Assembly (NCBI GenBank): GCA_902780505.1
Contig: CACZFN010000005.1
Coordinates: forward strand, 1 to 64,000
Length of the DNA: 64,000 bases
Direction: 5' to 3'
DNA from: an uncultured Ruminococcus sp.
GTDB lineage: Bacteria > Bacillota > Clostridia > Oscillospirales > Ruminococcaceae
The translations under genes and the position numbers were made by a program. Below the pieces are notes generated by a model, which saw only the letters and a program-made list of their open reading frames with translations, did not search any database and was not told the origin of the DNA. Positions 1-64,000 of the stretch are shown piece by piece (position 1 is the stretch's first letter; every line of letters starts with the position of its first letter).

Positions 1-170
1 TCTCTTTTCATGATATTTTTGTTTGTTAGCACTTAACATTATATCATATTGAGAGTTGTTTTTCTATTTTTGGTGTCTATGATCTATTGTAACATAACAC
101 GCAAGTATTATTCTTTTTACATTTTCTACCGCCGACTAAACAATTTGAATAAAAAGCATTGCTTGCCGTA

Positions 171-199
171 TTGACTTTTTTGTTGAAATGTGATATAAT
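171..199 (+). promoter_or_regulatory. Sigma-A promoter of the glycan operon
   Basis: TTGACT at 171-176 and TATAAT at 194-199 are separated by 17 bases, with a TG one base before the -10 box (extended -10). It points into the plus-strand operon starting at 279. The first 170 bases of the window hold no gene I can support. Confidence 0.8.
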
Positions 200-278
200 G
201 CTATATGTTAAATCATTATGCATATTAGTGCTGTAGGGCATGGATGTGTTTTGGGCTATTATAACAACCTGGGGGATA

Positions 279-1169
279 ATGATGAAAATACTCGTAATGG
301 GCGGCACACGTTTTTTTGGAATAAGAACTGTTGACGGGCTTGTGAAAAACGGGCATGATGTCACGGTTGCAACACGCGGCAACCTGCCATTTCCGTTAGA
401 GGGGAAGATAAAAAAAGTTATCTTCGATCACCGCGATGAGGAAAGCATACGCAATGCTTTTTCGGGGGATGATTATGATATCATAATAGACAAAATAGCT
501 TTTTCTTCAAACGACGTAAGACGTGTTGTCAGTAATGTAAGCTTTGATAAATATGTACTTATGTCTACCTGCGGCGTATATAACGGCAGGTATCATATCG
601 ATGTAAGGGAAGAAGAATTCGATCCGTATTCCTATGGCCTTATATGGGGTGAACGTGACGCAAACGGCGGAAGTTTTGATTATGATGAAGGCAAACGTCA
701 GGCGGAATGTGCTGCGGCGAGGCTCTTAGAGCCTGAAAAAGCAGTTATGGTAAGGTTCCCTGTTGTAATGGGGGAAAATGATTATACAAAACGGCTTATG
801 TTCTATATTGAACATATTGCCGCAGAAACACCAATGTATGTAAATAACCCTAATAATAAACTTAGCTTTTTATATGAAAATGATGCGGGCGATTTTTTCT
901 GTAAACTTGCAGAGAGTGAACTATACGGCGCTGTAAATTTAAGTTCACGCGATATTATAACAACAGGTGATATTATAAAGTATGCCGAAGAAAAGCTTGG
1001 CAAAAAAGCTGTGATAGATATAAATGGCGATATAGCCCCTTACAACGGCTTTGAAACAGATGCAACGTGGAATACCGATAAGGCACAGGGTATCGGTTTT
1101 GTACCACTCAGACATAAAGACTGGATCTATGACCTGATAGATTCATATATAATGAAAATAAAAAGGTGA
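279..1169 (+). CDS. NAD-dependent epimerase/reductase (extended SDR family)
   Basis: The N-terminus has a Rossmann fingerprint (MKILVMGGTRFFG) and the middle has a YxxxK-type motif (YDEGK) after a Ser/Thr strand (LMSTCGVY), as in extended short-chain dehydrogenases acting on nucleotide sugars. I place the start at 279, where GGGGGAT precedes two adjacent ATGs; an ATG at 240 lacks such a site. It is the first gene of the operon and is followed at once by a glycosyltransferase. It probably makes or reduces a nucleotide-linked sugar for that transferase; the substrate cannot be read from sequence. Confidence 0.8.
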   Translation: MMKILVMGGTRFFGIRTVDGLVKNGHDVTVATRGNLPFPLEGKIKKVIFDHRDEESIRNAFSGDDYDIIIDKIAFSSNDVRRVVSNVSFDKYVLMSTCGVYNGRYHIDVREEEFDPYSYGLIWGERDANGGSFDYDEGKRQAECAAARLLEPEKAVMVRFPVVMGENDYTKRLMFYIEHIAAETPMYVNNPNNKLSFLYENDAGDFFCKLAESELYGAVNLSSRDIITTGDIIKYAEEKLGKKAVIDINGDIAPYNGFETDATWNTDKAQGIGFVPLRHKDWIYDLIDSYIMKIKR

Positions 1170-1174
1170 ATAAA

Positions 1175-2116
1175 ATGCGGATGCTATCTTTTGTTATACC
1201 CTGCTACAGGTCTGAAAGGACTATCAGCGGTGTAATAGATGAAATTATAAAAACGGTAGAGGCTGACGGCCGTTATGATTATGAAATAATCTGTGTCAAT
1301 GATGCTTCCCCCGATAATACGATAGGTGTGCTCAATGATATCGCTGAAAAAAACAAAAGGGTAATAGTGATCGACCTTATGCGCAATTTCGGACAGCACT
1401 CGGCGATAATGGCAGGTTTCAATTATGTTTCGGGCGATATAGTAATAACCCTTGATGACGACGGGCAGACTCCTCCCTCGGAAGTCTTCAAGCTTGTTGA
1501 CAAGATAAATGAAGGCTACGATTTCGTTTCGGCAAGGTATCCGGTAAAGAAAGAATCCCTTTTCAGACGTTTTGGCTCGTGGACCGCTGAGATAATGGCT
1601 ATAAAGCTTATAGGAAAGCCCAAAAATGTTCAGATAAACAGCTATTGTGCGGCTACAAGGGCAGTGGTTGATGAAACGATAAAATATAAAAACGCATTCC
1701 CGTATGTTCAGGGACTTGAGATACGTGTCACAAAGAATATCGCAGATGTTGAAGTCAACCATAGGGACAGGGAAGAAGGCAGATCGGGGTATACACTTCC
1801 CAAGCTTATAGGACTCTGGCTCAACGGCTTTACGGCATTTTCGGAAAAGCCTTTGAGAATCGCATCTATAACGGGCGGCCTGCTTGCATTGGTGGGGTTT
1901 GTCGCTTGTATAGTTGTAGTTGTAAGAAAACTCCTTAACCCGTCTATTATGCTCGGATACAGTTCTATAATGGCTGTAATGCTGTTTATGTTTGGTGTGG
2001 TTTTTCTGATGCTCGGGCTTCTTGGTGAGTATATCGGCAAGATGTACCTTTGTATCAACAATTCGCCCCAGTATGTTGTTAGATCAGTAATAAACAAGAA
2101 AAGGAATGACTGCTGA
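1175..2116 (+). CDS. Family 2 glycosyltransferase, polyprenyl-phosphate sugar synthase type (ArnC/CsbB/GtrB-like)
   Basis: An N-terminal GT-A domain has the nucleotide-sugar Asp motif LDDDGQTPP near residue 90. The C-terminus has two strong membrane helices, the layout of enzymes that load a sugar onto undecaprenyl phosphate at the inner membrane face. The ATG at 1175 has AAAGGTG upstream; a GTG at 1166 overlapping the previous stop is also possible. In established three-component systems this enzyme works with a small flippase and a YfhO/GT-C transferase. Both partner types are encoded in the convergent operon at 8.1-12.4 kb, so a joint pathway is likely but inferred. Confidence 0.88.
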   Translation: MRMLSFVIPCYRSERTISGVIDEIIKTVEADGRYDYEIICVNDASPDNTIGVLNDIAEKNKRVIVIDLMRNFGQHSAIMAGFNYVSGDIVITLDDDGQTPPSEVFKLVDKINEGYDFVSARYPVKKESLFRRFGSWTAEIMAIKLIGKPKNVQINSYCAATRAVVDETIKYKNAFPYVQGLEIRVTKNIADVEVNHRDREEGRSGYTLPKLIGLWLNGFTAFSEKPLRIASITGGLLALVGFVACIVVVVRKLLNPSIMLGYSSIMAVMLFMFGVVFLMLGLLGEYIGKMYLCINNSPQYVVRSVINKKRNDC

Positions 2117-3237
2117 TGTTTGACCTTAAAAGTAAGCTTGTATATAAAAGCAACCGAATACTTGACATTCTTGATACCCTTTCCGGTTCTTCACGCCCTG
2201 TGGGACTTATAGGCGGCGGTGTGTATGCAAGGATTTTAAGCGAAGCACTTCCCCGTTACGGAGTAAAGCCGGAATTTATAGTTCTGGACGAAGTCTATAT
2301 CAAAAACACGGCAAGTGAACTCTACGGGCTGCCTGTTATCACACCCGATGAATGCTCACGGCGTTATTGTGACGCTTATCTTATTGTGGCTTACAGGTAT
2401 AAATATGAAAATGAATGGTCGATCATACGCAATGAAACCTTCAAATTCACTCCGGAAACAGAAGTGATAACGCTCGGAACATATTTCTTAAACGAGCTTG
2501 ACTGGCTTCCGTATGAATATATAATAGGCAGTATCGATGCTTTTGAACAGACATATAATATGCTTGATGATGCACTTTCAAGGCGTATTATGGTTGAATA
2601 TCTCAACGCTAAGATATCGGGTGATGCAAGAAAGCTTATCATGTTTAATACAGACAGTAAAAACGATTATGAACTGTCTGTGATAAAGGAAAACTGTCAT
2701 GACGGTGTGATAATAGAATGCGGTGCATTTGACGGGACAAGCGCTTTAGAGATAGATGACTGCTTTGCAGGGGAAAGAAAGATATTTGCGCTGGAACCTG
2801 TCAGCGATACATTCGCTAAGCTTTGTAAAAACACACAGGGGCGAAAAATGATAATCCCGGCTAAAAAAGGCACTTCTGATAAAAGCGGGACAGCATATAT
2901 AAACGGCGGTGACAGCACAGCTTCAGTAGAATTCGGAAACGACAGACTGGGCGAGAAGATAGATATCATCACACTTGATGAAAGCTTTGAAAATGAAACT
3001 GCCGCAGTTATCGTTATGGACATTGAAGGAAGCGAACTTTCAACTCTTAAAGGTGCACAAAAGATCATAAAAAGGGATCACCCGCTGCTTGCTGTAAGAG
3101 TCTATCATAAGTGGGATGACCTTATTACTATCCCGCAGTTTATAGCATCACTTGGCGGTGATGTTCCCTATAGGTTCTTTTTAAGGGTAAACAACAGCTT
3201 TATCGGAACATATGATATTACTCTCTATGCTATCTGA
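2116..3237 (+). CDS. FkbM-family methyltransferase with N-terminal Rossmann-like domain
   Basis: The C-terminal half has the FkbM SAM-dependent methyltransferase signatures: ECGAFDGT near residue 200 (SAM loop) and MDIEGSELSTLKGA near residue 300. The first ~100 residues form a separate domain with a GLIGGGVYAR nucleotide-binding-like loop. The start codon overlaps the preceding stop. A second gene with the same two-domain layout lies at 5747-6796 but is interrupted, so this copy may be the only functional one. FkbM enzymes methylate hydroxyls on sugars and secondary metabolites; here a glycan substrate is inferred from context. Confidence 0.85.
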   Translation: MFDLKSKLVYKSNRILDILDTLSGSSRPVGLIGGGVYARILSEALPRYGVKPEFIVLDEVYIKNTASELYGLPVITPDECSRRYCDAYLIVAYRYKYENEWSIIRNETFKFTPETEVITLGTYFLNELDWLPYEYIIGSIDAFEQTYNMLDDALSRRIMVEYLNAKISGDARKLIMFNTDSKNDYELSVIKENCHDGVIIECGAFDGTSALEIDDCFAGERKIFALEPVSDTFAKLCKNTQGRKMIIPAKKGTSDKSGTAYINGGDSTASVEFGNDRLGEKIDIITLDESFENETAAVIVMDIEGSELSTLKGAQKIIKRDHPLLAVRVYHKWDDLITIPQFIASLGGDVPYRFFLRVNNSFIGTYDITLYAI

Positions 3238-3251
3238 AAGAAGTGATAAAT

Positions 3252-3761
3252 ATGCAGACAACACCCCCTGATACAGTAAAAGCTTATGTGGATAAGTGTA
3301 TAGGTATTCTGAAGGCTTCACATATCGTTCTGCCTAAAAACGCTAATGTGAACATCTATCACCACTGCGGCAGGGACGAACTTTTGAGAACAGGTGCTAT
3401 GTTCATTAATATTGTCAACCGGGATTATTGCAAAAGTATGGTGGTTATGACAGCAGGACAGGCTTACCCTAACCACTATCACCGTATCAAAACAGAGTCT
3501 TTCTATGTGCTTGTAGGTGAACTGAAGGTGGTTATTGACGGCACAGTCTATACAGCACTGCCCGGTGAGCTCCTGCATATAGAGCGCGGTCAGGATCATT
3601 CGTTTTATACTGACGGCGGGGCTGTGTTTGAAGAAATATCAACTATGTATGTACCTAACGATTCGGTATATACTGACGAAAAAATAGCAGATACAAGCTA
3701 TTCACAGCGAAGAACGACGCTTACTGCTCAGCAATGGAAGGAGATAATCGACAATGCTTGA
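3252..3761 (+). CDS. Cupin-fold protein, possibly a sugar isomerase
   Basis: This 169-residue protein has one cupin barrel with the metal-binding pattern PNHYHRIKTESFYVL (two His, one Glu) and a later His in RGQDHSFY. Similar single-domain cupins include D-lyxose/glucose-6-phosphate isomerase-type enzymes, so sugar isomerisation is plausible but unproven. The ATG at 3252 is preferred over an upstream GTG at 3243. The gene overlaps kdsA by 8 bases. That tight coupling, and the lack of a kdsD-type isomerase in the window, suggest that it could supply or modify the KdsA sugar substrate. Confidence 0.72.
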   Translation: MQTTPPDTVKAYVDKCIGILKASHIVLPKNANVNIYHHCGRDELLRTGAMFINIVNRDYCKSMVVMTAGQAYPNHYHRIKTESFYVLVGELKVVIDGTVYTALPGELLHIERGQDHSFYTDGGAVFEEISTMYVPNDSVYTDEKIADTSYSQRRTTLTAQQWKEIIDNA

Positions 3762-4596
3762 TGTAAAACCGTTTGATATCGAAGGCTTTGATATAACGAT
3801 AGGAAAAGATAAAATGACGCTTATTGCAGGTCCATGCTCTATTGAGGGGTATGAAATGTGCGACGAGGTGGCAGGGGAACTTGTAAGGATATGTAAAAAG
3901 CTTGATATCAATTATATATTCAAGGGTTCCTTTGATAAGGCTAACCGTTCCAATCTTCATGCAGGGCGCGGTGTGGGTATTGATAAAGGACTTGAAATAC
4001 TCGCTGATATCAAAGAAAAATACGGTATTCCTGTAACCACTGATGTTCATGAAACCTATCAGTGCGCTCGTGTGGCAGAGGTCTGTGATATATTGCAGAT
4101 ACCTGCATATCTTTGCAGGCAGACAGACCTTATTGTTGAAAGCGCCGCAACAGGTAAGGCGGTGAATATCAAAAAAGGTCAGTTTATGGCACCGTGGAAT
4201 ATGGATAATGTTATAGAAAAAATGCTGTCAGAAAACAACGAAAAGATAATCCTTTGTGAAAGGGGAACGACTTTCGGCTATAACAGACTTGTCGTTGATA
4301 TGCAGGGACTCCTTGATATGCGTAAGCTTGGATATCCTGTGTTCCTTGATGCTACACATTCTGTTCAGCAGCCGGGAAGCGGCCATGAGTTTACTTCGGG
4401 AAACAGGGAGTTTGCACCGTATATGATGAATGCAGGTCTTGCAGTGGGCGTTGACGGTATCTTTGCAGAGATCCACCCCGATCCTGACCATGCAGTATCC
4501 GACGGACCGAGCCAGATCAAGCTTGAATACGCTGAGCAGATACTTACCAGAGCTAAAATGTATGATGACCTGACAAGGAGGATCAATGTAAAGTGA
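3754..4596 (+). CDS. kdsA: 3-deoxy-8-phosphooctulonate (Kdo-8-P) synthase
   Basis: KdsA condenses phosphoenolpyruvate with arabinose 5-phosphate to give Kdo-8-phosphate. The sequence has IAGPCSIE, the KdsA hallmark FKGSFDKANRSN and HPDPDHA. Cys28, His202, Glu239 and Asp250 match the spacing of the metal ligands of the metal-dependent class (Aquifex aeolicus Cys11, His185, Glu222, Asp233, from memory), so this should be a metalloenzyme rather than the E. coli Asn type. At 280 residues it is the usual length. It overlaps the genes on both sides and sits with a CMP-sugar synthetase and KdsC. Kdo genes are expected in Gram-negatives, so their use here in a capsule-like polymer is notable. Confidence 0.93.
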   Translation: MLDVKPFDIEGFDITIGKDKMTLIAGPCSIEGYEMCDEVAGELVRICKKLDINYIFKGSFDKANRSNLHAGRGVGIDKGLEILADIKEKYGIPVTTDVHETYQCARVAEVCDILQIPAYLCRQTDLIVESAATGKAVNIKKGQFMAPWNMDNVIEKMLSENNEKIILCERGTTFGYNRLVVDMQGLLDMRKLGYPVFLDATHSVQQPGSGHEFTSGNREFAPYMMNAGLAVGVDGIFAEIHPDPDHAVSDGPSQIKLEYAEQILTRAKMYDDLTRRINVK

Positions 4597-5252
4597 AAGC
4601 TGTTATCCTCGGAAAATCCAATTCAAGAAGAATAGAGTGTAAAAACTATAAGCCTTTTTATAATGACCTTTCGCTTACGGATATACTGCTTGAAAAGTTG
4701 GTCAGATATTTTGACAGAAGCGATATCTTTCTAAGCTGTGAGGATGAAAAATTTGAATATGTATCAAAAAAATGGGGAATTTGCTTTATTAAGCGTGATG
4801 TAAAATATACAATGCTTGAAACGAATACCGTTGATGTAGTAAGGGGTGTATGCAAGGACGTTCCCGGTGATGATGATATCCTTTACTGCTCGTGTATGGA
4901 TCCGCTTTTTGATGACTACAAGAATATGCTCAGGATATGGGACGAGGTAAAGGACAGCCACGATTCGCTTAATGTTATATATCCTATGAAGAAGTATTAC
5001 CTTGATGAAAAACATCAGCCTATAGGTTTCGGGTTCGGGCACTGGCATAAGTATTCGCAGTATATACCGCCGGTGTACCAGGTCAGCTGGGCAAATAATA
5101 TACTGACACGTGAAAGTATTGAGCGAGTGGGGTATATGATAGGTGAACAGCCGTTCTGGTATGATGCATATAACCCGACAGTTGATATTGATACCGAAAA
5201 GGACTGGGAACTTGCTCAGGTGATCTATAAATACTACAGGGAAAAGAAATGA
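4593..5252 (+). CDS. CMP-sugar synthetase of the NeuA/KdsB superfamily
   Basis: The protein resembles acylneuraminate cytidylyltransferases: an N-terminal nucleotide-binding segment with Arg and Lys-Asn in the expected order (SNSRRIECKNYKPF), and a C-terminal VDIDTEKDWELA typical of the NeuA group. It starts with GTG overlapping the kdsA stop and its own stop overlaps the kdsC start, so it is translationally coupled. From its position it probably activates the KdsC product with CTP. The family is diverged enough that Kdo versus another ulosonic acid cannot be decided. Confidence 0.75.
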   Translation: MKAVILGKSNSRRIECKNYKPFYNDLSLTDILLEKLVRYFDRSDIFLSCEDEKFEYVSKKWGICFIKRDVKYTMLETNTVDVVRGVCKDVPGDDDILYCSCMDPLFDDYKNMLRIWDEVKDSHDSLNVIYPMKKYYLDEKHQPIGFGFGHWHKYSQYIPPVYQVSWANNILTRESIERVGYMIGEQPFWYDAYNPTVDIDTEKDWELAQVIYKYYREKK

Positions 5253-5734
5253 ATGATATGAAAGAAAAAGTCCGTGCGCTTGTAATTGACGTAGACGGAA
5301 CACTTACTGACGGCGGTATTTATATCGGGAATAACGGTGAGGAACTGAAAAGATTTTATGTGCGTGACGGCCTTGCGATCAAGCATATACTGCCTGAGTA
5401 TGGCATAATGCCGGTTGTTATCACGGGAAGAAGCTCGCCGCTTGTTGATATCAGATGCAGGGAACTTGATATAAGTGAGGTCATTCAGGGCTGCGGCGAT
5501 AAGCTGCCGGCACTTAAAGCAGTGCTTGAAGAACATGGTCTTACGCTTGAAGAATGTGCATATATCGGCGATGATATAAACGACCTTGAATGTATTAAGG
5601 CGGTTGGATTGTCAGCTTGCCCGAGCGACGCAGTGAGTGAGGTGATCAAAGCAGCCGATTATGTATGTAAGGCACGCGGCGGCTGTGGCGCTGTGAGGGA
5701 ATTTGTGGAGTATCTTACAGCAGTCCGTTTATAA
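5249..5734 (+). CDS. kdsC: Kdo-8-phosphate phosphatase, HAD family
   Basis: A 161-residue single-domain HAD phosphatase with the DxDGT nucleophile loop (IDVDGTLTDGG, Asp14 and Asp16), the motif II Thr in VITGRSS and the metal site GDDINDLE. These match KdsC and the closely related acylneuraminate-9-phosphatases. The length is typical for the capless tetrameric class. It overlaps the cytidylyltransferase stop by four bases and completes a kdsA - CMP synthetase - kdsC order. Confidence 0.88.
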   Translation: MNDMKEKVRALVIDVDGTLTDGGIYIGNNGEELKRFYVRDGLAIKHILPEYGIMPVVITGRSSPLVDIRCRELDISEVIQGCGDKLPALKAVLEEHGLTLEECAYIGDDINDLECIKAVGLSACPSDAVSEVIKAADYVCKARGGCGAVREFVEYLTAVRL

Positions 5735-5746
5735 GGAGTGTAAAAT

Positions 5747-6796
5747 ATGTTTGAAGAAATGATAGCAGAGATAAAACAAAATGGTCTGCCAACATTTATT
5801 TATGGCGCTGGTGAGCTTTCGTCGCGCGTTTATGACCATCTGAAAATGAACGGTATTCACATCAATGGATATGTTGTAGATAAAGAATACTGGCAAGGAA
5901 AGAGCCATTCCCAAAACGGCCTTCCTGTTTATGCAGCCGAAGATATTCTTCCGGAAACTAACTGCAATTTGGTTATCGGTATAATGTACTTTTCAGAGGA
6001 AAAGGAAGAAACTTTTTCTAAATACAAAAAATGCCACCTGTTCACAGCAGACTATTCGGGAAGGTTCCCTTTAGGCATAGAACAGGATTGCAAGTTCACA
6101 AACGAGTTCTTGGAAAGTAACCGTGAAACGATCTTAGAGCTCCGCAATGCTTTATCTGATGATGCTTCAAAGGAACAGTTAGATGCATTTATCAATCAGC
6201 GCAAATATGGACATTACAGGAAAAGCTTTTCCTGTGCTCCCCAATAATTTGAAAGAGAGATTATTTCACCTGTCCATGACGAAGTCTTTATCGACTGTGG
6301 TGCCTTTGATGGCGATACAATAAAACAGTTTGCCGAATTTTGCAACAACGAGTATAAAAGAATCATTGCATATGAAGCAGATGAGTATAATTATAAAAAA
6401 ATGAAAACTGAACTGGATGGTATGCATGACGTTATTTTTTTCAATAATGGTGTTTCAGACAAGGCGGAAACTGTCTACTTTTCAAACGATGGAAGAATGA
6501 GTTCCCACATCTCCGATACTGGTGTCAAGGTCGAAATGGTTTCCATTGACCAGACAATTGGAGATGAAAACGTCACCTTTATAAAAATGGATATTGAAGG
6601 CTCTGAGTTAAAAGCACTTATGGGTGCAGAAAAGACAATTCTTCGATGCAGACCTCGTTTAGCAATCTGTGTATATCACAGACTTGAGGATATCCTTACC
6701 ATTCCTCAGTACATACAATCTCTCGATAGTTCGTACAAGCTTTATTTCAGAAACTATCATTCACAAAGCATAGAAGCTGTAATCTATGCAATATAA
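5747..6796 (+). pseudogene. FkbM-family methyltransferase interrupted by one in-frame stop
   Basis: Two open segments, 5747-6247 and 6248-6796, lie in the same reading frame and are separated only by a TAA at 6245-6247. The segment after the stop reads FEREIISPVHDEVFIDCG and continues into AFDGDT, the FkbM SAM motif, then MDIEGSELKALMGA. The N-terminal part has FIYGAGELSSRVYDH, matching the extra domain of the gene at 2116. The stop falls where relatives seem to have Tyr, so TAT or TAC to TAA is the simplest change. It may be a nonsense pseudogene, a sequencing error or a readthrough site. An internal ATG at 6401 would miss the SAM motif. It has AT-richer codon use than its neighbours. Confidence 0.85.
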
Positions 6797-6814
6797 GGAG
6801 CTAATAACTATATC

Positions 6815-7993
6815 ATGAAAAAGGTCCTAATTCTAAACGGTACAATAAGTGAGATACCGATAATAAAAGCTGCCCAGTCAATGGGGCATTATGTTGTGAC
6901 AAGCGGAAATATGCCGGATCTGCCGGGGCATAAGGTGGCGGATGAATATATACCCGAGGACTATTCCGATAAGGAAGCTGTTCTTGAACTTGTACGCAAA
7001 AACAATATTGAGGGTATTGTAAGCTGTGCCAACGATTTTGGTGTCATCACATCTGCTTATGTGGCACAGCAAATGGGCTGGAAAGGCCATGATACCTATC
7101 AAAATGCAAAGCTTATGCACCATAAGAATGAATTCCGTCACTATTTTAAAAGAATGGGCTTTCCTGCGCCTTTTTTTGAGGATTTTGATGATGTTCAGAA
7201 GGCAAAAGACTATTGCAGCGGCTGTGAATACCCCGTAATCGTTAAAGCATCGGATATGACAGGCGGCAAGGGTATAAAAAAAGCCTTTACCAGGCAGGAG
7301 GCATTAGAGGCAGTAGATTATGCTTTTGGCGCATCACGCAGTAAGCATATTGTTGTTGAACAGTACCTTGAAGGCGTGCAGCAGTCTATCGTAGTATTCC
7401 TTGTAAACAAAAGGATAGCTGTTACTTCATCAAGTAATATTTATTGTATGAAAAACCCGTATCTTGTCCAGGCAGAAACATACCCGGCTGAAAACTTTTC
7501 TCTTGTCAGGCAGCAGCTTCATGATATAATGCATACAATGGCTGATGATCTTGGCCTTTGTGACGGTATATTCTCATTCCAGTATATTGTTAAGGACGGT
7601 GTGCCTTATGTAATTGATATGATGCGCAGATGCTTTGGAAATGAAACTCTGCTGCTTGCTGATGTTATGACAGGCTTCCCGTGGGAGGAAGCGTATGTCA
7701 GAGCATCTCTCGGTGAAGATGTCAGCGGTATTTCTTGTGCAGAGCCGACATACAGTTTCTGCGGGCATTACGGTGTTATGGCAGACAGCAACGGTGTTCT
7801 TGACAGCTGGTCAGTCCCCGATGATATTATGGCAAGAACTTTCAAAACGACGGTCAATATCCAAAGCGGTGAAAGAATAAACAATTGTATGACTGAAAAG
7901 ATCGCCCATATATATTTTCACTATGATAATATGGAACAGATGAACAGTGAGATATCAGATTATAACGATCGGATAAAGGTAAGTGTAAAATAG
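6815..7993 (+). CDS. ATP-grasp family ligase
   Basis: The 392-residue protein has a pre-ATP-grasp Rossmann domain (MKKVLILNGTISEIPI), then the ATP-grasp core with YPVIVKASDMTGGKGI (nucleotide-binding Lys and glycine-rich loop near residue 150) and VIDMMRRCFGNET (metal-binding region). This is the carbamoyl-phosphate synthase/PurK-like group that joins a carboxylate to an amine or another nucleophile. AGGAG lies 13 bases before the ATG. It ends the glycan operon, so it may attach an amino acid or similar group to a sugar; the substrate is unknown. Confidence 0.85.
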   Translation: MKKVLILNGTISEIPIIKAAQSMGHYVVTSGNMPDLPGHKVADEYIPEDYSDKEAVLELVRKNNIEGIVSCANDFGVITSAYVAQQMGWKGHDTYQNAKLMHHKNEFRHYFKRMGFPAPFFEDFDDVQKAKDYCSGCEYPVIVKASDMTGGKGIKKAFTRQEALEAVDYAFGASRSKHIVVEQYLEGVQQSIVVFLVNKRIAVTSSSNIYCMKNPYLVQAETYPAENFSLVRQQLHDIMHTMADDLGLCDGIFSFQYIVKDGVPYVIDMMRRCFGNETLLLADVMTGFPWEEAYVRASLGEDVSGISCAEPTYSFCGHYGVMADSNGVLDSWSVPDDIMARTFKTTVNIQSGERINNCMTEKIAHIYFHYDNMEQMNSEISDYNDRIKVSVK

Positions 7994-8008
7994 TTTTTTT
8001 ATAACAAA

Positions 8009-8033
8009 AAACGGCAGGAACCCCCTGCCGTTT
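8009..8033. terminator. Bidirectional terminator between convergent operons
   Basis: A 10-base-pair stem (8009-8018 with 8024-8033, AAACGGCAGG) with a 5-base loop and A/T flanks lies between the ATP-grasp gene and the minus-strand flippase genes. Confidence 0.8.
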
Positions 8034-8055
8034 AGTTATTATCATAAGATCTGTT

Positions 8056-8403
8056 TCACCCGAGTGCGAATATAACTATGCCGCCAAGGACAAGTGCCAT
8101 GCCTGCAAGCTGACGAATGGTCAGACGCTCTTTGAAAAATAAAAAGCTCAGAACTGTTACAAAAATGTACCCTGTACCTTCAAGTACAGGCGACATTGAA
8201 AGCGGCACTACTTTAAGTGCATACATACTGATCAGTGTGCACCCGAAGAATATGGCATATGCAGTTATCACAAGCGGGTTCAGGTATTCTTTTATCCTGC
8301 TTTTGTATTTTCTGCCTGCTGACGCTTTGAGCATTATCTGTGAAAATGCAGATATCAGAACGCCTGTTACATAAATGACGGAATAAATCGCAAGTCTGCT
8401 CAC
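8056..8403 (-). CDS. Small EmrE/EamA-type membrane protein, flippase subunit (ArnF-like)
   Basis: This 115-residue protein has four predicted membrane helices and the SMR-like layout, including a second-helix-region Pro and the late motif FFKERLTIRQLAGMALVLGG. Short four-helix proteins of this type occur as pairs that flip undecaprenyl-phosphate-linked sugars (ArnE/ArnF in the lipid A arabinosamine pathway). It starts with GTG overlapping the stop of the paralogous gene upstream. The context with YfhO and an aminotransferase supports a flippase role over drug efflux. Confidence 0.75.
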   Translation of the reverse strand: MSRLAIYSVIYVTGVLISAFSQIMLKASAGRKYKSRIKEYLNPLVITAYAIFFGCTLISMYALKVVPLSMSPVLEGTGYIFVTVLSFLFFKERLTIRQLAGMALVLGGIVIFALG

Positions 8404-8765
8404 GGCTTACCCTCCTTATCATCACGTTTTATGGTGATAAGCAGGGAACCTGCAACAACAAGTGCCGCACCCGCAAGTTTAAGCGGTGTTATTTTTTCAT
8501 CGAATATGACAGCCCCGAATATCATAGCCCAGATAAGTGTGACCGATTTATTGACATATGCTATATTAAGCGGTATGTGCTTTAAAAGCTGCTGCCAGCC
8601 TACAGCATAAATACCAAGCACAGCAATAAGGCAGCCGTATAGCAGTATCCATTTCAGCGACAGAAGATCTTCCCCCGCAGCCTTTTTTGAGAATATCCCC
8701 CCGCAGGAGAACACAAATAGTAATATGTGCAGGAAAAGGTATGGCAATAGTTTTTGTTTTTTCAT
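8400..8765 (-). CDS. Small EmrE/EamA-type membrane protein, flippase subunit (ArnE-like)
   Basis: A four-helix protein of ~121 residues, paralogous to the next gene, with the SMR-type segment FDEKITPLKLAGAALVVAG. I start it at the ATG at 8765, preceded by AGGTAAAGGG and four bases from the aminotransferase stop; an upstream start at 8792 would overlap that gene by 23 bases. The tandem overlapping pair suggests an obligate heterodimer. Confidence 0.75.
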   Translation of the reverse strand: MKKQKLLPYLFLHILLFVFSCGGIFSKKAAGEDLLSLKWILLYGCLIAVLGIYAVGWQQLLKHIPLNIAYVNKSVTLIWAMIFGAVIFDEKITPLKLAGAALVVAGSLLITIKRDDKEGKP

Positions 8766-8769
8766 CCCT

Positions 8770-9900
8770 TTACCTGTTTTTGAGCAGTTCATATATCTTC
8801 TGCACTGTCATTTCAGCTTCCTGCATTGTCAGGCATGAGGAAAGCGGCAGGCGAAGAAGCCTGTTTCCGTATTCTTCGGTCACGGGGCAGTCTTCAGCTT
8901 TATACCCGAGCCGTCTGCCCATAGGGGAGGAGTGAAGCGGTACATAGCATATGTATGCAGGGATACTGTCCTTTTTAAGCTCGTCGCTAAGCCATGTCCT
9001 TGTATTGTCATCAGGCATAAGTATGTTATACATATGTGCATTATGTGTTGCATATCCGGGTACTACAGGACGCCTGAGCCAGCCCTTTTCCTCAGCTTCC
9101 CTGAAAGCCTCCTGATAAAAATCATATATTTCCATTCTTATCCTTGTCAGCTCGTCAAAACGCTCTGTCTGCGCTAAAAGTATCGCCGCAAGCACATCTG
9201 ACGGCAAATATGAAGAACCGATATCATGCCATGTATATTTATCAACGATCCCCCTTAAAAGGTTTGCGCGGTTAGTGCCCTTTTCCCTTATTATTTCGGC
9301 ACGTTCAAGGTATTTTTCTTCATTGAGGATGATAGCCCCGCCTTCGCCCATGACATAGTTCTTGGTTTCATGGAAGCTGTAGCAGCCAAACTCTGTAAGT
9401 GTTCCGCAGTATTTACCCTTGTAAGTCGAGCCAACTGCCTGCGCCGCATCTTCTATAACGAAAAGCCCGTGTCTGTCTGCAATTTCATTTATTCTGTCTA
9501 TATCGCAGGGGACGCCCGCGTAGTCAACGCAGTATATAGCCTTTGTCCTGTCGGTTATAAGCTGTTCGATAAGGTTTTCGTCAATGTTGTAGGTGTCCTT
9601 TCTTATATCACAGAATTTCACCTTGGCACCCCTTAACAGGAAGGAGTTGATCGTTGACGAGAAGGTGAAGGAAGGTGCAATTACCTCGTCACCCTCTTTA
9701 AGGTCTATAAGCAGCCCTGCCATTTCAAGGGCAGCAGTTCCCGAAACGGTGAGCAGCATATTCTTTATACCGAATCGTCTTTCAAATTCTTTGTATACCC
9801 TGTGAGTGTACTCCCTGTCACCGGAAAGCATTTTGCGCTCAAGTGCATCAAGTACATATTTCTTTTCAAGTTCACCGATATTCGGCTGTGAAAATATCAT
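8770..9900 (-). CDS. DegT/DnrJ/EryC1 sugar aminotransferase (RffA/WecE-like)
   Basis: PLP-dependent sugar aminotransferase of 376 residues. The PLP lysine is Lys180 in SFHETKNY, which with GEGGA is the signature of the RffA/WecE branch that aminates dTDP-4-keto-6-deoxyglucose at C4. DAAQAVGS near residue 151 binds the cofactor. AAAGGAG precedes the ATG. It sits between the YfhO gene and the flippase pair in one minus-strand operon. Its expected substrate needs RfbB, and an rfbB gene lies in this window at 62.5 kb. The exact sugar is inferred from family only. Confidence 0.88.
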   Translation of the reverse strand: MIFSQPNIGELEKKYVLDALERKMLSGDREYTHRVYKEFERRFGIKNMLLTVSGTAALEMAGLLIDLKEGDEVIAPSFTFSSTINSFLLRGAKVKFCDIRKDTYNIDENLIEQLITDRTKAIYCVDYAGVPCDIDRINEIADRHGLFVIEDAAQAVGSTYKGKYCGTLTEFGCYSFHETKNYVMGEGGAIILNEEKYLERAEIIREKGTNRANLLRGIVDKYTWHDIGSSYLPSDVLAAILLAQTERFDELTRIRMEIYDFYQEAFREAEEKGWLRRPVVPGYATHNAHMYNILMPDDNTRTWLSDELKKDSIPAYICYVPLHSSPMGRRLGYKAEDCPVTEEYGNRLLRLPLSSCLTMQEAEMTVQKIYELLKNR

Positions 9901-9932
9901 TTTAGTCGCTCCTTTGAGTGATGTTACTTATG

Positions 9933-12449
9933 CTAAACTGTTTTGTTTTTCTTTATAGTTCTTTTCCTGATAAGAATAAAACAAGTCCCGTAAACAGCGA
10001 TCACCGCTGCCGAAATCCCGCTTATTATCATGCCGAGCTTCAGCCCCGGGGTGACATATTCAAACTTGATATCGTGATCCCCCTCAGGGACATAAACTGC
10101 CATCAGCCCGCCGAATACTTTTTCTATCTCGGTTTCTTTGCCGTCAACGAAAGCTGTAAAGCCATCACTGTACGGGACAGAGAAGAACACAAGATTATCC
10201 TTTTCAAGCTTTGTCTTTGCGGTAAAACCATTTGAGTTTGTGTTGAATTCATAGCAAGCTGAATCCGCGCGCTTCTTGCAGTCGGCATAATACGCCGCAA
10301 GGGAGAGATCCTCTCTTTCCTCCTTAGGAAGCTCTGTAAGTATATCACCGTACTTTTCTATCTGTTCATCATCAAGCCATATAGCTTTGAGCAGAAGCTT
10401 TTCGTTGTCATAGGCTTTGGTCATATGGCTGGGATCGTCTGCCGATAATACATCTTCCGAATGTTCTTCTGATGGCTTATTCTGATTATTCAATTGGCTT
10501 TCTTTTTCGCTTGCAGCTTTATCAAGTCGGTTTTCGTTTTCAGTGTCGGCTTCTTCTTCTAGGATAGGGGTAAATTCGTTTTGGTTTATGTAATGGTCAT
10601 ATGTAAAACCCATGGGGATATAGGCATTATTTTTCAGTACGATAAACTTGTTATACTGCGTCGGCTCTGAATATCCGGTCATTTCATATATTACAAGTGC
10701 ATCCTTCGGTTCAACAGGAACACCACCCAGGAGGTCTTTATTAAAGAAGAAATTATACTTTGCGGAAAGGAAAGAATACAGAGGGTAGTCCTTACTGTCA
10801 ATATGCAGCCCTGATGTTCTGTATATTCCTACCAGTGAATAGAAATCTGTTTCACTGCCAGAAGTCATTGAGGTAAAGTGTCTTATATCATCATAGCCCA
10901 TCGTTATCCCTGTATTGTAATCAAAATCAGAACCCGTTACCCTGTAAAACCCGTCATCATTTAAGTCAATATTATGGAAATCATTATAAATGAATGATCT
11001 GTAATTGGTTATCTGCATATGTGTTTCATGCTGCGTTACCTCAAAGTATCTTGTAAAAAACATAAGGCAGCAGAATACAGCCACAGCTTTTGTCAGATAT
11101 TCTTTGCGGGCAAATCTTATATTCAGCTGCGGTTTTGAAAGCAGGAACATATACAAAAGCCCGAAAGCACAAAGTGCGACTGTATATATCCATGACTGCT
11201 TTTGCAGGTCATTGGTAAAATAGTCACGCACAAGCATATTGTAAAGGCCTATGGGGATAAGTATGCAAAGAACGATAAAATTCACCCTGATGCCCGATTT
11301 CATATCAAAGCTTTCATAATCATCAAGGAACATACCCGTCATAAGTATCATTATGATAAGCGGCATAACTGTCCAGCGGGCATAGTATGTTGCGTTGAAT
11401 GCGGTAAACATACTGTTTAATACAGGCACGCAGGCAAATACAGCGCTTACGTAAAGCATAATGCTGTACCAGCTCTTTTTTTCCTTTTTCATAACGCACA
11501 GAACGCCGATCATCGTAAAGAGCGGTATATAAAGCCCCGCTGACGAGAATGAAAGCGCCCTTTCGTTGAAGTACCACGCCCTGCTTGCCACTTCGGGGAA
11601 AAGGAATAATGACTCTATCAGCTTTAATACCGTTCCGTGATCGTTGTAAGCAAGCAGGTCATTTGAGAAAATAGTATTTGTTGCTCTTGGGTTGTCAAGA
11701 AGGTTTATGGCATAAGGAATTATCGTTATACCTGCCATGAATACTCCGAACAGTGTTTCTACGGCAAGCTGCAAAAAGCCCTTGACCGTAACCCGCGGGA
11801 AGGAGCCTGTTGCAGTCCTGACAATATAGTATATCAGTAAAAATACACATTCAGACCATAGGAACATTATATTCATAAGCCCGAATACCGCGAGCATTAA
11901 TGCAAAACCAAACGGGCGTTTTTCACTCACAAGCTTGTCAAACGCATATATAAGCAGAGGGAACAGCGCAATAGAATCAGCAAACTGGAACACAAGGTTG
12001 AAAAGCTGAAAGCCCGAGAATGCATAAAGCAGACCACAGATATATGCACTTGAACTCTTTTTCAGGTATTGCCTGAACCACAGCATTGAGGTAACGGCTG
12101 CAACGCCGAACTTTACACCGACAAACACCCCGTGAAGATAAGGCACAAGAGAAGGCGGCATGATTATAAGCAAAAGTGCAAACGGTGAAAAAACAAAGCC
12201 GCTGTAGTCAAGCATATAATCCATACCAAGCCCTGACTGCCAGTCAAACACAGGTATACCGCCTTCGCTGTGAAGGAGATCGCTTGCATGGTCAAGGAAT
12301 GGTATAGTCTGTGCATTGTAATCGGAAATGTATATATACACACCCTTTGACATTATCAGCACAGGCAGTGTACTGATCATAAAAATAACAAACGCCGTGA
12401 TAAAGATTTTAAGATAAGGGCGTTTGATGTCTTCGGTAATTGTTTTCAT
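9933..12449 (-). CDS. YfhO-family membrane glycosyltransferase
   Basis: A large polytopic protein (838 residues) with about a dozen membrane helices, an early acidic motif in the first outside loop (YISDYNAQTIPF) and a C-terminal beta-rich part ending in one helix and a basic tail (LIRKRTIKKNK). This is the YfhO layout, a GT-C-like enzyme that moves a sugar from a lipid carrier onto an outside acceptor such as lipoteichoic acid. A hydrophilic Glu/Asn/Lys-rich insert lies near residues 620-680. I start at the ATG at 12449 with GAGGGA upstream rather than a TTG at 12461. It leads an operon with the aminotransferase and flippase genes. Confidence 0.88.
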   Translation of the reverse strand: MKTITEDIKRPYLKIFITAFVIFMISTLPVLIMSKGVYIYISDYNAQTIPFLDHASDLLHSEGGIPVFDWQSGLGMDYMLDYSGFVFSPFALLLIIMPPSLVPYLHGVFVGVKFGVAAVTSMLWFRQYLKKSSSAYICGLLYAFSGFQLFNLVFQFADSIALFPLLIYAFDKLVSEKRPFGFALMLAVFGLMNIMFLWSECVFLLIYYIVRTATGSFPRVTVKGFLQLAVETLFGVFMAGITIIPYAINLLDNPRATNTIFSNDLLAYNDHGTVLKLIESLFLFPEVASRAWYFNERALSFSSAGLYIPLFTMIGVLCVMKKEKKSWYSIMLYVSAVFACVPVLNSMFTAFNATYYARWTVMPLIIMILMTGMFLDDYESFDMKSGIRVNFIVLCILIPIGLYNMLVRDYFTNDLQKQSWIYTVALCAFGLLYMFLLSKPQLNIRFARKEYLTKAVAVFCCLMFFTRYFEVTQHETHMQITNYRSFIYNDFHNIDLNDDGFYRVTGSDFDYNTGITMGYDDIRHFTSMTSGSETDFYSLVGIYRTSGLHIDSKDYPLYSFLSAKYNFFFNKDLLGGVPVEPKDALVIYEMTGYSEPTQYNKFIVLKNNAYIPMGFTYDHYINQNEFTPILEEEADTENENRLDKAASEKESQLNNQNKPSEEHSEDVLSADDPSHMTKAYDNEKLLLKAIWLDDEQIEKYGDILTELPKEEREDLSLAAYYADCKKRADSACYEFNTNSNGFTAKTKLEKDNLVFFSVPYSDGFTAFVDGKETEIEKVFGGLMAVYVPEGDHDIKFEYVTPGLKLGMIISGISAAVIAVYGTCFILIRKRTIKKNKTV

Positions 12450-12480
12450 ATGATCCCTCAAAACATTAATAATATATTAA

Positions 12481-12509
12481 ATTATATCATATAACCTATA
12501 TAATGTCAA
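12481..12509 (-). promoter_or_regulatory. Consensus promoter of the YfhO operon
   Basis: On the minus strand TTGACA (12504-12509) and TATAAT (12481-12486) are 17 bases apart, with a TG extended -10. It drives the YfhO - aminotransferase - flippase genes. Confidence 0.9.
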
Positions 12510-12544
12510 GGATTACAGCAGCGTATTTTTGTAAAAAACAAACA

Positions 12545-12577
12545 AAAAAGCCTTTCCCGATGTGGAAAAGGCTTTTT
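12545..12577 (-). terminator. Terminator of the GH25 gene
   Basis: A long stem (AAAAAGCCTTTCCC with GGAAAAGGCTTTTT, one unpaired base) directly after the GH25 stop codon ends in a T-run on the minus strand. Confidence 0.9.
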
Positions 12578-12578
12578 A

Positions 12579-14990
12579 TCAGCTCTTGGTCGTTATGTTT
12601 ACTTCATTTGAGTTATACCCTAAGTATCTTACCGAGTTTATTTTCTTGTAAGCCCTTACTACTATCCTGTAGCTTGTTTTCTTATCAAGGCCTTTTACTG
12701 TCGGGGTGTTTGATGTTGTATCAAGCAGCTGTTTATACTTGCCGTTTGTGTCTATCTGATAGATGGCATAGCCGTCAGCACCCTTTATTTTTGAGAAGCT
12801 GAGTTTTACAGAACTGCTTGTAAGCCCGCTTGTCTTTACATCACCGACGGACGGGTAGCAGGTAAATGCGTGAAGAATTTCCGAATAAGCTGAAAGTATA
12901 GTCGTTTCACCGACCTTGTAGTAACTCCTTACCATATAGTAAGTGTTTGTCGCCTGTTTGAGCCCGGTTACTTTGAGGCTGTTTTCCGTAACGATACCAA
13001 GCCCCTTGTATTTCTTTGTCGAAGGATCGTAGGAGTAGACTCTGTAGCCGTCTGCTTTCTGACCGTCGGGCTTTGTCCATTTTAATGTCTGGTAATTCTT
13101 GCTGTTTGCGGATACCTTCAGAGCGCTTACAGCGCCTGCCGCTGTACCTGTTGTGAAATGTTCGGAATACTTTGACAGGAACGCCTTTCCGTCGGCATCA
13201 ATATATCCGGCTCTTAACATAAAGGTGTATTCTGTGCCCGGTTTAAGCCCTGTTATCTTAGTGTTCTGTGCCTTTGTCTTTGCAGCGCCCTTGTATGTCT
13301 TTGTTTCGGGATCATACAAGTATACCCTGTATTCAGTCGCAAGGGAATCGCCCTTCCACGAAAGAGCTATGGAGTTTGTGCCGTGTGCTGTGGCAGTTAT
13401 CTCCTCCGGTGTTGCGTATTCGGTAGTGAACACCGCAAAATCGGAATACTCGGAAAGTATGGTGGCATCAGCCGTAGAATACTGTGACCTTATCATAAAG
13501 GTATATTCCTTGTTTGATTCAAGCCCTGTTATCTCGGCTGTTGTACCCTTGACCGTTGCCATACCCTTGTATGTCTTTGCCTTCTGGTCATATGTATAGA
13601 TACGGAATGCATTATAGTTCTTATTTGGCGCCTTCCAGCTGAGTGTAAGTGATTTTGATGTCCTTGCTGTAAGTGTAATGTCGGTTACTTTAGTGTTGTA
13701 TGTACCTGTATGGAAGGTCTCGCTTAAAGGCGAAAGCTTGCTTGTGCCGGATTTGAATTCTGTTGTCTTGTCAGAATTGGTATATGCTGCAACACAGTAA
13801 TTATGTTTTTCGTTTGCACCAAGACCTTTTATCATAGCGGAAGTTTCTGTGACAGCCGCCACCTGTGTCATCTTGTTCTTGCTGTCGATCTCATATACAA
13901 CATAACCTGTTACGCCTGAAAGCGGCTTCCAGCTGAGCTTTATAGCAGAAAGTGAGCTTTTTGAAGAAAGCGAATACGGCGCATTGATAACTACAGAAAC
14001 CTTTGATGAAGCCGTACTCTGCTGTTCATAAACGCCAAAAGCGAGGTTATACGAACATACGTAATACTGTGTGTTTGTTGTAGTAGCAGCTACTTTGTAA
14101 GATGTCACATCAGCTGCAAGGTCAGCTATAAGCTTATCACCGTTTTTGCTGTCGACCTTATAAAGCTTGTACCCTGCGGCACCTGTTACCTTACTCCAGC
14201 TGATAGTTGAAGTCGTCCCGCTTGTTGCAGCGGATATCTTTGATACCTTTGCGGGGGAGGGTGTCACATACATAACGTCCCTGTCTACTGCTGTGCTTAT
14301 ACCGCTTACCTTGCCTGTGAAGGAATACTGCCACATATGGTAAACACCGTCATAAAAGGTCTGGTTTGTGACGTTTGCCATCCAGATAGGGTAGCGTGTT
14401 TCAAGCTCGGTGCGGTCTACAGTATAATTGAGCCAGCTTATGTAGGAGTAGAAGCCCGGCTGGTACCCGCCTGCCTTGACTGTATCGCAGAACGCTTCTG
14501 CTATCTTTGTCATATAGCTCTGGCTGATACTTGAAAGGTTCACCCTGCCGTCACTGCATTCCTGGTCAAAGTAAACAGGTAGGTCAAGCTTTGTATTGCC
14601 GAGAACGCTAAGGCAATACTTCGCTTCGGATTTGGCTTCCGCTGTTGTTACAGCGGTTGAGAAGTAGTAAACGCCGACCTTCAGCCCTGCCGCCTTTGCG
14701 TTTTTAAGGTTTATGGCATATTTGGTATCGGTATAATGCTCACCGTAAGCGGTATCACTGTAGCCGAGCCTGATTATAACATAATCAATGCCCGCATTCT
14801 TTACTTTATTGAAATCTATATCGCCCTGCCATACTGAAACGTCTATACCGTCAAGCACTTCGCAGTCATCAAAGCGTGAGTTGTGTACAAGGGCGCTTGC
14901 CCGTACACTGCCTATACCAAAGACCACAGCCGAAAGCAGGGTTATTATCGCACTTATGATAAGCTTTCCTTTGTTATTTTTCTCTAACAA
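12579..14990 (-). CDS. Secreted GH25 lysozyme with six fibronectin type III units
   Basis: Residues 1-32 form a signal peptide. Residues ~45-245 are a GH25 muramidase domain with the catalytic set Asp50 (GIDVSVWQG), Asp142 and Glu144 (LPVYFDQE). Six fibronectin III-like units of ~90 residues follow (~250-803), with repeated cores such as YRVYSYDPSTKKYKG and YTFMIRSQYS. No choline-binding, SLH or LPXTG anchor is seen. The enzyme should cleave the MurNAc-GlcNAc bond of peptidoglycan outside the cell, with the repeats acting as spacer or binding units. The start is TTG, seven bases after GGAGG. It has its own promoter and terminator. Confidence 0.93.
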   Translation of the reverse strand: MLEKNNKGKLIISAIITLLSAVVFGIGSVRASALVHNSRFDDCEVLDGIDVSVWQGDIDFNKVKNAGIDYVIIRLGYSDTAYGEHYTDTKYAINLKNAKAAGLKVGVYYFSTAVTTAEAKSEAKYCLSVLGNTKLDLPVYFDQECSDGRVNLSSISQSYMTKIAEAFCDTVKAGGYQPGFYSYISWLNYTVDRTELETRYPIWMANVTNQTFYDGVYHMWQYSFTGKVSGISTAVDRDVMYVTPSPAKVSKISAATSGTTSTISWSKVTGAAGYKLYKVDSKNGDKLIADLAADVTSYKVAATTTNTQYYVCSYNLAFGVYEQQSTASSKVSVVINAPYSLSSKSSLSAIKLSWKPLSGVTGYVVYEIDSKNKMTQVAAVTETSAMIKGLGANEKHNYCVAAYTNSDKTTEFKSGTSKLSPLSETFHTGTYNTKVTDITLTARTSKSLTLSWKAPNKNYNAFRIYTYDQKAKTYKGMATVKGTTAEITGLESNKEYTFMIRSQYSTADATILSEYSDFAVFTTEYATPEEITATAHGTNSIALSWKGDSLATEYRVYLYDPETKTYKGAAKTKAQNTKITGLKPGTEYTFMLRAGYIDADGKAFLSKYSEHFTTGTAAGAVSALKVSANSKNYQTLKWTKPDGQKADGYRVYSYDPSTKKYKGLGIVTENSLKVTGLKQATNTYYMVRSYYKVGETTILSAYSEILHAFTCYPSVGDVKTSGLTSSSVKLSFSKIKGADGYAIYQIDTNGKYKQLLDTTSNTPTVKGLDKKTSYRIVVRAYKKINSVRYLGYNSNEVNITTKS

Positions 14991-15054
14991 AACAGTACCT
15001 CCATTTTTGTCATTCTTTATTAATCAATGTCACCGAAATGTAACATCATTCTCT

Positions 15055-15083
15055 ATTATACACCATATTCCGCCGCTTGTCAA
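15055..15083 (-). promoter_or_regulatory. Consensus promoter of the GH25 gene
   Basis: Minus-strand TTGACA (15078-15083), 17-base spacer, TATAAT (15055-15060). The leader to the TTG start is ~60 bases. Confidence 0.88.
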
Positions 15084-15175
15084 ATCAATTTGCTGAATTT
15101 GGAATAGAAAATAATTAACATTTAATGTAATTTTACCCAAAATTCACAAAAAGACTTTATTTTTTTATTATTATG

Positions 15176-15184
15176 TGATATACT
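15176..15184 (+). promoter_or_regulatory. Extended -10 promoter for the activase gene
   Basis: TGATATACT at 15176-15184 is an extended -10 element ~50 bases before the ATG at 15233. No good -35 hexamer is present. Confidence 0.5.
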
Positions 15185-15232
15185 TAAAACTAAGTATTGT
15201 ATTGTCAAAATGTTATTATGGGTGATATGATT

Positions 15233-18187
15233 ATGAGTAAAGTTTATTGTCTTGGAATAGACGTAGGTTCAACCACTGTCAAGACCTGTATCCTTGACGG
15301 GGAGGATATTATTTACACAAAATATGAGCGCCACTTTTCCAAAGTCGGCGAAACTGTGCTTGAACAGCTCAAAGCTATAAGGGAGATCTACCCTGATGAC
15401 AGCTTTAAAATAGCCATAACAGGCTCGGCAGGGCTCGGTATAGCGCAGAGTGCGGATATAACCTTCGTGCAGGAAGTTTTTGCGGCATTTACCGCTGTAA
15501 ATGTAAGCTACCCCGAAACTGATGTCGTGGTAGAGCTTGGCGGTGAAGATGCAAAGATAATCTTCCTTACCGGCGGCGTTGAGCAGAGAATGAACGGTTC
15601 CTGCGCGGGCGGTACGGGTGCGTTTATTGACCAGATGGCGGGGCTTCTCGGCGTTACGCCGGATGAAATGAACGAGCTTGCATTAAAGCATGAAAAGATT
15701 TACCCCATAGCTTCAAGGTGCGGCGTTTTCGCCAAATCTGATATACAGCCGCTTCTTAACCAGGGCGCTAAGAAGGAGGATATTTCGGCATCGATCTTTC
15801 AGGCAGTAGTTGACCAGACTGTTTCGGGGCTTGCCCAGGGAAGAAAGATAGAAGGCAACGTCCTGTTTTTAGGCGGGCCGCTTTCATTCCTTTCTGCTTT
15901 GAGGAAGGCTTTTGTCGATACACTTGACCTCGGCGACAGGGCTACACTGCCTGAGCTTGCTTCGTGCTTTATGGCATACGGTTCGGCACTTCATGCAAAG
16001 AAGATGTCTGAGCCTGTGACGCTTGAAGAAGCAATGGATAAGATATCCCACGCAAAGGCACGCGACACTATCGCCGTTACAGAACCGCTTTTTGCTGACA
16101 AAAAGGAATATAACGACTTTATAGACAGGCACAGAAAATCAGACCTTAAATATGCTGATATCAAGACCTATGAGGGTGATGCCTACTTAGGCGTTGATGC
16201 AGGCTCGACGACTACCAAGCTTGTGCTTATTACCCCCGACGGCGGGCTTTTGTATCAGCACTACTGCTCAAATAAAGGTCAGCCGCTTGATGTGATAACA
16301 GAAAAGCTCAAAGAGATATACCGCCTTGCAAACCCTAAGCTGAGGATAAGGGCCTCTGCGGTAACAGGCTATGGTGAGGAACTTATAAAAGCGGGCCTCG
16401 GGATAGATTTCGGTATAGTTGAAACTGTTGCACACTATAAGGCGGCGGCATATTTCTGCCCTGATGTTGACTTTATTATCGATATCGGCGGGCAGGATAT
16501 CAAGTGTTTCAAGATAAAGCAGAAGGCTATAGACAGCATAATGCTAAATGAAGCCTGTTCTTCGGGGTGCGGCTCGTTCATACAGACTTTTGCGGGCGCA
16601 ATGGGGTATGATATCGCTGAATTTGCAAGGCTCGGGTTGTTTGCAAAGGCACCTGTAGAGCTTGGCTCGCGCTGTACTGTATTTATGAATTCATCAGTAA
16701 AGCAGGCGCAGAAGGACGGCGCACCTGTTGAGGATATATCGGCAGGGCTTTCGTCATCAATAATCAAAAACGCTATATATAAGGTAATAAGGGCAAAGAG
16801 CATTGATGAACTTGGTGAGAATATCGTCGTTCAGGGCGGTACTTTCTTAAATGATGCGGTGCTCAGAAGCTTTGAAAAGGAACTTGGCAGGAACGTTATC
16901 CGCCCCGCAATAGCAGGGCTTATGGGTGCTTTCGGGTGCGCCCTGTTTGCTATGGAGCGTACAAAGAATGATGATTTCTTCCGTTCAAGGCTTATTACAA
17001 AGGACAGGCTTGAAGATTTCAGCTATAAGTCTTCCGCTGTTCAGTGCGGCGGGTGTACGGCACACTGCTCGCTTACTATCATAAGGTTCAACGACGGCCA
17101 CCGTTTTACATCAGGCAACAGGTGTGAAAAGGGTGCGGGCATCAAGCTTGCCGACAGGACCGAAAATATGATAGAATATAAGTATAAAAAGCTTTTGGAA
17201 CTTGAAAATAAAAAACCTTCAGCCCCTAAGGGCAGGGTGGGCATACCGCTTGCGCTAAGCTATTACGACCTTCTGCCGTTCTGGCATACACTGTTTTATG
17301 ACCTCGGGTTTGAGATAGTGCTTTCGGAAGAATCAACAAGGGCTACATATTATAAAGGACAGCAGACGATACCCTCCGATACGGTGTGCTACCCCGCTAA
17401 GTTAGCTCACGGCCATATTGAGAGTCTGCTTGAAAAGGGCGTTGACTTCATTTTCTATCCGTGTATGTCCTATAATATAGACGAAGGCGGCTCGGATAAT
17501 CATTATAACTGCCCTGTCGTTGCGTATTATCCTGAGCTTTTAAAGGCAAATAATACTGCGCTTAATGACGATAATTTCGTTATGCCTTACCTCGACCTTA
17601 ATAATAAAAAGCACGTTGCAAAGGTGCTTTCGCAAAGCCTTGAAAGGTTCGGCGTCAGCAAAAAAGAGGTATATGCACATCTTAACCACGCTTATTCCGA
17701 GCAGGTAAGGTTCAAAAAGGCAAATGAAGCTAAGGCGCTTGAAATAATCGCAAAGGCAAGGGAAAAGGGCGAAAAGATAATCGTGCTTGCAGGGCGGCCT
17801 TACCATATTGATCCCGAAATAAACCACGGCATACATAAGCTTATAGCGTCGCTTGGCTTTGCAGTCGTGACAGAGGACAGCGTGGCGGGACTTGTTGATG
17901 TTCCCGCTGTTGATGTATTAAACCAGTGGACGTATCATTCAAGACTCTACAGGGCTGCTGAGTATGTCTGTGAAAACGATGATATGCAGCTTGTACAGCT
18001 TGTAAGCTTCGGCTGCGGCATAGACGCTGTTACCACGGACGAGGTAAGGGCGATACTTGAACAGAAGGGCAAGCTTTATACACAGCTTAAAATCGACGAG
18101 ATAACAAACTTAGGTGCTGCAAAGATAAGACTAAGGTCGCTTGCTGCCGCACTTGAAGAAAAGGAAGCCCAGAAGAAGCTTGCGTGA
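15233..18187 (+). CDS. 2-hydroxyacyl-CoA dehydratase activase-like protein, two ATPase domains plus DUF2229
   Basis: Two tandem BadF/BcrAD/HgdC ATPase domains begin with GIDVGSTTVK (near residue 7) and GVDAGSTTTK (near residue 320). Each has the cysteine region of this family (NGSCAGGTGAF; NEACSSGCGSF), which can hold a shared [4Fe-4S] cluster. A DUF2229-type domain with CYPAKLAHGH follows. HgdC-type activators inject an electron into 2-hydroxyacyl-CoA dehydratases using ATP. Many Clostridia carry a fused ~1,400-residue version whose last third is here the next gene. No dehydratase or CoA-transferase gene is nearby, so its true target is unknown. The ATG at 15233 follows GGGTGAT. Confidence 0.85.
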   Translation: MSKVYCLGIDVGSTTVKTCILDGEDIIYTKYERHFSKVGETVLEQLKAIREIYPDDSFKIAITGSAGLGIAQSADITFVQEVFAAFTAVNVSYPETDVVVELGGEDAKIIFLTGGVEQRMNGSCAGGTGAFIDQMAGLLGVTPDEMNELALKHEKIYPIASRCGVFAKSDIQPLLNQGAKKEDISASIFQAVVDQTVSGLAQGRKIEGNVLFLGGPLSFLSALRKAFVDTLDLGDRATLPELASCFMAYGSALHAKKMSEPVTLEEAMDKISHAKARDTIAVTEPLFADKKEYNDFIDRHRKSDLKYADIKTYEGDAYLGVDAGSTTTKLVLITPDGGLLYQHYCSNKGQPLDVITEKLKEIYRLANPKLRIRASAVTGYGEELIKAGLGIDFGIVETVAHYKAAAYFCPDVDFIIDIGGQDIKCFKIKQKAIDSIMLNEACSSGCGSFIQTFAGAMGYDIAEFARLGLFAKAPVELGSRCTVFMNSSVKQAQKDGAPVEDISAGLSSSIIKNAIYKVIRAKSIDELGENIVVQGGTFLNDAVLRSFEKELGRNVIRPAIAGLMGAFGCALFAMERTKNDDFFRSRLITKDRLEDFSYKSSAVQCGGCTAHCSLTIIRFNDGHRFTSGNRCEKGAGIKLADRTENMIEYKYKKLLELENKKPSAPKGRVGIPLALSYYDLLPFWHTLFYDLGFEIVLSEESTRATYYKGQQTIPSDTVCYPAKLAHGHIESLLEKGVDFIFYPCMSYNIDEGGSDNHYNCPVVAYYPELLKANNTALNDDNFVMPYLDLNNKKHVAKVLSQSLERFGVSKKEVYAHLNHAYSEQVRFKKANEAKALEIIAKAREKGEKIIVLAGRPYHIDPEINHGIHKLIASLGFAVVTEDSVAGLVDVPAVDVLNQWTYHSRLYRAAEYVCENDDMQLVQLVSFGCGIDAVTTDEVRAILEQKGKLYTQLKIDEITNLGAAKIRLRSLAAALEEKEAQKKLA

Positions 18188-18209
18188 ATGTAAGGAGGAA
18201 GCTTTAACA

Positions 18210-19463
18210 ATGTCAGATAATTTAAGCCCGTCGGGCAGGGTGCAGAGGACTATCTTTACCGAGGATATGAAGAAGGATTACACTATCCTTGTGCCTGATA
18301 TGCTGCCTATGCATTTCAAACTTATAATAAAGATATACGAAAAATACGGCTATCATATGGAACTGCTTGAAAACGACTCGCAAAACGTAATAAATCAGGG
18401 CTTGCAGAATACACATAATGATGCCTGCTACCCCGCGCTGCTCGTAATTGGACAGTTTATGGATGCCCTTGACAGCGGCAAGTATGATGTGAACAAGACC
18501 GCCCTAATAATGTCGCAGACAGGCGGCGGGTGCAGGGCATCAAACTATATCCACCTGATAAGAAAGGCGATAGGCGCAAAGTACCCGCAGGTCCCTGTTA
18601 TATCCTTGAATTTCAGCGGGCTTGAAAAGAACCCCGCGTTCCCTATGACGCCGGCGATAGCACTAAGGCTTATTTATGCTGTTCTTTACGGTGATATGCT
18701 TATGCTTTTGTACAACCAGTGTAAGCCGTATGAACTCAATGCAGGAATGACAGACGAGCTTGTTGCCCGCTGGCAGCACAGGCTTGTAAAACTGATGGAC
18801 AGCAATGATTACCTGCTGCCCAAGCCTATCTACAAGGCAATGCTAAATGATTTTGCGGCTATACCGAGAAGTAAGGAAAAAAAGCCCGTCGTCGGAATAG
18901 TGGGGGAGATATACGTTAAATACTCGCCGCTTGCGAATAACCACTTGAATGAATTTCTCCTTTCCGAAGGGTGTGAGTCGAACGTCCCCGGGCTTCTTGA
19001 CTTTGTGCTCTACTGTGCATCTGATTCGGTGAATGATGCTAAACTGTACGATAAAAAGGACAAATCTTCGCTTTTGTACAAGATAGGATATGATGTTCTC
19101 TACAAGTACCAGAAGCAGCAGATAAAGGTTATAAAAGACCACGGCGTTTTCAAGCCGCCGCATGATTTTGAACACTTGAGAAAATGCGCTGACAAGTATA
19201 TAAATCAGGGTGTCAAAATGGGTGAGGGCTGGCTTATAACCGCCGAAATGGCTGCGCTTGCCGAAACAGGTGCAAAGAATATCATCTGCACACAGCCGTT
19301 CGGGTGTCTGCCTAACCATATAGTTGCAAAGGGAATGTCCCGTGTTATAAAGCAGGCATACCCTGATGCAAACATCGTGGCTATCGATTATGATCCCGGT
19401 GCCACAAGGGTAAATCAGGAAAACCGCATCAAGCTTATGCTTGCAAATGCAGTAATAGAATAA
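18210..19463 (+). CDS. 2-hydroxyacyl-CoA dehydratase-like protein, C-terminal partner of the activase
   Basis: The 417-residue protein has DACYPALLVIGQF, QTGGGCRASNY and CTQPFGCLPNHI, cysteine-containing motifs of the HgdB/DUF2229-like dehydratase fold. AGGAGG at 18193-18198 sets the ATG at 18210; this site and a distinct start show that it is translated separately and is not a frameshifted tail of the upstream gene. In many relatives this part is fused to the activase. It is the second gene of a two-gene operon. The reaction is unknown. Confidence 0.82.
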   Translation: MSDNLSPSGRVQRTIFTEDMKKDYTILVPDMLPMHFKLIIKIYEKYGYHMELLENDSQNVINQGLQNTHNDACYPALLVIGQFMDALDSGKYDVNKTALIMSQTGGGCRASNYIHLIRKAIGAKYPQVPVISLNFSGLEKNPAFPMTPAIALRLIYAVLYGDMLMLLYNQCKPYELNAGMTDELVARWQHRLVKLMDSNDYLLPKPIYKAMLNDFAAIPRSKEKKPVVGIVGEIYVKYSPLANNHLNEFLLSEGCESNVPGLLDFVLYCASDSVNDAKLYDKKDKSSLLYKIGYDVLYKYQKQQIKVIKDHGVFKPPHDFEHLRKCADKYINQGVKMGEGWLITAEMAALAETGAKNIICTQPFGCLPNHIVAKGMSRVIKQAYPDANIVAIDYDPGATRVNQENRIKLMLANAVIE

Positions 19464-19470
19464 TAATAAC

Positions 19471-19506
19471 GCCCCGAAGCGGTTCTTTGATCGAACACTT
19501 CGGGGC
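19471..19506. terminator. Bidirectional terminator
   Basis: GCCCCGAAG (19471-19479) pairs with CTTCGGGGC (19498-19506), with an inner GTTC/GAAC stem, between the convergent dehydratase-like and symporter genes. Confidence 0.85.
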
Positions 19507-19526
19507 CGGTTTATTCGCTATTGAGA

Positions 19527-20927
19527 TCACTGCGTTTTGTATTCAAGCGTTTCCTTTGCCGTGACTTTTGAAAGGGCGATAAGCGCTGTTACGTTCGGTA
19601 TTGCCATCAGAGCGTTGAAGATATCCGCAATTCCCCACACTGCCGAAACGGTAAGGTAAGGCCCTATAAAAACAGCGCAGATGTAAAGGATACGGAATGC
19701 CTTTGCGGCTGTCGGTGTTGCTCTGCCGCCGAGAAGGTATGCAAGGCAGCGCTCGGAATAATAACTCCACCCGAGTATCGTAGTAAAAGCAAAGAATACA
19801 AGGCATACCATCAGTATACCCTCCGAAAGCCTCTCCGGAAATGGCAGGCCGCTGCGGAAAGCAGCTGATGTTATTTCGACACCTTCGAGATCCTTTTGTT
19901 CCCATGTGCCTGCTATAACGATAGAAAGCCCTGTCATTGTGCAGATGCAGATAGTGTCAATAAATGTACCTGTCATAGTAACAAGCCCCTGACGGACTGT
20001 GTCCTTTGTCTTTGCGGCAGCTGCGGCGATAGGTGCAGAGCCAAGCCCTGCTTCGTTTGAAAATATCCCGCGGGCAACACCTTTCTGCATAGCGGTCAGC
20101 ATAGCCGTTCCGACAGCAGCGCCGCCGACAGGTCTTAAACCGAATGCGCCGCTAATTATCTGCGATATGGCTGAGGGTATCTTTTCGTAATTTGTTATAA
20201 GTATGATTATAACACAAAGAATATAAGTGAGCGCCATAAACGGAACGATTATCTGCGATACCTTTGAGATATTCTTTATACCGCCGATAATGACAAGCGC
20301 GGCAAAGAGCGTTATGATTATACCCGCAATAACTGTCACAAGTGAGTATTCCTGCCCGAAAAGGGATATCTGCCTGCCCTGCTCGCCCTTAAAGAAGCTG
20401 TTTGCGGCGGAGGTTATGCCGTTTATCTGCGTTATCGTACCAATGCCGAGAAGCCCTGCAAGCACCCCGAACAGTGCAAACATTTTAGCAAGCGGGTGGA
20501 ATTTTCTGCCCATGCCGTTTTCGATATAGTAAAACGGCCCGCCGAGCTTTTCACCTCTTTTGTCAGTGATGCGGTATTTTATTGAAAGAAACCCCTCGGC
20601 GTATTTTGTAGCCATACCGAGCAGCGCGGCGATCTCCATCCAGAAAAGTGCCCCCGGGCCGCCTACTGCCATAGCTGTGGCAACGCCTACGATATTGCCT
20701 GTGCCGATAGTCGCCGAAAGTGCCGTACAGAGTGCAGCAAAGCTTGAAATATCGCCGTCGCCTTCCTCCTCGGACTTTATCATATATTTAAGTGCAAGCG
20801 GCAGGTGCCTTATCTGCACAAAGTGCAGCCTGACAGTGAGCAGCAGCCCGCATCCCATTATCAGTATAACAAGGGGCAAGCCCCATATAATATCGTCAAT
20901 TCTTGCAATAAGGTCATTAAATGACAT
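19527..20927 (-). CDS. Alanine/glycine:cation symporter family (AGCS) transporter
   Basis: A polytopic protein of 466 residues with family motifs: SFAALCTALSATIGTGNIVG near residue 60, GGPGALFWMEIAALLGMATKY, and SNEAGLGSAPIAAAAAKT near residue 290. AGCS members import alanine or glycine with sodium. I start at the ATG at 20927 (MSFNDL) rather than 39 bases upstream, because a purine-rich GGCGGAAAAG site lies just before it. It has its own promoter and shares a terminator with the plus-strand neighbour. Confidence 0.93.
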   Translation of the reverse strand: MSFNDLIARIDDIIWGLPLVILIMGCGLLLTVRLHFVQIRHLPLALKYMIKSEEEGDGDISSFAALCTALSATIGTGNIVGVATAMAVGGPGALFWMEIAALLGMATKYAEGFLSIKYRITDKRGEKLGGPFYYIENGMGRKFHPLAKMFALFGVLAGLLGIGTITQINGITSAANSFFKGEQGRQISLFGQEYSLVTVIAGIIITLFAALVIIGGIKNISKVSQIIVPFMALTYILCVIIILITNYEKIPSAISQIISGAFGLRPVGGAAVGTAMLTAMQKGVARGIFSNEAGLGSAPIAAAAAKTKDTVRQGLVTMTGTFIDTICICTMTGLSIVIAGTWEQKDLEGVEITSAAFRSGLPFPERLSEGILMVCLVFFAFTTILGWSYYSERCLAYLLGGRATPTAAKAFRILYICAVFIGPYLTVSAVWGIADIFNALMAIPNVTALIALSKVTAKETLEYKTQ

Positions 20928-20997
20928 TTCTTTTCCGCCTATCTTTATGTTTTTAAATTGCCGCACTGATATATTTTATGCAGATACGCACTTAATT

Positions 20998-21026
20998 ATT
21001 TTATCACAGTTTTTGTATTACTTCAA
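20998..21026 (-). promoter_or_regulatory. Promoter of the AGCS transporter gene
   Basis: Minus-strand TTGAAG (21021-21026), 17-base spacer, TAAAAT (20998-21003) with an extended TG. Confidence 0.7.
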
Positions 21027-21105
21027 GAAAATATACCCAAAATATACAAAATGTTTACAGGTGGATATTGCCTGAATTATACTACCCCGAAAAAGCAATA
21101 AAAAA

Positions 21106-21150
21106 GGTATCGCCTGCGGTGCATATAAATGAACTCAGCGCAGTGATACC
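21106..21150 (-). terminator. Terminator of the rnhA operon
   Basis: GGTATC and CTGCG (21106-21118) pair with CGCAG and GATACC (21139-21150). On the minus strand the hairpin follows the domain II gene and is followed by six T. Confidence 0.75.
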
Positions 21151-21177
21151 CATATTTGCGTGATTTTTAGAAGCGGG

Positions 21178-21573
21178 CTACATATAAAGCTTATCTCCCC
21201 TGCATATGTCTTCCTTTGAAGCTTCTAAAAGCAAAAGCCCTACATTGTCACCCATGCCTGCGCTGTCAAGGAGTTTCCTGAAGCTCTCTATACCACCTAC
21301 GACATATTCTCCCTGACACTTCGCACCGTTTAGTGTGACTTTGTCGTTTATATTTATCGTGCCGCTTTCTATCACGCCTGTTACGACAGTCCCGCGCCCC
21401 TTTACAGTAAATGTATCAGCCACTGTGAACATGAAATTCCCCTCGTGTGCTGTGGTGTAGGCGGCATCGTCTTCCTTGCGGGCTGTGCCGTTTTCTGCCA
21501 CATATTTTACTTCATACATGGCGTCAAAATCATTTTCGTCGGGCAGCCCGAAAAGCTTTTTTAAAAAACCCAT
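21178..21573 (-). CDS. Free-standing EF-Tu domain II-like protein
   Basis: Residues ~45-131 match domain II (beta barrel) of translation elongation factor Tu: FTVKGRGTVVTGVIESGTI, then GGIESFRKLLDSAGMGDNVG and a C-terminal EDICRGDKLYM. The GTPase domain is absent; the first ~45 residues (MGFLKKLFGLPDEND) are short and charged. It is not an assembly fragment of tuf, since it has its own start, ribosome site and stop and is embedded in an operon with a cysteine desulfurase gene and rnhA. In EF-Tu this domain contacts aminoacyl-tRNA; the role of a lone copy is unknown. Confidence 0.85.
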   Translation of the reverse strand: MGFLKKLFGLPDENDFDAMYEVKYVAENGTARKEDDAAYTTAHEGNFMFTVADTFTVKGRGTVVTGVIESGTININDKVTLNGAKCQGEYVVGGIESFRKLLDSAGMGDNVGLLLLEASKEDICRGDKLYM

Positions 21574-21591
21574 TTCTGCATTATCTCCTTA

Positions 21592-22743
21592 TTATCTCAG
21601 TGTTCTCAGCCGTGTTATAACTTCAGGTATCACCTTTAGCATATACCTTATATCCTCAGCCGTGTTTTCTTCGTTGATGGTAAGGCGCAGCGAACCCCTT
21701 GCCAGGCTTCTTTCGCAGCCAATAGCCGTAAGAACGTGTGAAGGCTCAAGCGCCCCGCTTGTACAGGCAGAACCCGATGAAGCACATATCCCGTTCATAT
21801 CAAGCATAAGTATCATGCTCTCACCCTCGACTCCTGAAAAGGATATGTTCACGTTCCCGTCTGTGCGCATTGTGCGTGAGCCGTTTAAATATGCACCCTC
21901 TGTTTTCAAAAGCCCGTCTATGAGCATATCACGAAGCGGGGTTATGTATTCGTTTTTGGCTTTGATATCACTGCACGCCTCACATACTGCTGTGCCGAGC
22001 GCCGCTATAGCGGGGACATTTTCCGTTCCTGCACGAAGCCCCTTTTCCTGACCGCCGCCGTTTATCATGCTGCAAAGCGGTGTGCCGCGTTTTGCGTACA
22101 GGAACCCTATGCCCTTTGGGGCGTGTATCTTATGTCCGGAAACGCTCAGCATATCCGCACCAAGAGTTTTTACGTCTATCTCGTCATGCCCGATAGCTGC
22201 AACGGCATCTGTGTGAAGAAGTACCCCCTTTTCACGGCACAGCACCGATATTTCGGAAACAGGCTGCAAAGTGCCTATCTCATTATTTGCAAGCATAACT
22301 GATACAAGGCAGGTGTCATCGCGCAAAGCTTTTTTTAGATCCTGCACATTTACTATACCCTCACTGCTGACAGGCAGGTATGTCACTTCAAAGCCGAGCG
22401 TTTCAAGGTATTTGCAGGTATTTAGCACTGCATGGTGCTCAATGGAGGTCGTGATGATGTGCTTTTTATGCTTCCTTGCCCCCGCCTGTGCAGCTGAAAG
22501 CAAAGCCCAGTTGTCGGCTTCCGAGCCGCCTGAGGTAAAATAAACCTCGTTTACCTTAGCGCCTATGGCATCTGCTATGCGCTGTCTTGCTTCAAGCACT
22601 GCGCGTGATGCCGCCATTCCTTTGGAATGGATACTTGACGGGTTCCCAAAGTTTTCCCTCAGATAGGGGAGAGCCGCTTCAAACGCCGCATCACTTACCC
22701 TTGTGGTTGCAGCATTATCAGCATATACAAAACGCTTTTCCAT
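21592..22743 (-). CDS. Cysteine desulfurase, NifS/IscS family
   Basis: A PLP enzyme of 383 residues that takes sulfur from cysteine for Fe-S cluster or thio-cofactor building. It has the PLP lysine in SVSGHKIHAPKG and the catalytic cysteine loop SSGSACTSG. The ATG at 22743 follows AAGGAAG and lies one base past the rnhA stop. No iscU or mnmA gene is adjacent, so the sulfur acceptor is not shown by context. A diverged second member of the fold is at 42.7 kb. Confidence 0.93.
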   Translation of the reverse strand: MEKRFVYADNAATTRVSDAAFEAALPYLRENFGNPSSIHSKGMAASRAVLEARQRIADAIGAKVNEVYFTSGGSEADNWALLSAAQAGARKHKKHIITTSIEHHAVLNTCKYLETLGFEVTYLPVSSEGIVNVQDLKKALRDDTCLVSVMLANNEIGTLQPVSEISVLCREKGVLLHTDAVAAIGHDEIDVKTLGADMLSVSGHKIHAPKGIGFLYAKRGTPLCSMINGGGQEKGLRAGTENVPAIAALGTAVCEACSDIKAKNEYITPLRDMLIDGLLKTEGAYLNGSRTMRTDGNVNISFSGVEGESMILMLDMNGICASSGSACTSGALEPSHVLTAIGCERSLARGSLRLTINEENTAEDIRYMLKVIPEVITRLRTLR

Positions 22744-22744
22744 A

Positions 22745-23179
22745 CTAAAACTTCCTTGACTGCGCAACTGCAAGTGCGTCGCATCTTTCGTTTTCGGGGT
22801 GCCCTGCGTGACCTTTTACCCATATAAAGCTCACCTTGTGCACTTTTAAAAGTTCAAGCAGCTTTTCCCAGAGGTCTGCGTTTAAAGCGGGCTTTTTGTC
22901 GGCTTTTACCCAGCCGCGTTTTTTCCACCCTTCCGCCCAGCCGAGCGTTATGCTGTCGATAACATATTTTGAATCGGAGTACAGCGTTACCTCGCAAGGC
23001 TCTTTAAGCGCCGAAAGTGCTGTGATGACAGCCATCATTTCCATTCGGTTGTTGGTGGTAAGCGCTTCACCGCCCGAAAGTTCCTTTTCATTACTCCCGA
23101 AGCGGAGTATCGCACCGAATCCCCCCGGCCCCGGGTTGCCCGAGCAGGCACCGTCTGTGAATATATCAACGTGTTTCAT
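22745..23179 (-). CDS. rnhA: Ribonuclease HI
   Basis: A 144-residue RNase HI that cuts RNA in RNA-DNA hybrids. The four metal-binding acids are present: Asp9 ([14 protein letters not shown]), Glu47 (NNRMEMMA), Asp69 (YSDSKYV) and Asp134, with His124 in the flexible loop. The basic WKKRGWVK segment is the handle region. AAAGGAG precedes the ATG. It is the first gene of the operon with the desulfurase and the EF-Tu domain II protein. Confidence 0.96.
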
Positions 23180-23218
23180 ATTATTACTCCTTTGGCAAAA
23201 TACCGCTGCGGTCTATAA

Positions 23219-23272
23219 GCTGCAAAGTCTATTATACAACATTTATAAAAATAAATCAATACGCTTTGCAGC
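23219..23272. repeat. Inverted repeat bracketing the rnhA promoter
   Basis: GCTGCAAAG (23219-23227) and CTTTGCAGC (23264-23272) are a perfect 9-base inverted repeat on either side of the rnhA promoter. It could be an operator pair or a leader hairpin; no regulator gene is adjacent. Confidence 0.5.
23231..23259 (-). promoter_or_regulatory. Promoter of the rnhA operon
   Basis: Minus-strand TTGATT (23254-23259), 17-base spacer, TATAAT (23231-23236). Confidence 0.78.
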
Positions 23273-23415
23273 AAAATTATTTATAGGACAATATGAAACA
23301 ATATAATATGAAAATTTTATCCTTTGATTAGAATATTCATATTTTCACTAAATTACAGCCGCGTTTTTGTGCAACAGTAACAAATCGGGCGCTTCTTTTC
23401 TATTAAAACAGCTTA

Positions 23416-23444
23416 TTGACAACGGCTTTTTAAGGGGTTATAAT
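23416..23444 (+). promoter_or_regulatory. Perfect consensus promoter of the solute-binding protein gene
   Basis: TTGACA (23416-23421), 17-base spacer, TATAAT (23439-23444). The rest of the 23180-23526 gap holds only this promoter, the rnhA promoter and AT-rich sequence. Confidence 0.9.
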
Positions 23445-23526
23445 TAACTTGTAAGGTTGTGTCTGTAAAATAATCGGCATACAGACAAGAATATTAACTT
23501 TTCCAAACTTACAGGAGGGAAAACTT

Positions 23527-24948
23527 ATGATAAGCTTTAAAAGAGTAATGGCGGGCACTGCGGCACTTGTTATGTCGCTTGGTATTGCAGCCTGCGGAAA
23601 TAGCAGCAGTTCTACATCTTCGACAGAGGACGAATCATTTACACCTACCGATAATGTTGAGGTGGCTGACAAGGCAACTATTGCTGATATCCCAGAGGGT
23701 GTTGACGGCACTATCCGTTACCTCGGTGAAAATGACTTAAACCCCACGAAGGCAAACCCCGAGATATCGACAGAGCTGAAGCTTTTCCAGAACAAGGGCG
23801 GCGCTATCGAATGGACACGCTGCACCAATCAGGACAGATTTGATGCACTTGCAAAGGCAATAGCTGCAAACCAGAACGTTCCCGATATCTTCAAGTATGA
23901 ATGGCTCTCGTTCCCTGCACAGGTCGTTAATAAGATGTTCCAGCCTATTGACGAGATAGTTGATTTTGAGTCGCCGCTGTGGTCGGGTACAAAGGCAACT
24001 GCTGACCAGTTCGTGCTTAACAATAAGCATTATGTTGCACCGCTTGCATATGATGCATCCGCACTTATCACATACAATAAGCAGACAGTTGAGGACGAAG
24101 GCCTTGAAGATCCGTATGAGCTTTACCAGGAAGGCAAGTGGACATGGAGCGAGTTCAAAGAGATAATGGACGATTATGTTTCGGGCGCCGATGCTGATAA
24201 CCCGCGCTACGGCATAAACGGCTTCTTTAAGCCGCATATCACACAGCAGACAGGCAAGACGCTCGTTTCGTTTGATCCTGCAACATCAATGTTTGCAAGC
24301 AACCTTAATGATCCCGATATCGAAGCGGCACAGAATTTCCTTTACAATTTAAGGAAAGAGGGGCTTGTGCTTGACGGCTGGATAGGTTCGGCTTCCGAGT
24401 GCTTCCAGAAAAACTGCTTCTTCTATGGTATGGGTGCATGGGCGATCAAACCCGGCGAGGAAGACAATTGGGGTATTGTTCCTATGCCCGCTTATGATAA
24501 GGATCCGCAGAAGATAACAACATCTGATATGAACGCTTTCATGTGGGTAAGGGGCAGCGATAAGAAGGACGCTGTAAGAACATGGTTTGAATGCTACAGA
24601 TCTGCAAGGACCGATGAAGAATACAAGCAGACCAACAAGGATAAGTTCATGGAGAACAACCCCTACTGGACTGACGAGATGTATGACGTTGCACAGTCTG
24701 TAGTATCTGATGAATACTTTATGATATTTGACTACGCATTCGGTGTGTCCTTCAAGCTTGGCGACAGAACACAGTTTGACGGCAACCAGTGCCTTACAGA
24801 CGCTCTCTACGGCTCGGCTTCAACACAGGACGACGAGGGCGTTCAGATGACATGGACACAGGTAAGAGAAACATACTCCGGTACAGTTGATACCGAAGTT
24901 GCAAATCTTAACAAGGCTATTGAGCAGTACATAGCTGAGGATAACTGA
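23527..24948 (+). CDS. ABC transporter extracellular solute-binding lipoprotein
   Basis: A lipoprotein signal peptide ends in the lipobox GIAAC with Cys23, followed by a Ser/Thr-rich linker. The rest looks like a family 1 (sugar-type) solute-binding protein, with conserved DIFKYEWLSFP, TYNKQTVEDEGLEDP and WTWSEFKEIMDDY segments. AGGAGGG and a consensus promoter suggest strong expression. No permease or ATPase gene is adjacent and a strong terminator follows, so it must work with a transporter encoded elsewhere. The ligand is unknown; an oligosaccharide is likely from the family. Confidence 0.88.
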   Translation: MISFKRVMAGTAALVMSLGIAACGNSSSSTSSTEDESFTPTDNVEVADKATIADIPEGVDGTIRYLGENDLNPTKANPEISTELKLFQNKGGAIEWTRCTNQDRFDALAKAIAANQNVPDIFKYEWLSFPAQVVNKMFQPIDEIVDFESPLWSGTKATADQFVLNNKHYVAPLAYDASALITYNKQTVEDEGLEDPYELYQEGKWTWSEFKEIMDDYVSGADADNPRYGINGFFKPHITQQTGKTLVSFDPATSMFASNLNDPDIEAAQNFLYNLRKEGLVLDGWIGSASECFQKNCFFYGMGAWAIKPGEEDNWGIVPMPAYDKDPQKITTSDMNAFMWVRGSDKKDAVRTWFECYRSARTDEEYKQTNKDKFMENNPYWTDEMYDVAQSVVSDEYFMIFDYAFGVSFKLGDRTQFDGNQCLTDALYGSASTQDDEGVQMTWTQVRETYSGTVDTEVANLNKAIEQYIAEDN

Positions 24949-25003
24949 TAATAATAAAAAGGGGCTGCTGCGTTAGCGCAGGCGCAATATAGAAGTTTTT
25001 TCC

Positions 25004-25033
25004 GACACTTCTGCTATATCTTGCAGAAGTGTC
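25004..25033 (+). terminator. Terminator of the solute-binding protein gene
   Basis: An 11-base-pair perfect stem (GACACTTCTGC with GCAGAAGTGTC), 8-base loop and five T. Confidence 0.92.
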
Positions 25034-25058
25034 TTTTTGTTACTTGAGTTTAGCGCCT

Positions 25059-25250
25059 GCTAAAAGAAAAAAGAAGAAAGAATAAATAAGAAATAAAAAC
25101 GGCGGTATCGTGTCTTATCGGCAAAAGCCGATAAGAAGAAAGTTTTGCTCTGCAAAACATTTCCCTTTGGCGATTTTTTTAATACCTGTCCGCAAAGCGG
25201 ACACCTTGTTTATTCTTTATTCTTTCTTCTTTATTATCTATTCTTTTAGC
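25059..25250. repeat. Palindromic repeat element, long copy
   Basis: A ~190-base element with terminal inverted repeats beginning GCTAAAAGAA and ending TTCTTTTAGC, AT-rich arms rich in AAGAAAGAATAAAT-like sequence, and three inner hairpins (CTTATCGGC/GCCGATAAG, GTTTTGC/GCAAAAC, TGTCCGC/GCGGACA). A shorter relative is at 50916-51033. It has no coding capacity and resembles a MITE-like element. Confidence 0.7.
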
Positions 25251-25273
25251 AGCAGCCTTTTTTATGTAAGCTT

Positions 25274-26086
25274 TCATACCTTGCCGTACTGGTTTCTGAT
25301 GTAGTGGAACAGATACTGCTGGGCGACACCCTCTATACCCTTTGTACAGGACGGCAGACCGTTCGGGTAATACTCAGCCAGTACCCGCTTTACCCATACG
25401 TCAACGGGGAATGCATCGAGCTTGTAAAACCCGAAAAGAAGTGCACAGCTTGCAACTTTTGGCCCGACGCCTTTTATCGCCATAAGCTTCTTCTGCGCTT
25501 CTTCAAGCGGGGCGGCTTTAATGCCATCGATAGTTATTTCCTGTCTGTTCAGCTTGTCTATTGCATCAATAAGATATTTTGCGCGGAAGCCTGCCCGCAG
25601 GAAAGCAAGGCTCTCCGCCGTTTCATCCGCTAAGTCTGAAACGGAAGGGTAACGCCCGTAATGCTCAACAAGCCGCCCGATAATACCCTTTATCCTCGGG
25701 ATATTGTTGTTTTGCGATATTATAAAGGAGGATAATGCCTCCCAGCTGTCCTGCCGCAGTATACGTATTCCGTATGCATAAGTGCACGCCTTGTGAAGCG
25801 TTTCGTCCTCGCTTAAAATGCGCTTGAACTCACCATAATCGGCGGACATATCAAAGTAATCGTACCATACGCCAAGAAGTTCGTCCTCGGTGGTGTCATG
25901 CAGGATAAAGGTGCTGTCTTTCAAGTTATAGGTGCTTATATGCAGCGGGCGGTTCAGATATGCCCCGATAAAGGACCTGTCCGCCTGTATTTCCCACCTG
26001 AAAGCCTGCCCGCAGTCAAGTGTCTGCGAGAGCTCAAAGTCGGGGAGCTTTATGATCATGTCGCTGCCTTTTTTGCGGTAATCCAT
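25274..26086 (-). CDS. 8-oxoguanine DNA glycosylase/AP lyase, OGG1 family
   Basis: A 270-residue protein with an N-terminal OGG-like beta domain (QTLDCGQAFRWE) and a helix-hairpin-helix GPD domain. The catalytic pair is present: Lys in GVGPKVASC and Asp in DAFPVDVW, as Lys249 and Asp268 of human OGG1. SSFIISQNNNIPRIKGII is the conserved helix in this family. It should remove 8-oxoguanine from DNA. CGGAGG precedes the ATG. Confidence 0.9.
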   Translation of the reverse strand: MDYRKKGSDMIIKLPDFELSQTLDCGQAFRWEIQADRSFIGAYLNRPLHISTYNLKDSTFILHDTTEDELLGVWYDYFDMSADYGEFKRILSEDETLHKACTYAYGIRILRQDSWEALSSFIISQNNNIPRIKGIIGRLVEHYGRYPSVSDLADETAESLAFLRAGFRAKYLIDAIDKLNRQEITIDGIKAAPLEEAQKKLMAIKGVGPKVASCALLFGFYKLDAFPVDVWVKRVLAEYYPNGLPSCTKGIEGVAQQYLFHYIRNQYGKV

Positions 26087-26106
26087 AGTCTGACCTCCGT
26101 AAATAC

Positions 26107-26135
26107 TTGCAAAAATCCTTAAAATATATTATACT
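26107..26135 (+). promoter_or_regulatory. Promoter of the DUF6062 gene
   Basis: TTGCAA (26107-26112), 17-base spacer, TATACT (26130-26135), pointing to the TTG start at 26201. Confidence 0.6.
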
Positions 26136-26200
26136 ATATATCATAGGCTTTTTTGTGACAAATAAATAAATTTTTACTCTTGTACAGGAGGAATACTAAA

Positions 26201-26881
26201 TTGAGAGAAAGCATACTTACCATACCCGTAAACGAAATATTTGAGCCAAAATGCGGCTGCCCTATCTGCACTATGCGGGATATGCTCGAACAGAGGACTG
26301 TCGATTATATTATGGGTGCCGCAATGATGGAACCTGATGTTAGGATAGAGACCAACAGGCAGGGCTTTTGCAAGACACACTTAGAGCAGATGCGTGCCTG
26401 CAAGAATAGACTTTCCCTTGCGCTTATGCTGCAAACGCATTTGCAGACGCTTGATAAGGATATCTTTGCCCGCAAGAGCATTTTTGAGGGCAAGACCGCC
26501 AAGCAGAAAAAGGTTTCTGCCGTTAATAACGACTGCTTTGTCTGCAATAAGATAGAGTGGGGAATGTCACGCCTTATGGTGACTTGCTTTGAGCTTTATT
26601 CAAAGCAGGCAGAATTCAGAAAACTCTTTGATCAACAGCAAATGCTCTGCCTGCCGCATTACGATATGCTTGTGGGTATGTCCGAAAGCGTTGATAAGGG
26701 CAGCAGGAACGCCTTTATTGAAAGCTGTAATAAACTTGTGAAAAAACAGCTTGATACACTTATCGAAGACGTTACGCATTACTGTAATATGTATGACTAC
26801 CGCAATTCGGGCAAAGACGGCGACTGGAAGAACTCAAAGGATTCGATAGAACGTGCGATAAAATTCCTGACAACACGCTGA
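26201..26881 (+). CDS. DUF6062 family cysteine-containing protein
   Basis: A 226-residue soluble protein with paired cysteine motifs, CGCPIC near residue 20 and CFVCNK near residue 115, and conserved His after each (FCKTHLEQM; CLPHYDML). This layout suggests two metal sites and matches DUF6062, common in Clostridia, of unknown function. The start is TTG at 26201, nine bases after AGGAGG; no ATG fits the ribosome site. The C-terminus (YRNSGKDGDWKNSKDSIERA) is charged and helical. Confidence 0.75.
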   Translation: MRESILTIPVNEIFEPKCGCPICTMRDMLEQRTVDYIMGAAMMEPDVRIETNRQGFCKTHLEQMRACKNRLSLALMLQTHLQTLDKDIFARKSIFEGKTAKQKKVSAVNNDCFVCNKIEWGMSRLMVTCFELYSKQAEFRKLFDQQQMLCLPHYDMLVGMSESVDKGSRNAFIESCNKLVKKQLDTLIEDVTHYCNMYDYRNSGKDGDWKNSKDSIERAIKFLTTR

Positions 26882-27079
26882 GTGCTGTCAAGACCTTTTG
26901 ATGTAAATTTTTCGCCGAACAAATTCATATTGACGGGAATTAAAGCTGTTTCGGGGGATAAGAAGTCATAAAAAAATCCGAAGCTTTTTATTAACAGTCT
27001 ATTCATAAACTAAAGGCGGCGAAAAGACAATATTTTTATATTTTGAAATATCGTCCCATCACTTTCACAAATCGAACAC

Positions 27080-27210
27080 TTTTTTCAACAAGGCGCAAAC
27101 TCCCGAAAACTATGATTTTTCAACGGTTTCAACAGACTTTTAAACACTTTTTGAAGCCGAAAAACCAAAATCAGGCGGGTTTTCAACAAAAAGTGAGAAT
27201 TTTTCAACAT
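27080..27210. repeat. Cluster of TTTTCAACA-type 9-mers in a 650-base gap
   Basis: The gap 26882-27533 has no gene. Three copies of TTTTCAACA and two near copies (TTTTCAACG, GTTTCAACA) occur between 27080 and 27210, all on the plus strand, along with TTTTAAACA variants. They resemble degenerate DnaA boxes (TTATCCACA) but may be another protein's sites. Confidence 0.5.
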
Positions 27211-27470
27211 TTCTAAACAAAACAGGGCTGTTTTAAACAATCGGGTTATTTTATGGACATAAAGTTTTTTAAGGAAAATAACCGAGCCAAAAATATTAAT
27301 AAATCATACAAATATTATGAATATATGTTTAAAATTAGATTAAACTATTATGACAAAGTGCCTGAGGATTATTAAATCCGTTTGAGGTTTTCGTCGGTTT
27401 TCGTAAGCTTGAAGAACAGCCCCGAAAACAGGAACTTTAAAAAAATTTATACAAAATTTGCTTTTGCCTA

Positions 27471-27499
27471 TTGGCAAAGCGGCGTAAATGTGTTATAAT
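27471..27499 (+). promoter_or_regulatory. Promoter of rlmB
   Basis: TTGGCA (27471-27476), 17-base spacer, TATAAT (27494-27499) with an extended TG. Confidence 0.82.
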
Positions 27500-27533
27500 A
27501 TAGGGTGATGTATTTTTATAAAGGATTGAAAAT

Positions 27534-28313
27534 ATGAAAAACAGATTTGATAAAGAAAATGTCAGGCATGATACTGCTGACGAGCGCGGGCTTATCGTCG
27601 GGCGCAACCCCGTGATAGAAGCGCTCAGGGCAGAAAAGCTGATTGACCTTGTTTTTATAAATCCCGAGGCTGAGGGCTCTGTTAAGGTGATAATACGCCT
27701 TGCAAAGGAAAAGGGCATACCGATAAAGCAGGTAAGCGAGCAGAAGCTTAGTGCTATGTGCGGCGGGGCTTCGCATCAGGGCGTTGTCGCTATGGGTGCC
27801 TGTGCTGAATATAAGACACCGGGCGAGATCCTTGATATCGCAAGGCAGCGCGGGGAGGATCCGTTTATCATAATATGTGATGAAATTGAAGATCCGCATA
27901 ACCTCGGTGCGATAATAAGAACGGCAGAAACAGCGGGCGCACATGGGATAATAATCCCAAAGCGCAGGAGTGCTTCACTCAATCAGACGGTTTTCAAGAC
28001 CTCTGCGGGTGCGGCAAGCTGGCTGCCTGTTGCAAGGGTATCAAATATTGCACAGACTATAGACAGCCTTAAAAAAGAAGGTATATGGGTATACGGAACA
28101 GACGGCAGCGGTGAGAATTACACTAAAATGTCGCTGACAGGTCCGATAGCTCTCGTGATAGGTTCGGAAGGGTTCGGGATAAGCAGACTTGTCAGGGAAA
28201 AGTGTGATGCCCTTGTTTCACTGCCTATGAAGGGGAAGATAACGTCGCTCAATGCTTCGGTGGCGGCGGGGATATTCATGTATGAAGTAGTAAGACAGCG
28301 GGAAAGCAGATAA
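27534..28313 (+). CDS. rlmB: 23S rRNA 2'-O-methyltransferase RlmB, SpoU/TrmH family
   Basis: A 259-residue SPOUT methyltransferase. It has the N-terminal L30e-like substrate domain (VGRNPVIEALR) and the three SpoU motifs: EDPHNLGAIIRTAETAGAHG, LVIGSEGFGIS and LPMKGKITSLNASVAAGIFMY split over the knot. RlmB methylates the ribose of G2251 in 23S rRNA; some relatives modify other sites. It is followed within 35 bases by a membrane protein gene and is probably cotranscribed with it. Confidence 0.9.
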   Translation: MKNRFDKENVRHDTADERGLIVGRNPVIEALRAEKLIDLVFINPEAEGSVKVIIRLAKEKGIPIKQVSEQKLSAMCGGASHQGVVAMGACAEYKTPGEILDIARQRGEDPFIIICDEIEDPHNLGAIIRTAETAGAHGIIIPKRRSASLNQTVFKTSAGAASWLPVARVSNIAQTIDSLKKEGIWVYGTDGSGENYTKMSLTGPIALVIGSEGFGISRLVREKCDALVSLPMKGKITSLNASVAAGIFMYEVVRQRESR

Positions 28314-28346
28314 GCCTGCCCGTTGTGGATTGGAGTGATAAGAAAA

Positions 28347-30599
28347 GTGTCGGATAAGTTTTCCGTTGATGATATAATAGAGGAGTATTCCTCAAAGAGT
28401 CACAAAATGACTGAGGAGGAGCCTGTAAAGAATTCCGCTCATGTGAATGAAGAAAACGGCAGTGCCAATGATATCAGCGATACAGATAAGGAAAAAAGAC
28501 TTGATATCGAGCTTGAAAAGGTAAACGAGCTTATGGATATAAAGCGTGAGCAGGGGACTTTGTATAAAAGTTCCGATGTGCCGCCTGTGAACAGGGCGAG
28601 TATCAATGATATAAGTATGGCGCTTACAGGTAAGATAATACCCGAAACAGCGCAGATAGATCCTGTCATAGAGAAAAAGCTTGAATCGTCGGCTGACTAT
28701 GAAGAAAAAAGCGGACAGCTCGAAAAGAAGCGCAGGGATAAGGTAGAGGGCTTCAGGCTTAAAACTGACAGCTACGATAAGCCCGATACCCCCGATGACG
28801 AGGAAGCTGTATCAGATGATGACAGGCAGGAGGAAGCTTCGCCTGTAAAGCTTGAATATGAAGGCTTTGAAGATACAAAGAAGATAAAAGCGCATATTAC
28901 CGCCCTTAAAGAAAGCCTGGGGCTAAGGACAGCGATAACGGCTGTCTGTGCTGCGGTAAGCCTTTTTATCACCTGTTCAAATGACCTCGGTCTGTCACTT
29001 GTGTCGATATTTGATAAGGGATTAAGCCCGTCGGCATTTTTGTTTACAAATACGCTTATGGCATTGATTTCGATATTTGTGTGCTATAATGTTATTGTAT
29101 CAGGGCTTGGGAACCTGCTTCGCGCAAAGCCCGACTGTGACAGTGTGGCGGCACTCGGTGCGTTCACTACAACGGTGCTCGGTGTCATAACGCTGTTCAG
29201 GGCGGATATAGTAAGGGAAAACTACTACCACGTTTATATATGCTCCGGAATACTCGGGCTATTGTTCAATTCGGCCGGCAAGCTTATGATAGCTAAGAGA
29301 ACTGAGGAAAACTTCAGCTTTGTTTCGTCAGATAACGAAAAGTATGCGGTGAGCCTGGTAAAGAATAAAGACACAGCTTCAAAGCTTTCCCCTAAGATAT
29401 CCGCAGGTGAGCCTAAGCTTATAGCGGCAAGAAAAACGGAATTTGTAAAGGGCTTTATGAAAAACTCCTGCTGTTCTGATATCGCCGACAAGCACGCTAA
29501 AAGGCTTGCACCGATAATCCTGCTTGTTTCACTTGTTATAGGCGTGCTTGTGTTCTTGACCGATAAAAATGCATCTGATACACAGAATAAGCTTCTGTTC
29601 GCGGCATCAGTGTTCTCGGGGGCCGTGTGTATTGCAAGTCCGCTTTCACTCATGCTTGTGGTAAACCTCCCGCTTTACAGAATGTCACTGCGTTCAACAA
29701 AGGAATCCGCTGTGGTGCTCGGGTATGAAGCGGCTAAGGAGATGGCTTCGGGTGACTGTATAGTTACCGATGCTTCAAGGCTTTTCCCAAGGGGCACTGT
29801 AGACCTTGTGAACCTTAAAGTGACAAGCCGTACAATGGTAGAGGAATGTATACTTATGGCGGCAAGCCTTTCCTTTGCGGCGAAAAGTGTGCTTGTGCCG
29901 ACTTTTTACAGAATGCTCAAGGGCAAAACGGAAATGCTCTACCCTGTTGAAAGCTACATAATAGAGGACGGGCAGGGGATCTCGGGGTGGATCGAGAATA
30001 AGCGTGTCCTGCTCGGTACAAGAGAGCATATGGAAAACCATTCCATCGAGGGACTTCCCACACTTGCGAAGGAGAGAGAGTATGCAAAGGACAATACTGT
30101 GCTTTACCTTTCGATTTCCGGGATAGTATCTACGCTTTTTGTGGTTAAGATAACTGCTGATGATGAAATAAAGAAGGTACTTTCCGAACTTGAATATGAT
30201 GATATCAGGGTATCGGTCAGGTCGTCGGACGGCTTTATAAGTGCATCACTTATATGTGATTTGTTTGACTTGCCGGATAATATGATAACAATGGTGCCTT
30301 TCAGGTTCCATAAGGCTTATGAAGCAAGAACAGGCTATAAGGAAAAGACCGAAGCAGGCTGCCTTACATCAGGCCGCTTTACCTCGGTGGCAAGGCTTGC
30401 TACTATGTCAAGAAACTTTATGGGCGTTGCGGCAAACGGCATGATATTCCAGTATGCGGCACTCGTTTTAGGGTTTGCGCTTACTGCCGGAATGCTCGTT
30501 TTCGGCAATCTGTCGGAACTTTCAGCATCTATCGTGTGCACGTATCAGGCGATAATGCTTATTATAACACTTGTTTATCAGCATTTCAGAAAAATATAA
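28347..30599 (+). CDS. Degenerate P-type-ATPase-like membrane protein
   Basis: After ~200 acidic, disordered cytosolic residues come six membrane helices, a cytosolic part and two final helices, the layout of a P1B ATPase without metal-binding domains. The segment GISGWIENKRVLLGTREHM matches the P1B nucleotide-binding loop. The helix motif CPC is replaced by CIASPLSL. At the phosphorylation site the aspartate is kept (Asp475) but DKTGT is DASRL, and the TGDN loop is replaced by VRSSDG. It is therefore unlikely to pump ions by the normal cycle. The GTG at 28347 follows GGAGTGAT; a TTG at 28323 is possible. Function unknown. Confidence 0.75.
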   Translation: MSDKFSVDDIIEEYSSKSHKMTEEEPVKNSAHVNEENGSANDISDTDKEKRLDIELEKVNELMDIKREQGTLYKSSDVPPVNRASINDISMALTGKIIPETAQIDPVIEKKLESSADYEEKSGQLEKKRRDKVEGFRLKTDSYDKPDTPDDEEAVSDDDRQEEASPVKLEYEGFEDTKKIKAHITALKESLGLRTAITAVCAAVSLFITCSNDLGLSLVSIFDKGLSPSAFLFTNTLMALISIFVCYNVIVSGLGNLLRAKPDCDSVAALGAFTTTVLGVITLFRADIVRENYYHVYICSGILGLLFNSAGKLMIAKRTEENFSFVSSDNEKYAVSLVKNKDTASKLSPKISAGEPKLIAARKTEFVKGFMKNSCCSDIADKHAKRLAPIILLVSLVIGVLVFLTDKNASDTQNKLLFAASVFSGAVCIASPLSLMLVVNLPLYRMSLRSTKESAVVLGYEAAKEMASGDCIVTDASRLFPRGTVDLVNLKVTSRTMVEECILMAASLSFAAKSVLVPTFYRMLKGKTEMLYPVESYIIEDGQGISGWIENKRVLLGTREHMENHSIEGLPTLAKEREYAKDNTVLYLSISGIVSTLFVVKITADDEIKKVLSELEYDDIRVSVRSSDGFISASLICDLFDLPDNMITMVPFRFHKAYEARTGYKEKTEAGCLTSGRFTSVARLATMSRNFMGVAANGMIFQYAALVLGFALTAGMLVFGNLSELSASIVCTYQAIMLIITLVYQHFRKI

Positions 30600-30602
30600 A
30601 AC

Positions 30603-30635
30603 AAACGGGCTGCAAACTTGTTGCAGTCCGTTTTT
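30603..30635 (+). terminator. Terminator after the P-type-ATPase-like gene
   Basis: AAACGG and CTGCAA pair with TTGCAG and CCGTTT around a short loop, followed by T-rich sequence. Confidence 0.82.
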
Positions 30636-30707
30636 GTGTACTTTATAACTTCTTCTTTGCAGATGTATTCCTTAGATAAATCAGAATTTGTGGGGCAAGG
30701 CGGCAGT

Positions 30708-30888
30708 GCGAAGGGGTTTGGGGGCACTTGTCTATTGCGTAGACAGGCAAAGCCCCCAATAAGCCGCTGCAATGCGGCTTAAACCTCTCCCTGTGAATAA
30801 TATTTAGAATAATAATAAGCCAGGCTGGGTATTTGCTGCCTGCGGCAGCATTGGGGGGCTTTGCGGTCGCCCCCCAAACCCCCTTCGC
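30708..30888. repeat. GC-rich nested palindromic repeat
   Basis: Outer arms at 30708-30725 and 30869-30888 (GCGAAGGGGTTTGGGGGC and its near complement) and inner arms at 30748-30760 and 30850-30863 (CAAAGCCCCCAAT) enclose smaller hairpins. It fills most of the 330-base gap before the IspD-like gene and has no coding capacity. It looks like a dispersed repeat, but no second copy is in the window. Confidence 0.6.
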
Positions 30889-30929
30889 ATATGCATTTTA
30901 CACAAAACTACCAAAGTAAAAAGGAAAGT

Positions 30930-31619
30930 TTATAATAATATTCTTGCTATATCAAGATCACCTGCTGTGGTGAGCTTGATATTTTTGTAATCGCCCATAA
31001 CCATGTGTATTTTGCCGCCTGTAAGTGTAATTGCCGAACAGGTGTCGGTCATTGAAAGTTTTCCGGTGTCATCAAGGTTTTTGTATGCGGCTAAAAGGTC
31101 ATCAAGCATAAATGTCTGCGGTGTCTGCGCAGCATAAAGCTCACTTCTTTTTGGTACGCTGTCTACAGTCTGCCCGCTCCCTGATATGATGACCGTGTCT
31201 GTAACAGGGACGTATGTACCGACTGCCCTGTGTTCTTTGCACGCTTCAATATTTTTAAGTATTATTTCGCGGCTGACAAACGGCCTTACTGCGTCATGTG
31301 TTATAAGGATATGCCCGCCCCCGGGGTGTTCGCTTTCAGCAAGCTGAGCACAATTCAATACTGTTTCGTTTCTGTCGCTGCCGCCTTCGGTGACGGTAAT
31401 GCGTGACCTGTCAAGCGAAAACAGTTCAAGCTGCCCTTCAAGGTATGAGATCCAGTCCTTATGGCAGCCGATATATATATTGTCGATATCGCTTACCGAC
31501 AAAAACTTTTCTAACGTGTATAAAATAAGCGGCTTGTCTTTTATAATGGCAAACTGCTTGGGGCGGTCAAGTCCCATACGGCTGCCCGTACCGCCCGCAA
31601 CTATGCAGGTGAATATCAT
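30930..31619 (-). CDS. IspD/TarI-family cytidylyltransferase
   Basis: A 229-residue CTP-dependent nucleotidyltransferase with VAGGTGSRMG and RPKQF (CTP site), HDAVRPFV and TPQTF motifs. The family includes IspD (MEP pathway of isoprenoids) and TarI (CDP-ribitol for teichoic acid). The AGGTGSRMG form leans to TarI-like, but no tarJ reductase is adjacent and no other isoprenoid gene is present, so I leave the choice open. It is the last gene of a three-gene minus-strand operon. Confidence 0.82.
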   Translation of the reverse strand: MIFTCIVAGGTGSRMGLDRPKQFAIIKDKPLILYTLEKFLSVSDIDNIYIGCHKDWISYLEGQLELFSLDRSRITVTEGGSDRNETVLNCAQLAESEHPGGGHILITHDAVRPFVSREIILKNIEACKEHRAVGTYVPVTDTVIISGSGQTVDSVPKRSELYAAQTPQTFMLDDLLAAYKNLDDTGKLSMTDTCSAITLTGGKIHMVMGDYKNIKLTTAGDLDIARILL

Positions 31620-31632
31620 GTTTTTGCTCTCC

Positions 31633-32148
31633 CTATGCTATGTTGATAAAGCGGAACTCACCGCCATCAAAAATAACGGCACTGTGAGAAGAACCTGCTT
31701 TCGGTATAGATACACTTCCGGGGTTGACAGCGCGAAAATGCCCATGCATAGCGTTTTCGGGAATATGTGTGTGGCCGTAAAGAAGTACATCGCCTTCAGC
31801 AAGCGGGGGAGGGTTATCGGGGTTATACTTGTGCCCGTGGGTGAGCAGCATTCTCACCCCGTCTGCAAATATCCACGCATAATCGGCAAGCAGCGGGAAA
31901 TCAAGCACCATCTGGTCGACCTCGGTGTCGCAGTTGCCGCGTACACATATTATCCTGTCACTGTATGGTTCAAGCAGGCTTATCACCTCTTTGGGCGAAT
32001 AATCCCTCGGCAGGTCATTTCGCGGCCCGTGGTAGAGTATGTCCCCAAGCAGCACAAGCTGCTGCGCCCCGCTTTCATCAAGGCTTTCAAGCATTTTTTT
32101 GCAGTAGTATGCCGAGCCGTGTATGTCTGATGCTATAAAAAGCTTCAT
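31633..32148 (-). CDS. yfcE: Metallophosphoesterase, YfcE type
   Basis: A 171-residue calcineurin-like phosphoesterase with the metal-binding series SDIHG, GDILYHGP, GNCD, THGH and GHTH. The GDILYHGPRNDLP segment is typical of YfcE, which has phosphodiesterase activity in vitro. It overlaps the upstream SGNH gene by four bases. Its biological substrate is unknown. Confidence 0.88.
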   Translation of the reverse strand: MKLFIASDIHGSAYYCKKMLESLDESGAQQLVLLGDILYHGPRNDLPRDYSPKEVISLLEPYSDRIICVRGNCDTEVDQMVLDFPLLADYAWIFADGVRMLLTHGHKYNPDNPPPLAEGDVLLYGHTHIPENAMHGHFRAVNPGSVSIPKAGSSHSAVIFDGGEFRFINIA

Positions 32149-33191
32149 TTGCCTTCACCTTTTTTCTTTACATAAATTACCGTACATACAGCTGTCAAAA
32201 CGGCTGCCGAAGCCCCTGCGATAATGAAAAGGTAAGTCCTGCTGCTTTTTTCATCACTATCTGACACCGCTGCTGCGGCTTCTTCCGTTTTAGGCTTTTC
32301 TACTTGTATCTGATAGCGTGTCTGGTGTATGAGCCTGTCAAGGTTTTCAAATATTATCTTGTGCCCGTAGACGTTCGGGTGGATGTCCATTTTTGATATA
32401 TTGGTAAGCTCCTTTCCCTGCCCCGAAAACGCCGTGTAGATGTCGGCAACAGTATAATTTTCGCTTCCGTCATCACTTAACGCATGGCTCTTTATCTGTT
32501 CGTTGAGCGCAGTTATCTTGCTGTTTGCAAATGCGGTGAATATTTTTGAGATATTTGTGTTGTCAAACGGGTTATAAACTGTCTGTATTATTATCCTTGC
32601 ATCAGTCCTTTGGGATATATACGAATAAAGATCGCTGATATTATCGCCGAATTTTTCTATGTTTTCGTCAAGTTCCCGCGTAAGTCCTGCGGTCAGCTTA
32701 GATATGTCAGCAAGATCCATATCACCGAAGAAATCCTTCATATTCAGGCCGCTGTCGCTGTTTTTGGAAAAGTACCTGAAAAGTGTGTGCAGAAGATCAT
32801 TGCCGCCGATCGAGATAAGCACGATATCGCAGGTCTCAAAATAGCTGTCGTATTTGCCGCCGAGCGTATCGTCAAGCAGCTCGGCAGAAGTCTGCCCGTC
32901 GTAGGCGAGGTTTGTAAGCGTTTCCTTACCTGCGGGGAGTTCGTTTTCATAGCTTTTTAACAGCATATTGGCGTATGAATCTACCTTTTCCCTGCCGTCC
33001 TTGTACCCTTCAAGCCCGAAGCCTGTTGCGATAGAATCCCCGAGTACAAGCATATTCTGCGGGACGGGGGAGTCGTAAATGTCGTATTGAGCATCATCAG
33101 CAAGCGCAGTCAGCGAAAACGCAAGCCCTATAACAGATGCCGTGACCGCACAGATGGTTTTTCTCAGAATGCTGTGAATGTGTAAGTACAT
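32145..33191 (-). CDS. Membrane-anchored SGNH/GDSL hydrolase
   Basis: A signal peptide (residues 1-~32, ending ALADDA) is followed by an SGNH esterase domain with GDSIATGFG (Ser nucleophile), GGND (oxyanion) and DIHPNVYGH (Asp and His). A C-terminal helix (YLFIIAGASAAVLTAVCTVIYV) and basic tail anchor it to the outside of the membrane. It may deacylate a surface polymer or lipid. The ATG at 33191 follows GAAGGTG; it heads the operon with yfcE and the cytidylyltransferase. Confidence 0.87.
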   Translation of the reverse strand: MYLHIHSILRKTICAVTASVIGLAFSLTALADDAQYDIYDSPVPQNMLVLGDSIATGFGLEGYKDGREKVDSYANMLLKSYENELPAGKETLTNLAYDGQTSAELLDDTLGGKYDSYFETCDIVLISIGGNDLLHTLFRYFSKNSDSGLNMKDFFGDMDLADISKLTAGLTRELDENIEKFGDNISDLYSYISQRTDARIIIQTVYNPFDNTNISKIFTAFANSKITALNEQIKSHALSDDGSENYTVADIYTAFSGQGKELTNISKMDIHPNVYGHKIIFENLDRLIHQTRYQIQVEKPKTEEAAAAVSDSDEKSSRTYLFIIAGASAAVLTAVCTVIYVKKKGEGK

Positions 33192-33205
33192 AGTGTTCAC
33201 CTTCT

Positions 33206-33326
33206 TAAAAGTATTATAGCGTATAAGCGAAGCGTTATGCTATAATTGCCCATAAATGCAGGGAGTGCCGCCTGCGAGACGTATCTGCACGGGCATAAGT
33301 ATAATGAATGCCTGCATTCATTATAG
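33206..33326 (-). promoter_or_regulatory. Structured leader of the SGNH operon
   Basis: The leader between the promoter and the SGNH start has three hairpins: ATTATAGCGTATAA with TTATGCTATAAT around 33206-33245, TGCCC with GGGCA plus TGCAG with CTGCA near 33249-33297, and ATGAATGC with GCATTCAT near 33304-33321. It does not match a riboswitch class I know. It accounts for part of the 33192-33599 gap. Confidence 0.4.
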
Positions 33327-33348
33327 CATATTTTTTTTGACTTGTAAA
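33320..33348 (-). promoter_or_regulatory. Promoter of the SGNH - yfcE - cytidylyltransferase operon
   Basis: Minus-strand TTTACA (33343-33348), 17-base spacer, TATAAT (33320-33325) with an extended TG. Confidence 0.75.
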
Positions 33349-33512
33349 CTGTTATCTGTAAGTTTAAACATATAAAATATTAATATACCAAAGCACTTTG
33401 TGCGATTTGCATTAAATAGTCAAAACATATTAGCTGAACAGGGTGTGTTGTATGAATTGCATAAAATATTAGTTTAATTCTGTTGCATATAATAAAAATA
33501 CAACAAAATCTA

Positions 33513-33541
33513 TTGACATTTATATGCTGTTGTGTTATTAT
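33513..33541 (+). promoter_or_regulatory. Promoter of the AraC-family gene
   Basis: TTGACA (33513-33518), 17-base spacer, TATTAT (33536-33541). Confidence 0.75.
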
Positions 33542-33599
33542 AAAATAAGATAATATGAAACGTATAACATCCCCATGACTGTGCAAAGGAGATATAAAA

Positions 33600-34430
33600 A
33601 TGACCGATTATTGTTACCCTGTACTTGGTGAAGAGGCTGATCTCCCAATGTACGTACTTGGTGTAGGTGCAAGGGATCAGGAATTTCATTTTATAAGAGA
33701 AGACGGCTACCCCAACCATCAGATAATATACTGTGTAAGGGGACACGGCGTGTTAAAGCTTGATGGCGAAACTTACGAGATAGGTGCGGGAACGGGTATG
33801 TTCCTGCCTATAGGCAAGCCGCACGAGTATTACCCGACTGAGGATATATGGGAAACCCACTGGATAACCTTTGCGGGCAGTGAAGTCGATAATATCCTTT
33901 CGTTTATAAAGCTTGACAAAGCAAGGGTGTTCACTATCCACGAGTTGAATCAGATAGAGGCTATATTCAAGAAAATGCTGTACCTGATGAAAACAAATTA
34001 CTACTACTGCGGTATACAGTGTTCGGTACTGCTCTATCAGTTTTTTATGGAACTTCACAGGGTGGTGAACCTTCAAAACGGTACGCAGGAAAGCCAGAAG
34101 CTCAATCAGCTTTCCCCTGTACTTGAATATATCGACAAAAACTATAAGCGTGATATCACACTTGTTGAACTTGCAGACCTTATTGACCTTTCCCCGCAGT
34201 ACCTTTGCAGGCTTTTTAAGGAATGTCTTAGCATACGCCCGTTTGAATACCTTGCAAGGAAGCGTGTTCAGCAGGCAAAGCTTCTTCTTCTTGAAGGCAA
34301 GTGGAATATAAACGAAATAGCTTCAATGGTGGGGTATAACGATTGCAGTTACTTCTGCGCCGTGTTCAAAAGGCACGAAATGCTTTCCCCCGCTGAGTTC
34401 AGGAGTCTTCACAGAAAGGCATCAAAATAG
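33600..34430 (+). CDS. AraC-family transcriptional regulator
   Basis: A 276-residue regulator. Residues ~20-100 form a cupin-like ligand domain (HGVLKLDGETYEIGAGTGMFLP) and residues ~175-276 carry two helix-turn-helix motifs with the family signature WNINEIASMVGYNDCSYFC near residue 240. This group usually senses a sugar and activates sugar-use genes. No sugar operon is adjacent; the nearest candidate is the orphan solute-binding gene 9 kb away. AAAGGAG precedes the ATG. Confidence 0.92.
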   Translation: MTDYCYPVLGEEADLPMYVLGVGARDQEFHFIREDGYPNHQIIYCVRGHGVLKLDGETYEIGAGTGMFLPIGKPHEYYPTEDIWETHWITFAGSEVDNILSFIKLDKARVFTIHELNQIEAIFKKMLYLMKTNYYYCGIQCSVLLYQFFMELHRVVNLQNGTQESQKLNQLSPVLEYIDKNYKRDITLVELADLIDLSPQYLCRLFKECLSIRPFEYLARKRVQQAKLLLLEGKWNINEIASMVGYNDCSYFCAVFKRHEMLSPAEFRSLHRKASK

Positions 34431-34437
34431 TTTATAT

Positions 34438-34472
34438 CGGCATAGCTGTGTTTTGGCTGTGCCGTTTTTTTT
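34438..34472 (+). terminator. Terminator of the AraC-family gene
   Basis: CGGCATAGC pairs with GCTGTGCCG, followed by eight T. Confidence 0.88.
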
Positions 34473-34505
34473 GAGGCAAGTATGTGTAAAAAAACCGTTA
34501 AATTA

Positions 34506-34534
34506 TTGACAATGGGCTTTGTGTGTAGTATAAT
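34506..34534 (+). promoter_or_regulatory. Perfect consensus promoter of tpiA
   Basis: TTGACA (34506-34511), 17-base spacer, TATAAT (34529-34534). The start of transcription would fall ~200 bases before tpiA, upstream of the repeat at 34552-34711. Confidence 0.9.
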
Positions 34535-34551
34535 TAAAGAGTAATATTATA

Positions 34552-34711
34552 TTAAGGCAACACCGCACGACTATTGTACGTCAGAAACGCAGTCAGGTTT
34601 TTCGTCAGAGTGACTAAAAACGACGCAGGTTTACTGACGTAAGTCAAGGAGTTTTTGGTTACTATGACGGAAAATATGCAAGTTTATGACGTGCAAGCGG
34701 TGTTGCCTTAA
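34552..34711. mobile_element. MITE-like element in the tpiA leader
   Basis: A 160-base element with perfect 15-base terminal inverted repeats, TTAAGGCAACACCGC and GCGGTGTTGCCTTAA, and an inner TACGTCAG/CTGACGTA pair. It has no open reading frame of note. It lies between the tpiA promoter and ribosome site, so it is transcribed as leader RNA. The same right end recurs before rfbB at 62494-62507. Confidence 0.85.
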
Positions 34712-34735
34712 ATCTATTAAGAAGGAGTTTTTAAA

Positions 34736-35512
34736 ATGAACAAGTCTTTAAGAAAAGCAATAATCGCAGGCAACTGGAAGATGAACAAGACAAGGCCTGA
34801 GGCTAAGGAACTTTTAGAGGCAATAAAGCCTTTAGTTGCTAACGCAGAGGGTAATGTTGAGGTAATAGCTTGTGTGCCTTTTACAAACCTTGAAACAGCT
34901 GTTGCGGCTACAGCAGGATCTAACGTAAAGGTCGGCGCTGAGAACGTGCACTTTGAAAAAAGCGGCGCCTTCACAGGAGAGATAAGCGCTGATATGCTCG
35001 TTGAGGTAGGCGTGGAGTATGTTGTCATCGGTCATAGCGAAAGAAGACAGTATTTCGGCGAAACAGATGAAACTGTAAACAAGAGAACTATCGCGGCACT
35101 TAATGCAGGCCTTAAACCTATCGTTTGCGTGGGCGAACTTAAATGGGAACGTGAGTGCAATATCACAGAAGAAGTTATCGCACGCCAGATAAAGCTTGAC
35201 TTGTGGTCTTTAACAGCTGAGCAGGTAAAGAACGTAGTTATCGCATATGAGCCTGTATGGGCTATAGGCACCGGCCTTACAGCCACACCCGATCAGGCAC
35301 AGGAAGTTTGCGCATTTATAAGAGCGCAGCTTGCTAAGCTATATGACAAGGCTACAGCTGATGCAGTAACTATCCAGTACGGCGGCTCTATGAATGCAGG
35401 CAACGCAGCAGAACTCCTTGCAAAGCCTGATATCGACGGCGGCCTTATAGGCGGCGCTTCACTTAAAGCACAGGATTTCAATACAATAGTTCAGGCGGCT
35501 GTAAACGGCTGA
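34736..35512 (+). CDS. tpiA: Triose-phosphate isomerase
   Basis: TIM-barrel enzyme of 258 residues that interconverts dihydroxyacetone phosphate and glyceraldehyde 3-phosphate in glycolysis. The active-site residues are present: Lys15 (GNWKMNK), His in IGHSERRQ near residue 100 and Glu in AYEPVWAIGTG near residue 170, with the phosphate loop GGSMN. AAGGAG precedes the ATG. It leads a likely operon with a membrane protein gene and gpmI. Confidence 0.97.
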   Translation: MNKSLRKAIIAGNWKMNKTRPEAKELLEAIKPLVANAEGNVEVIACVPFTNLETAVAATAGSNVKVGAENVHFEKSGAFTGEISADMLVEVGVEYVVIGHSERRQYFGETDETVNKRTIAALNAGLKPIVCVGELKWERECNITEEVIARQIKLDLWSLTAEQVKNVVIAYEPVWAIGTGLTATPDQAQEVCAFIRAQLAKLYDKATADAVTIQYGGSMNAGNAAELLAKPDIDGGLIGGASLKAQDFNTIVQAAVNG

Positions 35513-35541
35513 TAAGCTTTTGATAAAGGCGGCTGGTCCAG

Positions 35542-36279
35542 ATGGCAAGAAACGAGAAACTCGTGATAGAAAGCTATGAAACTATGATGAACAACAGGCG
35601 TGTGCCGAGGGGGATCCTCAGGCATGCTGATGTTTTGATAGGTGTCATATTCATCATTTTGCCGTTTGTGACAATGGGGGCGTATTTCAAGATAAGCCTT
35701 ATCGGTGCGGGGATAGGGACAGTCTTTATGATAGCACAGCGTATTATCTATAAAGATCCTAAGACCTATGCCGATAAACAGCCGGATGAAAAGCAGAAAC
35801 GTACCTGTATGATAATAAGATGTACTGCACTTATATTGCTTTTGCTTGATCTGTTTATCGTACTTGGTGCGGGCAGCGGGGCTGGTTTTGCATACCCTGC
35901 AAGAAAAGCCCTGTATAGCTTTGCAAACTTTTCTGACGGCAGCAGCTTTGAGTTTATGCCCGACAGCCTTCCTGAAAAGACCGACAAGCTTGAAATGCGT
36001 TTTGTCCCGCCGACAGCAGGGCAGGACGCTGACGGGCATATAAATATCACTTTTTATACTGATAATAAAGGCACCGCACAGCTTAAAGAGCAGGCGCTTG
36101 ATAAGGGCGGGACGCTTTGTGCGACTGATAGCTTTGAGTATAAGAAGCTTATCACCTTCTGCGAGGGCAGGGGACTTGAGTGTAAGGGCAGCGAGGTATA
36201 CCTTTTCGGCAAAACAGGAAAGCATTGCTCCACATACCTTATAAATGAGCAAAGCGGGCTTTGTGTGATATACTGGTAA
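35542..36279 (+). CDS. Membrane protein of unknown function
   Basis: A 245-residue protein with three predicted membrane helices in the first 125 residues (VLIGVIFIILPFVTMGA, ISLIGAGIGTVFMIAQ, ALILLLLDLFIVLGAG) and a soluble C-terminal half with strand-rich sequence and several cysteines. I do not recognise the family. It starts 29 bases after tpiA and is followed by gpmI, so it is probably cotranscribed with these glycolytic genes. Confidence 0.65.
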   Translation: MARNEKLVIESYETMMNNRRVPRGILRHADVLIGVIFIILPFVTMGAYFKISLIGAGIGTVFMIAQRIIYKDPKTYADKQPDEKQKRTCMIIRCTALILLLLDLFIVLGAGSGAGFAYPARKALYSFANFSDGSSFEFMPDSLPEKTDKLEMRFVPPTAGQDADGHINITFYTDNKGTAQLKEQALDKGGTLCATDSFEYKKLITFCEGRGLECKGSEVYLFGKTGKHCSTYLINEQSGLCVIYW

Positions 36280-36327
36280 TAAAATGTCAGTAATTTTAGT
36301 TTTTATAAATAGAAAGGTTGGTTTTTT

Positions 36328-37911
36328 ATGTCAAAGAAAAAACCGGTAATTTTAGTAGTAATGGACGGTGTGGGGATTTCTGTAACAGGTCTTGGCGACG
36401 CTGTTACTGAAGCTAATACACCTACACTTGACAGGCTTAAAGAAACGTGCCCTTATACAACACTAAAGGCACACGGAAGCGCTGTCGGCCTGCCGACAGA
36501 TGACGATATGGGCAACTCTGAAGTTGGTCATAACGCCCTTGGCTGCGGGCAGATATACTCTCAGGGCGCTAAGCTTGTAAACGAGAGCATTGAAAGCGGC
36601 AAGATGTTCACCTCTGAAACATGGAAGGCACTTATCGGGAATGTCAAGGAAAAGAACAGCACACTTCATTTCCTCGGGCTTCTTTCTGACGGTAATGTAC
36701 ATTCAAACATTCATCACCTTGAAAAGATGCTCGCAAAGGCTAAGGAGGATGGTGTAAAGACTGTAAGATGCCATATCCTTCTTGACGGCCGTGATGTTCC
36801 TGCAACAAGCGCACCTGTCTATATCAAGGAACTTGAAGACTGCATTGCAGCACTTAATGACGGCAGCTTTGATGCAAAGATAGCTTCGGGCGGCGGCAGA
36901 ATGAAGATAACAATGGACAGATATCAGGCTGACTGGGGCATGGTAGCAAGAGGCTGGGAAACACACGTTCACGGCAACGCAAGGGCTTTTGCTAATGCTC
37001 AGGAGGCTGTTGATACATTAAGAAACGAAACAGGCGCTATAGATCAGGATCTCCCCGAATTTGTTATCGCGCAGGACGGTAAGCCTGTCGGTGCTATGAA
37101 AGACGGCGACAGCGTTATACTTTTCAACTTCCGCGGTGACAGGGCTATAGAGATATCTATGGCATTTGATGACGGCGACGAGTTCAAACACTTTGACAGG
37201 GGTGTGATCCCTGATGTTATCTATGCAGGTATGCTTGAATACGACGGCGACCTCAAGATACCGAAAAAGTACCTTGTAAACCCGCCCGAGATCAAGAATA
37301 CACTTTCCGAACTGCTTGTTAAGCATGGCCTTTATTCCTATGCTGTTTCCGAAACACAGAAGTACGGCCACGTTACATATTTCTGGAACGGCAACCGTTC
37401 TGAAAGATTTGATAACGAGCTTGAAACATGGAAGGAAATACCCTCCGATAAGGTATCCTTTGACCAGAGACCGTGGATGAAGTCAGCAGAGATAACTGAT
37501 GACCTTATCGAAGCTATCAAGGAAGATAAGTATGACTTTATCCGCTGCAATTACCCTAACGGTGATATGGTAGGGCATACAGGTTCTATGGACGCTACGA
37601 TTATCGGTGTTGAGGCTGTTGACCTTCAGCTTGCAAGGCTTCTGAAAGTTGCTGAGGAGTATGACTGCACAGTTTTGATCACAGCCGATCATGGTAACGC
37701 TGACGAGATGCTTGAGAAGAACAAGAAGGGCGAGATACAGGTCAGAACTGCACATTCGCTCAACCGTGTTCCTTTCTATATCGTGAGCAAGGATAAGTAC
37801 GTTATCAAGGACGCTGATTCTACCAAGTACGGCCTTGCAAACGTTGCACCTACAGTTGCTAAGATCTTAGGCCTTGAAGCCCCCGACTGCTGGGAAGAGT
37901 CGATGATCTGA
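36328..37911 (+). CDS. gpmI: 2,3-bisphosphoglycerate-independent phosphoglycerate mutase
   Basis: A 527-residue metalloenzyme of the alkaline phosphatase superfamily that converts 3- to 2-phosphoglycerate. It has the metal Asp13 (VVMDGVG), the phosphorylated Ser64 in DMGNSEVGHNALG, the substrate region DGRDVPATSA, and the C-terminal metal sites NYPNGDMVGHTG and TADHGNADEM. Length is normal. AAAGG precedes the ATG. Confidence 0.97.
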   Translation: MSKKKPVILVVMDGVGISVTGLGDAVTEANTPTLDRLKETCPYTTLKAHGSAVGLPTDDDMGNSEVGHNALGCGQIYSQGAKLVNESIESGKMFTSETWKALIGNVKEKNSTLHFLGLLSDGNVHSNIHHLEKMLAKAKEDGVKTVRCHILLDGRDVPATSAPVYIKELEDCIAALNDGSFDAKIASGGGRMKITMDRYQADWGMVARGWETHVHGNARAFANAQEAVDTLRNETGAIDQDLPEFVIAQDGKPVGAMKDGDSVILFNFRGDRAIEISMAFDDGDEFKHFDRGVIPDVIYAGMLEYDGDLKIPKKYLVNPPEIKNTLSELLVKHGLYSYAVSETQKYGHVTYFWNGNRSERFDNELETWKEIPSDKVSFDQRPWMKSAEITDDLIEAIKEDKYDFIRCNYPNGDMVGHTGSMDATIIGVEAVDLQLARLLKVAEEYDCTVLITADHGNADEMLEKNKKGEIQVRTAHSLNRVPFYIVSKDKYVIKDADSTKYGLANVAPTVAKILGLEAPDCWEESMI

Positions 37912-37920
37912 TAAAGGTTA

Positions 37921-37957
37921 AAAGCCAAAGCATTGAATGAGTGCTTTGGCTTTTTTT
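37921..37957 (+). terminator. Terminator of the tpiA - gpmI operon
   Basis: AAAGCCAAAGCA (37921-37932) pairs with TGCTTTGGCTTT (37942-37953), followed by T-rich sequence. Confidence 0.92.
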
Positions 37958-38021
37958 AGCTTACAAGCGGCTTGTCAAAAGGCTTTGACATTAAAAAGTG
38001 CACTATGTAAAGGGTTTTTGG

Positions 38022-38050
38022 TTGAAATTCTGACAAAGATGTGCTATTAT
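38022..38050 (+). promoter_or_regulatory. Promoter of the XRE regulator gene
   Basis: TTGAAA (38022-38027), 17-base spacer, TATTAT (38045-38050) with an extended TG. Confidence 0.75.
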
Positions 38051-38092
38051 AAGTTTGGCCGAGAGGAAAATCGGCGGAAGGGGAGAAGCACT

Positions 38093-38689
38093 ATGGAACT
38101 TTGTAAAACCATAAAGCGTTTAAGAGCGGAAAAGGGCTGGTCGCAGGAAACGCTGGCTGAGAAGGCATTTGTCAGCAGGCAGACTATTTCCAACTGGGAA
38201 ACGGGAAAAAGCTATCCCGATATTCACAGCCTTGCTTTGTTTGGCGAGATATTTGGTGTTTCTCTTGACGAGCTTATCAAAGGAGATGTTGAAGCTATGA
38301 AGGACACTGTAAAAAAAGATGATGTGAGCAGGCTCAAAAGTAATGAGCTGCGTGGAGTCACACTTATGCTTGCGCTGATGTTTAGCTGCACGCTGCTTGT
38401 AGAGTACGGCGGCGAGGTGGGCAAGGTGCTCGGCTGCCTGCTGGCGGGCATTTTGTCGGTATGCATTTTTATGACATTTCGAGAGCTCGAGAGTATAAAG
38501 CAGGATAGAGACATTCAGACCTACCGTGAATATCTTGCCTTTCTAAACGGCGAAACTCTTGACGATATCGAAAAGGAAAAGGAGCTTAAAAAGCGTGACA
38601 GTCAGAAAAAACTTATGATATTTGCAGCAGTGCAGGGGGCAGCGATACTTGTCTTTGGTGCTGTAGTGATAATTCTTGAAATGATGTGA
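38093..38689 (+). CDS. XRE-family helix-turn-helix protein with two membrane helices
   Basis: Residues ~5-60 are a Cro/cI-type HTH (LRAEKGWSQETLAEKAFVSR). Two helix pairs follow: LMLALMFSCTLLVEYGG with VLGCLLAGILSVCIFMTF, and a last helix near the C-terminus (IFAAVQGAAILVFGAVVII). I start at the ATG at 38093 preceded by AAGGGGAG; the longer open frame from 37937 would run through the terminator and promoter. Such membrane-tethered XRE proteins are common in Clostridia; targets are unknown. Confidence 0.85.
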   Translation: MELCKTIKRLRAEKGWSQETLAEKAFVSRQTISNWETGKSYPDIHSLALFGEIFGVSLDELIKGDVEAMKDTVKKDDVSRLKSNELRGVTLMLALMFSCTLLVEYGGEVGKVLGCLLAGILSVCIFMTFRELESIKQDRDIQTYREYLAFLNGETLDDIEKEKELKKRDSQKKLMIFAAVQGAAILVFGAVVIILEMM

Positions 38690-38696
38690 ACAATAA

Positions 38697-38728
38697 AGCC
38701 CGAGGTTTTTCATCTCGGGCTGTTTTTT
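38697..38728. terminator. Bidirectional terminator
   Basis: AGCCCGAG (38697-38704) pairs with CTCGGGCT (38714-38721) between convergent genes, followed by six T. Confidence 0.85.
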
Positions 38729-40313
38729 AATCGGGCGCTTGGCTCTTCATCACGGCAAGCGCTGTTTTTATCCCGTCAACTGCGGCAGACATTATTCCTC
38801 CTGCGTAGCCTGCACCCTCACCGCAAGGGTAGATGCCATCGAAGTTTATCGACTGCCTGCTTTCCTCGCTCCTTGTTATGCGAACGGGGGAGGAGGTCCG
38901 TGTTTCGGGTGCGGTGAGTATCGCCTCCTCCTGACCGAATGCCTGCATTTTTTGGGAAAAATTTTGCAGCCCTGTTTTAAGCATATCGCTTACAAATCCG
39001 GGAAACAGCTTTTCAAGATCCGCACAGGCAACACCGCGGGAGTAAGTGGGTTCTATCCTGCTGTCAAGTGATGGCTTTCCGTTCAGGAACCCGCCGACGG
39101 TGCACGCTGGTGCTTTGTTGCCTGTAAGTGAATATGCACGCTTTTCTATCTCACGGGCAAAGTTTACGCCGTCAAGCACACCTTTGCCGTAATCTTCCGG
39201 TGTGACTGATACTACAACTGCGGCATTTGCGTTTTTTCCGCCGCGGGAAAATTCGCTCATGCCGTTTGTGACTGTAGTAGCCTGCTCGCTTGCACATGGC
39301 ATAACGTAACCGCCGGGGCACATACAGAAGGTATACACGCCTCTGCCCTGACTGTTTCGGAAGGAAAGCTGATACTCCCCCTTTGGCAGAAGCGGATCGC
39401 CCGCATTTTCGCCGTAAAGCGAAACGTCTATATCTTTCTGCAAATGTTCAATGCGTGCGCCGACTGAAAAAGGTTTTGGCTCTAAATAAACACCTTTTTG
39501 TAAAAGCATTTCAAATGTGTCCCTTGCTGAATGACCAAGTGCAAGCACAAGTGCCGAGCATTCCTCCTGCCCGCCGTCGGAGGTGAAAATCTTCACCCCG
39601 CCGGGTGTTTTTAGTATATCGCACAGTGCTGTGTCAAATCTTATCTCACCGCCGAGTTTTTCTGTTTCTTCACGTATAGCCCTGACTATTCCCCTTAGCT
39701 TGTCTGTGCCGATATGCGGTTTTGCTTTGTGAAGTATCTCCTCAGGTGCGCCAAAACGCACAAATTCTTCAAGCACGAGCCTGCAAAGCGTATCCTTGTT
39801 GCGGCAGGTGAGCTTTCCGTCGGAAAAAGTTCCCGCGCCGCCCTCACCGAACTGGATATTTGTGTTTTCGTCAAGCTCACCGCCGTTTATATAGCGCGTT
39901 ACCTTTTCTAAACGGCTTTCAATGCGTGAACCACGTTCCAACACAAGCGGGCGGTAGCCGTATCTTGCAAGTATAAGCGCACAGAACATTCCCGCAGGGC
40001 CAAAGCCTGCGATTACAACCCGTCCGTTTTTGTGTACTTTTCCAAAAACAGGGGAGATACTGCTCTGTGCTGTTATGCTCAGATTATTATTCCTGCCTGC
40101 AAGCGCCTGTTCGCGTGATTTGTCTTTAAGCTCTACGCTGACAGAATGAACGAGCCTTATATTCTTATTATCCCTTGCATCAACGGATGTCTTATAAATA
40201 TCGGCACTTTTTATTTCCTGCCTGTTTATATGTGCGATCTTTAGTGCTTTTGCGATAACTTCGCCGTGTGGTGTGCCGGGCTGTGTCTTTATCTGATTGA
40301 TGATTATAGGCAT
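38727..40313 (-). CDS. FAD-dependent dehydrogenase (COG2509 type)
   Basis: A 528-residue flavoprotein. After ~85 residues of an N-terminal domain comes the dinucleotide motif VVIAGFGPAGMFCALILARYG, then NIQFGEGGAGTFSDGKL and a C-terminal EGAGYAGGIMSAAVDGI that binds FAD. These are the marks of the large uncharacterised FAD dehydrogenases widespread in Firmicutes and Bacteroidetes. No neighbour hints at the substrate. It follows the cdaR terminator and is probably transcribed on its own. Confidence 0.88.
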   Translation of the reverse strand: MPIIINQIKTQPGTPHGEVIAKALKIAHINRQEIKSADIYKTSVDARDNKNIRLVHSVSVELKDKSREQALAGRNNNLSITAQSSISPVFGKVHKNGRVVIAGFGPAGMFCALILARYGYRPLVLERGSRIESRLEKVTRYINGGELDENTNIQFGEGGAGTFSDGKLTCRNKDTLCRLVLEEFVRFGAPEEILHKAKPHIGTDKLRGIVRAIREETEKLGGEIRFDTALCDILKTPGGVKIFTSDGGQEECSALVLALGHSARDTFEMLLQKGVYLEPKPFSVGARIEHLQKDIDVSLYGENAGDPLLPKGEYQLSFRNSQGRGVYTFCMCPGGYVMPCASEQATTVTNGMSEFSRGGKNANAAVVVSVTPEDYGKGVLDGVNFAREIEKRAYSLTGNKAPACTVGGFLNGKPSLDSRIEPTYSRGVACADLEKLFPGFVSDMLKTGLQNFSQKMQAFGQEEAILTAPETRTSSPVRITRSEESRQSINFDGIYPCGEGAGYAGGIMSAAVDGIKTALAVMKSQAPD

Positions 40314-40330
40314 ATATTTTTCCCCTTTAA

Positions 40331-40360
40331 AAAACAGCCCCGAAGTCTTTCAGGGCTGTT
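40331..40360 (-). terminator. Terminator of the cdaA-cdaR operon
   Basis: AAACAGCCC pairs with GGGCTGTTT; on the minus strand the hairpin follows the cdaR stop and runs into TTT-rich sequence. Confidence 0.82.
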
Positions 40361-40370
40361 TTGACTTTTA

Positions 40371-41645
40371 TCAGCTGTTTGATATAGTGACTTGTATTTC
40401 GTTTATTCCGAACCCCCATACCGTGTTATATTTTTCACTGAATACAACGGCACTTTTCATCATTGAGCCTGTACCTGTACCTACGTCGGAAAGGTCTATC
40501 TGTGCTGTAAGATCGTCGGCGGTAAGCTTATCTATAATATCTTCAGGTCCGTAAACGGTAACAGATGTAAGCTTTGCGGTGTCAAAAGTCACCTTTTTGC
40601 CGACAGGCTGATTAATGACATTAAACTGCGATTTCGGTATATCAAATGTTTTTGAGGCAAATCCGCTTTCGTCAAATTTGACAGTCACACTGTTTATGCT
40701 GTCTGCCGATATCTCTCCCGTACTGAACGGTATATCAAACACAAACTGCCTTGCAAGGTCGACTTCCGAAAGTGAGATGGTACCTACAGTTATATCTTCC
40801 TCAGCCTTGTCGTCAAGGTCAGAGGTGAGTATGGGTATCGGGTTTTCGGAAAGTTCGTATTTTAGTGTATCAAGGTCAAATCCGCTTGGCACACCAGAGA
40901 ACTCAACTTTAAGGTTGCCCGTTTTCTTTTTGTAAATCTGGAAGAATACCGACAATTCAGTATCAGGCAGTTCATAAAGCTCATTGTCAAGCTGGTTGTC
41001 GTTTTTGTCAAGCAGTACGATCTTGTTTGCCGTTATTGTCGTTTCTTCTGAAATACTATCCGTCTTATCGACTACTGCGTACACCTTTGCGATCTCGTTC
41101 AGGTCATTTTCGGCGCCTGTTATCTCTATCTCCGCAGGTGTGCAGGAAAGGTTGCCGAGCGAATACCCTTCATCTGCGCTGATATTCGGGGCAGATGCGG
41201 TTATCGGGAATGTCTTGCTCGTTATCGAATCAAACTGTACCTCGACAGTTTCAGGCGATATTGAAAGAATAGAAACCTTGTCAGCAGAATGTGCACTTCT
41301 GACATCAATATCAAGCTTATAAGTGCCCTTTTTGGTAACAGACGAAACATCGACCGTTGCAGTCAGGTCATTTGAGGAGTAGCTCCCTATCTCGTAGTTC
41401 ATACCCTCTATTGTGACATCGACCGTCATATCCTTGAAGCCGAGTGCGGAAAGCCCCTTTTCTTCGGCGAGAGTGCCTGAAAGATTAAGGGTTACAGGTA
41501 CGCCCGATATGGTTTTATTTATAGTCGGGTACTGTGTGATAGAAAGAATCACCCAGATTATCACTGCAAGTACAACTGCAAGTATCCTCAGCCCCAGGTC
41601 ACTTCCAAGCTTTGCGGCAAGACCTTTGGTCTTTATTTTTTCCAT
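40371..41645 (-). CDS. cdaR: YbbR-domain protein, regulator of the diadenylate cyclase
   Basis: One N-terminal membrane helix (LGLRILAVVLAVIIWVILSI) is followed by four YbbR-like repeats outside the membrane, recognisable from phrases such as VPVTLNLSGTL and EVQFDSITSKTFPI. It lies 3' of the cyclase gene with an overlap of 13 bases. In Bacillus and Listeria the YbbR protein CdaR binds and modulates CdaA. Here glmM, the usual third gene, is absent and a terminator follows. Confidence 0.9.
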   Translation of the reverse strand: MEKIKTKGLAAKLGSDLGLRILAVVLAVIIWVILSITQYPTINKTISGVPVTLNLSGTLAEEKGLSALGFKDMTVDVTIEGMNYEIGSYSSNDLTATVDVSSVTKKGTYKLDIDVRSAHSADKVSILSISPETVEVQFDSITSKTFPITASAPNISADEGYSLGNLSCTPAEIEITGAENDLNEIAKVYAVVDKTDSISEETTITANKIVLLDKNDNQLDNELYELPDTELSVFFQIYKKKTGNLKVEFSGVPSGFDLDTLKYELSENPIPILTSDLDDKAEEDITVGTISLSEVDLARQFVFDIPFSTGEISADSINSVTVKFDESGFASKTFDIPKSQFNVINQPVGKKVTFDTAKLTSVTVYGPEDIIDKLTADDLTAQIDLSDVGTGTGSMMKSAVVFSEKYNTVWGFGINEIQVTISNS

Positions 41646-42520
41646 TTGGATATCACCCTCCCCGCAAATGAAGTCTTCTGGTCACCCTGTTCCGTATGCT
41701 CGTGCTCGGGTATAAGGCGTGACTTTAACAGCCGTCTGAGGGTATCTTTGGTATAGCCCCTTGTAAGCTCGCCGTTTTCTGCTACGGATATTGTACCGGT
41801 TTCCTCCGATACAACTATTACAAGGGCGTCGGAGTTTTCGCTCATACCGATAGCCGCCCTGTGGCGTGAGCCGAGCTGTTTTGCTATAAGTTCCTCCTTC
41901 TGCGGCTTGGGCAGAAAACAGCCTGCGGCAAGTATCATGCCGTCACGCATTATAACAGCACCGTCGTGAAGCGGGGTATTGGGAAAGAAAATATTCCCGA
42001 ACACAGCCGCCGAAGGGGTACAGTTGAGTATCGTTCCCGTAGCTATCTGTTCACCGAGCCTTGTTTTCTGCTCGCATATTATCAGAGCGCCTGTACAGGT
42101 CGATGAAAGATCCTGTGCGGCGTCGCATATGGCATCAATAGCCAAAGCCCACTTTTCACGCATTTTGTCGTCTTCATTCGGGGTGAAAAACGAACCGAGT
42201 TCTGTTACTCTTGTCCTGCCTATCTTTTCTATTATTCTTCTAAGCTCAGGCTGGAACAGGATAATTATCGCAAGTATCCCCCACTGGAAGCAGTTTTTAA
42301 GTATAAAGCGCATAGTTTGCAGATTTGCAAATACCGCTACAAGGTAAGCGGCAACAAGCACGATTATACCCTTTATAAGCTGCTGTGCCCTTGTTTCCCG
42401 CACAAGCTTTATGCCATGATAGATAAGGTAGGAAAGCAGTGCCATATCTATTATATCGGTAATGCGAATGGACACAAGCACATTCCATATCGACTGTATT
42501 ATCTCACTTAAACTAAGCAT
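41633..42520 (-). CDS. cdaA: Diadenylate cyclase CdaA
   Basis: A 295-residue membrane enzyme that makes cyclic di-AMP from two ATP. Three N-terminal helices (residues ~10-85) precede the DAC domain, which has the DGA motif (PLHDGAVIMRDG) and the RHR motif (GSRHRAAIG). The C-terminus ends in a charged tail. Cyclic di-AMP controls potassium uptake and wall homeostasis in Firmicutes. AAGGAATG precedes the ATG. Confidence 0.96.
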   Translation of the reverse strand: MLSLSEIIQSIWNVLVSIRITDIIDMALLSYLIYHGIKLVRETRAQQLIKGIIVLVAAYLVAVFANLQTMRFILKNCFQWGILAIIILFQPELRRIIEKIGRTRVTELGSFFTPNEDDKMREKWALAIDAICDAAQDLSSTCTGALIICEQKTRLGEQIATGTILNCTPSAAVFGNIFFPNTPLHDGAVIMRDGMILAAGCFLPKPQKEELIAKQLGSRHRAAIGMSENSDALVIVVSEETGTISVAENGELTRGYTKDTLRRLLKSRLIPEHEHTEQGDQKTSFAGRVISKWKK

Positions 42521-42586
42521 AGCTTCACATTCCTTTTATTACTATGTGGTTATTCCCCACATCAGGCTGCAATTTCAGATAATACT

Positions 42587-42615
42587 ATTTTATCATAGTT
42601 TTAAAAAAGATACAA
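42587..42615 (-). promoter_or_regulatory. Promoter of cdaA
   Basis: Minus-strand TTGTAT (42610-42615), 17-base spacer, TAAAAT (42587-42592) with an extended TG. A small hairpin (ATGTGG/CCACAT) lies in the leader at 42544-42562. Confidence 0.6.
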
Positions 42616-42641
42616 GGGGTTTTTTATAAAAAAATCAAAAA

Positions 42642-42674
42642 AAATTGCAGGAAAACAAAACTTTCCTGCAATTT
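42642..42674 (-). terminator. Terminator of the desulfurase-like operon
   Basis: AAATTGCAGGAAA (42642-42654) pairs with TTTCCTGCAATTT (42662-42674), just after the stop codon at 42677 on the minus strand. Confidence 0.88.
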
Positions 42675-42676
42675 GA

Positions 42677-43822
42677 CTACAGACTTACCCGGCCAGCAGC
42701 TATCTTGTCTATTTCCGCTATAAGCATATTAACCTGCTGACCTGTGTTAAATGCGGAAGGCGAGAACCTTACGACACCCGTTTCAAGTGTGCCGAGTGTA
42801 TGATGAGCAAGCGCCGAGCATTGAAGCCCGCCCCTCAGCGCGAACCCGCGTCTGCCGAGGTACTCCGTCACAGCGGCGGAGTGATAGCTTCCGATATTAA
42901 ACGAAACTATCGGCAGGTATGATGCTTTTTCACTCCTGTACACCGTGATGTTTCCGTGCTTTTTCAGTGCATTTGTCAGCACAGAGCAAAGCATCTGCTC
43001 GTGTTCGCGTATGCGTTTTGTGCCTTTTTGCCTTACAAAATCTATTCCCCGGCCAAGCCCCATGATACCGGGGGTGTTTACTGTTCCGCTTTCAAGGCGC
43101 TCGGGGAGGAAGGGTGTCTGTTCAAGTTCGGCAGATGTCGCACCTGTGCCGCCTTCGATTATAGTTGAAAGCGGGAATTTCCCGTTTGTTATCAGAAGTC
43201 CCGTCCCCGCAGGTCCGTAAAGCCCTTTGTGCCCCGAGGTACAGATAAAGTCTATCCCATCATCAAGTGTGATATCTATAACTCCGCTTGCCTGTGCACA
43301 GTCACAGATAAATGCTATACCACGTTCATTACATAGCTTTGCAAGCCTTTTATACGGGGTTATCTGCCCTGTAACATTCGAGCCTGCCGTACAGATAATG
43401 CACTTTGTATCTTCTTTTATAAGACTTTTGAAGTTTTCGATCGTTTTGTCGTCGTCCTCATCTGCCTTTGCAATGCTGTAGGTAACACCACGGTACTGTG
43501 CAAGGTTTGCAACAGGCCTTGCGGCGGAGTTGTGTTCAAGTGATGATATCACCGTATGCCCTCCGTATTGCAGTATCCCTTTTATCGCCATGTTCAGTGC
43601 ATAGGTGCAGTTTGCGGTAAATGCGACGTTTTCAACATCTGCTGAAAAAAGTGCGGCCGCTTTTTCACGGGTAATGTATACCTGCTCGGCAGCCTCTCGG
43701 GAAAGCTTGTGCCCGCCCCTTCCGGGATTGCCGCCAAAGCGTCCTACAGCAAGCGAAACCGCATTCCTGACCGAAGCAGGCTTAGGAAAAGTGGTGGCGG
43801 AATTGTCAAAATTTATCATCAT
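42677..43822 (-). CDS. Aminotransferase class V, cysteine desulfurase-like
   Basis: A PLP enzyme of 381 residues with INFDNSATTFPKP at the start, the PLP lysine in CTSGHKGLYGPAGTG and a cysteine in LRGGLQCSALAHHTLG, as in the SufS/selenocysteine lyase-like subgroup. It is diverged from the desulfurase at 21.6 kb. The gene just upstream encodes a DUF3343 protein, proposed to carry sulfur or selenium, and the pairing suggests that this enzyme loads that carrier. Confidence 0.87.
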   Translation of the reverse strand: MMINFDNSATTFPKPASVRNAVSLAVGRFGGNPGRGGHKLSREAAEQVYITREKAAALFSADVENVAFTANCTYALNMAIKGILQYGGHTVISSLEHNSAARPVANLAQYRGVTYSIAKADEDDDKTIENFKSLIKEDTKCIICTAGSNVTGQITPYKRLAKLCNERGIAFICDCAQASGVIDITLDDGIDFICTSGHKGLYGPAGTGLLITNGKFPLSTIIEGGTGATSAELEQTPFLPERLESGTVNTPGIMGLGRGIDFVRQKGTKRIREHEQMLCSVLTNALKKHGNITVYRSEKASYLPIVSFNIGSYHSAAVTEYLGRRGFALRGGLQCSALAHHTLGTLETGVVRFSPSAFNTGQQVNMLIAEIDKIAAGRVSL

Positions 43823-43831
43823 ACCACCGCC

Positions 43832-44056
43832 TTAATCCTGCGCGCGTGACAGTATATTCTTGTGCGGTATACCGTTTTGTTCAAGCAGTCTGATAATTTC
43901 CGCAGGCTCTTTTGTAACACTCAGGCAGTACCCGCAGCCTGAGCCGAGGTTTTTCGGTGTTCTTACTATCTCACAGTAAAGCCCTTTATTATTAAGCATT
44001 CTTTTAGCTTTCATAGCATAGGTTATAGATGTCATTGCTATCAATGACTTCGGCAT
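43832..44056 (-). CDS. DUF3343 protein, putative Se/S carrier
   Basis: A 74-residue protein with a ferredoxin-like pattern. SITYAMKAKRMLNNKG begins the domain and GSGCGYCLSV holds the conserved cysteine pair expected to carry sulfur or selenium. The ATG at 44056 follows AAAGGGTGAT; a longer frame from 44104 lacks a ribosome site. It lies 9 bases before the desulfurase-like gene and is the first gene of that operon. Confidence 0.82.
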   Translation of the reverse strand: MPKSLIAMTSITYAMKAKRMLNNKGLYCEIVRTPKNLGSGCGYCLSVTKEPAEIIRLLEQNGIPHKNILSRAQD

Positions 44057-44152
44057 TTTTATCACCCTTTCTTTTGTCAAATGGAAAACCATCCCCGTAA
44101 ACATATTATCGCCGTTTTTATATCCTATGCACTAAAGCGTAAAAATGCTAAA

Positions 44153-44177
44153 CGCCGTACCCTGCAAGAGTACGGCG
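44153..44177 (-). terminator. Terminator after the mutarotase-like gene
   Basis: CGCCGTAC pairs with GTACGGCG 11 bases after the stop codon at 44188. Confidence 0.7.
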
Positions 44178-44187
44178 CTGTTTTGCC

Positions 44188-45120
44188 TTATATATTTCTG
44201 CTTAAAAAATCCATGATGCTCTGCTCGTCTTTTCTGTCAAAGCTGTCATTGCAGGGGGTGATGTACCAGTGCTCGGTGTGGGTTATATCGTCACCCTTTG
44301 AAAGCGTTTTAAGCGGGCTTAGTGATTCCACCTCCATCATAAAGAAGTTTGTGAAGCATTCGCAGCTGCATCCGTTGTCTGGGTACTCGGCGCCTTCGGT
44401 GCAGTCAAACTTCTTTACAAAAAGCTGACCTTTGTTATACATTGCAAGGTACCCCTTTTCGTCATTGAAGCCGAGTTTGAAGTTTGCCTTGCAGTTTTCA
44501 TCCTGCTTTATAGTTATCACCTTGTTGCCGAAGAACAGCCTGTCGTCCTGCATATCGCTGTAAGGCCAGACAGTGTAGGTGCGGTTGGGCAATAATCCTG
44601 TCGGCTTGTCGGTCTGCGGCAGTATGGCAATGCTTTCCTTGTCGACCACAGTCATAGCCCATGCAGCTATTTTCTTTTTGTCGTCCTGTATGTTTTTTAT
44701 CTTGTGAGTAACGGTAATGCTGCCGCTTGTTTCGTCAAAATCAAGTATCATCTGCATAGCAAGGCCTGTTTCAGTCTGTTCGGGCGGTGTGAGTGTCACA
44801 CGGCTGCCGTCTATCTTCACATCAACGGGATCATTGTCGGGGTAGTAGCTTTTCGGATCGTCCTCGGGGCTGAACCACAGTCGGTGCCCGCCGTAGATAT
44901 ACCATTTTTTATCGCCGAAAACCTCCGCAAACTTCCCGCCGGACATTGTCGAGTGTTCATTTATATCCTCACACATTATGTTTTCAAAGCCGGTGCATTT
45001 AAGTGATATCACACGGGGACCTTTCTCGACGGTGATAAGAGCTTCAATGCTTTCATTCCTTGCCCTTAATACTTTGCCGAAATAATTGTAATCGATGTAA
45101 TCAAATCTGATCATTTTCAA
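44188..45120 (-). CDS. Carbohydrate-binding beta-sandwich protein, possibly mutarotase-like
   Basis: A 310-residue soluble protein whose strand pattern and phrases such as YGGHRLWFSPED and GSITVTHKIKN resemble the galactose mutarotase/DUF4380-like fold. The GGHRLWF segment is common near the sugar site in that fold. A catalytic Glu/His pair cannot be assigned with confidence. The start overlaps the stop of tmcAL by four bases, so it is the second gene of that operon, with no functional link apparent. Confidence 0.6.
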   Translation of the reverse strand: MKMIRFDYIDYNYFGKVLRARNESIEALITVEKGPRVISLKCTGFENIMCEDINEHSTMSGGKFAEVFGDKKWYIYGGHRLWFSPEDDPKSYYPDNDPVDVKIDGSRVTLTPPEQTETGLAMQMILDFDETSGSITVTHKIKNIQDDKKKIAAWAMTVVDKESIAILPQTDKPTGLLPNRTYTVWPYSDMQDDRLFFGNKVITIKQDENCKANFKLGFNDEKGYLAMYNKGQLFVKKFDCTEGAEYPDNGCSCECFTNFFMMEVESLSPLKTLSKGDDITHTEHWYITPCNDSFDRKDEQSIMDFLSRNI

Positions 45121-46268
45121 AACTCCCTTTCAATTATTATTCTTCTTGTGTATTCATTTGGTGCCGGGGTGTCCTGTGCTGTGCAAAGGTGCCTGAAATA
45201 TGAGGCACGCTCGGTATTGCGTGCGGCTTTTGGGCATAACTCCGCCGCTCTTGCAAGTGATGTTGTCAGCGCCACCTCGCTGTCCTTTGCTTTTTTCAGA
45301 AGTTCAGCCCCTTTTTTGTCAAAAGCAAGAACCCTGGCGGCATTAAGTTCACTTAGCTGCATATCTTCAAGCCCTGCCGCAATAAAAAGCACCACACGCC
45401 TTAATCTTGCAAGCGTTATATCCCTGCCTTTGAGCATACTAAGCATATCTTCAAGGTTTACAGGCTTTTCACGGCTGAGCTTGATTATCCTGTCGGCTAA
45501 ATTGATAGTGCAGTCGGGGCAGGCCCGCAGCATTTCGGGGGTGGCATTGCATACTGAATAGACGATATGCCGCCCCATGTTTTCTATAAATGCAGGCGGC
45601 TGCGAATCAAGGTCAAACGGGGTAAAGCGTGAAGCATCCCTTTTCTCACGCAAAAGCTGCCTTATATAGCTTGCACAAGCTATATTCCCGACAGGCTCAC
45701 CGTTATGTGAAGCCCCTTTGCGCTTTATGGGCAGAAAATTCTCTATGCCGTGTTCCTTTGCGGCTTTTATGTATTCTACAGCAAGTGTTGCGTTGGGCGA
45801 AGAAAACACCCTGCTGTACTGCCCCCCGTAGTATAACTCAATGCACCTGCTCACAGCCGCGGGGTAGCTTAAACCGAGAGCTGTAAACTCTGTTGTGCGC
45901 TTGTCGGTCTTTATAGATTCGGATATCTCTGCGGCTTCCTTTAAAAGCCCTATATCGCTTATTTCAGTTCCGAATGATAAAGTATCAGCCCCTGCAGCCG
46001 CCAAGAGCTTTACCGCAGCCTTTGCAAAGACTTCCGAACAGGCGCAGGAAAACGGCGGGGGAAGCTCTATAACAAGGTCAGCGCCGTGTTTTACAGCACA
46101 CTTAGCGCGCAGCTGCTTGTCAAATGCAGCAACATCGCCCCGCTGAGTAAAATCGCCGCTTAAAACACATATGACCGAACGTGCGCCGCGCTCTCTTACA
46201 GTATCGGTAAGATATCTATGCCCGTTGTGGTATGGATCAAATTCACAGACAATGCCGACATTACGCAT
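45117..46268 (-). CDS. tmcAL: tRNA(Met) cytidine acetate ligase
   Basis: A 383-residue nucleotidyltransferase-type enzyme. It begins VGIVCEFDPYHNGHRYL, with the HxGH nucleotide motif, and continues VICVLSGDFTQRGDVAAFDK, the marks of TmcAL. In Bacillus subtilis this enzyme makes N4-acetylcytidine at the wobble position of elongator tRNA-Met from acetate and ATP. ackA, which also handles acetate, is divergently placed next door. The ATG at 46268 follows GAGGTG; the frame extends 39 bases upstream without a better site. Confidence 0.9.
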   Translation of the reverse strand: MRNVGIVCEFDPYHNGHRYLTDTVRERGARSVICVLSGDFTQRGDVAAFDKQLRAKCAVKHGADLVIELPPPFSCACSEVFAKAAVKLLAAAGADTLSFGTEISDIGLLKEAAEISESIKTDKRTTEFTALGLSYPAAVSRCIELYYGGQYSRVFSSPNATLAVEYIKAAKEHGIENFLPIKRKGASHNGEPVGNIACASYIRQLLREKRDASRFTPFDLDSQPPAFIENMGRHIVYSVCNATPEMLRACPDCTINLADRIIKLSREKPVNLEDMLSMLKGRDITLARLRRVVLFIAAGLEDMQLSELNAARVLAFDKKGAELLKKAKDSEVALTTSLARAAELCPKAARNTERASYFRHLCTAQDTPAPNEYTRRIIIEREF

Positions 46269-46336
46269 ACTACACCTCAAAATACAGCAAAACTCTGCTG
46301 TGATCAATAAAAATGCGAAAAAATATCAAAAACCCC

Positions 46337-46365
46337 TTGAAAAAAGCAATGGTCTTTGCTATAAT
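46337..46365 (+). promoter_or_regulatory. Promoter of ackA
   Basis: TTGAAA (46337-46342), 17-base spacer, TATAAT (46360-46365) with an extended TG. Confidence 0.85.
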
Positions 46366-46460
46366 ATAATAGTATAATAAATTCTCCGAAATGTCAAGAG
46401 CATAAAAGTAACGTGAAGCTTTTTGATCTTTTGTGTTTCGGGGCGGAAAGGAAGTTTTTA

Positions 46461-47663
46461 ATGAAGATATTGGTAGTAAATGCAGGTTCTTCTTCACTCA
46501 AGTATCAGTTGCTTAATATGGAGAACGAGGAAGTCATTGCAAAGGGTAATTGTGACAGGATAGGTATCGGCGGTCATGTATCGGCCAAAACAGGCGACGG
46601 CAGAAGCCTTGAGGCAGACTGTGACTTCCCCACACATACCGAAGCGTTTGAAAAGCTTGTTGAAGTCCTTACCACAGGCGAAACTAAGGTTATTGACTCA
46701 ATGGCGGAAGTTTCCGCTGTAGGCCACAGGATAGTACAGGGTGCAGAGGTTTTCAAGGAGACCTGCCTTGTTACAGATGAGGTCATCGACAGGATAGATT
46801 CTTTGGCAGAACTTGCACCTGTACATAACCACCCCCACGCACTCGCACTTAGGGCCTGCAAGAAAGTCCTTCCCGAGGGCACACCGCAGGCAGTTGTGTT
46901 TGATACTGCGTTCCATTCAAATATGCCGAGAAAGGCATACCTTTTCGGCCTGCCCTATGATGACTATGAAAAGTACGCTGTAAGAAAGTACGGCTTCCAC
47001 GGTACATCTCACCGTTTTGTATCATCAGAACTTGCAAAGATACTCGGCAAGGACGTAAAGGATCTCAAGATAGTTTCCTGCCACCTCGGCAACGGTTCTT
47101 CTATAACCGCTGTAAAGGACGGTATATCTGTTGATACATCAATGGGCTTTACCCCGCTTGACGGTCTTGTAATGGGTACACGCTGCGGCGCTGTTGATCC
47201 TTCCGCTATAACATTTGTTATGAAGAAGCATGGCTTTACACCTGATGAAATGACCGATTATATGAACAAGAAGTCGGGCTTTCTCGGTGTTTCGGGCATA
47301 AGTTCCGACAACAGGGATATTCAGGCTGCCGCTGCTAAGGGCGATGCTAAGGCTCAGGCTGTTTCAGAGCTGCTCGTTTACCAGATAAAGAAATATATAG
47401 GCTCCTATGCTGCTGCAATGAACGGCGTTGATGCTATCGTATTCACAGGCGGTATCGGCGAGAATGCACCCGAGGTAAGGGCTGCTGTATTGAAGGATAT
47501 GGACTTCTTCGGTATCGAACTTGACGAGGCTGCAAACGATTGCCGCGGCAAGACCGTGAAGATCACGACCGATGCTTCAAAGATACAGGCATGGGTGGTT
47601 CCTACAAATGAGGAACTCCTTATCGCAAGGGATACACTTGCACTTGTATCCGATATGATCTAA
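46461..47663 (+). CDS. ackA: Acetate kinase
   Basis: A 400-residue kinase of the ASKHA fold that converts acetyl phosphate and ADP to acetate and ATP. It has VNAGSSSLKYQL, the substrate region GFHGTSHRFV, HLGNGSSITAV, DTSMGFTPLDGLVMGTRCG and GGIGENAPEVR. The ATG at 46461 follows AAAGGAAG. No pta gene is adjacent. It suggests acetate as a fermentation product. Confidence 0.97.
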   Translation: MKILVVNAGSSSLKYQLLNMENEEVIAKGNCDRIGIGGHVSAKTGDGRSLEADCDFPTHTEAFEKLVEVLTTGETKVIDSMAEVSAVGHRIVQGAEVFKETCLVTDEVIDRIDSLAELAPVHNHPHALALRACKKVLPEGTPQAVVFDTAFHSNMPRKAYLFGLPYDDYEKYAVRKYGFHGTSHRFVSSELAKILGKDVKDLKIVSCHLGNGSSITAVKDGISVDTSMGFTPLDGLVMGTRCGAVDPSAITFVMKKHGFTPDEMTDYMNKKSGFLGVSGISSDNRDIQAAAAKGDAKAQAVSELLVYQIKKYIGSYAAAMNGVDAIVFTGGIGENAPEVRAAVLKDMDFFGIELDEAANDCRGKTVKITTDASKIQAWVVPTNEELLIARDTLALVSDMI

Positions 47664-47676
47664 GACAAAAACATTT

Positions 47677-47709
47677 CCCCGCACTGCTCAAAAACAGTGC
47701 GGGGTTTTT
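47677..47709 (+). terminator. Terminator of ackA
   Basis: CCCCGCACTG pairs with CAGTGCGGGG, followed by TTTTTG. It also lies past the convergent permease gene. Confidence 0.93.
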
Positions 47710-47711
47710 GT

Positions 47712-50006
47712 TTATTCCATTCCTTTAAGGACTTCTGTCATATTTATCTTCTTTATGCGCTTTTGGAACATAAAGCCCACTATGACCGATACTGCCATTA
47801 CAAATGCTGCCGCTAAAAGATATGTAAGCGGGGCTACATGGCATGGCCAGTCTATCTGATCGCCGTTTGAATCCATCATAGCCTGAAGCGGTCCCTGACC
47901 AAGCGGTATGCCGAGTATAACGCCTATTACCGAAAGCCATAGGTTCTGAACGGAAATAAGCTTTCTGATAGCCGAGCTTTTAAAGCCGAGCACCTTTAGT
48001 GTTGCAAATTCCTTTTCCCTTTCGTTGAAAGAAAGGTTGCCGGAATTGTAAAGCACGACGATTATAAGCAGGCAAGCAAAGAATACCATAAAGATTACGA
48101 GCAGATCCATGATCTCCATGCTCTTGTCAAAGGCAGCTTTAAGGTCTTTAAGGCTGTGTACAGCAGATACATAAGTCAGATCCTCCGCGCCTTCACAGCT
48201 TTGCTTTGACACAAGCATCATGGGTTTAAAACTAAACCCTTCGCTTTCGTAATCCTCCCTTAGCATTGTTATGCCCATTATTGACGGGTGGCGCGAGATA
48301 AACCCTATCCTGCTTTCGTTCCAGCTGTTATCATCTGAACGCTTCCAGTATACTGTGTCGCCTTTTTTCAGCCCGAGTTTTTTTGCCTGCTTCATAGTAA
48401 GTGCGACAGAACCTTTTTCAAGCTTTGTAACGTTCAGGTCCTCATCTGACACACAGAAAAGCCCCTTGCCCTCGGTCACAGTAAGTTTGCAGCTTACAAT
48501 ATCGTCAGATGTCGGGTGATTTTCCGCCGCTATTGATATAAGCTCGGTCGATATAAGCTCACCGTCGTATTTGTCGGCAATGCTGAACGCTTCCTCGGTT
48601 GTGCAGCTGTCTGTAAAGAGCACTTGACTTTCATAGTTCTGTATATCATTGAAATACCATTCTTTGACAAAGTCAACAGTATCATAAGCGCCGATACCGA
48701 GCAGCATTATCACCATTCCGGCCATTGTGCCGAATACGCCCATAACTGCACGAAGCTTTGAACGTGATATATCACGCAGGTCATATTTGGCTGTAAAGCT
48801 GAGTTTATTCCAGAAGGGGAGTTTTTCAAAAAGGCATGGCTTTGCAGTCTTGCCCGCAGCGGGGCGAAGTGCTTCAGAGGGATGGATCTTCAGTATCATT
48901 CTACAGCTTAAAAACGCTGCCAGACCGCATACAAGAACTATCACAAGCGACAGCAGAATGCTCTTTGCATCATACCCCGGGTGCCAGTCGGGGACAGAGT
49001 AGAAATCGCTGAATATATCCACCATCATTTTGCCGAATGTGAATATACCGAGAACGACACCCGTAAGGCATCCGACAGCGGTTATCACTACACTGAAGCT
49101 CATATAATGCAGCATTATCTTGTACTTTTTCATACCAAGTGCATTTAAAGTGCCTATCTGTGTGCGCTGTTTTGCCACCATACGCTTCATGGTCGTTATG
49201 ATGACAAGCAGAGCTATTGCTACAAATACTGCCGAAAACACATATGAAAACCCGTCGTGCTGATTAAGCTCATCGCTTAATCTGTTGTAGCCGTCAATGC
49301 TCTTGCGGTCTGCAAGAAAAGCGTAGCTGCCGTCAAGGGCTCTGGATATTTCGCTTTCAAGTTTAAGCGGGTTGCCGTTGCAGGTGAATACTATCTCGTT
49401 ATAGCCCTGTAATTGTTCAGGAAGAACACTTAGTGACATATATGCAAAGCCGATATTGTGGTAATCAGTATCCGCATCAGTGGAAGCACAGGCAAATTCA
49501 TATTCAGGTGTTGCGACAAACCCGCGAATCGTCTTTGTTATATCCTGCCCGAGAACGTGCGCCGTGAAGCTGTCACCGACTTTAAGCCCCCACGCATCAG
49601 CAAACCGGTAAAAAAGCCATACGCCGTCAGTGTCATCGGGATCATAAGCCGCCCCTTTCATAGTGTAGGGCTTTGTTACGTTCATTGTGTTCTGAAAGTA
49701 ACAGTAGAGTTCGGCTGTGTTGTATTTTTCGTCCGCCTTGCCAAGCACTTCTGTCCTTAACTGAACATCTTTTATATCACTGATATCGCTGACTGCCTGT
49801 GCCTGTTCCTGTGAAAAGGAAGCGCCGTATATCCAGCCGTCGGCAAAGTTTGTCTTGCTTTCAAAATCCTTACGTGCTTCGCCGCCGCCAATGACGTTTG
49901 CCTGAAACCCTGTGTAGCACCACATTGCAACAGCCGCAAGAATGAATATCGAAAAAAACTGCGCAAAGCTGTTTTTTATGTCACGCAGCATTTTACGCTT
50001 CAGCAT
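47712..50006 (-). CDS. ABC transporter permease, FtsX/MacB family
   Basis: A 764-residue permease with an N-terminal helix, a large outside domain, three central helices (IALLVIITTMKRMVAKQRTQ region, residue ~265), a second outside domain and four final helices, the layout of the two-FtsX-domain permeases. The C-terminal FtsX segment (NSGNLSFNEREKEFATLKVL) is well conserved. It pairs with the ATPase gene 12 bases upstream. Such pairs export peptides or lipoproteins or resist antimicrobial peptides; the substrate is unknown. Confidence 0.9.
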   Translation of the reverse strand: MLKRKMLRDIKNSFAQFFSIFILAAVAMWCYTGFQANVIGGGEARKDFESKTNFADGWIYGASFSQEQAQAVSDISDIKDVQLRTEVLGKADEKYNTAELYCYFQNTMNVTKPYTMKGAAYDPDDTDGVWLFYRFADAWGLKVGDSFTAHVLGQDITKTIRGFVATPEYEFACASTDADTDYHNIGFAYMSLSVLPEQLQGYNEIVFTCNGNPLKLESEISRALDGSYAFLADRKSIDGYNRLSDELNQHDGFSYVFSAVFVAIALLVIITTMKRMVAKQRTQIGTLNALGMKKYKIMLHYMSFSVVITAVGCLTGVVLGIFTFGKMMVDIFSDFYSVPDWHPGYDAKSILLSLVIVLVCGLAAFLSCRMILKIHPSEALRPAAGKTAKPCLFEKLPFWNKLSFTAKYDLRDISRSKLRAVMGVFGTMAGMVIMLLGIGAYDTVDFVKEWYFNDIQNYESQVLFTDSCTTEEAFSIADKYDGELISTELISIAAENHPTSDDIVSCKLTVTEGKGLFCVSDEDLNVTKLEKGSVALTMKQAKKLGLKKGDTVYWKRSDDNSWNESRIGFISRHPSIMGITMLREDYESEGFSFKPMMLVSKQSCEGAEDLTYVSAVHSLKDLKAAFDKSMEIMDLLVIFMVFFACLLIIVVLYNSGNLSFNEREKEFATLKVLGFKSSAIRKLISVQNLWLSVIGVILGIPLGQGPLQAMMDSNGDQIDWPCHVAPLTYLLAAAFVMAVSVIVGFMFQKRIKKINMTEVLKGME

Positions 50007-50018
50007 AATAATGCCCCC

Positions 50019-50726
50019 TTACCATTCTATCTCACGCACCGAAAGCGGCACTTCATTTGTTCTGACAGAGCTTATTTTGCCGTTGCGCATATGTATCACC
50101 TTGTTTGCACATTTTGCAATATCGGAATTGTGTGTTACAAGTATAACTGTGTTGCCTTCCTCGGTAGAAAGCTTTTGCAGCATTTCAAGTACGATAAGTC
50201 CTGTTTCCGAATCAAGTGCGCCTGTTGGCTCGTCCCCGAGGATTATCCTTGGGTTTTTGGCAAGTGCTCTTGCTATAGAAACCCTCTGCTGCTGACCGCC
50301 CGACATCTGTGAAGGGAATTTGTTCTTCTGATCGGAAAGCCCTACACGTTCAAGCATTTCGTTTGCATCAAGCGAGTTTTTCTTTATGTCCTTTACCAGC
50401 GCCACGTTTTCAAAAGCTGTCAGCCCCGGGATAAGGTTGTAAAACTGGAATATGAACCCTATCGTGTCAGCTCTGTATGATGAAAGTTCACTGTCGTTCA
50501 TTGCGGAAACCTCTTTGCCGTCAACTATCACTTGTCCTTCGTCGGGTGTGTCCATACCGCCGAGCATATTGAGAACAGTTGATTTGCCCGCACCCGAACG
50601 TCCGAGTATAACAACAAATTCGCCTTCATCTATCGTAAAGCTTACATGGTCAACTGCCACCTGTCTGCCGTCGCCTTTACCGAAAACCCTTACTACATCT
50701 TTAAACTCTACTTGTGTCTTTGCCAT
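50019..50726 (-). CDS. ABC transporter ATP-binding protein, MacB/LolD type
   Basis: A 235-residue ATPase with Walker A GRSGAGKST, Q-loop FQFYNLIPGLTAFENV, signature MSGGQQQRVS, Walker B RIILGDEPTGALD and H-loop VTHNSDIAKC. These match the LolD/MacB class that serves FtsX-type permeases, encoded just downstream. It has a consensus promoter overlapped by a palindromic operator. Confidence 0.96.
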   Translation of the reverse strand: MAKTQVEFKDVVRVFGKGDGRQVAVDHVSFTIDEGEFVVILGRSGAGKSTVLNMLGGMDTPDEGQVIVDGKEVSAMNDSELSSYRADTIGFIFQFYNLIPGLTAFENVALVKDIKKNSLDANEMLERVGLSDQKNKFPSQMSGGQQQRVSIARALAKNPRIILGDEPTGALDSETGLIVLEMLQKLSTEEGNTVILVTHNSDIAKCANKVIHMRNGKISSVRTNEVPLSVREIEW

Positions 50727-50752
50727 TTAAAACACCCCGTTTGTTTTTTATA

Positions 50753-50768
50753 GTTAGTTATAGCTAAC
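50753..50768. promoter_or_regulatory. Palindromic operator at the ABC exporter promoter
   Basis: GTTAGTTATAGCTAAC is a 16-base near-perfect palindrome eight bases downstream of the -10 box, so it overlaps the transcription start. It resembles MarR/GntR/TetR-type operators. No regulator gene is adjacent in the window. Confidence 0.7.
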
Positions 50769-50776
50769 CCGTAATC

Positions 50777-50805
50777 ATTATACACCCGCACACATATTTT
50801 GTCAA
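50777..50805 (-). promoter_or_regulatory. Perfect consensus promoter of the ABC exporter operon
   Basis: Minus-strand TTGACA (50800-50805), 17-base spacer, TATAAT (50777-50782). Confidence 0.9.
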
Positions 50806-50915
50806 TAAGCAAAACGTTTTATTTTTTCACAAATAATTCCCTTTAAAATGTGAAATATGGTATAATTTTCATAAGCCTGATTAATTTCCTTTGCCTGACA
50901 GGGAAAATAATCCCC

Positions 50916-51033
50916 GCTAAAAGAAGAAAGAACAAATAAGAAATAATGATCAAGGTATCGCCTTTGTCAATAGTTTTAATTTGTCCGCGAGGCGGATACA
51001 TTGTTTATTCTTTATTATTTATTCATTCAGCGG
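50916..51033. repeat. Palindromic repeat element, short copy
   Basis: A ~118-base element that shares its left arm (GCTAAAAGAAGAAAGAA), an inner GGTATCGCC/TGTCCGC hairpin region and an AT-rich right arm (TTGTTTATTCTTTATT) with the element at 25059-25250. The right end is more diverged. With the operator and promoter it accounts for the 50727-51116 gap. Confidence 0.65.
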
Positions 51034-51082
51034 CGGTACATACAGTGCGCAGACATTATGTGAGCAGTTTCAAAAACAAAAT

Positions 51083-51110
51083 GCCCCGAAGCTTTTTATT
51101 GCTTCGGGGC
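51083..51110 (-). terminator. Terminator of the CPBP-like gene
   Basis: GCCCCGAAGC (51083-51092) pairs with GCTTCGGGGC (51101-51110), just after the stop codon at 51117; T-rich on the minus strand. Confidence 0.88.
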
Positions 51111-51116
51111 AGAATA

Positions 51117-51830
51117 TCACATCTGTATCATCTTATCATAGAAGCCGGGTATTAAAGACGTTGCGAGAATCTGAAAGACCGTAGCACAGTCGATAATGGC
51201 GTGACCTATCATTATCGGCAGTGGGTTACGCTTTTTATAATAATACATACAAAGGATCACTGTTAATGGAAGAAAGGATAAAAACCTGTATATAATATAT
51301 TTCACGTCGGGCAGTAATGGAATAAAGCTGTGCTGAAGCGCAAAGAAAAAAGCAGGGATAATAATTGCCGCCCATTTGTTTTTTATCCTGCCCACACCGC
51401 ACCCGAGGTACAGACCGTCTTCAGCAAACGCAGTTGTTACCGGCAGCAGCGGTATGTTTATAATCGCTAATACCGCAGGTATGGGGGCTATCATTATAGT
51501 CGGGATATATGGGAACTTCCCGTATAACAAAAACCCTGCGATATACATTCCGCCCATACCGACAGATAGAATAATAATTGTTATGGTTATTATTTCACGA
51601 AGTTTTGTTTTTCCTTTTTCATAATTGATTAGTTCACGGTAGGTCTGCCCGTTTGTTTTTGCAGCAATTATAAGCATGGCAATAGTAAGGATATTGACAG
51701 CCGTAGCAACAGCAGACCACCAGTTGCTGATATCGTTAAGTTCCTTGCCGGTCAATGCGGAACCTATGATAAAAACGAGCACAAAAACGACAGACCTTAC
51801 AGGCAGCAAAAAGTATAACTTTTTATCCAA
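51117..51830 (-). CDS. CPBP (CAAX protease-like) membrane protein
   Basis: A 238-residue protein with about seven membrane helices. The CPBP/Abi motifs are in order but altered: AEDGLYLG where EExxxR is usual, FFALQHSFIP with the FxxxH histidine, and GHAIIDC with HxxxD/N. The second Glu and the Arg of motif 1 are replaced, so protease activity is doubtful. I use the TTG at 51830, preceded by GAGGGAGGAAG; an ATG at 51878 lacks a ribosome site. It is a single-gene unit. Confidence 0.72.
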   Translation of the reverse strand: MDKKLYFLLPVRSVVFVLVFIIGSALTGKELNDISNWWSAVATAVNILTIAMLIIAAKTNGQTYRELINYEKGKTKLREIITITIIILSVGMGGMYIAGFLLYGKFPYIPTIMIAPIPAVLAIINIPLLPVTTAFAEDGLYLGCGVGRIKNKWAAIIIPAFFFALQHSFIPLLPDVKYIIYRFLSFLPLTVILCMYYYKKRNPLPIMIGHAIIDCATVFQILATSLIPGFYDKMIQM

Positions 51831-52152
51831 TATACTTCCTCCCTCAGCGAATAGCTTTAGTGTTTTATTACAGATCATTATAGCATAAGGTCCTTGTCTT
51901 TGTCAATAAAAAACTATAGCATAAGCATATCAGCGGGCTGATGCGAAGGTGAAAGACTTGCATCTGTCACATCTGCCTTGTCCTTGCTCACGAGCACATA
52001 AAACACCGCCGCATTAAAGCAGACACTGCCGAATGTGTATCCGGAAACCTTACAAAAGACCTGAATGCGTGTCTGACGAACAATGGGCGTGCAGTGTTAC
52101 TGTAACGGCACCTAAAAAGCCTGTGCCGTTTTGCGATTGTCCCTATCTGCAA
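51831..52152. other. Gap with no intact gene
   Basis: No complete gene is seen. A minus-strand open stretch ending at 51914 reads VSGYTFGSVCFNAAVFYVLV and further, which could be the tail of a lost membrane protein, but I cannot name a family. Confidence 0.4.
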
Positions 52153-52566
52153 TCATTCCGCTTGCCTGTTTTCAAATTCTTTCAACCATGCAAGCCATAG
52201 TTCGTCTTGATTCTTTTCTGCGCTTAACTTGCTGTATTTCAGCGCTTCATCAGTCAGAGCTTTTGGCATTTTTGCAAGCCTGTTGATTATTATCCCGGCT
52301 CCGGGCCAATTCAAATCCTGAAGCCATTCAAACAAATAATTGAGATAAGGTATCAATTCTTCATCTGATCTGTCTGCAATGACTTTTGCGCATGGTTCCC
52401 ATACTGATTTGCTTTTGCCATTCGGAATATACGGCTGTAAAAAAGGAAACAGGTATTTCACACTTTTAGCCAGTTCCAAACCTTGCTGCTCACGAAGGCT
52501 GTATTCTTCTTCCGTATAAATACTGTCCCATGTAAACAATTCATATATCTCATCAATGTTTACCAT
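52153..52566 (-). CDS. DUF5071 domain protein
   Basis: A 137-residue helical protein with the DUF5071 core LIPYLNYLFEWLQDLNWPGA near residue 85, followed by INRLAKMP. Members are small soluble proteins often found alone or near polymorphic-toxin loci and are thought to be immunity-like; that role is inferred from the family. No toxin gene is adjacent. Its ATG is at 52566. Confidence 0.8.
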   Translation of the reverse strand: MVNIDEIYELFTWDSIYTEEEYSLREQQGLELAKSVKYLFPFLQPYIPNGKSKSVWEPCAKVIADRSDEELIPYLNYLFEWLQDLNWPGAGIIINRLAKMPKALTDEALKYSKLSAEKNQDELWLAWLKEFENRQAE

Positions 52567-52699
52567 ATTAACGATCGCCCTCCGGTTTCTGTATCAATGC
52601 CGCAGTCAAGACACTCGACGTCAGGATGAACGGCTTATCTTTTGGCATATAGAATTCCTTATACTCTTTTTTATGATCAAAAGGCAAAGCCAAACCTTC

Positions 52700-53173
52700 C
52701 TACAATTCACAAACCATTATGTATTCTTCTTCGTTCTCGTCTGCTATATGAAAGCCGACTTTCTCATACATACGCACAGCATAGTTTGCTTTCTGTACTG
52801 CAAGTGATGCTTTCTTGAAGCCTTGTGTCTTCAGAAGCGGGAGCATCTCTTTCATAAGCCTTGTGCCAATGCCCTGAGCACGATAATCCTTGTAAAGTGA
52901 GATGGCGAAAGACGGAGTATCATCATCCACATGGCCATAATCGTCCATGATCCTCGTCCAGACCGCACCGACAACTTTATTATCAATTACTGCGACAAGA
53001 CAGTTGTCTCCCCGTCGAGTTCCAAAATCATCTGTATATACCCTCAGTTCTGGCTTATCGACTATTTCTCTCGGTGGTGGTGTGACACCCTCTGGTATAA
53101 ATATAGCTTCGTAAAGGAACTCCCTTAAAATAGCGATTTCATTGTTTCTTATTGCTCTTATTTCTGCCCGCAT
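52700..53173 (-). CDS. GNAT-family N-acetyltransferase
   Basis: A 157-residue GNAT protein with the acetyl-CoA loop YRAQGIGTRLMKEM near residue 97, followed by KASLAVQKANYAVRMYEKVGF typical of motif B. The N-terminal RAIRNNEIAILREFLYEAIF is the usual first helix region. The substrate is unknown. It lies at the left edge of the accessory region, just past one copy of the flanking ~60-base repeat. Confidence 0.9.
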   Translation of the reverse strand: MRAEIRAIRNNEIAILREFLYEAIFIPEGVTPPPREIVDKPELRVYTDDFGTRRGDNCLVAVIDNKVVGAVWTRIMDDYGHVDDDTPSFAISLYKDYRAQGIGTRLMKEMLPLLKTQGFKKASLAVQKANYAVRMYEKVGFHIADENEEEYIMVCEL

Positions 53174-53189
53174 ATTTTCTCCGATCTGA

Positions 53190-53252
53190 CTGGCATATAA
53201 ATCACAGTTTCACCCATGCCGCAAAAACATCTAAACCGGCCACTTGACTCTC
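53190..53252 (-). repeat. Left copy of a ~60-base sequence flanking the R-M island
   Basis: Two blocks match the copy at 59031-59087 in the same orientation: 21 of 26 bases (53227-53252) and 18 of 23 bases (53190-53212). A minus-strand stretch ending at 53363 reads SAHIECVVLMTQAK, like the C-terminus of RlmD-type methyltransferases. The 53174-53551 gap has no intact gene otherwise. Confidence 0.5.
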
Positions 53253-53551
53253 CGAATAATCGCTTTGATTTGTTTCCACCGTGCTTTTTTGACCGTTTTC
53301 GTTCTCTGCCGCCGATGGCCAAAATGCCCGAAAAGCCCGGAAATGCGGCACTTTTTCGGTGGTCAGCACTTTGCCTGTGTCATCAATACTACGCACTCGA
53401 TGTGCGCCGAGACGTAAGAATTGATAACCGTCAAGGCAGAGTAGGCGATAGTGGTTTCCGTGAGTGAGGAGATTGGTTTTTTCGGAATTTTATATGCGTG
53501 GAAATATTTCAATAATCGCTCTGCTTACGGGAGAAAGGCAATTGGTGATTC

Positions 53552-53779
53552 TTATACGCCCAGATGCTTTTCAAATACTGCCATGATTTCTTCGACACGC
53601 TTATCGCAAATACCCTTGATCTGACGGAGATCTTTCTCAACCTCCCGGAGATCGATGGACTTGCCGTCTTTCTCCAGCAATCCGTCAGTGTAGCGCATCA
53701 GGAAGGCTTGAAGCTCCTCACAACTCATTTTCTTTATCGCACTATAGGTGTCTCGGTCGATAATCTTCAGTTTTGCCAT
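53552..53779 (-). CDS. Small conserved-looking protein of unknown function
   Basis: A 75-residue charged helical protein beginning MAKLKIIDRDTYSAIKKMS. The balanced charge and lack of membrane segments suggest a soluble protein. A TATAAT-like box lies ~50 bases upstream on the minus strand. I cannot assign a family; similar short proteins occur in mobile regions. Its divergent neighbour is the R-M operon. Confidence 0.5.
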   Translation of the reverse strand: MAKLKIIDRDTYSAIKKMSCEELQAFLMRYTDGLLEKDGKSIDLREVEKDLRQIKGICDKRVEEIMAVFEKHLGV

Positions 53780-53920
53780 AGAATACAGTTTTTTTATTAT
53801 TCCGTGCGATTTTTTATTTGCGTTTTTTTAATTATAACATAATTATGCTGGAAAATCAATATTTCGATTGCAGATATAAGTGTTAAGAATAAAATGTTTG
53901 ACGATAATAATGAAGTTGCC

Positions 53921-53949
53921 TTGACTAAATAACGTAATTATGCTATAAT
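53921..53949 (+). promoter_or_regulatory. Promoter of the R-M operon
   Basis: TTGACT (53921-53926), 17-base spacer, TATAAT (53944-53949) with an extended TG. Confidence 0.85.
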
Positions 53950-53955
53950 GAATAT

Positions 53956-53981
53956 AATTCAGGCCGAATCTGGCCTGAATT
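53956..53981. promoter_or_regulatory. Perfect inverted repeat at the R-M operon start
   Basis: AATTCAGGCC and GGCCTGAATT (10-base arms, 6-base spacer) begin seven bases after the -10 box. The position fits an operator, perhaps for the small AbrB-like protein encoded next, or a leader hairpin. Confidence 0.65.
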
Positions 53982-54009
53982 CAGGAGGAACTATACGGAG
54001 AATAACGAA

Positions 54010-54186
54010 GTGCTTTTAGAAAGAAATATGTTGCAAAAAGATTTACGAATTCGTCTGCCAAAGCAGATATTAACCAATCTTAATATTACTATTGGTAAAG
54101 AGTTAGATATTTATATTGACACTCTTAAACAAGAAATCATAATTCGTAAAAGCAAAGAAACCGTTAATAATACACAGAAAGTATAA
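54010..54186 (+). CDS. Small AbrB/MazE-like DNA-binding protein
   Basis: A 58-residue protein that starts with GTG nine bases after GGAG (53997-54000); an ATG at 54028 is possible. It reads KDLRIRLPKQILTNLNITIG and then KELDIYIDTLKQEIIIRK, the swapped-hairpin SpoVT-AbrB fold with the R-x-x-x-P-K motif. Such proteins are transcription regulators or antitoxins. It is the first gene of the operon, before two DNA methyltransferases, so it may control the restriction-modification genes in the way C proteins do. No toxin gene is adjacent. Confidence 0.78.
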   Translation: MLLERNMLQKDLRIRLPKQILTNLNITIGKELDIYIDTLKQEIIIRKSKETVNNTQKV

Positions 54187-54209
54187 TTGTTAGAGGTGAT
54201 AAAAAGTAA

Positions 54210-54995
54210 ATGATACTTGACCACATTTTTAACTCTACAAGTGAGAATATGTCCGATATCCCGGATGAATCTGTTGATCTTGTAGTTACATCACCTCCAT
54301 ATAACATCGACATTCAATACGGAAATAAAACTGAAAAAGGCAGCATTCTTGAAAGCAAAGGAATAAAATATGCCGATAAAATGGATGAAGAAGATTATAG
54401 AAAAATGCTTCTATCCGTTTTCTCCGAATGCAAACGAGTAATTAAGAAAAATGGATCAGCATGGGTTAACATAAAGAATAGATATGATAACGGAATTGTT
54501 ATTCCTCCATTTTGGCTTCTTGAGATGTTTCAAGATATGTATCTGAAAAACCTTATAGTCTGGAATTTCGACTGGGGTGGTTCAACAAACAAACGCTTTG
54601 CACCCAGATATGAATTTGTATTTTGGTTTGTTAAAGACAAGAATGATTATACATTTAATCTTGATGACATTAAAATTCCAGCTCTAAACTATAGGCCGGA
54701 TAGATATAAAAGTCAATTAAAGAACCCAACGGATGTTTGGCGTATTTCCATGGTTTCTGGTAATTTTGAGGAAAGAACATCTCATCCTGCTCAATATCCT
54801 GAAGAATTGATTGAACGAATTGTTCTTGCTGGAACAAATAAAGGTGATATTGTTTTAGATCCTTTTATGGGAAGCGGCACATCTGCAGTTGTGGCAAAAA
54901 AACTCGGCAGACATTATCTTGGCTATGAAACTGTTCCGGAATATTGCCAAATTGCTGAAGAGCGCTTATCAAGAGTTTCGGAGGATAGAGTATAA
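54210..54995 (+). CDS. Site-specific DNA methyltransferase, beta class, first of pair
   Basis: A 261-residue amino-methyltransferase (N6-adenine or N4-cytosine). Motif order is beta: catalytic TSPPYN at residues 27-32 first and the SAM motif DPFMGSGT at 217-224 last. A small target-recognition region lies between. Codon use is AT-richer than in the housekeeping genes nearby. It is followed after two bases by a second methyltransferase of the same length. Two methyltransferases plus nuclease genes suggest a non-palindromic target with one enzyme per strand. Confidence 0.93.
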   Translation: MILDHIFNSTSENMSDIPDESVDLVVTSPPYNIDIQYGNKTEKGSILESKGIKYADKMDEEDYRKMLLSVFSECKRVIKKNGSAWVNIKNRYDNGIVIPPFWLLEMFQDMYLKNLIVWNFDWGGSTNKRFAPRYEFVFWFVKDKNDYTFNLDDIKIPALNYRPDRYKSQLKNPTDVWRISMVSGNFEERTSHPAQYPEELIERIVLAGTNKGDIVLDPFMGSGTSAVVAKKLGRHYLGYETVPEYCQIAEERLSRVSEDRV

Positions 54996-54997
54996 TA

Positions 54998-55783
54998 ATG
55001 AGTGAGATCTTTTATAAGATTGGTGATTGTAGAGAGCTTTTGAAAGATGTACCAAGTCAATCAGTAAAACTGGTGGTAACATCACCGCCATATAATATTG
55101 GTAAGCCTTATGGAAAGTATTCTGATAAGATGCCACTTGAAGAATGGAAAGAACTAATCAGAGCTGTAACAAAAGAAGTGTATAGAATATTGACACCAGA
55201 TGGAAGCTTCTTTTTAAACCTTTCTCCTGTTCCATATGGAAAGGATAAAGAAATCCTGCCTTTGCCGTTCATCGGGTATGAAATCATGCAGGAGTGTGGA
55301 TTACACCTGAGAAACATGATAACATGGACTTTTAACAATATGCAGAATTGTACAAACAGATTATCAGGTCGATATGAGAATATCCTATGGGGAGTGAAAG
55401 ACCTGAGTAACTATGTTTTCAATTTAGATGATATTCGTATTCCATATATAACCCAAAACGATAAACGTCTTGAAGGTGGAAAAGGCAGAAATCCTACAGA
55501 TGTATGGTATTTTGACCGTGTAAACAACATGACAAAAAAGAAGCTTGGCTTACAGCATCCTACTGTATATCCGCTTCCAATGATCATGAGGATTCTGCAA
55601 ATGTCAAGCAATCCGGGGGATACAATACTCGATCCTTTTTTAGGCAGTGGATCTTCACTTGTGGCGGCCAAACTGCTTGACAGAAACGGAATAGGATTTG
55701 AATTGGATGCAAAGTATGTTGACGAAATTGAAATGAGATTAGCACAAGAAGGGGTAAGACAATTATCTCTTTTTGAGAATTGA
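54998..55783 (+). CDS. Site-specific DNA methyltransferase, beta class, second of pair
   Basis: A 261-residue paralogue of the previous gene with TSPPYN near residue 29 and DPFLGSGSS near residue 220. Outside the motifs the two differ, mainly in the middle, consistent with different target strands. The shared phrase YVFNLDDIRIP / YTFNLDDIKIP shows common origin. It ends one base from the nuclease gene's ribosome site. Confidence 0.93.
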   Translation: MSEIFYKIGDCRELLKDVPSQSVKLVVTSPPYNIGKPYGKYSDKMPLEEWKELIRAVTKEVYRILTPDGSFFLNLSPVPYGKDKEILPLPFIGYEIMQECGLHLRNMITWTFNNMQNCTNRLSGRYENILWGVKDLSNYVFNLDDIRIPYITQNDKRLEGGKGRNPTDVWYFDRVNNMTKKKLGLQHPTVYPLPMIMRILQMSSNPGDTILDPFLGSGSSLVAAKLLDRNGIGFELDAKYVDEIEMRLAQEGVRQLSLFEN

Positions 55784-55791
55784 GGAAATGT

Positions 55792-56562
55792 ATGTTATAT
55801 CAAGAATTATTAGATTCATGTCGTGATCGCTTTGATGAATTTTTTCAAAACGTACCTATTTTTCATAATCAGTTCAGGTGGAATGAATATAATAATGCCT
55901 GCTACCAATTGATGTATTCTGAATATTTGGAAGATAGTATTGCCACCGTAAAAGAATTGAAATCAAAAATTCCGGAACTCACAGACTTGTGTAAGCAATG
56001 CGGTTCCTTCTTCATTCCAGCAAGAAATAAGAGCCTTCCCAAATATGATGTAATAATGGGACAACAGCACGAAGAAGCTCTTATGAAATATCTTTCACAG
56101 AAGCTTAATACTGAAGTATGCCGTGCTGATCTTGAAGATCGCAGTATGCCTGATTGTAAAGTATTAAAGTCTGATGGCACAGTGGCTGCTTATTTTGAAG
56201 TGAAGTTTCATGGAGCCCCGTTTGTTTGCGCGTTGCAAAAGACCGGAAGGTATTGTTATGAAGGAAGTGCCACACTGGATTATAAAAAAATAGAAAAACA
56301 ACTTGGAATAATCGAAGGATTAGAGGCCCCGGTATTCTATGTTCATTGGATTGAATATCCATGCTTAAAAGGTGTATTCTACGAGACAAGTGATCAGGTT
56401 AAGCAATACATTGCTGAACAACATGAAACATTTGAAAGAGAAAAACGTGAAGGCGATGAAATGAAATCAGCTAAAGCTGTCTATTTGAAAAAGATGTATT
56501 CTCCACTTCTGCAAATGAAAGACTTTGAGTCTTTTGTTACGGAATTAAGTGCCTTACTTTAA
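55792..56562 (+). CDS. Candidate restriction endonuclease, PD-(D/E)XK type
   Basis: A 256-residue protein with no wide family that I recognise. It has a PD-(D/E)XK site: Pro120-Asp121 in MPDCKVL, a turn (SDGT), then Glu136-Val137-Lys138 in YFEVKFHG. The second half has PVFYVHWIEYP and VFYETSDQVKQYI, also seen in the next gene. The ATG at 55792 follows GAGGAAATGT. Position after two methyltransferases makes it the likely cutting subunit of the restriction-modification system. Confidence 0.8.
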   Translation: MLYQELLDSCRDRFDEFFQNVPIFHNQFRWNEYNNACYQLMYSEYLEDSIATVKELKSKIPELTDLCKQCGSFFIPARNKSLPKYDVIMGQQHEEALMKYLSQKLNTEVCRADLEDRSMPDCKVLKSDGTVAAYFEVKFHGAPFVCALQKTGRYCYEGSATLDYKKIEKQLGIIEGLEAPVFYVHWIEYPCLKGVFYETSDQVKQYIAEQHETFEREKREGDEMKSAKAVYLKKMYSPLLQMKDFESFVTELSALL

Positions 56563-56578
56563 TTGAGAGGTGTTTAAT

Positions 56579-57112
56579 ATGAGTGGTCAAGAATTCATTT
56601 CTTTCTGTTGCTCTCCTACTATGCAACTTCCTTTGGTTATGGATAATGCTGATATCTGTACTTCTGATACTGGCATTATCGACTATTTCATTCAGTACAT
56701 GAAAACGAAATACAAAATTAATATCGTGGCATGGGTGCCATCATCGTGTGCGTATCCCAATTATATGTTTCTTGGCGGCGATAGAGGAATCTTAGCATAT
56801 ATTTCATTTCGATATATTCATTCTCCTTCAAGTATTACATCAGAGGATATAAGTTGGGAAAGCAAAGAGGTCCTGAAAACAGTTCGTGCAGCTACTTCAC
56901 AATTGGACAGGCCCGTATTCTATATTTATCTTATAAATACAGCGGATCGCATCGGAATATACTTTGAAACAGATGAACAGATTCGAGACCGTTGGTTATC
57001 AACCGGTTTTTCATCTGATATTTACACGCCTGTCACAGCAGAAATGGGAGATTTTCAAAACCTATTATCAATTTTACTTGATTTAAAGCGTAACAGTGTA
57101 AAGGTTTCATAA
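56579..57112 (+). CDS. Nuclease-like protein with all PD-(D/E)XK residues replaced
   Basis: A 177-residue paralogue of the upstream nuclease. The aligned segment reads YPNYMFLGGDRGILAYISFR: Asp is Asn61, Glu is Ser76 and Lys is Arg78. The flanking strands match (AYISFRYI with AYFEVKFH; PVFYIYLIN with PVFYVHWIE; IYFETDEQIRDRW with VFYETSDQVKQYI). The N-terminal ~60 residues are shorter. It is therefore probably inactive and may be a partner or specificity subunit of a heterodimer. The ATG at 56579 follows GAGAGGTG. Confidence 0.78.
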   Translation: MSGQEFISFCCSPTMQLPLVMDNADICTSDTGIIDYFIQYMKTKYKINIVAWVPSSCAYPNYMFLGGDRGILAYISFRYIHSPSSITSEDISWESKEVLKTVRAATSQLDRPVFYIYLINTADRIGIYFETDEQIRDRWLSTGFSSDIYTPVTAEMGDFQNLLSILLDLKRNSVKVS

Positions 57113-57117
57113 TATGT

Positions 57118-57165
57118 AATATAGCAAGAGCAGCTGCCTTATCGGACAGCTGCTCTTGCTATATT
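57118..57165. terminator. Strong bidirectional terminator
   Basis: A 19-base-pair perfect stem (57118-57136 with 57147-57165) and 10-base loop between the convergent R-M and TGT-like genes. Confidence 0.93.
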
Positions 57166-58525
57166 AAAGATGCTCAGAGATATATTTCAGCCCAAGGAAC
57201 AGTTTGCTGGGATAAGCTGCTGAAAAGGCATGGATATCTGTATAGTTAGGGAGAATTTCACATAGTTTACGGTGTTGCATTACTGCATGAAGGCCTATCA
57301 ACTGTCTGCTATAATAATTTGCTTCTGAGTTTGTTGATTTCATGGAATACAGTTGCTTTATATTGTGTACTGTCTGAGCCTGCAAACAAGCAGGACAACC
57401 ACATAAAGGCATATCGTCAGGGACTTCGTTCAATTTTATATATCCGGTTTTTTCAAATCTCATGCTATTATCTATATTGATTCCGCCCATAAAGAATTTA
57501 CTGAAACCTACTTTAGATGGAGTTGGATCGAATACAATTCTTGTTGATTCATCACTGCCGTCGCCAACACGTCTAACGGGAGAGGCGGCATCAAAAGATG
57601 TGGCACCACAGTAATAATTGAGTGCAATGTTATTATATCCGCCACATCCTAAAGCATGAATCGGCCTATCTCCAACGAGTTCTCTGACAATTTTGCTTGC
57701 TCTTGCAGGGACGATAGTTTCTATAAACCCACGTTTTCCTATTCGTGATAGATTTATATTATTGTACCAACTTGGATCTACTTGTTTATAGCTTGCAACA
57801 CCGCCAAGAGCAAAGCCCCAAAAGTGAGCATTATACTGTTCTTCCAAGCTAAGATTATATTTTGTGTTTTCGGAATATTCTGCGGGGGTATCACCATGTA
57901 CTGTCGCTAAAACATAAGGATAGAAATCGGGATGCTCTTTGATGTACTTAACTGTAAGTTCAAGCAAAGCATTATTGATATCATTTTTATCAAGCGAAGC
58001 AAGAAATCTCACGAGTCTTGGATTTTTCTTCTCTCCGTCTTTTTCTGTGTATTTGCCGCCTAAATCAAACCCGACAACAATATCGCACTTGATTCTATCT
58101 GCAAAATCATAATATTCAGCGGCAGCTTCAAGAATCCTCTCTCTGAATAAGGCGAGATTGTAATCTACTGACTCTGCAATCTGCTTCATAATATTGTAAG
58201 CACCAGAATCAAGAAGAAACACTTTCTGATTAAAATTATAATCTGGAGAAGAATAGCCACGATAAATCTCACCCTTCTTTATTAAAGAAGCGCGAATGTA
58301 ATTGTACAAGTCACCAACAGTATTGAAGCGTCCGATTTCGTCGAATAGTTTACTGCTAAACGTATGCGGGAATGAATTGTTGATATAGAAGTAATTGATT
58401 AAAGCAGGTGTATTACCGGTTAACTCTGCGTAAACAATTTCTCTGTCTTTGTCACCGTTTCCGCCGCCATAATTGTAAACCTGAAAGAAAGATGGGACTG
58501 GTAGATCTTTTCCGTGAACATTCAT
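57164..58525 (-). CDS. tRNA-guanine-transglycosylase-like protein (TGT/DpdA-like)
   Basis: A 453-residue protein with the TGT barrel landmarks: LLDSGAYN with the substrate Asp at ~106, CDIVVGFDLGGKY near 148, HFWGFALGGVASY near 235, and the nucleophile-region SFDAASPVR with Asp at ~312. A TGT-type zinc site follows (CGCPAC at 375-380 and a later His, 387 or 413). The usual VQGG loop is replaced by ATVHGD, so the substrate likely differs from queuine-tRNA. DpdA proteins that put 7-deazaguanine into DNA share this kind of change. The ATG at 58525 follows AAGGAGG. No queuosine or other dpd gene is nearby. Confidence 0.8.
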   Translation of the reverse strand: MNVHGKDLPVPSFFQVYNYGGGNGDKDREIVYAELTGNTPALINYFYINNSFPHTFSSKLFDEIGRFNTVGDLYNYIRASLIKKGEIYRGYSSPDYNFNQKVFLLDSGAYNIMKQIAESVDYNLALFRERILEAAAEYYDFADRIKCDIVVGFDLGGKYTEKDGEKKNPRLVRFLASLDKNDINNALLELTVKYIKEHPDFYPYVLATVHGDTPAEYSENTKYNLSLEEQYNAHFWGFALGGVASYKQVDPSWYNNINLSRIGKRGFIETIVPARASKIVRELVGDRPIHALGCGGYNNIALNYYCGATSFDAASPVRRVGDGSDESTRIVFDPTPSKVGFSKFFMGGINIDNSMRFEKTGYIKLNEVPDDMPLCGCPACLQAQTVHNIKQLYSMKSTNSEANYYSRQLIGLHAVMQHRKLCEILPNYTDIHAFSAAYPSKLFLGLKYISEHL

Positions 58526-58612
58526 AATAAACCTCCTTAGTAATGCTCTGTTGTTGTCCGTGCCATCTGTCAAAATGTTACTGTATGTCACAGCTTTTCC
58601 GTCTATGTAATA

Positions 58613-58641
58613 ATTTTATCACACTTGTGTGAAATAGTAAA
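58613..58641 (-). promoter_or_regulatory. Promoter of the TGT-like gene with palindrome in its spacer
   Basis: Minus-strand TTTACT (58636-58641), 17-base spacer, TAAAAT (58613-58618) with an extended TG. A perfect 14-base palindrome, TCACACTTGTGTGA (58619-58632), fills the spacer and would block polymerase if bound. Confidence 0.65.
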
Positions 58642-58673
58642 GACCTTTTTCAGATTTCACTAATAAAAGAGGA

Positions 58674-58712
58674 AGGCTCTGCAAGTATCAGTTTAATACT
58701 AAAGCAGAGCCT
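58674..58712. repeat. Stem-loop upstream of the TGT-like gene
   Basis: AGGCTCTGC and AGTAT pair with ATACT and GCAGAGCCT. There is no T-run; role unknown. Confidence 0.45.
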
Positions 58713-58914
58713 ATACATATAATTATTAAACTCTAAAAAAATATATATCTTCAAGCTTTCACAGAGGATATATATACTGATATTGGCAGGATACATTCTT
58801 CTCTAAACGCCAAATGCCTTCATATTTTGTTATAGATGTCTCTAACTCATTTCACATTTTCAATTCACGAAGAGAATATAAATACACTGCAAGGTTTAGG
58901 CGAATATAGCGTTT

Positions 58915-58989
58915 TTAAGTGATTGTCCCTTCGTCCAGATCTGACATCTGCTCAAATATGAAATCCAAGTATTCTTTGCTCGATGCCAT
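58915..58989 (-). pseudogene. N-terminal remnant of a TfoX-domain protein
   Basis: A 24-codon frame reads MASSKEYLDFIFEQMSDLDE and then stops. This is the usual start of TfoX N-terminal domain proteins, which continue ~80 residues further; here no continuation is found. It lies in the 58526-59200 gap, otherwise without genes. Confidence 0.5.
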
Positions 58990-59030
58990 ATAACAATTTT
59001 TTAAACATCTATCTCGAACACTCAACACCC

Positions 59031-59087
59031 CTGACATCTAATCCACAGCTTCAACTATGTGACATCCAATCCGGCAACTCAACTCTC
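59031..59087 (-). repeat. Right copy of the ~60-base sequence flanking the R-M island
   Basis: Same orientation as 53190-53252. It lies ~113 bases downstream of the rlmD stop; the left copy lies ~110 bases downstream of a stop ending an RlmD-like tail. Confidence 0.5.
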
Positions 59088-59200
59088 ACACTTTTTTCTC
59101 AAAGCCGCCATAGATAAGTTACCGAGAAGCGTTCGTCCTGCCAAATGCCAAATCTGCTCGATCACCCGAAAACCGCAGTATTACCGGGCTTTTGTGGCTA

Positions 59201-60370
59201 TTACCCTTTGACCTTTGACATCAATACTATCGTTTCCACATGCGGTGTCCTCGGGAACATATCAAACGGCATAATAACTTCAGCGCAGTATCCGGCGCTT
59301 TTAAGTACCCTGAGATCTCTTGCGAGCGTGTCGGGCGCACATGAAATGTATATGACCTGCTTTGGCGAAAGCTCACACAGTGCATTAAGGAACGCCCTGC
59401 TTGCCCCGGCACGCGGGGGATCAAGAATGACAGAATCGATGTGAGTACGATTTTTTACACAGTCAATCATAAGATCTTTAGAATCACAGCAAAAGAATTC
59501 AGCGTTCTGAATATTATTGATTTTGGCATTTTTTCGTGCGTCTTTTACAGCAGATGATACAATTTCAGCGCCGTACAATTTTTTGGTCTTTTCACTGCAT
59601 ATAAGACCGATCGTACCCGTACCACAATATGCATCAAGGAGTGTGTCACATGGCTTTAGTAATTCTTTTGCGGCAGAATATAACCTTTCGGCCTGAACAG
59701 GGTTCACCTGCATAAAGGATCTTGGCGATATGCAAAAACGTTTGCCGCAGATAATATCCTCTATATAACCTTTCCCGAAAAGAATAATATCCCTGTCACC
59801 AAGTGAAAGAGGCAGGGGAGAACTGCATATATTCTGAACGCAAGTGCTGATGTACGGAAAATTGGTCTTTAAAGCAGTCGTAAGCGCGTTTTTGTTTTTA
59901 AGTTCTGCCCTTGGCGTTACGATACAAAGGAGCACTTCGCCTGTCCTATGCGCTGTTCTTATGAGTATCTGCCTGATGTCTCCGCGCCCGGTTTTATGGT
60001 CAAATGGGGCGTATTTAAGCTTTCCGAGCACATCTGCTATCTTGTATGCAAGTTCACTTGCACGCTTGTCCTCCAAAGCGCAACTGCGAACGGGTATACA
60101 CCCTCCGCTGTTTGACTTGTATACGCCGCTCAGTAATACTTTATTGTCCGCTTTTTTGAACACGCGGGATACTTTAGATCTATATCCGTAAGGCGTTTCC
60201 ATAGCCGCTATCGGTGCGACTTTTCCAAACCTTGAAAGCAGCAGATTTACTTTTGTCTGCTTTCTTTCAAGTTCTTTCATGTAAGGGATATCATACCCGC
60301 AGCCACCGCAGCTTTTAAACTTGCTGCATTTGAAACCACCGCCGTTAAGATATGTTATATTCTGTTTCAT
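59201..60370 (-). CDS. rlmD: 23S rRNA (uracil-C5)-methyltransferase, RlmD/TrmA family
   Basis: A 389-residue m5U methyltransferase. It has an N-terminal iron-sulfur cysteine cluster (CSKFKSCGGC), the RNA-binding FMQVNPVQAERLY, the SAM loop DAYCGTGTIGL, DPPRAG and the catalytic cysteine in YISCAPDTLARDL, with HVETIVLM at the end. It is shorter than E. coli RlmD and lacks an N-terminal TRAM domain. Target U1939 or U747 cannot be decided. It overlaps the dnaI-like gene by four bases. Confidence 0.9.
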   Translation of the reverse strand: MKQNITYLNGGGFKCSKFKSCGGCGYDIPYMKELERKQTKVNLLLSRFGKVAPIAAMETPYGYRSKVSRVFKKADNKVLLSGVYKSNSGGCIPVRSCALEDKRASELAYKIADVLGKLKYAPFDHKTGRGDIRQILIRTAHRTGEVLLCIVTPRAELKNKNALTTALKTNFPYISTCVQNICSSPLPLSLGDRDIILFGKGYIEDIICGKRFCISPRSFMQVNPVQAERLYSAAKELLKPCDTLLDAYCGTGTIGLICSEKTKKLYGAEIVSSAVKDARKNAKINNIQNAEFFCCDSKDLMIDCVKNRTHIDSVILDPPRAGASRAFLNALCELSPKQVIYISCAPDTLARDLRVLKSAGYCAEVIMPFDMFPRTPHVETIVLMSKVKG

Positions 60371-61344
60371 ATATTTGCATTACTGCCCTTCATTTTCATA
60401 TCTATCCGTATATCCCTGCCTTCAAATTTGACAGGAGTAAAACACCCAAGTATCCTTGAAAAAATACGCTCATTATACATTTTCTTTATTTCACCTATGC
60501 TGAGGTTCGTGGAGATCAGCAAAGGCTTTTCATTGTTGATGCGCTGGTTTAAAATATTATAAAGTGCAGCTTCTGTAAAGTTTGTCTTGAACTCAGCCCC
60601 CAAGTCATCTATTATAAGCAGATCACAGCTGCTTATCGTGGCAAGGGTATCAGTGTCTGCCCGCCCGAAGTTCTCATTTTCAAGCCTTTTGAACATCTCA
60701 AAAGCAGACATGAATGCGACAACATATCCGTGTTCTGTCAGCGTCTTTGCAATACATGAACTGACCAAAGTTTTACCCGTACCCGTTCCGCCGATCAAAA
60801 GCATTGACTGCGTTGTTTCACAGCTGAAGTTTTCGGCATAGTTTTTTAAATAGAGAAAATTATTACCCATTTTTGTTTTGACGCTGTCAGGGTAGATGTC
60901 AGTTTTTAATTCATCAAAACTGTGCAGCTTTATTGAAAGCAAGCTGTTAAGCTGTTTTGCAGCATATTTTTTAAGCAGATCAGTGTAGCATTTACAGTTC
61001 TTACCCTCAACAGCACCAGTGTCCTTGCATAATGGGCAAAAATAATGTACAGTTAAAAAATCCTCACCATAGCCCTTTTCTTTTAGAAATCTGCGTTCAA
61101 GTTCCTGCGACCGTCTGTTTTCCTGCTCTATCTGTCTTAGTGCCTCCTGCGGGTTTCCTCCTTTGCCGAGTATCTGTAAGCTCAGCTTGAAAAAAGTATT
61201 GCGCACCTGTTGTTCAAGCTCGTATATTTCAGGTTCTTTTATGCGTATAAGCATCAGGTTTTGTTCGTATTTTTCCTGTGCTTTTTGCTGTCTTTCAGTC
61301 AGTTCATTCTGCGCTGCATCTATTACTTCCTTTGGGTACCCCAT
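60367..61344 (-). CDS. Helicase loader ATPase, DnaC/DnaI type
   Basis: A 325-residue AAA+ ATPase. An N-terminal helical region and a cysteine motif (CPLCKDTGAVEGKNCKC, like the zinc-binding part of DnaI) precede Walker A GGTGTGKT near residue 190 and Walker B LLIIDDLGAEF near 250. It should load replicative helicase at forks. It directly follows the DnaD-like gene; the two form a Firmicutes-type primosome module. Confidence 0.9.
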   Translation of the reverse strand: MGYPKEVIDAAQNELTERQQKAQEKYEQNLMLIRIKEPEIYELEQQVRNTFFKLSLQILGKGGNPQEALRQIEQENRRSQELERRFLKEKGYGEDFLTVHYFCPLCKDTGAVEGKNCKCYTDLLKKYAAKQLNSLLSIKLHSFDELKTDIYPDSVKTKMGNNFLYLKNYAENFSCETTQSMLLIGGTGTGKTLVSSCIAKTLTEHGYVVAFMSAFEMFKRLENENFGRADTDTLATISSCDLLIIDDLGAEFKTNFTEAALYNILNQRINNEKPLLISTNLSIGEIKKMYNERIFSRILGCFTPVKFEGRDIRIDMKMKGSNANI

Positions 61345-62337
61345 TCAGACACCTCCGTTATTAACTGTACTATAATCAAGACTGTTAAGATATGCTTCGT
61401 ATTCGTCAACGATTTTTTCGCGGCTTTTGTCACTGCTTTCCGCTTTATGGGCGTTGTTTTCCTGCTCAGCTTGCAGAGGCGTTTTTATGCCGTTTTCAAA
61501 CCATGATGTCAGTATTTTGTTCATATACGCTATGCTGAATCTATCACAGTTGTTTACAGTTTTATCGTAAGCAAGTTCAAGCATATCGTCCGAAAATCCG
61601 TACATTTGCCATTTTTCAAAAAATTCTCTCTGTTTTTTTGTGGTATTTGTTTCAATTCCGATTATTCTTTTCAGTTTGCTTTCAAAAGAGAAATAATTTG
61701 TACTGTTGATTATCTTTCTCTCCACGCTCTCAAAATCGCTTATACCTTCTTCAAACCAGTTGGCTGCAACTTTCAGTATGTATGCACTTGCCGTTTTCCC
61801 TCGGCCTTTGCAGTATTCGGCTATCATCATAATAACAGCGGGGGATAATTCTAAATGCTCGTACATCTCGACTATATCCCCTAAATTGCTGTGTGTCAGC
61901 GGTTTTGCAAGAAGCTCCTCCATGCTTTCACAAAGCATTTTAAGATCACTGTCGCTGTCTATTTTCTGTGCAAGTTCTTTCGGCGAATACCTTACTCTTG
62001 CCATTTTTTTAAGTTCTCTTTGTGTGCCATTTATTGCCTTTTCACCGCCGATGAGTTTAAGATCCGTTTGCTTAAAGGGCGTTTCTTTGTACTCAAAACC
62101 CGCAAGCTTTATCAGCCCGCACCCTGCAAGTGTTTCAAGAGATGTCTGCACATTATCTTCACTTACCCCCGAAAGCTTTGAGATCTCACCTGAATCTATT
62201 TTGCCTTTTCCGAGGCAGTACACACATAAAAGCACCTTTATGCTGTCGCCGCTAAGGCTTTTCAGGTGCTCGTCTACTACCGCCGCGGGCAGCATAAAAA
62301 GCCTGCCAAGCGCCGATAGTTCTATCTGAAATTCCAT
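61345..62337 (-). CDS. DnaD-domain replication protein
   Basis: A 330-residue protein with an N-terminal winged-helix region (SGEISKLSGVSEDNVQTSLE) and two DnaD C-terminal domains, shown by the repeated pattern MYEHLELSPAVIMMIAEYC and ELAYDKTVNNCDRFSIAYMNKILTSW (split here). DnaD proteins act with DnaB and DnaI in primosome assembly. AAAGGAG precedes the ATG. It ends one base before the helicase loader start. Confidence 0.88.
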   Translation of the reverse strand: MEFQIELSALGRLFMLPAAVVDEHLKSLSGDSIKVLLCVYCLGKGKIDSGEISKLSGVSEDNVQTSLETLAGCGLIKLAGFEYKETPFKQTDLKLIGGEKAINGTQRELKKMARVRYSPKELAQKIDSDSDLKMLCESMEELLAKPLTHSNLGDIVEMYEHLELSPAVIMMIAEYCKGRGKTASAYILKVAANWFEEGISDFESVERKIINSTNYFSFESKLKRIIGIETNTTKKQREFFEKWQMYGFSDDMLELAYDKTVNNCDRFSIAYMNKILTSWFENGIKTPLQAEQENNAHKAESSDKSREKIVDEYEAYLNSLDYSTVNNGGV

Positions 62338-62408
62338 ATCCTATCTCCTTTTGATTGGTTATTTCATTATAGCACATTACGACTTTTTTTGCAATAGTGT
62401 TTTTGCTC

Positions 62409-62437
62409 TTGACATATATTTTTACTTGTTGTATAAT
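62409..62437 (+). promoter_or_regulatory. Perfect consensus promoter of rfbB
   Basis: TTGACA (62409-62414), 17-base spacer, TATAAT (62432-62437). Confidence 0.9.
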
Positions 62438-62448
62438 TTTATCAGATA

Positions 62449-62508
62449 ATACCGATCGACACCTGTGCATCAGAGGCGTTTGCCGCTTGTTGTGCGGTGT
62501 TGCCTTAG
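62449..62508 (+). repeat. Solo end of the MITE-like family in the rfbB leader
   Basis: GCGGTGTTGCCTTA (62494-62507) matches the right terminal repeat of the element at 34552-34711. The preceding AGGCGTTTGCCGC could pair with it as a hairpin. No left terminal repeat is present. It lies between the rfbB promoter and ribosome site. Confidence 0.7.
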
Positions 62509-62526
62509 TTTTGAGGGGGGTTCTTT

Positions 62527-63546
62527 ATGACTGTGATTGTTACGGGCGGTGCAGGTTTTATCGGTTCTAATTTTATTTTTTATATGTTAAGTAATCACCC
62601 CTGTCACCGTATCATTTGTCTTGATAAGCTGACCTACGCGGGTAATCTTTCTACGCTTGAACCTGTTATGAATAATGATAATTTCCGTTTTGTAAAAGCG
62701 GATATCTGTGACAGGGCGGCGGTCGAGGCTGTTTTTAATGATGAGCGCCCCGATATCCTTGTCAACTTTGCCGCCGAAAGCCATGTTGACCGTAGTATAG
62801 ACGATCCGTCTGTATTTCTTTCTACCAATATACTCGGCACACAGACACTTATGGACGCCTGCCGTAAGTTTGGTATCAGGCGTTATCATCAGGTATCAAC
62901 TGATGAAGTTTACGGCGATCTGCCGCTTGACAGACCTGACCTTTTCTTTACTGAGCAGACTCCTCTCCATACATCAAGTCCGTATTCTGCATCAAAAGCA
63001 GGCGCTGACCTTCTCGTGCTCGCATACCACAGAACTTACGGGCTTGATGTTACGATAAGCAGGTGTTCCAATAATTACGGTCCCTATCATTTTCCCGAAA
63101 AGCTTATCCCGCTTATGATCGTCAACTGTCTGAAGGGCAAGCCGCTTCCTGTTTACGGCGAAGGAAAGAATGTTCGTGACTGGCTTTATGTCGAAGATCA
63201 CTGTAAGGCTATTGACCTTATCCTGCAAAAGGGAAGGGCAGGCGAAGTCTACAATATCGGCGGCCATAATGAGATGCGCAATATTGATATCGTAAGGCTA
63301 ATATGTAAGTATCTTGGTAAGGGTGAAGAACTTATCACCTATGTTGCTGACCGTAAAGGTCATGATTTGAGATATGCTATTGATCCTTCAAAGATACATA
63401 AAGAGCTTGGCTGGCTTCCGGAAACTAAGTTTTCGGACGGATTAAGAAAAACTATCGACTGGTATCTTTCAAATCAGGCCTGGTGGGAGGATATCATATC
63501 AGGTGACTATCAGCTGTACTACGAAAAACATTATTCAAACAGATAA
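62527..63546 (+). CDS. rfbB: dTDP-glucose 4,6-dehydratase
   Basis: A 339-residue extended SDR enzyme. TGGAGFIGSNF binds NAD, VDRSIDDPSVF and STDEVYGDLP carry the catalytic Thr and acids, and YSASKAGADLL holds the Tyr and Lys. RfbB makes dTDP-4-keto-6-deoxyglucose. rfbA, rfbC and rfbD are not adjacent. The RffA-like aminotransferase at 8.8 kb could use its product. GAGGGGGG precedes the ATG. Confidence 0.95.
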   Translation: MTVIVTGGAGFIGSNFIFYMLSNHPCHRIICLDKLTYAGNLSTLEPVMNNDNFRFVKADICDRAAVEAVFNDERPDILVNFAAESHVDRSIDDPSVFLSTNILGTQTLMDACRKFGIRRYHQVSTDEVYGDLPLDRPDLFFTEQTPLHTSSPYSASKAGADLLVLAYHRTYGLDVTISRCSNNYGPYHFPEKLIPLMIVNCLKGKPLPVYGEGKNVRDWLYVEDHCKAIDLILQKGRAGEVYNIGGHNEMRNIDIVRLICKYLGKGEELITYVADRKGHDLRYAIDPSKIHKELGWLPETKFSDGLRKTIDWYLSNQAWWEDIISGDYQLYYEKHYSNR

Positions 63547-63549
63547 AGC

Positions 63550-63592
63550 AAGGCACAGCCCGGGGTTAAGTTCCCGGACTGCGCCTTGTTTT
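63550..63592 (+). terminator. Terminator of rfbB
   Basis: AAGGC and CCGGG pair with CCCGG and GCCTT with small bulges, followed by GTTTTTT. Confidence 0.85.
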
Positions 63593-63623
63593 TTAGATGA
63601 TATATGGAAAAAGCGGGTAAATC

Positions 63624-64000
63624 TTATCTGACTTCAAGCCTTCTCGAAGTCGGGGCTTCGGGCTGTTTTTTCGGCAGGTTAAGGGTAAGGATGCCGTTTG
63701 TGTACTGAGCATCTATTTTATCTGCATCTACGCCCGAAAGGTCGAAGCTTCTCTTGTAAGAGCTTGTGCTTCTCTCACGCCTGATGTATTTGCCTTTTTC
63801 ATCCTTCTGGTCTTCGTTGGTTTCGTGTTTTGCGGTAATTGTCAGTATCTTGTCGCTGATATCAATGCCGATGTCTTCCTTGCAAAAGCCGGGGAGTTCG
63901 GTTTCCATAACATATTTGTCATCTTCCTCCCTTATATCAGTTCTGCACGGTGCAAATCTTGCGCCCGACATAAAGTCATCATCAAAAGCATTGAACGGAT
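63624..64000 (-). CDS. Hsp20/alpha-crystallin small heat-shock protein, cut by the window edge
   Basis: The open frame runs off the right edge, so the true start is outside. The visible part has the alpha-crystallin domain: TDIREEDDKYVMETELPGF, then FDLSGVDADKIDAQYTNGILTLNLPKK (in two parts) and a short tail. Upstream of the first ATG in view (63971) the frame continues as FNAFDDDFM, typical N-terminal Hsp20 sequence, which shows that the ATG is internal. It is a holdase chaperone. Confidence 0.9.
   Translation of the reverse strand, partial: PFNAFDDDFMSGARFAPCRTDIREEDDKYVMETELPGFCKEDIGIDISDKILTITAKHETNEDQKDEKGKYIRRERSTSSYKRSFDLSGVDADKIDAQYTNGILTLNLPKKQPEAPTSRRLEVR

Follow-up and report, generated by a model that had tools for sequence, protein, structure and literature searches.

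A TGT-like gene inherited with a compact restriction-modification cassette in Ruminococcus: a possible partner in DNA base exchange

We have analysed a 64-kb stretch of DNA (the window), which is part of contig 5 (C5) of the 2.82-Mb draft genome of an uncultured Ruminococcus species. The window holds a cassette of five genes: two DNA methyltransferase genes (M1 and M2), a putative restriction endonuclease gene (R), a paralogue of the latter (R') and, on the opposite strand, a gene for a TGT/DpdA-like transglycosylase (the TGT-like gene). These genes and the features around them are as follows.

53552..58932, no strand: block common to other genomes (blastn DNA similarity and a G+C step)
54010..54186, + strand: small SpoVT-AbrB/MazE-like putative controller, 58 aa, GTG start (PF04014, 27.5 vs 24.7 bits)
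54210..54995, + strand: M1, beta-class DNA methyltransferase with TSPPYN (PF01555, E 7.3e-61; PADLOC MTase_II, E 1.3e-60)
54998..55783, + strand: M2, beta-class DNA methyltransferase with TSPPYN (PF01555, E 9.2e-50; PADLOC MTase_II, E 7.6e-54)
55780..56562, + strand: R, PD-(D/E)XK nuclease, putative restriction endonuclease (P124, D125, E140, K142)
56570..57112, + strand: R', paralogue of R that has lost the catalytic residues, a pseudo-nuclease (alignment of six R and six R')
57120..57163, no strand: 17-bp perfect inverted repeat, loop of 10 bases, separating R' and the TGT-like gene, which converge (read from the sequence)
57164..58525, - strand: TGT/DpdA-like transglycosylase gene, 453 aa (PF01702 Pfam match and alignments)

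Every genome in which the cassette was found carries all five genes (7/7). These carriers are the window genome and the genomes of loci L004, L005, L006, L007 (R. flavefaciens ND2009, a named strain), L012 and L013. The position of the TGT-like gene beside DNA methyltransferases, as described in an earlier note on this DNA, is borne out by the strong PF01555 matches of both M1 and M2; M1 we take to be of the beta class (m4C or m6A) from the order of its motifs. R has no Pfam match over the cut-off and no match at all in NCBIfam or PADLOC, and sequence searches of plasmids, phages and viral contigs returned no relatives of it. The R profile matches R' at E 1.6e-5 in one carrier (G562) and 7.1e-4 in another (G159, the L005 genome), and the window copy of R' shows PN...SFR at the lost catalytic site. 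R' is retained in 7/7 cassettes and is a possible pseudo-nuclease specificity subunit. R looks intact in six of the seven carriers. In the L005 genome it is interrupted (L033 592-1373), the other four genes having open reading frames; either the nuclease is decaying or the assembly is in error. The small ORF upstream of the methyltransferases may serve as a controller; the same ORF occurs in L004 and L007, and a Cro/C1-type HTH ORF (HTH_26, 62.3 bits) stands in its place in L012. The inverted repeat between R' and the TGT-like gene is a probable two-way terminator. A terminator scan that permitted loops of 3-8 bases omits it, its loop being 10 bases long.

Similarity by blastn extends from 53552 to 58932 against L004 and from 53554 to 58543 against L007, and the flanking genes differ. 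G+C content is 0.35-0.38 at 54-58 kb and 0.40-0.49 in the other 2-kb steps of the window. At its left end the shared block contains an ORF of 75 aa (53552-53779, - strand), which is also present in L004 and L007 and may belong to the mobile element rather than to the restriction-modification (RM) system. Just outside the block, an ORF that reads as GNAT-like was noted (52700-53173, - strand).

The five genes occur in three arrangements across the seven genomes. In four of them (the window, L004, L007 and L012) the TGT-like gene and R' converge. In L013 the two genes share a strand, the TGT-like gene coming second and overlapping R' by 4 bases, and in L006 the TGT-like gene lies ahead of M1 on the same strand. 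The L005 genome has its cassette split over two contigs, whose matches meet at window positions 57083/57084. Of 394 genomes sampled from the order, four, belonging to four genera, were matched by the TGT-like profile; the R profile matched the same four, and no R cassette was seen without a TGT-like gene. The chance of such co-occurrence under independence is 1e-9, a figure that kinship makes optimistic. Profile searches placed the TGT-like family in 3/396 genomes of the family and in 1/398 genomes of the phylum sample, the latter being the window's own genome, which was likewise the sole hit among 149 relatives with a single-sequence query; the family, phylum and relatives samples overlap. 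Comparison with four relatives gave a dN/dS of 0.115-0.188 for the TGT-like gene (dS was saturated in one). Together, the co-inheritance, the three arrangements, the differing flanks and the dN/dS values support the TGT-like gene as a co-selected, fixed part of a mobile five-gene cassette. The search for constant neighbours proposed in the earlier note has an answer: M1, M2, R and R' accompany the TGT-like gene in every carrier. Where the note suggested a "minimal type" beside methyltransferases, the unit is here refined to a co-inherited cassette of five genes that include a nuclease and a pseudo-nuclease. Other defence genes were seen near some copies. In L007 the Hachiman genes HamA and HamB (3839-7902) lie immediately upstream of the TGT-like gene, and L012 has a further type II RM system nearby; L004 and the L005 contig show partial matches, at 51-53 bits, to candidate defence proteins.

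The start of the TGT-like ORF was set at the ATG at 58525 in preference to an upstream GTG (475 aa), because the ATG is preceded by AAGGAGG, a strong ribosome-binding site, at 58538-58532. Four named relatives come from Ruminococcus and uncultured Clostridia; sequence searches found no relative in the PDB, and none in plasmids, phages or viral contigs. PF01702 (TGT) is the sole Pfam match of 7/7 family members (best E 4.9e-6), although the window protein alone falls below the gathering cut-off (20.6 vs 26.3 bits), and a TGT superfamily fold is supported. Three further weak PF01702 matches in carrier genomes (G562 C4 and C13; G1147 C1) were set aside as chance, because their ORFs read as one D-Ala carboxypeptidase-like and two oxaloacetate decarboxylase-like proteins.

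In TGT chemistry an aspartate attacks C1' of guanosine, guanine departs and a 7-deazaguanine is attached instead. The earlier note had reported that both aspartates and the zinc site of TGT are kept, and this holds throughout the family: D106, D312, C375, C377, C380 and H413 are invariant in 7/7 members, and the aspartates and zinc ligands are also the same in 7/7 host tRNA TGTs and 7/7 bacterial or archaeal DpdAs. The CxCxxC...H zinc motif is not visible in the aligned phage DpdAs. By homology, D312 would be the nucleophile. The surrounding loop (TSFDAASPVRR) is closer to that of one DpdA (TSFDSASPLRR) than to that of tRNA TGT (FDCVMPSR). The replacement of VQGG by ATVHGD is present at residues 207-212, where TGTs have (V/N)QGx, but such a change is also seen elsewhere in the superfamily: HG is found at this position in an Enterobacter DpdA (AHGW) and in DUF6884-type proteins (VIHGQ). 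Two of the latter, 472-aa proteins on Tolypothrix and Trichormus plasmids typed as conjugative (L058; L059 4842-6260), are annotated only as DUF6884 and contain a TGT/DpdA-like domain with DCGSF, VIHG, HVFG, SFDGST and CxCxxC...H. A histidine, H290 (within PIHALGCGG), is present in 7/7 members of the TGT-like family; its column holds H in 7/7 bacterial or archaeal DpdAs, 2/2 DUF6884-type proteins and 0/7 tRNA TGTs. The corresponding H196 of phage 9g DpdA is invariant in 16/16 phage and plasmid rows. The conserved histidine of DpdA has been described at position 196, and the same source, as far as consulted, describes DpdA2 proteins without it (PMC6884629), so that the histidine is no requirement for acting on DNA.

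Profile comparisons were weak and leaned towards DpdA for the window protein (bacterial DpdA 10.2 bits, phage DpdA 9.9 bits, tRNA TGT 1.3 bits). Profile-profile comparison of the family was likewise weak on both sides, at E 0.0038 over 139 columns for tRNA TGT and E 4.7e-4 over 40 columns for phage DpdA. Among curated models, the DpdA models NF041059 (window protein and three relatives) and PDLC02807 (window protein and two relatives) gave no match at E 1, and the window protein scored 14.9 bits against a cut-off of 47.6 for TIGR00449 (tRNA TGT) and 11.2 against 350 for TIGR00432 (archaeal TGT). Of 138 family-invariant core columns, 19 match the majority of both groups, 13 match DpdA only and 17 match tRNA TGT only (F153, D154 and P288 among the last), a tally that depends in part on how the gapped region around D148/D154 is aligned.

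In maximum-likelihood trees a long branch, of 1.55 and 1.87 changes per column, sets the TGT-like family apart. The tree had been proposed earlier as a check for grouping with tRNA TGT, and no such grouping was seen: the seven host tRNA TGTs form a clade that excludes the family (support 100/99), in a set whose TGTs are those of the carriers only, with no archaeal tRNA TGT. DpdAs form a clade that likewise excludes it in the larger tree (support 95/86), which places the family on the tRNA TGT side of the DpdA/TGT split, a position to be read with the usual warning about long branches. Four DpdA rows were left out of this tree, those of Monoglobus and a fecal phage before alignment (both short) and those of Faze9 and BUCT006 after it. 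Two haloarchaeal plasmid proteins annotated as queuine tRNA-ribosyltransferase were counted among the DpdAs in view of their scores of 378 and 285 bits with the bacterial DpdA profile. Approximately unbiased (AU) tests did not reject a grouping of the family with DpdA in three of four cases, all with long branches: bacterial, archaeal and DUF6884-type DpdAs (p 0.106), phage DpdA (p 0.102), and bacterial and archaeal DpdAs only in the small set (p 0.135). The last grouping was rejected in the large set (p 0.0097). An assignment as clearly DpdA, drawn from the loop and the HxLG region, was considered and dropped, since the column tally (13 vs 17) and the trees do not permit it. The alignments and trees point instead to a third deep branch beside tRNA TGT and DpdA, with mosaic residues, and an affinity to DpdA is likely but unproven. 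The kinship with DpdA raised in the earlier note thus finds backing in the histidine and the nucleophile loop, and none in the DpdA models or the best trees.

No queuosine gene lies within the cassette. In the window genome QueC, QueT, QueA and tRNA TGT, the four that were searched for, are all on contigs other than C5, in agreement with the earlier statement that no queuosine gene is near. QueA and a normal tRNA TGT are present in 7/7 carriers. Strong QueC matches were found in three (the window genome, L004 and L007). Five of seven exceed the Pfam cut-off; the matches of G562 and the L006 genome, at only 28 bits, were set aside as other ATP pyrophosphatases because they lie in longer frames and one is partial, and if either were a real QueC the argument from transporters would only become easier. 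The L005 genome and G532 gave no QueC match. QueT is present in the L005 genome and G562, as well as in the window genome, and a Vut_1/YhhQ precursor transporter in the L006 genome and G532. With QueC or a precursor transporter in 7/7, each carrier has the means to obtain a 7-deazaguanine; a source in every carrier is supported, in a comparison of carriers only and with tRNA queuosine needing the supply equally. Among phage-type DpdAs, one (L046 6085-7391) adjoins an annotated queuosine-precursor transporter and another (L045 1629-2899) an annotated vitamin-uptake transporter; neither stretch has an annotated preQ0 synthesis gene, and their DNA modification is possibly salvage-fed. As to the dpd partners said earlier to be missing, the claim holds for DpdB: the DndB/DpdB family (PF14072) was matched in 0/7 carrier genomes at E 1e-3, dpdB being the partner searched for. 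DpdB is described, in the part of the source consulted, as driving insertion in Dpd and yet as dispensable in some clusters (PMC12839542).

We propose, with about even confidence, that the cassette is a compact RM system joined to a DpdA-like enzyme for base exchange in DNA, supplied from the host 7-deazaguanine pool. The cassette itself, its co-inheritance, the superfamily fold, the conserved catalytic and zinc residues and the precursor source in each carrier are supported; the steps that follow are what we infer from them. A mobile type II-like RM cassette would have recruited the transglycosylase. M1 and M2 would methylate both strands of a target that is probably asymmetric, as the two methyltransferases and the R/R' pair suggest, and R, for which the catalytically dead R' is a probable partner, would cut unmarked DNA. 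The TGT-like enzyme, with D312 as nucleophile, would exchange guanine in DNA for a 7-deazaguanine (preQ0 or preQ1) from the host pool. DNA is favoured as the polymer because of the RM neighbours and the DpdA-like residues. The exchanged base would be a second mark that protects resident DNA, by analogy with Dpd, in which host DNA carries 7-deazaguanine as a mark and DNA without it is restricted, according to the portions consulted of two sources (PMC12839542, PMC11888242). Several points weigh against this proposal: neither DpdA model matches the protein, the DpdA clade excludes the family and its residues are mosaic, some DNA-acting relatives lack the H290-type histidine (DpdA2, in the part of PMC6884629 consulted), no carrier has a DpdB-family match, tRNA queuosine accounts equally for the precursor supply, and methylation alone would be enough for self-protection. 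The earlier observation is confirmed and its interpretation partly supported.

That the enzyme exchanges a base in RNA, for instance as a second tRNA TGT that alters translation during infection, we consider unlikely. Its place beside the tRNA TGTs in the larger tree, the excess of tRNA-TGT-like columns and the retained zinc site speak for an RNA substrate, but the gene is inherited with DNA methyltransferases and a nuclease, every host already has a tRNA TGT and QueA, H290 and the nucleophile loop are as in DpdA, and the protein scores far under the curated TGT cut-offs. It is quite unlikely that the protein is a reader, a specificity or regulatory subunit whose fold recognises guanine or 7-deazaguanine in DNA so as to direct R/R' against, for example, phages with 7-deazaguanine DNA. 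Its strong divergence from the TGTs compared would suit such a role, R' is a precedent in the cassette for a non-catalytic paralogue, and GrwAB shows defence against 7-deazaguanine phage DNA (PMC12137116, consulted in part); against it, the catalytic and zinc residues are invariant in 7/7 under low dN/dS, and both aspartates would not be expected to persist in a reader. About as unlikely is an effector guanine-DNA glycosylase, which would use the same covalent aspartate chemistry with no base to insert and turn unmethylated targets into abasic sites. Restriction by base excision is a known enzyme class (PMC10273834, consulted in part) and the cassette has no queuosine gene, but it already contains an intact-looking nuclease in 6/7 genomes, all carriers have a 7-deazaguanine source, and no glycosylase activity for the TGT-like fold was found in the material examined. 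A chance passenger, an ordinary TGT paralogue beside an RM system, would fit the convergent and so not co-transcribed gene of the window, but the 7/7 linkage over three arrangements and the identical presence in 394 genomes make it highly improbable.

If the TGT-like enzyme does insert 7-deazaguanine into DNA, host marking would be achieved with far fewer genes than in the Dpd island, which has up to eleven (PMC11888242, consulted in part). A single transglycosylase attached to an RM cassette would be the marking unit, methylation and base exchange would be combined in one cassette, and the four carriers without a strong QueC match would depend on a scavenged micronutrient for marking. A bolder form of the proposal, which we hold to be rather doubtful, is that DNA methylation and guanine-to-7-deazaguanine exchange together constitute a minimal, mobile, five-gene class of hybrid epigenetic immunity that has neither que genes nor DpdB and uses a precursor made or scavenged by gut bacteria; the exchange would perhaps be directed to its sites by the RM proteins, with R' reading the exchanged base. 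The family adds a deep branch to TGT/DpdA that is useful for studying the origin of DNA or tRNA preference, and the cassette is a small mobile, putatively anti-invader gene set of gut bacteria in which a second, unusual route of DNA marking is suggested.

In comparison with Dpd systems, which place 7-deazaguanine in DNA (S. Montevideo DpdA is PDB 7ui4), the DpdA models do not match the TGT-like protein, the family lies outside the DpdA clade in the best trees, carriers lack a DpdB-family match, and the gene is accompanied by a PD-(D/E)XK nuclease and a pair of DNA methyltransferases. The protein shares with bacterial tRNA TGT the fold, the aspartates, the zinc ligands and 17 columns alone (19/138 also with DpdA); it differs in VHG for (V/N)QG, in the DpdA-type H290 and nucleophile loop and in scores far below the TGT cut-offs, and the host has a separate, normal TGT. 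Among the open-access papers listed, judged by title and the beginning of the abstract, none describes a single cassette that unites a TGT homologue with a nuclease and two DNA methyltransferases; an earlier description may exist. As in type II RM systems with two methyltransferases, the cassette has two DNA methyltransferases (PF01555), a restriction-fold nuclease with its catalytic motif and a small upstream regulator, to which it adds a transglycosylase and a pseudo-nuclease as fixed parts. The nearest published idea that we found is the BREX-related capture (BRC) system, which, in the part of the source consulted, contains a TGT with a GNAT in a defence locus without DpdB or DpdC, and for which 7-deazaguanine marking has been proposed (PMC12839542). 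Its other components, PglZ, DUF6079, DUF4007, a STAND NTPase and HerA/FtsK, are not among the five cassette genes, and the GNAT-like ORF here lies outside the conserved block, whereas BRC pairs GNAT with TGT; common to both is a TGT homologue in a defence locus without DpdB.
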